NCBI GenBank assembly: GCA_024642295.1
Contig: JAHEBK010000025.1
Location: forward strand, 1 to 11,237
DNA length: 11,237 nt
From: Flavobacterium sp.
GTDB taxonomy: Bacteria > Bacteroidota > Bacteroidia > Flavobacteriales > Flavobacteriaceae
Direction of reading: 5' to 3'
Shown here: positions 1 to 11,237 of the stretch, one piece after another
Layout of the letters: every line of letters starts with the position of its first letter
How positions within the stretch are numbered: the stretch's first letter is position 1
Made by a program: the position numbers and the translations under genes
Notes under the pieces: generated by a model
Seen by the model: the letters and a program-made list of their open reading frames with translations, nothing else
Database searches by the model: none
What the model was told of the DNA's origin: nothing

Positions 1-645
1 GGAAATTATGGCTTTGATAGTGTATACGAAGATTACAATTCAATGATTTATACGATGTCTGATAATCCTTTTCCACAAGATATAATTGTGTCAAAATTAT
101 TGCCTTTCCCTAACAAATCATTGATATTAAACGCAATAGAATATAAAAATCCTAAAGTGAGAAATTTTGCTGTAATGGCAACAACTCGAAATTTTAGAAA
201 CATTCATGGATATGCAGACTATAGAACTATTATTCAATGTTTTGCTGTATTTAAAGAAATCAACAAACGATGGAATTATGTAAGCGACCCTAAAGACAGT
301 GATTATATCGCCTCTGCGAGTGAATCTCTTAATTATTTTTCAGGTGATTGTGACGACCATTCTATTCTAATGGCGGCTTGTGTAAAAGCTATTGGAGGCA
401 CACCGCGTTTGATTCATACTAAGGGTCACATTTATCCTGAAATACTTATAGGAAACATGAATGACCTAGAAACTGTTAACTTCCTAATTAAAAACATTTT
501 GTTTTCTAAGGAAAGTTATAGAAAACAACTGCATTACCACATTGATGAAAGAAACCAAATCTGGATGAATTTAGACTACACCGCTGATTATCCTGGAGGT
601 CCATTTATGCATGAAGAGATTTTAGGAGCCTTAACCTTAAATTAA
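1..645 (+). CDS. Transglutaminase-like (papain-fold) protein, 5'-truncated by window edge
   Basis: The reading frame is open from base 1 and ends at TAA 643-645, giving 214 visible residues. An internal ATG at 43 is available, but the 14 codons before it are also open, so the true start probably lies upstream and this is a C-terminal fragment. A Cys-His-Asp arrangement typical of transglutaminase-like domains is visible. Counting from the ATG at 43, Cys103 lies in GDCDDHS, His129 in KGHIYPEILIG and Asp178 in WMNLDYTADYPGGP. Proteins of this superfamily are cysteine proteases, amidases or peptide-crosslinking enzymes, or inactive relatives. The triad seen here suggests an active enzyme, but the substrate is unknown. 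No signal peptide or membrane segment is visible in this part. The gene converges on the transaldolase gene and shares a terminator with it. Confidence is good for the fold and low for any specific role. Confidence 0.75.
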   Translation, partial: GNYGFDSVYEDYNSMIYTMSDNPFPQDIIVSKLLPFPNKSLILNAIEYKNPKVRNFAVMATTRNFRNIHGYADYRTIIQCFAVFKEINKRWNYVSDPKDSDYIASASESLNYFSGDCDDHSILMAACVKAIGGTPRLIHTKGHIYPEILIGNMNDLETVNFLIKNILFSKESYRKQLHYHIDERNQIWMNLDYTADYPGGPFMHEEILGALTLN

Positions 646-826
646 AAAGATTTGAGATTTTTGATTAACGATTTTTGATTGCAGATTTTGTGTTAGTATC
701 TAAAAAATTATTGCATTTATCCTGTCTGTATTTCTGAAATCAAAAATTGTTCATGTACATTCAAAAATCGCTTAACCAATACTGATTACAGCCTACAGAA
801 TAACAAAATTAAGAACGCATAAATTG
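646..826. repeat. AT-rich intergenic segment with imperfect inverted repeat
   Basis: After the stop codon at 645 the sequence repeats the word ATTTTTGATT (about 656-665 and 671-680). A near-complement appears further on. Bases about 662-680 (TGATTAACGATTTTTGAT) pair with about 759-778 (TTCAAAAATCGCTTAACC) with one indel and a few mismatches. A second partial match joins 654-665 to 738-748. No reading frame of interest was seen. It may be a degenerate dispersed intergenic repeat or a chance product of low-complexity sequence. Confidence 0.35.
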
Positions 827-866
827 AAAAGGGACTTATCACGATAATCATGATAAGTCCCTTTTT
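827..866. terminator. Bidirectional intrinsic terminator
   Basis: A perfect 15-bp inverted repeat has arms at 827-841 (AAAAGGGACTTATCA) and 851-865 (TGATAAGTCCCTTTT) around a 9-base loop. The outer A/T pairs provide a U-tract on the plus strand after the stem, and the A-run at 827-830 gives the equivalent on the minus strand. It lies between two convergent genes, so it can serve both the transglutaminase-like gene (+) and the transaldolase gene (-). Confidence 0.85.
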
Positions 867-879
867 AAAATTGAATTCT

Positions 880-930
880 TAAAAAAAGTTAAAGTCAAAA
901 GTCATAACTTCCAGCTTCTAACTTCCCTCT
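880..930 (-). repeat. Degenerate short-word repeat downstream of the transaldolase gene
   Basis: Read on the minus strand just past the transaldolase stop, this stretch is built of variants of a seven-base word: GAAGTTAGAAG, GGAAGTTATGACTTTTGACTTTAACTTT. The pattern of AAGTT, GACTTT and AACTTT words is low-complexity but ordered. It lies between the stop codon and the terminator, so it would be transcribed as 3' UTR. No function can be assigned. Confidence 0.3.
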
Positions 931-934
931 AGAA

Positions 935-1591
935 TTACTTATTTCCTTTTTCGAAATCAGCAACAAACTGCGCCAATCCGATATCTGTTAATGGGTGTTT
1001 TAACAAACCATAAATTGCAGAAAGAGGTCCAGTCATTACATCAGCACCAATTTTTGCACAGTTTACAATGTGCATAGTGTGACGTACTGAAGCGGCCAAA
1101 ATCTCCGTTTCATAACCATAGTTATCATAAATTAATCTGATTTCTTCAATCAAAGCTAATCCATCAGTCGAAACATCATCCAAACGTCCAATAAAAGGAG
1201 AAACATAAGTTGCCCCAGCCTTAGCAGCCAATAAAGCTTGACCTGCAGAGAAAACTAAAGTTACATTCGTTTTGACACCTCTATCTGAAAAATATTTAGC
1301 TGCTTTCACACCTTCTTTAGTCATTGGCAATTTTACCACGATTTGATCGTGTAAATCAGCCAATTCCTCGCCTTCTTTCACCATTCCTTCAAAATCCAAA
1401 GCATTTACTTCGGCACTTACATCACCATCCACAAGATTACATATATCAACATAATGCTTCAAAATGTTATTTTTTCCAGTAATTCCTTCTTTGGCCATCA
1501 ATGATGGATTTGTAGTTACACCATCTAAAACGCCTAATTCTTGCGCTTCTTTAATCTGAGCTAAATTAGCCGTGTCAATAAAAAATTTCAT
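935..1591 (-). CDS. tal: Transaldolase, MipB/TalC (fructose-6-phosphate aldolase-like) subfamily
   Basis: The 218-residue protein matches the length of the small transaldolase/FSA subfamily, a cytoplasmic TIM-barrel class I aldolase family. Visible hallmarks are Asp6 in FIDTAN, TTNPS at 26-30, the Schiff-base lysine Lys87 in [10 protein letters not shown], and the [11 protein letters not shown] block at 129-139. Transaldolases move a dihydroxyacetone unit between sugar phosphates in the non-oxidative pentose phosphate pathway. Two positions separate transaldolase from true fructose-6-phosphate aldolase, which in E. coli FSA are Gln59 and Tyr131. Here they are Glu61 (SAEVNA) and Phe133 (SPFIGR), as in classical transaldolases, so I infer transaldolase activity. 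Automated pipelines often label this family fsa. The ATG at 1591 follows an A/T-rich leader without Shine-Dalgarno. The gene lies 104 bp downstream of the dehydrogenase gene on the same strand, with a possible weak terminator between them. Confidence 0.93.
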
Positions 1592-1678
1592 ATTTATCTA
1601 TTTATATTAATTGCCTTTTTGTTAAATCACTAAAATATTCTAGTGCCTTTGAGGGTAACATTATTTAATCCAAGTATT

Positions 1679-1704
1679 TCAAAAAAGTTGCTAATTTACA
1701 ACTT
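1679..1704 (-). terminator. Possible weak intrinsic terminator overlapping the dehydrogenase stop
   Basis: On the minus strand AAGTTG (1704-1699) pairs with CAACTT (1690-1685) around an 8-base loop that contains the TAA stop, followed by four more Ts (1684-1681). The stem is only 6 bp with two G-C pairs, so termination would be partial at best. If it works, it separates the dehydrogenase transcript from the transaldolase gene. Confidence 0.35.
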
Positions 1705-2499
1705 ATAATGGTTCATCAACATTTTTTCATAAACGCTATCAGGTAAAATGCGTTTTAATACAATCGAAAACTTTTGCATAAAGGCGCCAACTTTATAATG
1801 TACTTTGGGTTTCGAAGCCTGAATGATTTGGAACACAGCCACCGCCATATCCAGTGGATCACTTCCTCCATCAACATGTTCATCCATTGTCCTTAACATG
1901 TCACCATATACTTTCTCGTAAGCTGAACCTTTAACTACTGGCGAATGATAACGACCCGAAGCAATATTAGTTGCAAAATCCCCAGGAGCGACATTGGTAA
2001 TTTGAATTCCAAATTGCTTTACTTCCATTCGCAAAGCCTCCGTTATCAACTCTAATGCTCCTTTAGATGCCGAATAAACGGAACGATACGGCAACCCCAT
2101 ATAACCCGCAATCGATGTTACGTTGATAATCAATCCTGATTTTTGAGAACGCATTTGTGGCAAAACAGCTTTCATCACTTCAATAGGACCAAAAAAATTA
2201 GTTTCAAAATTATTCTTGATTTCCTCAGTTGGAATTTCTTCTAATGGACCTGTAATGCCTACTCCAGCATTATTAATTACAACATCAATACGACCAGACT
2301 TCTTTATGATCTCGCTAATTGCCGTTTGAATAGTACCTACTTTACAAACATCTAAAGCTAGTAAAGGAAAAACTGAATCCTTAACCCGCTCTGGATTGCG
2401 ACTAGTACCATAAACCGTAAAACCTTTTTGGCATAAAAATTCACCAATCGATTTTCCAATTCCTGAAGAACCGCCTGTAATTAAAACTACTTTACTCAT
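1696..2499 (-). CDS. Classical short-chain dehydrogenase/reductase (SDR), NADP(H)-type
   Basis: The 267-residue protein has the complete classical SDR set. These are the TGGSSGIG dinucleotide loop at 8-15, NNAG at 76-79, Asn101 in the NFFG segment, and catalytic Ser129, Tyr142 and Lys146 (YSASK), followed by the APGDF segment at 171-175. Arg35 after the second strand (GTSRNPE) favours NADP(H) over NAD(H). Members oxidise or reduce alcohols, ketones and sterol- or lipid-like substrates. The C-terminal part (YKVGAFMQKFSIVLKRILP) resembles the substrate-binding and membrane-near tail of SDRs that act on hydrophobic substrates, but no specific substrate can be named. An exact -7 box lies just upstream. 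The gene is likely transcribed alone or with the downstream transaldolase. It is probably cytoplasmic, with no signal peptide. Confidence 0.9.
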   Translation of the reverse strand: MSKVVLITGGSSGIGKSIGEFLCQKGFTVYGTSRNPERVKDSVFPLLALDVCKVGTIQTAISEIIKKSGRIDVVINNAGVGITGPLEEIPTEEIKNNFETNFFGPIEVMKAVLPQMRSQKSGLIINVTSIAGYMGLPYRSVYSASKGALELITEALRMEVKQFGIQITNVAPGDFATNIASGRYHSPVVKGSAYEKVYGDMLRTMDEHVDGGSDPLDMAVAVFQIIQASKPKVHYKVGAFMQKFSIVLKRILPDSVYEKMLMNHYKL

Positions 2500-2516
2500 T
2501 TAAAAATTTTAGACTG

Positions 2517-2524
2517 CAAATATA
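2517..2524 (-). promoter_or_regulatory. Candidate -7 promoter box for the SDR gene
   Basis: The minus strand reads TATATTTG, an exact match to the Bacteroidetes sigma-A -7 consensus TAnnTTTG. It lies 17 bases before the ATG at 2499, so the transcript would have a very short leader. No convincing -33 TTG was found at the usual distance. Confidence 0.45.
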
Positions 2525-2743
2525 GTGTTTTTAAGCAAAAACCACTTTAGTCAAATGTTCCTCTGAAGCTAATTTTTATCATTTTATATATCATAATTGA
2601 AGATAGATTATCCTTTTTAAAGGAATTAATTATTGTCAAAAACCTAACATATAGTATCAATATAATTTATATAATCCTATTCTGTACCTATTTAAATATG
2701 ACTTTTTATTTCTCATAAATATCCCCTTCCCTACTAGTTGATT
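2525..2743. other. AT-rich intergenic stretch without a recognised gene
   Basis: This part of the gap between the SDR gene and the CAP-lipoprotein unit holds no convincing reading frame. A small palindrome, CCTTTTTAAAGG near 2611-2622, is too short to call. The stretch probably contains the far upstream region of the SDR promoter. Nothing else could be supported. Confidence 0.5.
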
Positions 2744-2780
2744 AAAATAAAAAAAGGTTAATGCTTTTATACATTAACCT
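2744..2780 (-). terminator. Intrinsic terminator of the CAP-lipoprotein transcript
   Basis: On the minus strand AGGTTAATG (2780-2772) pairs perfectly with CATTAACCT (2763-2755) around an 8-base loop. The following strand is T-rich (seven Ts, an A, then four Ts). It ends the leftward transcript of the CAP-domain gene and lies 121 bp beyond that gene's stop codon. The possible small peptide gene falls inside that interval. Confidence 0.8.
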
Positions 2781-2814
2781 AATTATACTAAATAAATTAT
2801 AAAATTAACAACGA

Positions 2815-2880
2815 TTATCTTGTAATCAATTTCCATATTAATTTGCTTGTTTTAAAGAAAACTTTCTTTGCATCTTTCAT
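2815..2880 (-). CDS. Possible 21-residue cationic amphipathic peptide
   Basis: A short frame runs from ATG (2880-2878) to TAA (2817-2815) and begins MKDAKKVFFKTSKLIWK. It has six lysines and one arginine against one aspartate, net charge about +6, with Phe, Leu, Ile and Trp spaced as in an amphipathic helix. It starts 21 bases after the stop of the CAP lipoprotein. An A/T-rich leader (AAAATTTATATT) like those in front of other genes here precedes it, and it ends before the terminator at 2744-2780, so it would be co-transcribed. I do not recognise it. The position and composition make it plausible, but a 21-codon frame can arise by chance in a 3' UTR. No function is claimed. Confidence 0.35.
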   Translation of the reverse strand: MKDAKKVFFKTSKLIWKLITR

Positions 2881-2901
2881 AATATAAATTTTAGGATTGA
2901 A

Positions 2902-3411
2902 TCATATTTTAGCAAAAATATTAGTGTAATATTTTTTTCCAGTCACTGGATCCGCTTTAATTGCTATTCCAAAATGTGTATAATTACCAACAATATTCTC
3001 TTTGTGAGCTGGACTATTTAACCAAGCTGCAACAACTGATTCAGGAGTATTAAAATTGTAAGCTACATTCTCACCTACTGTTTTAGCACCTAAAACCTTA
3101 ATAATGTTTTGTGAACGTGCTACAAAATCATTATGATTAACTACTTTATTTGCAATCATATAATCATCGTGTTCTTCAGATTTAAATGAAATATGATTTA
3201 TTCTTTCTAATGTACTTAGACCTTGACTAATTCTATATTCATTAATTAAATTCATGGTAGCCAATTCCATGTCATTATAACTATACTCAACAACTTTCGC
3301 TGTAAGATTACTAGCTTCTAATGAAGCTTCTTCAGATTTATCAGAAGAACAAGAATTCATTGTAAAGATTACTACTGATAGTAATGCAAGACGAAGTAAG
3401 TTTGTTTTCAT
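2902..3411 (-). CDS. CAP/SCP-domain (YkwD-like) lipoprotein
   Basis: The 169-residue protein starts with a lipoprotein signal (MKTNLLRLALLSVVIFTMNSC) in which Cys21 is the lipidation site. The acidic stretch after it (SSDKSEE) loosely resembles the surface-export signals described for Bacteroidetes lipoproteins, so it may face the outside, but this is inference. Residues about 48-169 form a bacterial CAP domain: LINEYR at 55-60, His81 in SEEHDDYM, Glu114 in VGENVAY, His136 in SPAHKENI, and a terminal YYTNIFAKI strand. The paired His/Glu residues are the conserved cavity of the family. Bacterial CAP proteins are secreted or envelope proteins whose activity is mostly unknown. The stop is TGA. 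The gene is divergent from the glycan operon and shares its 381-bp control region. Confidence 0.88.
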   Translation of the reverse strand: MKTNLLRLALLSVVIFTMNSCSSDKSEEASLEASNLTAKVVEYSYNDMELATMNLINEYRISQGLSTLERINHISFKSEEHDDYMIANKVVNHNDFVARSQNIIKVLGAKTVGENVAYNFNTPESVVAAWLNSPAHKENIVGNYTHFGIAIKADPVTGKKYYTNIFAKI

Positions 3412-3490
3412 AATAATAGTAGTTTAAGTTTAAAGTAGATTGTGGGGCAAACTCTTTAATATGTTATTTTATTTTTTAATATTTCTTTGA

Positions 3491-3498
3491 CAAACATA
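3491..3498 (-). promoter_or_regulatory. Candidate -7 promoter box for the CAP-lipoprotein gene
   Basis: The minus strand reads TATGTTTG, matching TAnnTTTG. It lies 79 bases upstream of the ATG at 3411 and 8 bases downstream of the first ATCGAT pair. Another match (TACATTTG, 3680-3673) lies further upstream. Such 8-mers occur by chance in AT-rich DNA, so support is modest. Confidence 0.3.
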
Positions 3499-3505
3499 TA
3501 CATAA

Positions 3506-3534
3506 CATCGATTAAATACACAATAAAATCGATG
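3506..3534. promoter_or_regulatory. ATCGAT pair 1 (inverted), candidate operator
   Basis: CATCGATT (3506-3513) and AATCGATG (3527-3534) form a perfect 8-bp inverted repeat. The two ATCGAT cores start exactly 21 bp apart, two helical turns. This is the arrangement expected for a dimeric DNA-binding protein. The bound protein is unknown. Confidence 0.4.
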
Positions 3535-3691
3535 AAATGCATAAATTTTTAAATTTCAACTACATTTTTCTTACATAAATACATTTAAACAGATTATTTT
3601 TATTAAATAATAACTGAGAGTTAAAATTTGTTAGCAGAGATAATATGTTTTATTTGTAGTATTTTTTACATGCAAATGTAATTTTTTGTAT

Positions 3692-3721
3692 TTTATCGAT
3701 GTTTTTTATCACTTTATCGAT
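3692..3721. promoter_or_regulatory. ATCGAT pair 2 (direct), candidate operator
   Basis: TTTATCGAT occurs at 3692-3700 and again at 3713-3721, a 9-bp direct repeat with a 21-bp period identical to that of pair 1. A third TTTATC lies between them at 3705-3710. The second copy ends 20 bp before the -7 box at 3742, so it covers the -33 region of the operon promoter. That suits an activator or repressor site. Confidence 0.4.
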
Positions 3722-3741
3722 ATTATTAAAATGTTTTGTAA

Positions 3742-3749
3742 TATATTTG
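3742..3749 (+). promoter_or_regulatory. Candidate -7 promoter box of the envelope-glycan operon
   Basis: TATATTTG matches the TAnnTTTG consensus exactly and lies 43 bases before the ATG at 3793. No TTG is present at the expected -33 distance. An ATCGAT palindrome lies there instead, which suggests dependence on a regulator. Confidence 0.45.
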
Positions 3750-3792
3750 AATTACCCAAATGCCCCAAATCTTAATTTAAAAATAACCTACG

Positions 3793-4161
3793 ATGAATAC
3801 ATCTAAAAAAATTGTTTTAGCAGAAGACAACTCCATACTTTCATTATTGCTAAAGTTCAAATTAGAAAAAGAAGGTTACAAACTTTTAATAGCTGTAAAT
3901 GGCAAAGAAGCAATTGAGCTAATCGAAGAACATGAACCAGATATGATTCTTACAGATATTATGATGCCTTTTGTAAGCGGCTTAGAAGTGATTAGTCATG
4001 TTAGAAACAAACTTGATCTAAAAACTCCTATCGTTGTTTTTTCTTCCGCAGGACAGGAAGAAATGGTTTTAAATGCATTCAATCTAGGTGCTACAGATTT
4101 CATGAGCAAACCCTTTAGCCCAAATGAATTGATTATTAGAACCAAAAGATTATTAAGTTAA
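3793..4161 (+). CDS. Single-domain (CheY-like) response regulator
   Basis: The 122-residue protein is a receiver domain with no output domain. The acidic pair Glu11-Asp12, the phosphoacceptor Asp55 (ILTDIMMP), Ser84/Ser85 at the switch position and Lys106-Pro107 (MSKPF) are all present, so it should be phosphorylatable. No histidine kinase gene is in the window, so the partner is encoded elsewhere. It is the first gene of the operon, 19 bp before the HEAT-repeat gene. Lacking a DNA-binding domain, it probably acts by protein-protein contact, possibly with the HEAT protein or the glycosyltransferase. That last step is inference from position. The leader is A/T-rich without Shine-Dalgarno. Confidence 0.92.
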   Translation: MNTSKKIVLAEDNSILSLLLKFKLEKEGYKLLIAVNGKEAIELIEEHEPDMILTDIMMPFVSGLEVISHVRNKLDLKTPIVVFSSAGQEEMVLNAFNLGATDFMSKPFSPNELIIRTKRLLS

Positions 4162-4180
4162 CTTTTTTAGCAAACTAATC

Positions 4181-5278
4181 ATGATAAAATTGTATCACTA
4201 TTTCGTTGATTACTTTCAACATGCCCCAACGTTAATTCAATTATCTTGGATTATTAGTGCTGGTTTTGTTTTTACAATCATACTTTTAGTTGCATACCTA
4301 AAGTATTTAAGAAAGAAACTAAGGACAAAAGAAAGAATCGAAACTACTTATCGTAAAAAATATGAAGCTGACCTTATCGAATATTTATATTCAGGTAATG
4401 ACGATGGAACGACCAGCATTCAACAACTAAACGTCATAAAGTATTTAAAAAAATGTACTACAAATGGTTTAAAAAGAAAAATCATAATTCATACATTATT
4501 AAAATTACGAAACGAAATTTCAGGTGAAACTGCCGATGCAATTCAACAACTATATTACCAAACAGGATTAATGAATCAAGCGGTAACTAGATTGAAACAT
4601 AAAAAATGGGACGTAGTAGCTCGAGCAATTAAAGAACTAACGCAATTTCAAATCAAAGAAGTTCATGATGATATTATTCTACATGTAAATCATCCAAAAA
4701 AAGAAGTTCGAAACGAAATTCAAATGTATTTGGTTAAACTATTTTCATTTGATGGTCTTGAATTTCTAGATGTATTAGAAAATCAATTATCAGAGTGGAA
4801 TCAAATTCAGTTGCTAGAAATTTTGCAAAAAGCAGAAAACCAAAAAGTTCCCGAATTAAACGATTGGTTAAAATCAGGTAATACTTCGGTTATTTCTTTT
4901 GCTATTAAATTGGCTAAAATTTTTCACCAAAATGAAACAAAAGATGAAATTATTGCCTTGTTTGAACATCCTGAAAAAGAAATCAGAATTCAAGCAATCG
5001 AAATGGTATCGCACCTAGGCATCTTTGAAGCTACGGATATTTTGAAAAACAACATCAAAGAAAGATGTTTGGATGAACAAATAACATTTTTCAAAATGTT
5101 TGAAAAAATGTGTACCCCTAATGATGTCCTATTTATTATGGAATACTTAGATCACGAAAACTTTGACATTAGAGTTTCTGCCAATATAATAATTGAATTA
5201 ATCAGTCCAGAAACCATTAGAATTAACAGACCAATAGAGGATAATTCCGAAACTAGTAGTTTAATTAAAGCCAGTTAA
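4181..5278 (+). CDS. Membrane-anchored HEAT-repeat protein
   Basis: The 365-residue protein has one predicted membrane segment at about 21-41 (SWIISAGFVFTIILLVAYL). A basic stretch follows (KYLRKKLRTKERIE), so the bulk should be cytoplasmic. The rest is alpha-helical with HEAT-like repeats. The clearest are around 142-190 (WDVVARAIKEL, HPKKEVRNEIQMYLVKLF), 237-290 (HPEKEIRIQAIEMVSHLG) and 313-342 (HENFDIRVSANIIIEL). HEAT arrays are binding scaffolds with no catalysis of their own. The gene follows the response regulator by 19 bp and ends 2 bp before the glycosyltransferase start, which suggests it couples the phosphorylation signal to the membrane synthase. That coupling is inferred. No PilZ or other c-di-GMP motif was seen. 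An exact family name is not assigned. Confidence 0.82.
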   Translation: MIKLYHYFVDYFQHAPTLIQLSWIISAGFVFTIILLVAYLKYLRKKLRTKERIETTYRKKYEADLIEYLYSGNDDGTTSIQQLNVIKYLKKCTTNGLKRKIIIHTLLKLRNEISGETADAIQQLYYQTGLMNQAVTRLKHKKWDVVARAIKELTQFQIKEVHDDIILHVNHPKKEVRNEIQMYLVKLFSFDGLEFLDVLENQLSEWNQIQLLEILQKAENQKVPELNDWLKSGNTSVISFAIKLAKIFHQNETKDEIIALFEHPEKEIRIQAIEMVSHLGIFEATDILKNNIKERCLDEQITFFKMFEKMCTPNDVLFIMEYLDHENFDIRVSANIIIELISPETIRINRPIEDNSETSSLIKAS

Positions 5279-5280
5279 TT

Positions 5281-6711
5281 ATGTATCTAAATATACCCGA
5301 ATCTATAACGATTATTTTAGAATTCATATTTTATATTTTTGCCTTTTCCGCAATACTATCTTATATCGTATTAGCTGTAATTTCAGGATTTGAAACCGTA
5401 AATTACATGAAAAAAAATAGCTTTGTGAATTACAAAGAAATTTTATCTTCATCCATTTCACCTTCTATATCCATTATAGCACCTGCCTATAACGAAACTT
5501 TGAATATTGTAGAAAACGTACGCTCTTTACTATCCAATCACTATGTAAATTATGATGTAATTATCGTAAATGATGGAAGTAAAGATGATAGTTTAGAAAA
5601 ACTTATCAAGGCTTATGATTTAGTGAAAGTCGATTATTTAATCAATCAACAAATCCCAACTAAACCTTTACGTGGAGGTATTTTCAAATCAACTAATCCT
5701 GCTTTTGAAAAACTAATTGTAGTCGATAAAGAAAATGGTGGAAAAGCAGATGCTTTAAATACAGGACTTAATATTAGTAAAAATAAATATGTTGCATGTA
5801 TAGATGTTGATTGTTTACTACTTGAAGAGGCATTACAAAAAATGATTAAACCCTTTTTAGAATCAACAGATGAAAAAGTAATTGCCGCAGGTGGTGTGAT
5901 TCGTATTGCTAATTCTTGCGAAATCAAAGACGGGAAACTAATAGATGTTAACTTACCGAAAAACAAGATTGTAAGAGGCCAAATTTTAGAGTATCTAAGA
6001 GCTTTTTTACTAGGAAGAATGGCATGGAGTAAACTTAATGGTTTATTGGTAATTTCAGGTGCTTTTGGATTATTTGATAAAAAAACTGCTATTGAAGTAG
6101 GTGGATATGACACTAAAACGGTAGGTGAAGATATGGAAATCATCGTAAGGATGAGACGATATATGGAAGAGCAAAAAGTAAAATACAGAGTCGCTTACAT
6201 TCCAGATCCTCTTTGTTGGACTGAAGCTCCAGATAGCTACAAAATTTTCATTTCTCAAAGAAACAGATGGACTCGAGGAACAATTGAAACTTTAAAAAAG
6301 CATAGAAAAATTGGTTTTAACTCTAAATACAATTCTTTAGGAACAATCAGTTATCCTTATTGGTTAATCTTTGAGCGAATTGCCCCTATTATTGAAGTTG
6401 CTGGGCTGTTTTATTTCTTATTTTTAATCCTAAACCATAATGTAAAATGGGATTATGCACTTGCCTTTTTACTTTTAGCCTATTTATTCACGGTATTTTT
6501 CTCTATCGTTACTATTATAACCGAAGAACTTACTTACCACCAATACAAGAAAAAAGGTATTGGTTTACAACTAATTAAAACCGCTTTACTTGAACCATTT
6601 ATCAATCATCCATTCATTTTATATGCCGCAGTAAAAGGTAATTTTGATTATTACTTTAATAAAAAAATAAAATGGGGTGAAATGACTAGAAAAGGAATGA
6701 CAAATAACTAA
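5281..6711 (+). CDS. Processive-type family 2 glycosyltransferase (inner-membrane glycan synthase)
   Basis: The 476-residue protein has an N-terminal membrane segment (about 12-37), a cytoplasmic GT2 domain (about 62-335) and C-terminal membrane segments (about 358-385, 392-416 and possibly 432-452). Nucleotide-sugar binding motifs are SIIAPAYNE (64-72), NDGS with Asp98, KENGGKADALN (150-160) and the DVD metal site Asp175/Asp177. The catalytic base region is GED (Glu283-Asp284), and QRNRW at 326-330 is the hallmark of processive synthases such as cellulose, hyaluronan and poly-GlcNAc synthases. It should polymerise a sugar at the cytoplasmic face and pass the chain across the membrane. The sugar cannot be read from the sequence. 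GT2 plus YaiO-type barrel recalls the E. coli yaiP/yaiO neighbourhood. The start lies 2 bp after the HEAT gene stop, so translation is probably coupled. Confidence 0.9.
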   Translation: MYLNIPESITIILEFIFYIFAFSAILSYIVLAVISGFETVNYMKKNSFVNYKEILSSSISPSISIIAPAYNETLNIVENVRSLLSNHYVNYDVIIVNDGSKDDSLEKLIKAYDLVKVDYLINQQIPTKPLRGGIFKSTNPAFEKLIVVDKENGGKADALNTGLNISKNKYVACIDVDCLLLEEALQKMIKPFLESTDEKVIAAGGVIRIANSCEIKDGKLIDVNLPKNKIVRGQILEYLRAFLLGRMAWSKLNGLLVISGAFGLFDKKTAIEVGGYDTKTVGEDMEIIVRMRRYMEEQKVKYRVAYIPDPLCWTEAPDSYKIFISQRNRWTRGTIETLKKHRKIGFNSKYNSLGTISYPYWLIFERIAPIIEVAGLFYFLFLILNHNVKWDYALAFLLLAYLFTVFFSIVTIITEELTYHQYKKKGIGLQLIKTALLEPFINHPFILYAAVKGNFDYYFNKKIKWGEMTRKGMTNN

Positions 6712-6740
6712 ATTGCCGAAAAATTTATAATAGTAAAAGC

Positions 6741-9164
6741 ATGAAAATTAAAGACCAACTAAAAAATAGTTTCTCTTACCTATATCTTAGCCTTTCATTA
6801 ATTCTTACTTTTTGGCTAATTAGTTTTTTTGAAATCATTTCAAAATCAATAAACGGGATTCATCTTGATAATATCGTTGTTGCAATCCTATTCAAATTGA
6901 TGAATGACTTTTGGACAGGACTGATTATCTCATTATTATTTTATCCTCTATTTTTAGTTTTAGGATATGCAAAAAAGCCATGGGATAGTATTGCAATTAA
7001 AGTTCTTTTCTCATTACTAGTAATTGGTCAGTTTGCTTTAACAAAATATCATTTGACTACATTAGTCAATCTAGGGGCTGATTTCTTAGGCTATTCTATT
7101 GATGATATGTTCACAACTGTAACAGCTTCAGAATCATTATCCATCATTTATTTCATCCCTTTTATTATTTTTCCCTTACTTTATATAGGGATTCATAAAA
7201 CAATTTCAAGTAGAATAACAACTAAACCTGCTTGTATTATTTTAGGAAGTCTAACCCTAATCTGTATTGGATTAAAAGCAATGGTTTCTGATTTTTCAGA
7301 TACCAATTATCAAAATAAACTGGCCTTTTTCACCACTGATATCATTCGTTTTCAAACCGATAAGAACGCATTCAATGCCGACAATTTAACTTATAAAAAC
7401 GAATACCCATTAGTAAAGTCATTTGACGCAACGCCTGATGTGTTGGCACCTTTCTTCGAAATCAAAGAGGAGAAACCAAACATTGTAATGATTATAGTCG
7501 AAGGTTTAGGGAATGAATTCATTGGGAAAAATGAATACCGTGGTTTTACCCCTTATTTGGATTCTTTGATTCCAAAATCACTGTACTGGGAAAATTTCGT
7601 TAGTAATGCTGGACGTACCTTTGGTGCATTGCCTTCTATTTTAGGATCTTTGCCTTATGGCGAAAAAGGATTTCTTGAAATGAATCCGTTGCCATCACAT
7701 ATCTCTTTAGTTAGTATTTTAAAAGCTAATGATTACACCACTTCTTTTTATTGTGGTGATGAATCTAGTTTTGACCGTAAAATTAACTTCCTAGAATACA
7801 ACGGTATAGACAATGTTATTGATATCAATAAATTTGGTCCTGGTTACGAAAAAACCAAAGAAAACTCTGGTGGTTTTACTTGGGGATATCCTGATGGAGA
7901 AATTTTCAAAAAAACACTTTCAGAATTAGACGGAAAAAAAGCACCTAGATTAGATATTGTAATGACATTAACCAATCATGAACCTTTTGATTTTCCTGCC
8001 AAAAAAGAATATTTAAAAAAGGTGGATAGTATCATGAATAGCAATAAAACCTTGGCGGTATCAAAATCTGAGGTTGCCACTTATAAAGACATTTTTGCTT
8101 GTTTGCTATACACGGATCATTCTATCAAAAAATTCATGGAATCGTATTCAAAAAGACCTGAATACAAGAACACCATCTTTGTAATTACAGGAGACCACCG
8201 TTTGATTCCTATAGCTCAAAAAGACAAATTGTGTCGTTTTCATGTGCCATTGTACATGTACAGCCCGTTGTTGAAAAAACCACAAAGCTTTAAATCGGTG
8301 TCTTCTCATTGGGATATTGCTCCTAGTTTAATGTCGTTTTTAATGAATAATTACAAAATGAACAAAATGGAGAAAACCACTTGGATGAGTACTGGTTTAG
8401 ATACCGTAAAAAAATTCAGAAACATACACACGATTCCTATCATGCAAAATAAGGGAAGTATTAATGAATTGATTTACAAAGACTATTTATACTCAAACGG
8501 AGATTTATTTAAAATTGATGAGAATTTTTCTATATCAAAAATCAATGATCCTGAAATGATGAAAGTCGTTGAAGATACTTTAACAGAATCAAAAAAACTA
8601 AATGCTTATTTGACTCAAAAGAATAAAATTATTCCTAATGCCATCAACATCTATACAAAACCTGCTTTTCAATTTTCTAAAGAGGATTTAGCAACTATTA
8701 AAAAATTGACGAAAGGACTGACCTATGACGAAACTTTTTTCTTAGCGCGTGACTATGCTTTTAATAAAGAACGAGATAAAGCACGATTGCTTTGTAACTA
8801 TATTTTGAATGAATTCCCAAATTATGCCGATGTGCGAACACTGAAAGGCAGAACATTAGCTTGGGACAAAAACTATAAAAAAGCAGAAAGCGAGTTACTT
8901 GAAGTAGTCAAAAGAACACCTTATTATAATGATAGTTACCTTGCTTTAATGGATTTATACTGGTGGTCTAATCAAGACCCAAAAGGAATTTCAATTGCTA
9001 AAAAAGGGTTGAAAAACAAAGTAGACAATCCAGAATTAGGCGTAAAATTAGCGCAAGCGTATAAGAGAACCAATAATATTGAAATGGCAACTGTAACGAT
9101 TGACAGTGTGCTTAAAAAGCATCCCGGAAACAAAGAATTTGTAAAAATTAAAAAAGCTTTGTAA
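6741..9164 (+). CDS. LTA synthase/OpgB-like phosphoglycerol transferase (alkaline phosphatase/sulfatase fold) with C-terminal TPR tail
   Basis: The 807-residue protein has about five N-terminal membrane segments (12-33, 57-77, 86-105, 133-152, 164-183), then a periplasmic sulfatase-fold domain (about 246-535). Metal and catalytic residues correspond to those of lipoteichoic acid synthase: Glu254 (VEGLGNEF), nucleophile Thr293 (NAGRTFGALPS), His413 (TNHEPF), Asp485-His486 (ITGDHR) and His501 (FHVPLY). The family moves phosphoglycerol from phosphatidylglycerol, either to make LTA or, as in OpgB, to decorate periplasmic glucans. In a Gram-negative glycan operon, decoration of the product of the upstream synthase is the better guess. 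Residues about 660-800 form a TPR tail, unusual for LTA synthases, which aligns to the TPR domain of the next gene. The next start is 1 bp after this stop. The acceptor is unknown, and other phospho- or sulfo-group chemistry is possible. Confidence 0.85.
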   Translation: MKIKDQLKNSFSYLYLSLSLILTFWLISFFEIISKSINGIHLDNIVVAILFKLMNDFWTGLIISLLFYPLFLVLGYAKKPWDSIAIKVLFSLLVIGQFALTKYHLTTLVNLGADFLGYSIDDMFTTVTASESLSIIYFIPFIIFPLLYIGIHKTISSRITTKPACIILGSLTLICIGLKAMVSDFSDTNYQNKLAFFTTDIIRFQTDKNAFNADNLTYKNEYPLVKSFDATPDVLAPFFEIKEEKPNIVMIIVEGLGNEFIGKNEYRGFTPYLDSLIPKSLYWENFVSNAGRTFGALPSILGSLPYGEKGFLEMNPLPSHISLVSILKANDYTTSFYCGDESSFDRKINFLEYNGIDNVIDINKFGPGYEKTKENSGGFTWGYPDGEIFKKTLSELDGKKAPRLDIVMTLTNHEPFDFPAKKEYLKKVDSIMNSNKTLAVSKSEVATYKDIFACLLYTDHSIKKFMESYSKRPEYKNTIFVITGDHRLIPIAQKDKLCRFHVPLYMYSPLLKKPQSFKSVSSHWDIAPSLMSFLMNNYKMNKMEKTTWMSTGLDTVKKFRNIHTIPIMQNKGSINELIYKDYLYSNGDLFKIDENFSISKINDPEMMKVVEDTLTESKKLNAYLTQKNKIIPNAINIYTKPAFQFSKEDLATIKKLTKGLTYDETFFLARDYAFNKERDKARLLCNYILNEFPNYADVRTLKGRTLAWDKNYKKAESELLEVVKRTPYYNDSYLALMDLYWWSNQDPKGISIAKKGLKNKVDNPELGVKLAQAYKRTNNIEMATVTIDSVLKKHPGNKEFVKIKKAL

Positions 9165-9165
9165 A

Positions 9166-10431
9166 ATGATTTTAAAATTAATCCCAAAAATAGCAATCCT
9201 TATTGGTTTTACCGCTGGAATTCAATTGCATGCGCAACAACCCGTATATAATGGAAATCCAGACACTTCCTTTGAAACTGCTCGTAAACTAGCTTTTAAC
9301 GACCAGCGCAAACAAGCTCAGGATACATTAGTAAACATTTTGACTAAATACCCAAACTATAGTGATATCCGAACTTTTTTGGCAACTACTTATTCATGGG
9401 ATGGTGATTATAAAAAAGCGCGTAAAGAATTTACCTATGTTATTCAAAATGATGCAAAAAACAAAGAAAACTGGATTGCTGCCATCAAAAACGAGTCATG
9501 GAGTAATTCCTATTATGATGCCATAACCATGGCTAACAATGCTTTAAAAGTTTTTCCAGAGGATTCTGAAATCTTGTTATTGAAAGCAAGTTCACTTGAA
9601 AACACCAAAAAACCAATAGAAGCATCTAAAATTGTTGAAGCAATCCTCTCCAAAAAACCTGATGACACCAAAGCATTGGAATACAAAACAAGTCTAGACC
9701 AAAGCTTACGTAAAAATTCAATAGGAATACGTTCTGCAGTTGATATTTATTCAGAAGTCTTTGATCCAATGCAATTACATACTCTTAATTATACCCGACT
9801 GACCCCATACGGAAGCATCATTACAAAGTTGAATTTCAACAGACGATTTAACGAAAACGGAACCCAATTTGAAGTGGATTTATACCCAAAAATTGCAAAA
9901 GGGCTTTATGCCTACCTGAATTTTGGAGTAGCAGACTCTTTCTTGTTTCCAGACATTCGTTATGGAGCCGAATTACACAAATCTTTACCCTATAGTTTAG
10001 AGGTTTCCGCAGGTTTTAGAGCTTTGCAATATGACAGTACTACATTGATTTATACAGGATCATTAGGTTGGTACACAGGAAACAGTTATTGGTCTTTGCG
10101 GCCGTATTTAACACCTGGTGATGGTGGCTTGAGTACTTCGGGCTTACTCAATTACCGTCGTTATCGTTCTAATGCCGATAATTATTGGTCTACTTCTTTC
10201 AGTATGGGATTCTCTCCTGAAATTTACCAATTCAAAGTAGAAAATAACGAAGACACAATCATTAACTTGCAATCTCAACGATTCAATTTGAGTTATTTTT
10301 TCACCACTCACCATAACAAAAACGCCTGGGGAGCACAGTTTGACCTTACTCATCAAGAAATTAGTTACGATCCTGGAAGCTATTTTTGGATTTATTCCTT
10401 TACGCTTTCTTGGGATATGAGGTTTAAGTAA
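9166..10431 (+). CDS. YaiO-family outer-membrane beta-barrel protein with periplasmic TPR domain
   Basis: The 421-residue protein begins with a Sec signal peptide (about 1-23, cleavage near LHA-QQ), followed by TPR-like helices (about 33-180). The C-terminal part (about 186-421) is rich in alternating aromatic strands (LNYTRLTPYGS, SYWSLRPYL, SFTLSWDMRF) and ends in RFK, consistent with an outer-membrane barrel of the YaiO type. The TPR-plus-barrel plan recalls PgaA and BcsC, the export porins for poly-GlcNAc and cellulose, although this barrel is shorter. It probably exports or anchors the glycan made by the synthase two genes upstream. The ATG lies 1 bp after the preceding stop, so it is translationally coupled, and the signal peptide supports that start. 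It is the last gene of the operon. No clear terminator was found in the 116 bp that follow. Confidence 0.85.
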   Translation: MILKLIPKIAILIGFTAGIQLHAQQPVYNGNPDTSFETARKLAFNDQRKQAQDTLVNILTKYPNYSDIRTFLATTYSWDGDYKKARKEFTYVIQNDAKNKENWIAAIKNESWSNSYYDAITMANNALKVFPEDSEILLLKASSLENTKKPIEASKIVEAILSKKPDDTKALEYKTSLDQSLRKNSIGIRSAVDIYSEVFDPMQLHTLNYTRLTPYGSIITKLNFNRRFNENGTQFEVDLYPKIAKGLYAYLNFGVADSFLFPDIRYGAELHKSLPYSLEVSAGFRALQYDSTTLIYTGSLGWYTGNSYWSLRPYLTPGDGGLSTSGLLNYRRYRSNADNYWSTSFSMGFSPEIYQFKVENNEDTIINLQSQRFNLSYFFTTHHNKNAWGAQFDLTHQEISYDPGSYFWIYSFTLSWDMRFK

Positions 10432-10522
10432 TATTGAATTTATAACTAGTGGTTTTGAAGTCATTAAATTGATTGTTTCTAAACTCATACTATACCCAAT
10501 GCTAGTATCCTTATAAAAAGCG

Positions 10523-10530
10523 TATCTTTG
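10523..10530 (+). promoter_or_regulatory. Candidate -7 promoter box of the RNA helicase gene
   Basis: TATCTTTG matches the Bacteroidetes TAnnTTTG consensus exactly and lies 17 bases before the ATG at 10548, so the leader would be short. A small inverted repeat, CGTAT (10521-10525) and ATACG (10539-10543), flanks the start site region. No clear -33 TTG was seen. Confidence 0.55.
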
Positions 10531-10547
10531 CACAAAATATACGTTTT

Positions 10548-11237
10548 ATGAGCACTTTTGAGCAATTTAATCTCCCAAAATCAGTACAAAAAGCCATTGA
10601 TGATTTGGGATTTGAAACCCCTACTCCCATTCAAGAAAAGTCATTTTCAGTAATCATGTCCGGACGTGATATGATGGGAATTGCACAAACAGGAACAGGT
10701 AAAACTTTTGCCTATTTATTGCCGTTATTAAAACTGTATAAATTCACTCCTGGACATACTCCAAAAATTGTAATCCTTGTCCCTACCCGCGAATTAGTAG
10801 TACAAGTGGTTGATGAAGTTGAAAAATTAACCCAATATATGTCGGTTAGAACTATCGGTATTTTTGGTGGGGTGAATATCAACACTCAAAAAACTACCGT
10901 ATATCAAGGATGTGACATCTTAGTGGGAACTCCTGGAAGAATAATGGATTTAACATTAGATAATGTGATCCGTTTTGAAGAAATGCAAAAATTAGTCATT
11001 GATGAGTTTGACGAAATGCTGAATTTAGGTTTCCGCACACAACTCACCGCCATCTTAGCTATGATGCCTAAAAAACGTCAAAACATTTTGTTCTCGGCAA
11101 CTATGACCGATGAAGTCGATGCCGTTTTGAACGATTACTTTGATTATCCTGAAGAGGTAACTTTATCTCCTTCGGGAACACCACTAGAGAATATTAAACA
11201 GATTACCTATAATGTTCCCAACTTCAACACCAAAATC
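10548..11237 (+). CDS. DEAD-box ATP-dependent RNA helicase, 3'-truncated by window edge
   Basis: An open frame from ATG 10548 runs 230 codons to the end of the window without a stop. The first RecA-like domain is complete. It has the Q motif (Phe4, TPIQ at 26-29), Walker A AQTGTGKT at 46-53, motif Ia PTREL at 79-83, TPGR at 128-131, motif II at 152-155 and SAT at 183-185. The helicase C domain lies beyond the window. Motif II reads DEFD instead of DEAD. The two acidic catalytic residues are kept, so ATPase activity is expected. These enzymes unwind short RNA duplexes in ribosome assembly, mRNA decay or cold adaptation. Which subfamily it belongs to cannot be decided without the C-terminus. 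It has its own promoter and is probably not part of the preceding operon. Confidence 0.93.
   Translation, partial: MSTFEQFNLPKSVQKAIDDLGFETPTPIQEKSFSVIMSGRDMMGIAQTGTGKTFAYLLPLLKLYKFTPGHTPKIVILVPTRELVVQVVDEVEKLTQYMSVRTIGIFGGVNINTQKTTVYQGCDILVGTPGRIMDLTLDNVIRFEEMQKLVIDEFDEMLNLGFRTQLTAILAMMPKKRQNILFSATMTDEVDAVLNDYFDYPEEVTLSPSGTPLENIKQITYNVPNFNTKI

Follow-up and report, generated by a model that had tools for sequence, protein, structure and literature searches.

A conserved five-gene cluster of Flavobacterium predicted to encode a c-di-GMP-independent glycan secretion machine with head-group transfer

On balance, we favor the view that five adjacent genes of Flavobacterium sp. encode a synthase-type glycan secretion machine that operates independently of c-di-GMP and transfers a head group, more likely phosphoethanolamine than phosphoglycerol, to its product. 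The genes lie in an 11,237-nucleotide stretch of DNA (hereafter, the window) from a MAG that is 69% complete. That their products function together as a trans-envelope glycan machine is well supported at the sequence level because the gene order is conserved, the GT2 synthase and the phosphotransferase are fused in some relatives, and modules are shared. The original prediction for this locus was a glycan secretion system using phosphoglycerol; the co-functioning machine holds on these three grounds, but the phosphoglycerol part is not supported, as no convincing pgsA was found.

Gene layout and conservation

All five genes are encoded on the same strand with intergenic gaps of 19, 2, 29 and 1 bp, which confirms the open reading frames and spacing predicted originally. 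The first encodes a stand-alone response-regulator receiver without an output domain (3793..4161, +; 122 aa; Pfam Response_reg, 91.8 bits), followed by a membrane-anchored HEAT-repeat protein (4181..5278, +; 365 aa; Pfam HEAT_2, 34.1 bits), a processive-type GT2 synthase (5281..6711, +; 476 aa; Pfam Glycos_transf_2, 73.4 bits), a predicted LtaS/OpgB-fold lipid-head-group phosphotransferase with a C-terminal TPR (6741..9164, +; 807 aa; Pfam Sulfatase superfamily, 97.4 bits, and TPR_19) and a YaiO-family outer-membrane protein joining a TPR to a barrel (9166..10431, +; 421 aa; Pfam YaiO, 206.5 bits, and TPR_19). The intergenic stretch 5' of the operon (3412..3792, no strand assigned), divergent from a CAP-domain gene, is the probable promoter region; scans for sigma-70 promoters and terminators returned no more sites than in shuffled sequences, and they identified no promoter element upstream of the operon. 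Downstream, after a gap of 116 bp, lies a DEAD-box helicase gene (10548..11237, +; Pfam DEAD), which we do not count as part of the machine. A DEAD homolog follows the cluster in all 12 genus loci described below and is the immediately next gene in 10, among which L043 is counted even though a short ORF on the other strand was called in between; in L049 and L050 it sits beyond additional genes.

A search of 60 genomes from the same genus gave an ortholog in 12, and because 10 of these 12 keep all five genes in the same order, the arrangement is not due to chance. The expectation that the five families would be neighbors in related genomes was thus checked directly and stands. In the two exceptions, the locus is truncated by the contig end (L042), or the GT2 and the phosphotransferase are fused and the receiver is not in the stretch read (L049). 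Among the 80 closest named loci, the GT2 is adjacent or fused to the phosphotransferase in 79, and YaiO lies at most three genes away in all 80; these loci are the nearest among 505 relatives retrieved with a single peptide pattern, and hence all belong to Flavobacteriaceae or unclassified Bacteroidetes. Carriers with species names include F. granuli, F. flevense, F. frigoris and F. psychrolimnae. In other Bacteroidota the GT2 and the phosphotransferase form a single polypeptide, and the fused state requires three changes on the GT2 tree. A literature search over titles and abstract openings of open-licence papers, with most subscription journals outside its range, returned no description of this arrangement.

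To cover the phylum, 80 regions were hand-picked from the match list. They represent 75 genomes out of 99 with a match, and five genomes contributed two regions each; those left out include the genomes of group g82 and four fused-gene genomes already read in the genus set, and G440, added later, is not included in the counts. One locus, L158, was dropped since its GT2 was not called by the ORF caller, and 79 loci remain. The search for partners extended over six called genes. A partner past a contig end was scored absent, as in L165, whose phosphotransferase gene possibly lies on the short contig L249. The ORF calling was mechanical (longest non-overlapping frames) and can miss genes: no receiver was called in L053, and no GT2 was called beside the phosphotransferase in L212. 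With this scoring, a HEAT-type protein is encoded immediately 5' of the GT2 in 78 of the 79 loci. The phosphotransferase is optional for the GT2, as YaiO occurs without it in 32 loci and neither is present in 20. HEAT-GT2 is therefore a phylum-wide core, usually with the receiver, to which the phosphotransferase and YaiO form an attached module.

The gene partnership points to a glycan as the acceptor of the phosphotransferase. The enzyme might instead act on lipid or LPS, or on a separate OPG-kind periplasmic glucan, with the operon merely grouping envelope functions. Of the 79 GT2 loci, 52 showed no such enzyme nearby, and in L247, L248 and L250 the enzyme is present with no GT2 in the stretch read (L249 is too short to judge); L250 lacks YaiO as well in the 18 kb read. 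Its OpgB and EptA relatives, moreover, act on glucans and lipid A. We nevertheless judge a separate acceptor to be improbable, for the repeated fusion to the GT2, the tight pairing with YaiO and the common TPR all argue for one substrate stream.

Synthase, cytoplasmic partners and outer-membrane barrel

The GT2 carries membrane segments and the motifs DGS, DVD, GED and QRNRW. Residues D98, D175, E283, D284, Q326, R327, R329 and W330 are invariant among 36 aligned sequences, and D177 is kept in 35; the membrane segments together with the invariant D, D, ED and QxxRW residues are those of an inner-membrane polysaccharide synthase. The protein is PgaC/IcaA-like, with a score of 130.7 bits against the PgaC_IcaA model that is far under the equivalog cut-off of 422.3. 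We do not claim a PNAG system (PgaABCD/IcaADBC), given this PgaC score and a PgaA score of 20.3 against a cut-off of 366.65 bits.

The receiver possesses all of the residues E11/D12, D55, S84 and K106. The HEAT protein has a single N-terminal membrane segment by hydropathy (aa 19-37, ~nt 4235-4291) followed by a basic stretch, and its repeats are presumably cytoplasmic. Neither PilZ nor GGDEF domains were detected in any of the 13 cluster-bearing genomes (the window's own being incomplete, as given above), in searches whose controls gave their expected signal; therefore, c-di-GMP control looks absent genome-wide in these bacteria, and the c-di-GMP-binding domain or co-polymerase of synthase-dependent systems was not found. 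This extends to whole genomes what had originally been claimed for the cluster. Independence from c-di-GMP is not universal, since L149, a locus from beyond the window's class, encodes a REC-GGDEF-REC protein in place of the receiver.

The YaiO protein consists of an N-terminal hydrophobic leader, a TPR (~nt 9259-9708) and a barrel (~nt 9715-10425), and its AlphaFold model (mean pLDDT 90.2) has 14 strands, so that TPR and outer-membrane barrel are combined in one predicted protein. It exceeds the family cut-offs clearly (TIGR04390, 175.7 versus 32; PF19413, 206.5 versus 23.9 bits). Two points about the barrel count against the proposed machine. It differs from the barrels of PgaA and BcsC, which have 16 strands. 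Its best matches among solved structures include Omp33, OmpG, FadL and CymA, which are small-molecule or oligosaccharide channels; the 50 structure matches listed contain no polysaccharide secretin of the PgaA, BcsC or AlgE kind, which we do not count as evidence. When its profile was compared with the Protein Data Bank, TPR-type proteins were among the best 60 of 279 matches. No study on the function of YaiO was found among the titles and abstract openings of the papers listed.

The LtaS-fold enzyme and its lipid donor

The phosphotransferase comprises membrane helices (aa 2-181), a catalytic domain (~nt 7470-8351) and a C-terminal TPR (~nt 8724-9158) that is homologous to the TPR of the YaiO protein. 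In fold and sequence it is nearest to LtaS and the OpgB-like 3lxq; Foldseek gave E values of 4.5e-17 to 6.0e-15 for LtaS entries, with EptA 5fgn behind at 9.1e-10. The metal and nucleophile residues E254, T293, D485 and H486 are present, and the LtaS/OpgB-type fold with its catalytic residues is thus borne out as originally proposed. The scores for the equivalog models were below the cut-offs for both LtaS (51.1 versus 970 bits) and OpgB (33.5 versus 572 bits), and at the positions of the LtaS contact residues W354 and R356, the window enzyme has D345 and a variable position 347. An LtaS-fold domain behind membrane helices, with its catalytic residues kept, makes the protein a candidate periplasmic modifier.

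The enzyme could alternatively be idle on lipids and serve as a scaffold or sensor in the manner of PbgA/YejM, which we consider distinctly improbable in view of the nucleophile and metal residues, kept as E/D in 39, T/S in 38, D in 36 and H in 38 of 39 aligned sequences. In one homolog, L097, the nucleophile motif that the others conserve is missing. A sulfatase role for the enzyme, with a sulfated glycan as substrate, has very little probability, even with its Pfam Sulfatase superfamily match, the 22 PF00884 matches in the genome and a sequence, S288-N-A-G-R292, that formally fits C/S-x-P/A-x-R. An FGly sulfatase was rejected on motif and fold; the P/A position is unconserved in relatives, and T293 is the conserved residue.

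The identity of the head group was approached through the lipids of the host. No convincing pgsA, the gene for phosphatidylglycerol, was detected in the 13 operon-bearing genomes (best score 33.4 bits versus a cut-off of 109.1), nor in 24 genomes of the window's class (maximum 44.9 bits) from a hand-listed set of 36 others that encode the phosphotransferase. Phosphatidylethanolamine genes are present, and the three CDP-alcohol transferases scanned are two PssA-like proteins and one inositol-phosphate-synthase-like protein. Three papers on Flavobacterium polar lipids (PMC9076710 and PMC8570120 among them) name phosphatidylethanolamine, and the word phosphatidylglycerol is absent from their main texts. 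Because the host genus shows no convincing pgsA for phosphatidylglycerol, phosphoethanolamine or another head group seems at least as likely a tag as phosphoglycerol. The original assignment of phosphoglycerol, although fitting the fold and family, is for the same reason not supported.

An OpgB-like transfer of phosphoglycerol from phosphatidylglycerol onto the glycan would require that this lipid be made by another route or by a divergent enzyme missed by the pgsA model, and we regard it as unlikely on the evidence above, albeit worth serious consideration. The nearest structures and family models are those of phosphatidylglycerol users, which argues against an ethanolamine donor; pgsA-like genes scoring 100.6-130.4 bits occur in 12 of the 36 genomes, all relatives outside the window's class; and two of the Flavobacterium lipid profiles report, respectively, three unidentified phospholipids and an unidentified aminophospholipid (PMC9076710, PMC8570120). 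When the enzymes of pgsA-bearing (9) and pgsA-less (30) relatives were compared over residues 240-560, no separating position reached the threshold, and the comparison thus points to no particular specificity switch.

Relation to known systems and a proposed mechanism

Synthase-dependent exopolysaccharide systems are described in PMC7112194 in four parts and for five polymers, the typical system being controlled by c-di-GMP. Like Pga, Bcs, Alg and Pel, the window combines an inner-membrane GT2 synthase, a periplasmic modifier (a candidate here) and a TPR-joined outer-membrane barrel in one operon. Unlike them, it has a receiver and a HEAT protein in place of a c-di-GMP-binding part, an LtaS-fold phosphotransferase as modifier rather than a deacetylase, hydrolase or acetylase, and a second TPR, on the modifier, alongside its 14-strand YaiO barrel. 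The E. coli yaiS-yaiP-(yaiX)-yaiO cluster is similar in its YaiO-family barrel (TIGR04390, 182.4 bits versus 175.7 for the window) and in a nearby PgaC-like GT2 (PgaC_IcaA, 100.5 bits for YaiP versus 130.7). The common YaiO family rests on TIGR04390, since a direct BLASTP alignment of E. coli YaiO with the window protein falls short of significance (15.8 bits) and profile comparison gives a probability of only 54%. E. coli YaiO is entirely barrel, whereas the window protein has a TPR; the possible modifiers of E. coli, an annotated YaiS deacetylase and YaiX acyltransferase (IS2-interrupted in K-12), are unlike that of the window, and neither a receiver nor a HEAT gene is found in the E. coli stretch shown.

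OpgH/OpgB (MdoB) systems and the Pseudomonas NdvB-type systems for glycerol-phosphorylated glucans likewise have a GT2 glucan synthase. In the former it is accompanied by MdoB, a membrane-bound phosphoglycerol transferase from the superfamily of the window enzyme, which draws on phosphatidylglycerol (PMC10237404). Their products are periplasmic or cyclic glucans, unlike the secreted glycan proposed here. In comparison with LtaS, the window enzyme shares the fold, the membrane helices with an extracytoplasmic catalytic domain, the threonine nucleophile and the metal residues, but it belongs to a Gram-negative bacterium, carries a C-terminal TPR and has a fused or neighboring GT2. The OpgH/OpgB and NdvB-type systems are not known to work with a YaiO barrel, a HEAT protein or a receiver. 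In E. coli, BcsG, an alkaline-phosphatase-fold membrane enzyme of another branch than the window enzyme, transfers lipid-derived phosphoethanolamine onto a GT2 polymer in the periplasm, in a Bcs system under c-di-GMP/PilZ control.

The genes, their order and conservation, the fusions, the catalytic residues and the fold predictions are observations, as are the negative searches for c-di-GMP domains and pgsA; which polymer is made, how and from which donor it is modified, how the machine is controlled and how its product leaves the cell are inferred as follows. A phosphorelay would charge the stand-alone receiver, possibly from a hybrid histidine kinase such as some relatives encode next door, and the receiver would then act on the membrane-anchored HEAT protein. 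The conserved HEAT-GT2 core suggests that the HEAT protein sits on or beside the GT2 and gates it, and the GT2, judging from its family, would polymerize the glycan and thread the chain through the inner membrane. The LtaS-fold enzyme, GT2-fused in several lineages, would move a phospho-head-group from a periplasm-facing phospholipid onto the emerging chain, the donor here being phosphatidylethanolamine more probably than phosphatidylglycerol and the tag thus phosphoethanolamine. The homologous periplasmic TPRs of the phosphotransferase and YaiO may pass the chain to the 14-strand barrel for export. As a tentative and rather doubtful generalization, the machine might represent a Bacteroidota-wide c-di-GMP-free branch in which a PgaC-like synthase is gated by the receiver together with the HEAT protein, the coupled LtaS-fold enzyme, often part of one polypeptide with the synthase and its donor changed where phosphatidylglycerol is absent, adds phosphoethanolamine or another head group, and the paired TPRs carry a zwitterionic polymer to the YaiO pore.

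With no c-di-GMP domains found in the cluster-bearing Bacteroidota genomes tested, the conserved HEAT-GT2 core and the receiver make the switching of such a machine directly testable. The natural synthase-phosphotransferase fusion provides a single-protein handle on glycan decoration during synthesis, and the arrangement suggests what barrels of the YaiO family may do. Should the tag prove to be phosphoethanolamine, the donor-changed LtaS-fold enzyme would link teichoic-acid chemistry to that of the phosphoethanolamine-cellulose kind.

Operon layout and conservation of gene order

Five ORFs on the forward strand (3793-10431) begin with a stand-alone receiver. It is followed by a HEAT-repeat protein whose single membrane segment is N-terminal, then a GT2 synthase, then a phosphotransferase of the alkaline-phosphatase superfamily with TPR at its C-terminus, and finally a TPR-YaiO barrel protein. 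ORF positions and domain matches confirm the original prediction of a five-gene set on one strand with gaps of 19, 2, 29 and 1 bp. A DEAD-box helicase gene follows, 116 bp past the operon. The window is contig C58 of its own genome (2.2 Mb, 69% complete), and the nearest orthologs of the fourth gene are from Flavobacterium. A small CAP-domain (YkwD-like) protein is encoded divergently from the operon (2902-3411, reverse strand); this upstream side (CAP, SDR, transaldolase) was not seen at the other loci of the genus, with which the window shares the downstream helicase.

The proposed neighbourhood of the five families, in order across relatives, was borne out. A fourth-gene ortholog was found in 12 of 60 same-genus genomes (58-79% identity), and 10 of these loci hold all five genes in the same order; locus L042 is cut by a contig end, and in L049 a single 1260-codon ORF spans the third and fourth genes, and the stretch read contains no receiver. 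Among 80 named loci, the closest of 505 relatives found across 84,980 species genomes, GT2 sits immediately ahead of the fourth gene on its strand in 74 and is fused to it in 5, the exception being L212. HEAT adjoins in all 73 loci with a long enough contig, and the receiver in 68 of them (L196, L209, L210, L214 and L222 lack it there, and three of them have one farther downstream); YaiO adjoins in 77 of the 80 and is at most three genes off in the remaining 3.

Core, module and fusions

Across 79 GT2 neighbourhoods in Bacteroidota, HEAT lies directly upstream of GT2 in 78. Within six genes, 67 of the neighbourhoods have a receiver, 58 have YaiO and 27 have the phosphotransferase, 26 of these 27 with YaiO as well; 32 have YaiO without the phosphotransferase, and 20 have neither. 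HEAT was called here with our own profile and three sequence clusters; Pfam HEAT_2 scored above cut-off in L139 and L151 (representatives of two clusters), the window, L049, L102 and L099, and below it in L051 and L121. Four phosphotransferases located away from the GT2 match were examined separately: YaiO is immediately downstream in L247 and L248 despite this distance, L250 has no YaiO directly behind, and L249, a 6.3-kb contig with both genes, ends before nearness to GT2 is readable. By these counts and loci, receiver-HEAT-GT2 forms the core; the phosphotransferase-YaiO pair acts like a module gained or lost by it on several occasions. Mapped on a tree of 97 GT2s (quick method without bootstrap, L191 left out), phosphotransferase presence requires 15 changes, 12 of them forced by well-supported branches, and the fused state 3.

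An approximately 1145-aa protein of Myroides, Chryseobacterium and Sphingobacterium joins GT2 and phosphotransferase in one chain. A search with it returned 1157 proteins at E <= 1e-30, and all 120 matches listed carry GT2 and Sulfatase domains; at E <= 1e-40, a match to it was present in 99 of 395 genomes sampled evenly across the phylum. A second fused form, 1260-1270 aa long and with the TPR retained, occurs within the genus (L049, L087, L127), and a third (L191, 1296 aa) is by score close to the window type. Such physical joining of adjacent enzymes is strong evidence for one common substrate stream.

Several variants accompany these loci. In a sister variant (L115:11983-14196; also L049 and L087), a DUF4838 protein comes after YaiO, and one of the two scanned has a GH20b-like domain. 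This variant occupies the chromosomal site of the phosphotransferase variant, flanked by a 254-aa gene on one side and the DEAD helicase on the other; in several loci a receiver stands behind the DUF4838 protein, and L050, L128 and L129 have like-sized ORFs at that position. A second HEAT-GT2-YaiO set immediately follows the first in some Flavobacterium loci (L112, L180, L193, L199). A protein family (about 391 aa, hydrophobic at the N-terminus) is encoded close to GT2, YaiO or the phosphotransferase at 12 loci (L121, L089, L090, L091, L094, L096, L119, L123 and four more); its representative (L121:9613-10788) matched no Pfam family, and the phosphotransferases of the eight named loci are without TPR. 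The nucleophile region is lost in the homolog L097:6804-9137 and has serine in L101:10334-12754 and L110:6736-9114, all in loci with enlarged HEAT proteins (693-859 aa); L102:10063-12855 encodes a 931-aa HEAT protein with an extra weak HEAT match that scores below cut-off and lies a long way downstream of the usual stretch. Near the cluster, L044:13719-16520 and L049:15145-17943 encode large proteins that combine Big_9 with a sorting tail for type IX secretion, the tail scoring below cut-off in L044.

Head-group donor

LtaS takes phosphoglycerol from phosphatidylglycerol. The same lipid is the source for MdoB (OpgB), according to an excerpt of PMC10237404. The original prediction of phosphoglycerol as the decoration was not upheld: the pgsA model scored at most 33.4 bits (cut-off 109.1) in 13 cluster-bearing genomes, the window's own, 69% complete, included, and phosphatidylethanolamine genes are present. 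Scores in 36 further phosphotransferase-bearing genomes fall into two groups, at most 44.9 bits in 24, all of the window's class, and 100.6-130.4 bits in 12, all outside it, 5 of which exceed the cut-off. No sequence position parted the enzymes of pgsA-bearing and pgsA-less groups at the threshold used. CDP-alcohol transferases number one to three per cluster-bearing genome, mostly two; two of three scanned are PssA-like (101.6 and 96.3 bits, slightly below the cut-off of 107) and one resembles inositol-phosphate synthase (67 bits, well below cut-off). Phosphatidylserine decarboxylase occurs in 13 of 13.

Excerpts of three species descriptions (PMC6411956, PMC9076710, PMC8570120) count phosphatidylethanolamine among the major lipids, alongside ornithine or amino lipids, and the word "phosphatidylglycerol" is absent from their main texts; the profile excerpted from PMC9076710 has three unidentified phospholipids, leaving room for it. 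F. psychrolimnae, which carries the cluster (L193), has a similar major lipid profile in the part of PMC6411956 consulted. The low pgsA scores, the PssA-like and decarboxylase genes and the lipid profiles together make a phosphoethanolamine tag more likely than phosphoglycerol, contrary to family resemblance.

The window's genome (G000) has 22 PF00884 matches including the window's, most high-scoring and grouped on a few contigs (C327, C274, C194, C272, C423), which suggests a degrader of sulfated polysaccharides.

Control of the synthase and relation to known secretion systems

The predicted lack of c-di-GMP control was supported: PilZ and GGDEF domains were found in none of 13 cluster-bearing genomes (the window's own 69% complete), and the controls of the search gave hits. 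In 16 of the 80 named loci, a protein of >350 aa that itself matches a receiver is encoded immediately ahead of the stand-alone one. It is presumed to be a hybrid kinase on the model of L051, L088 and L116, from other locus sets, where Pfam finds kinase and receiver domains. Outside the window's class, a REC-GGDEF-REC protein (L149:6407-8032) fills the receiver slot upstream of HEAT-GT2; L151, L154 and L156 have proteins similar in length to this one, whose domains were read in L149. Together, the missing PilZ and GGDEF domains, the presumed kinases and the L149 protein suggest that the receiver slot delivers the on/off signal of the synthase, by way of c-di-GMP in one branch and without it in the window's.

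The observation underlying the original prediction thus stands, and its interpretation is supported in part. As read from its genes, the five-gene machine would work in the same pattern as synthase-dependent secretion systems, but the c-di-GMP feature of their description is missing. Because this feature failed, we place the machine outside these systems proper, as a new variant of synthase-dependent secretion rather than a member as described.
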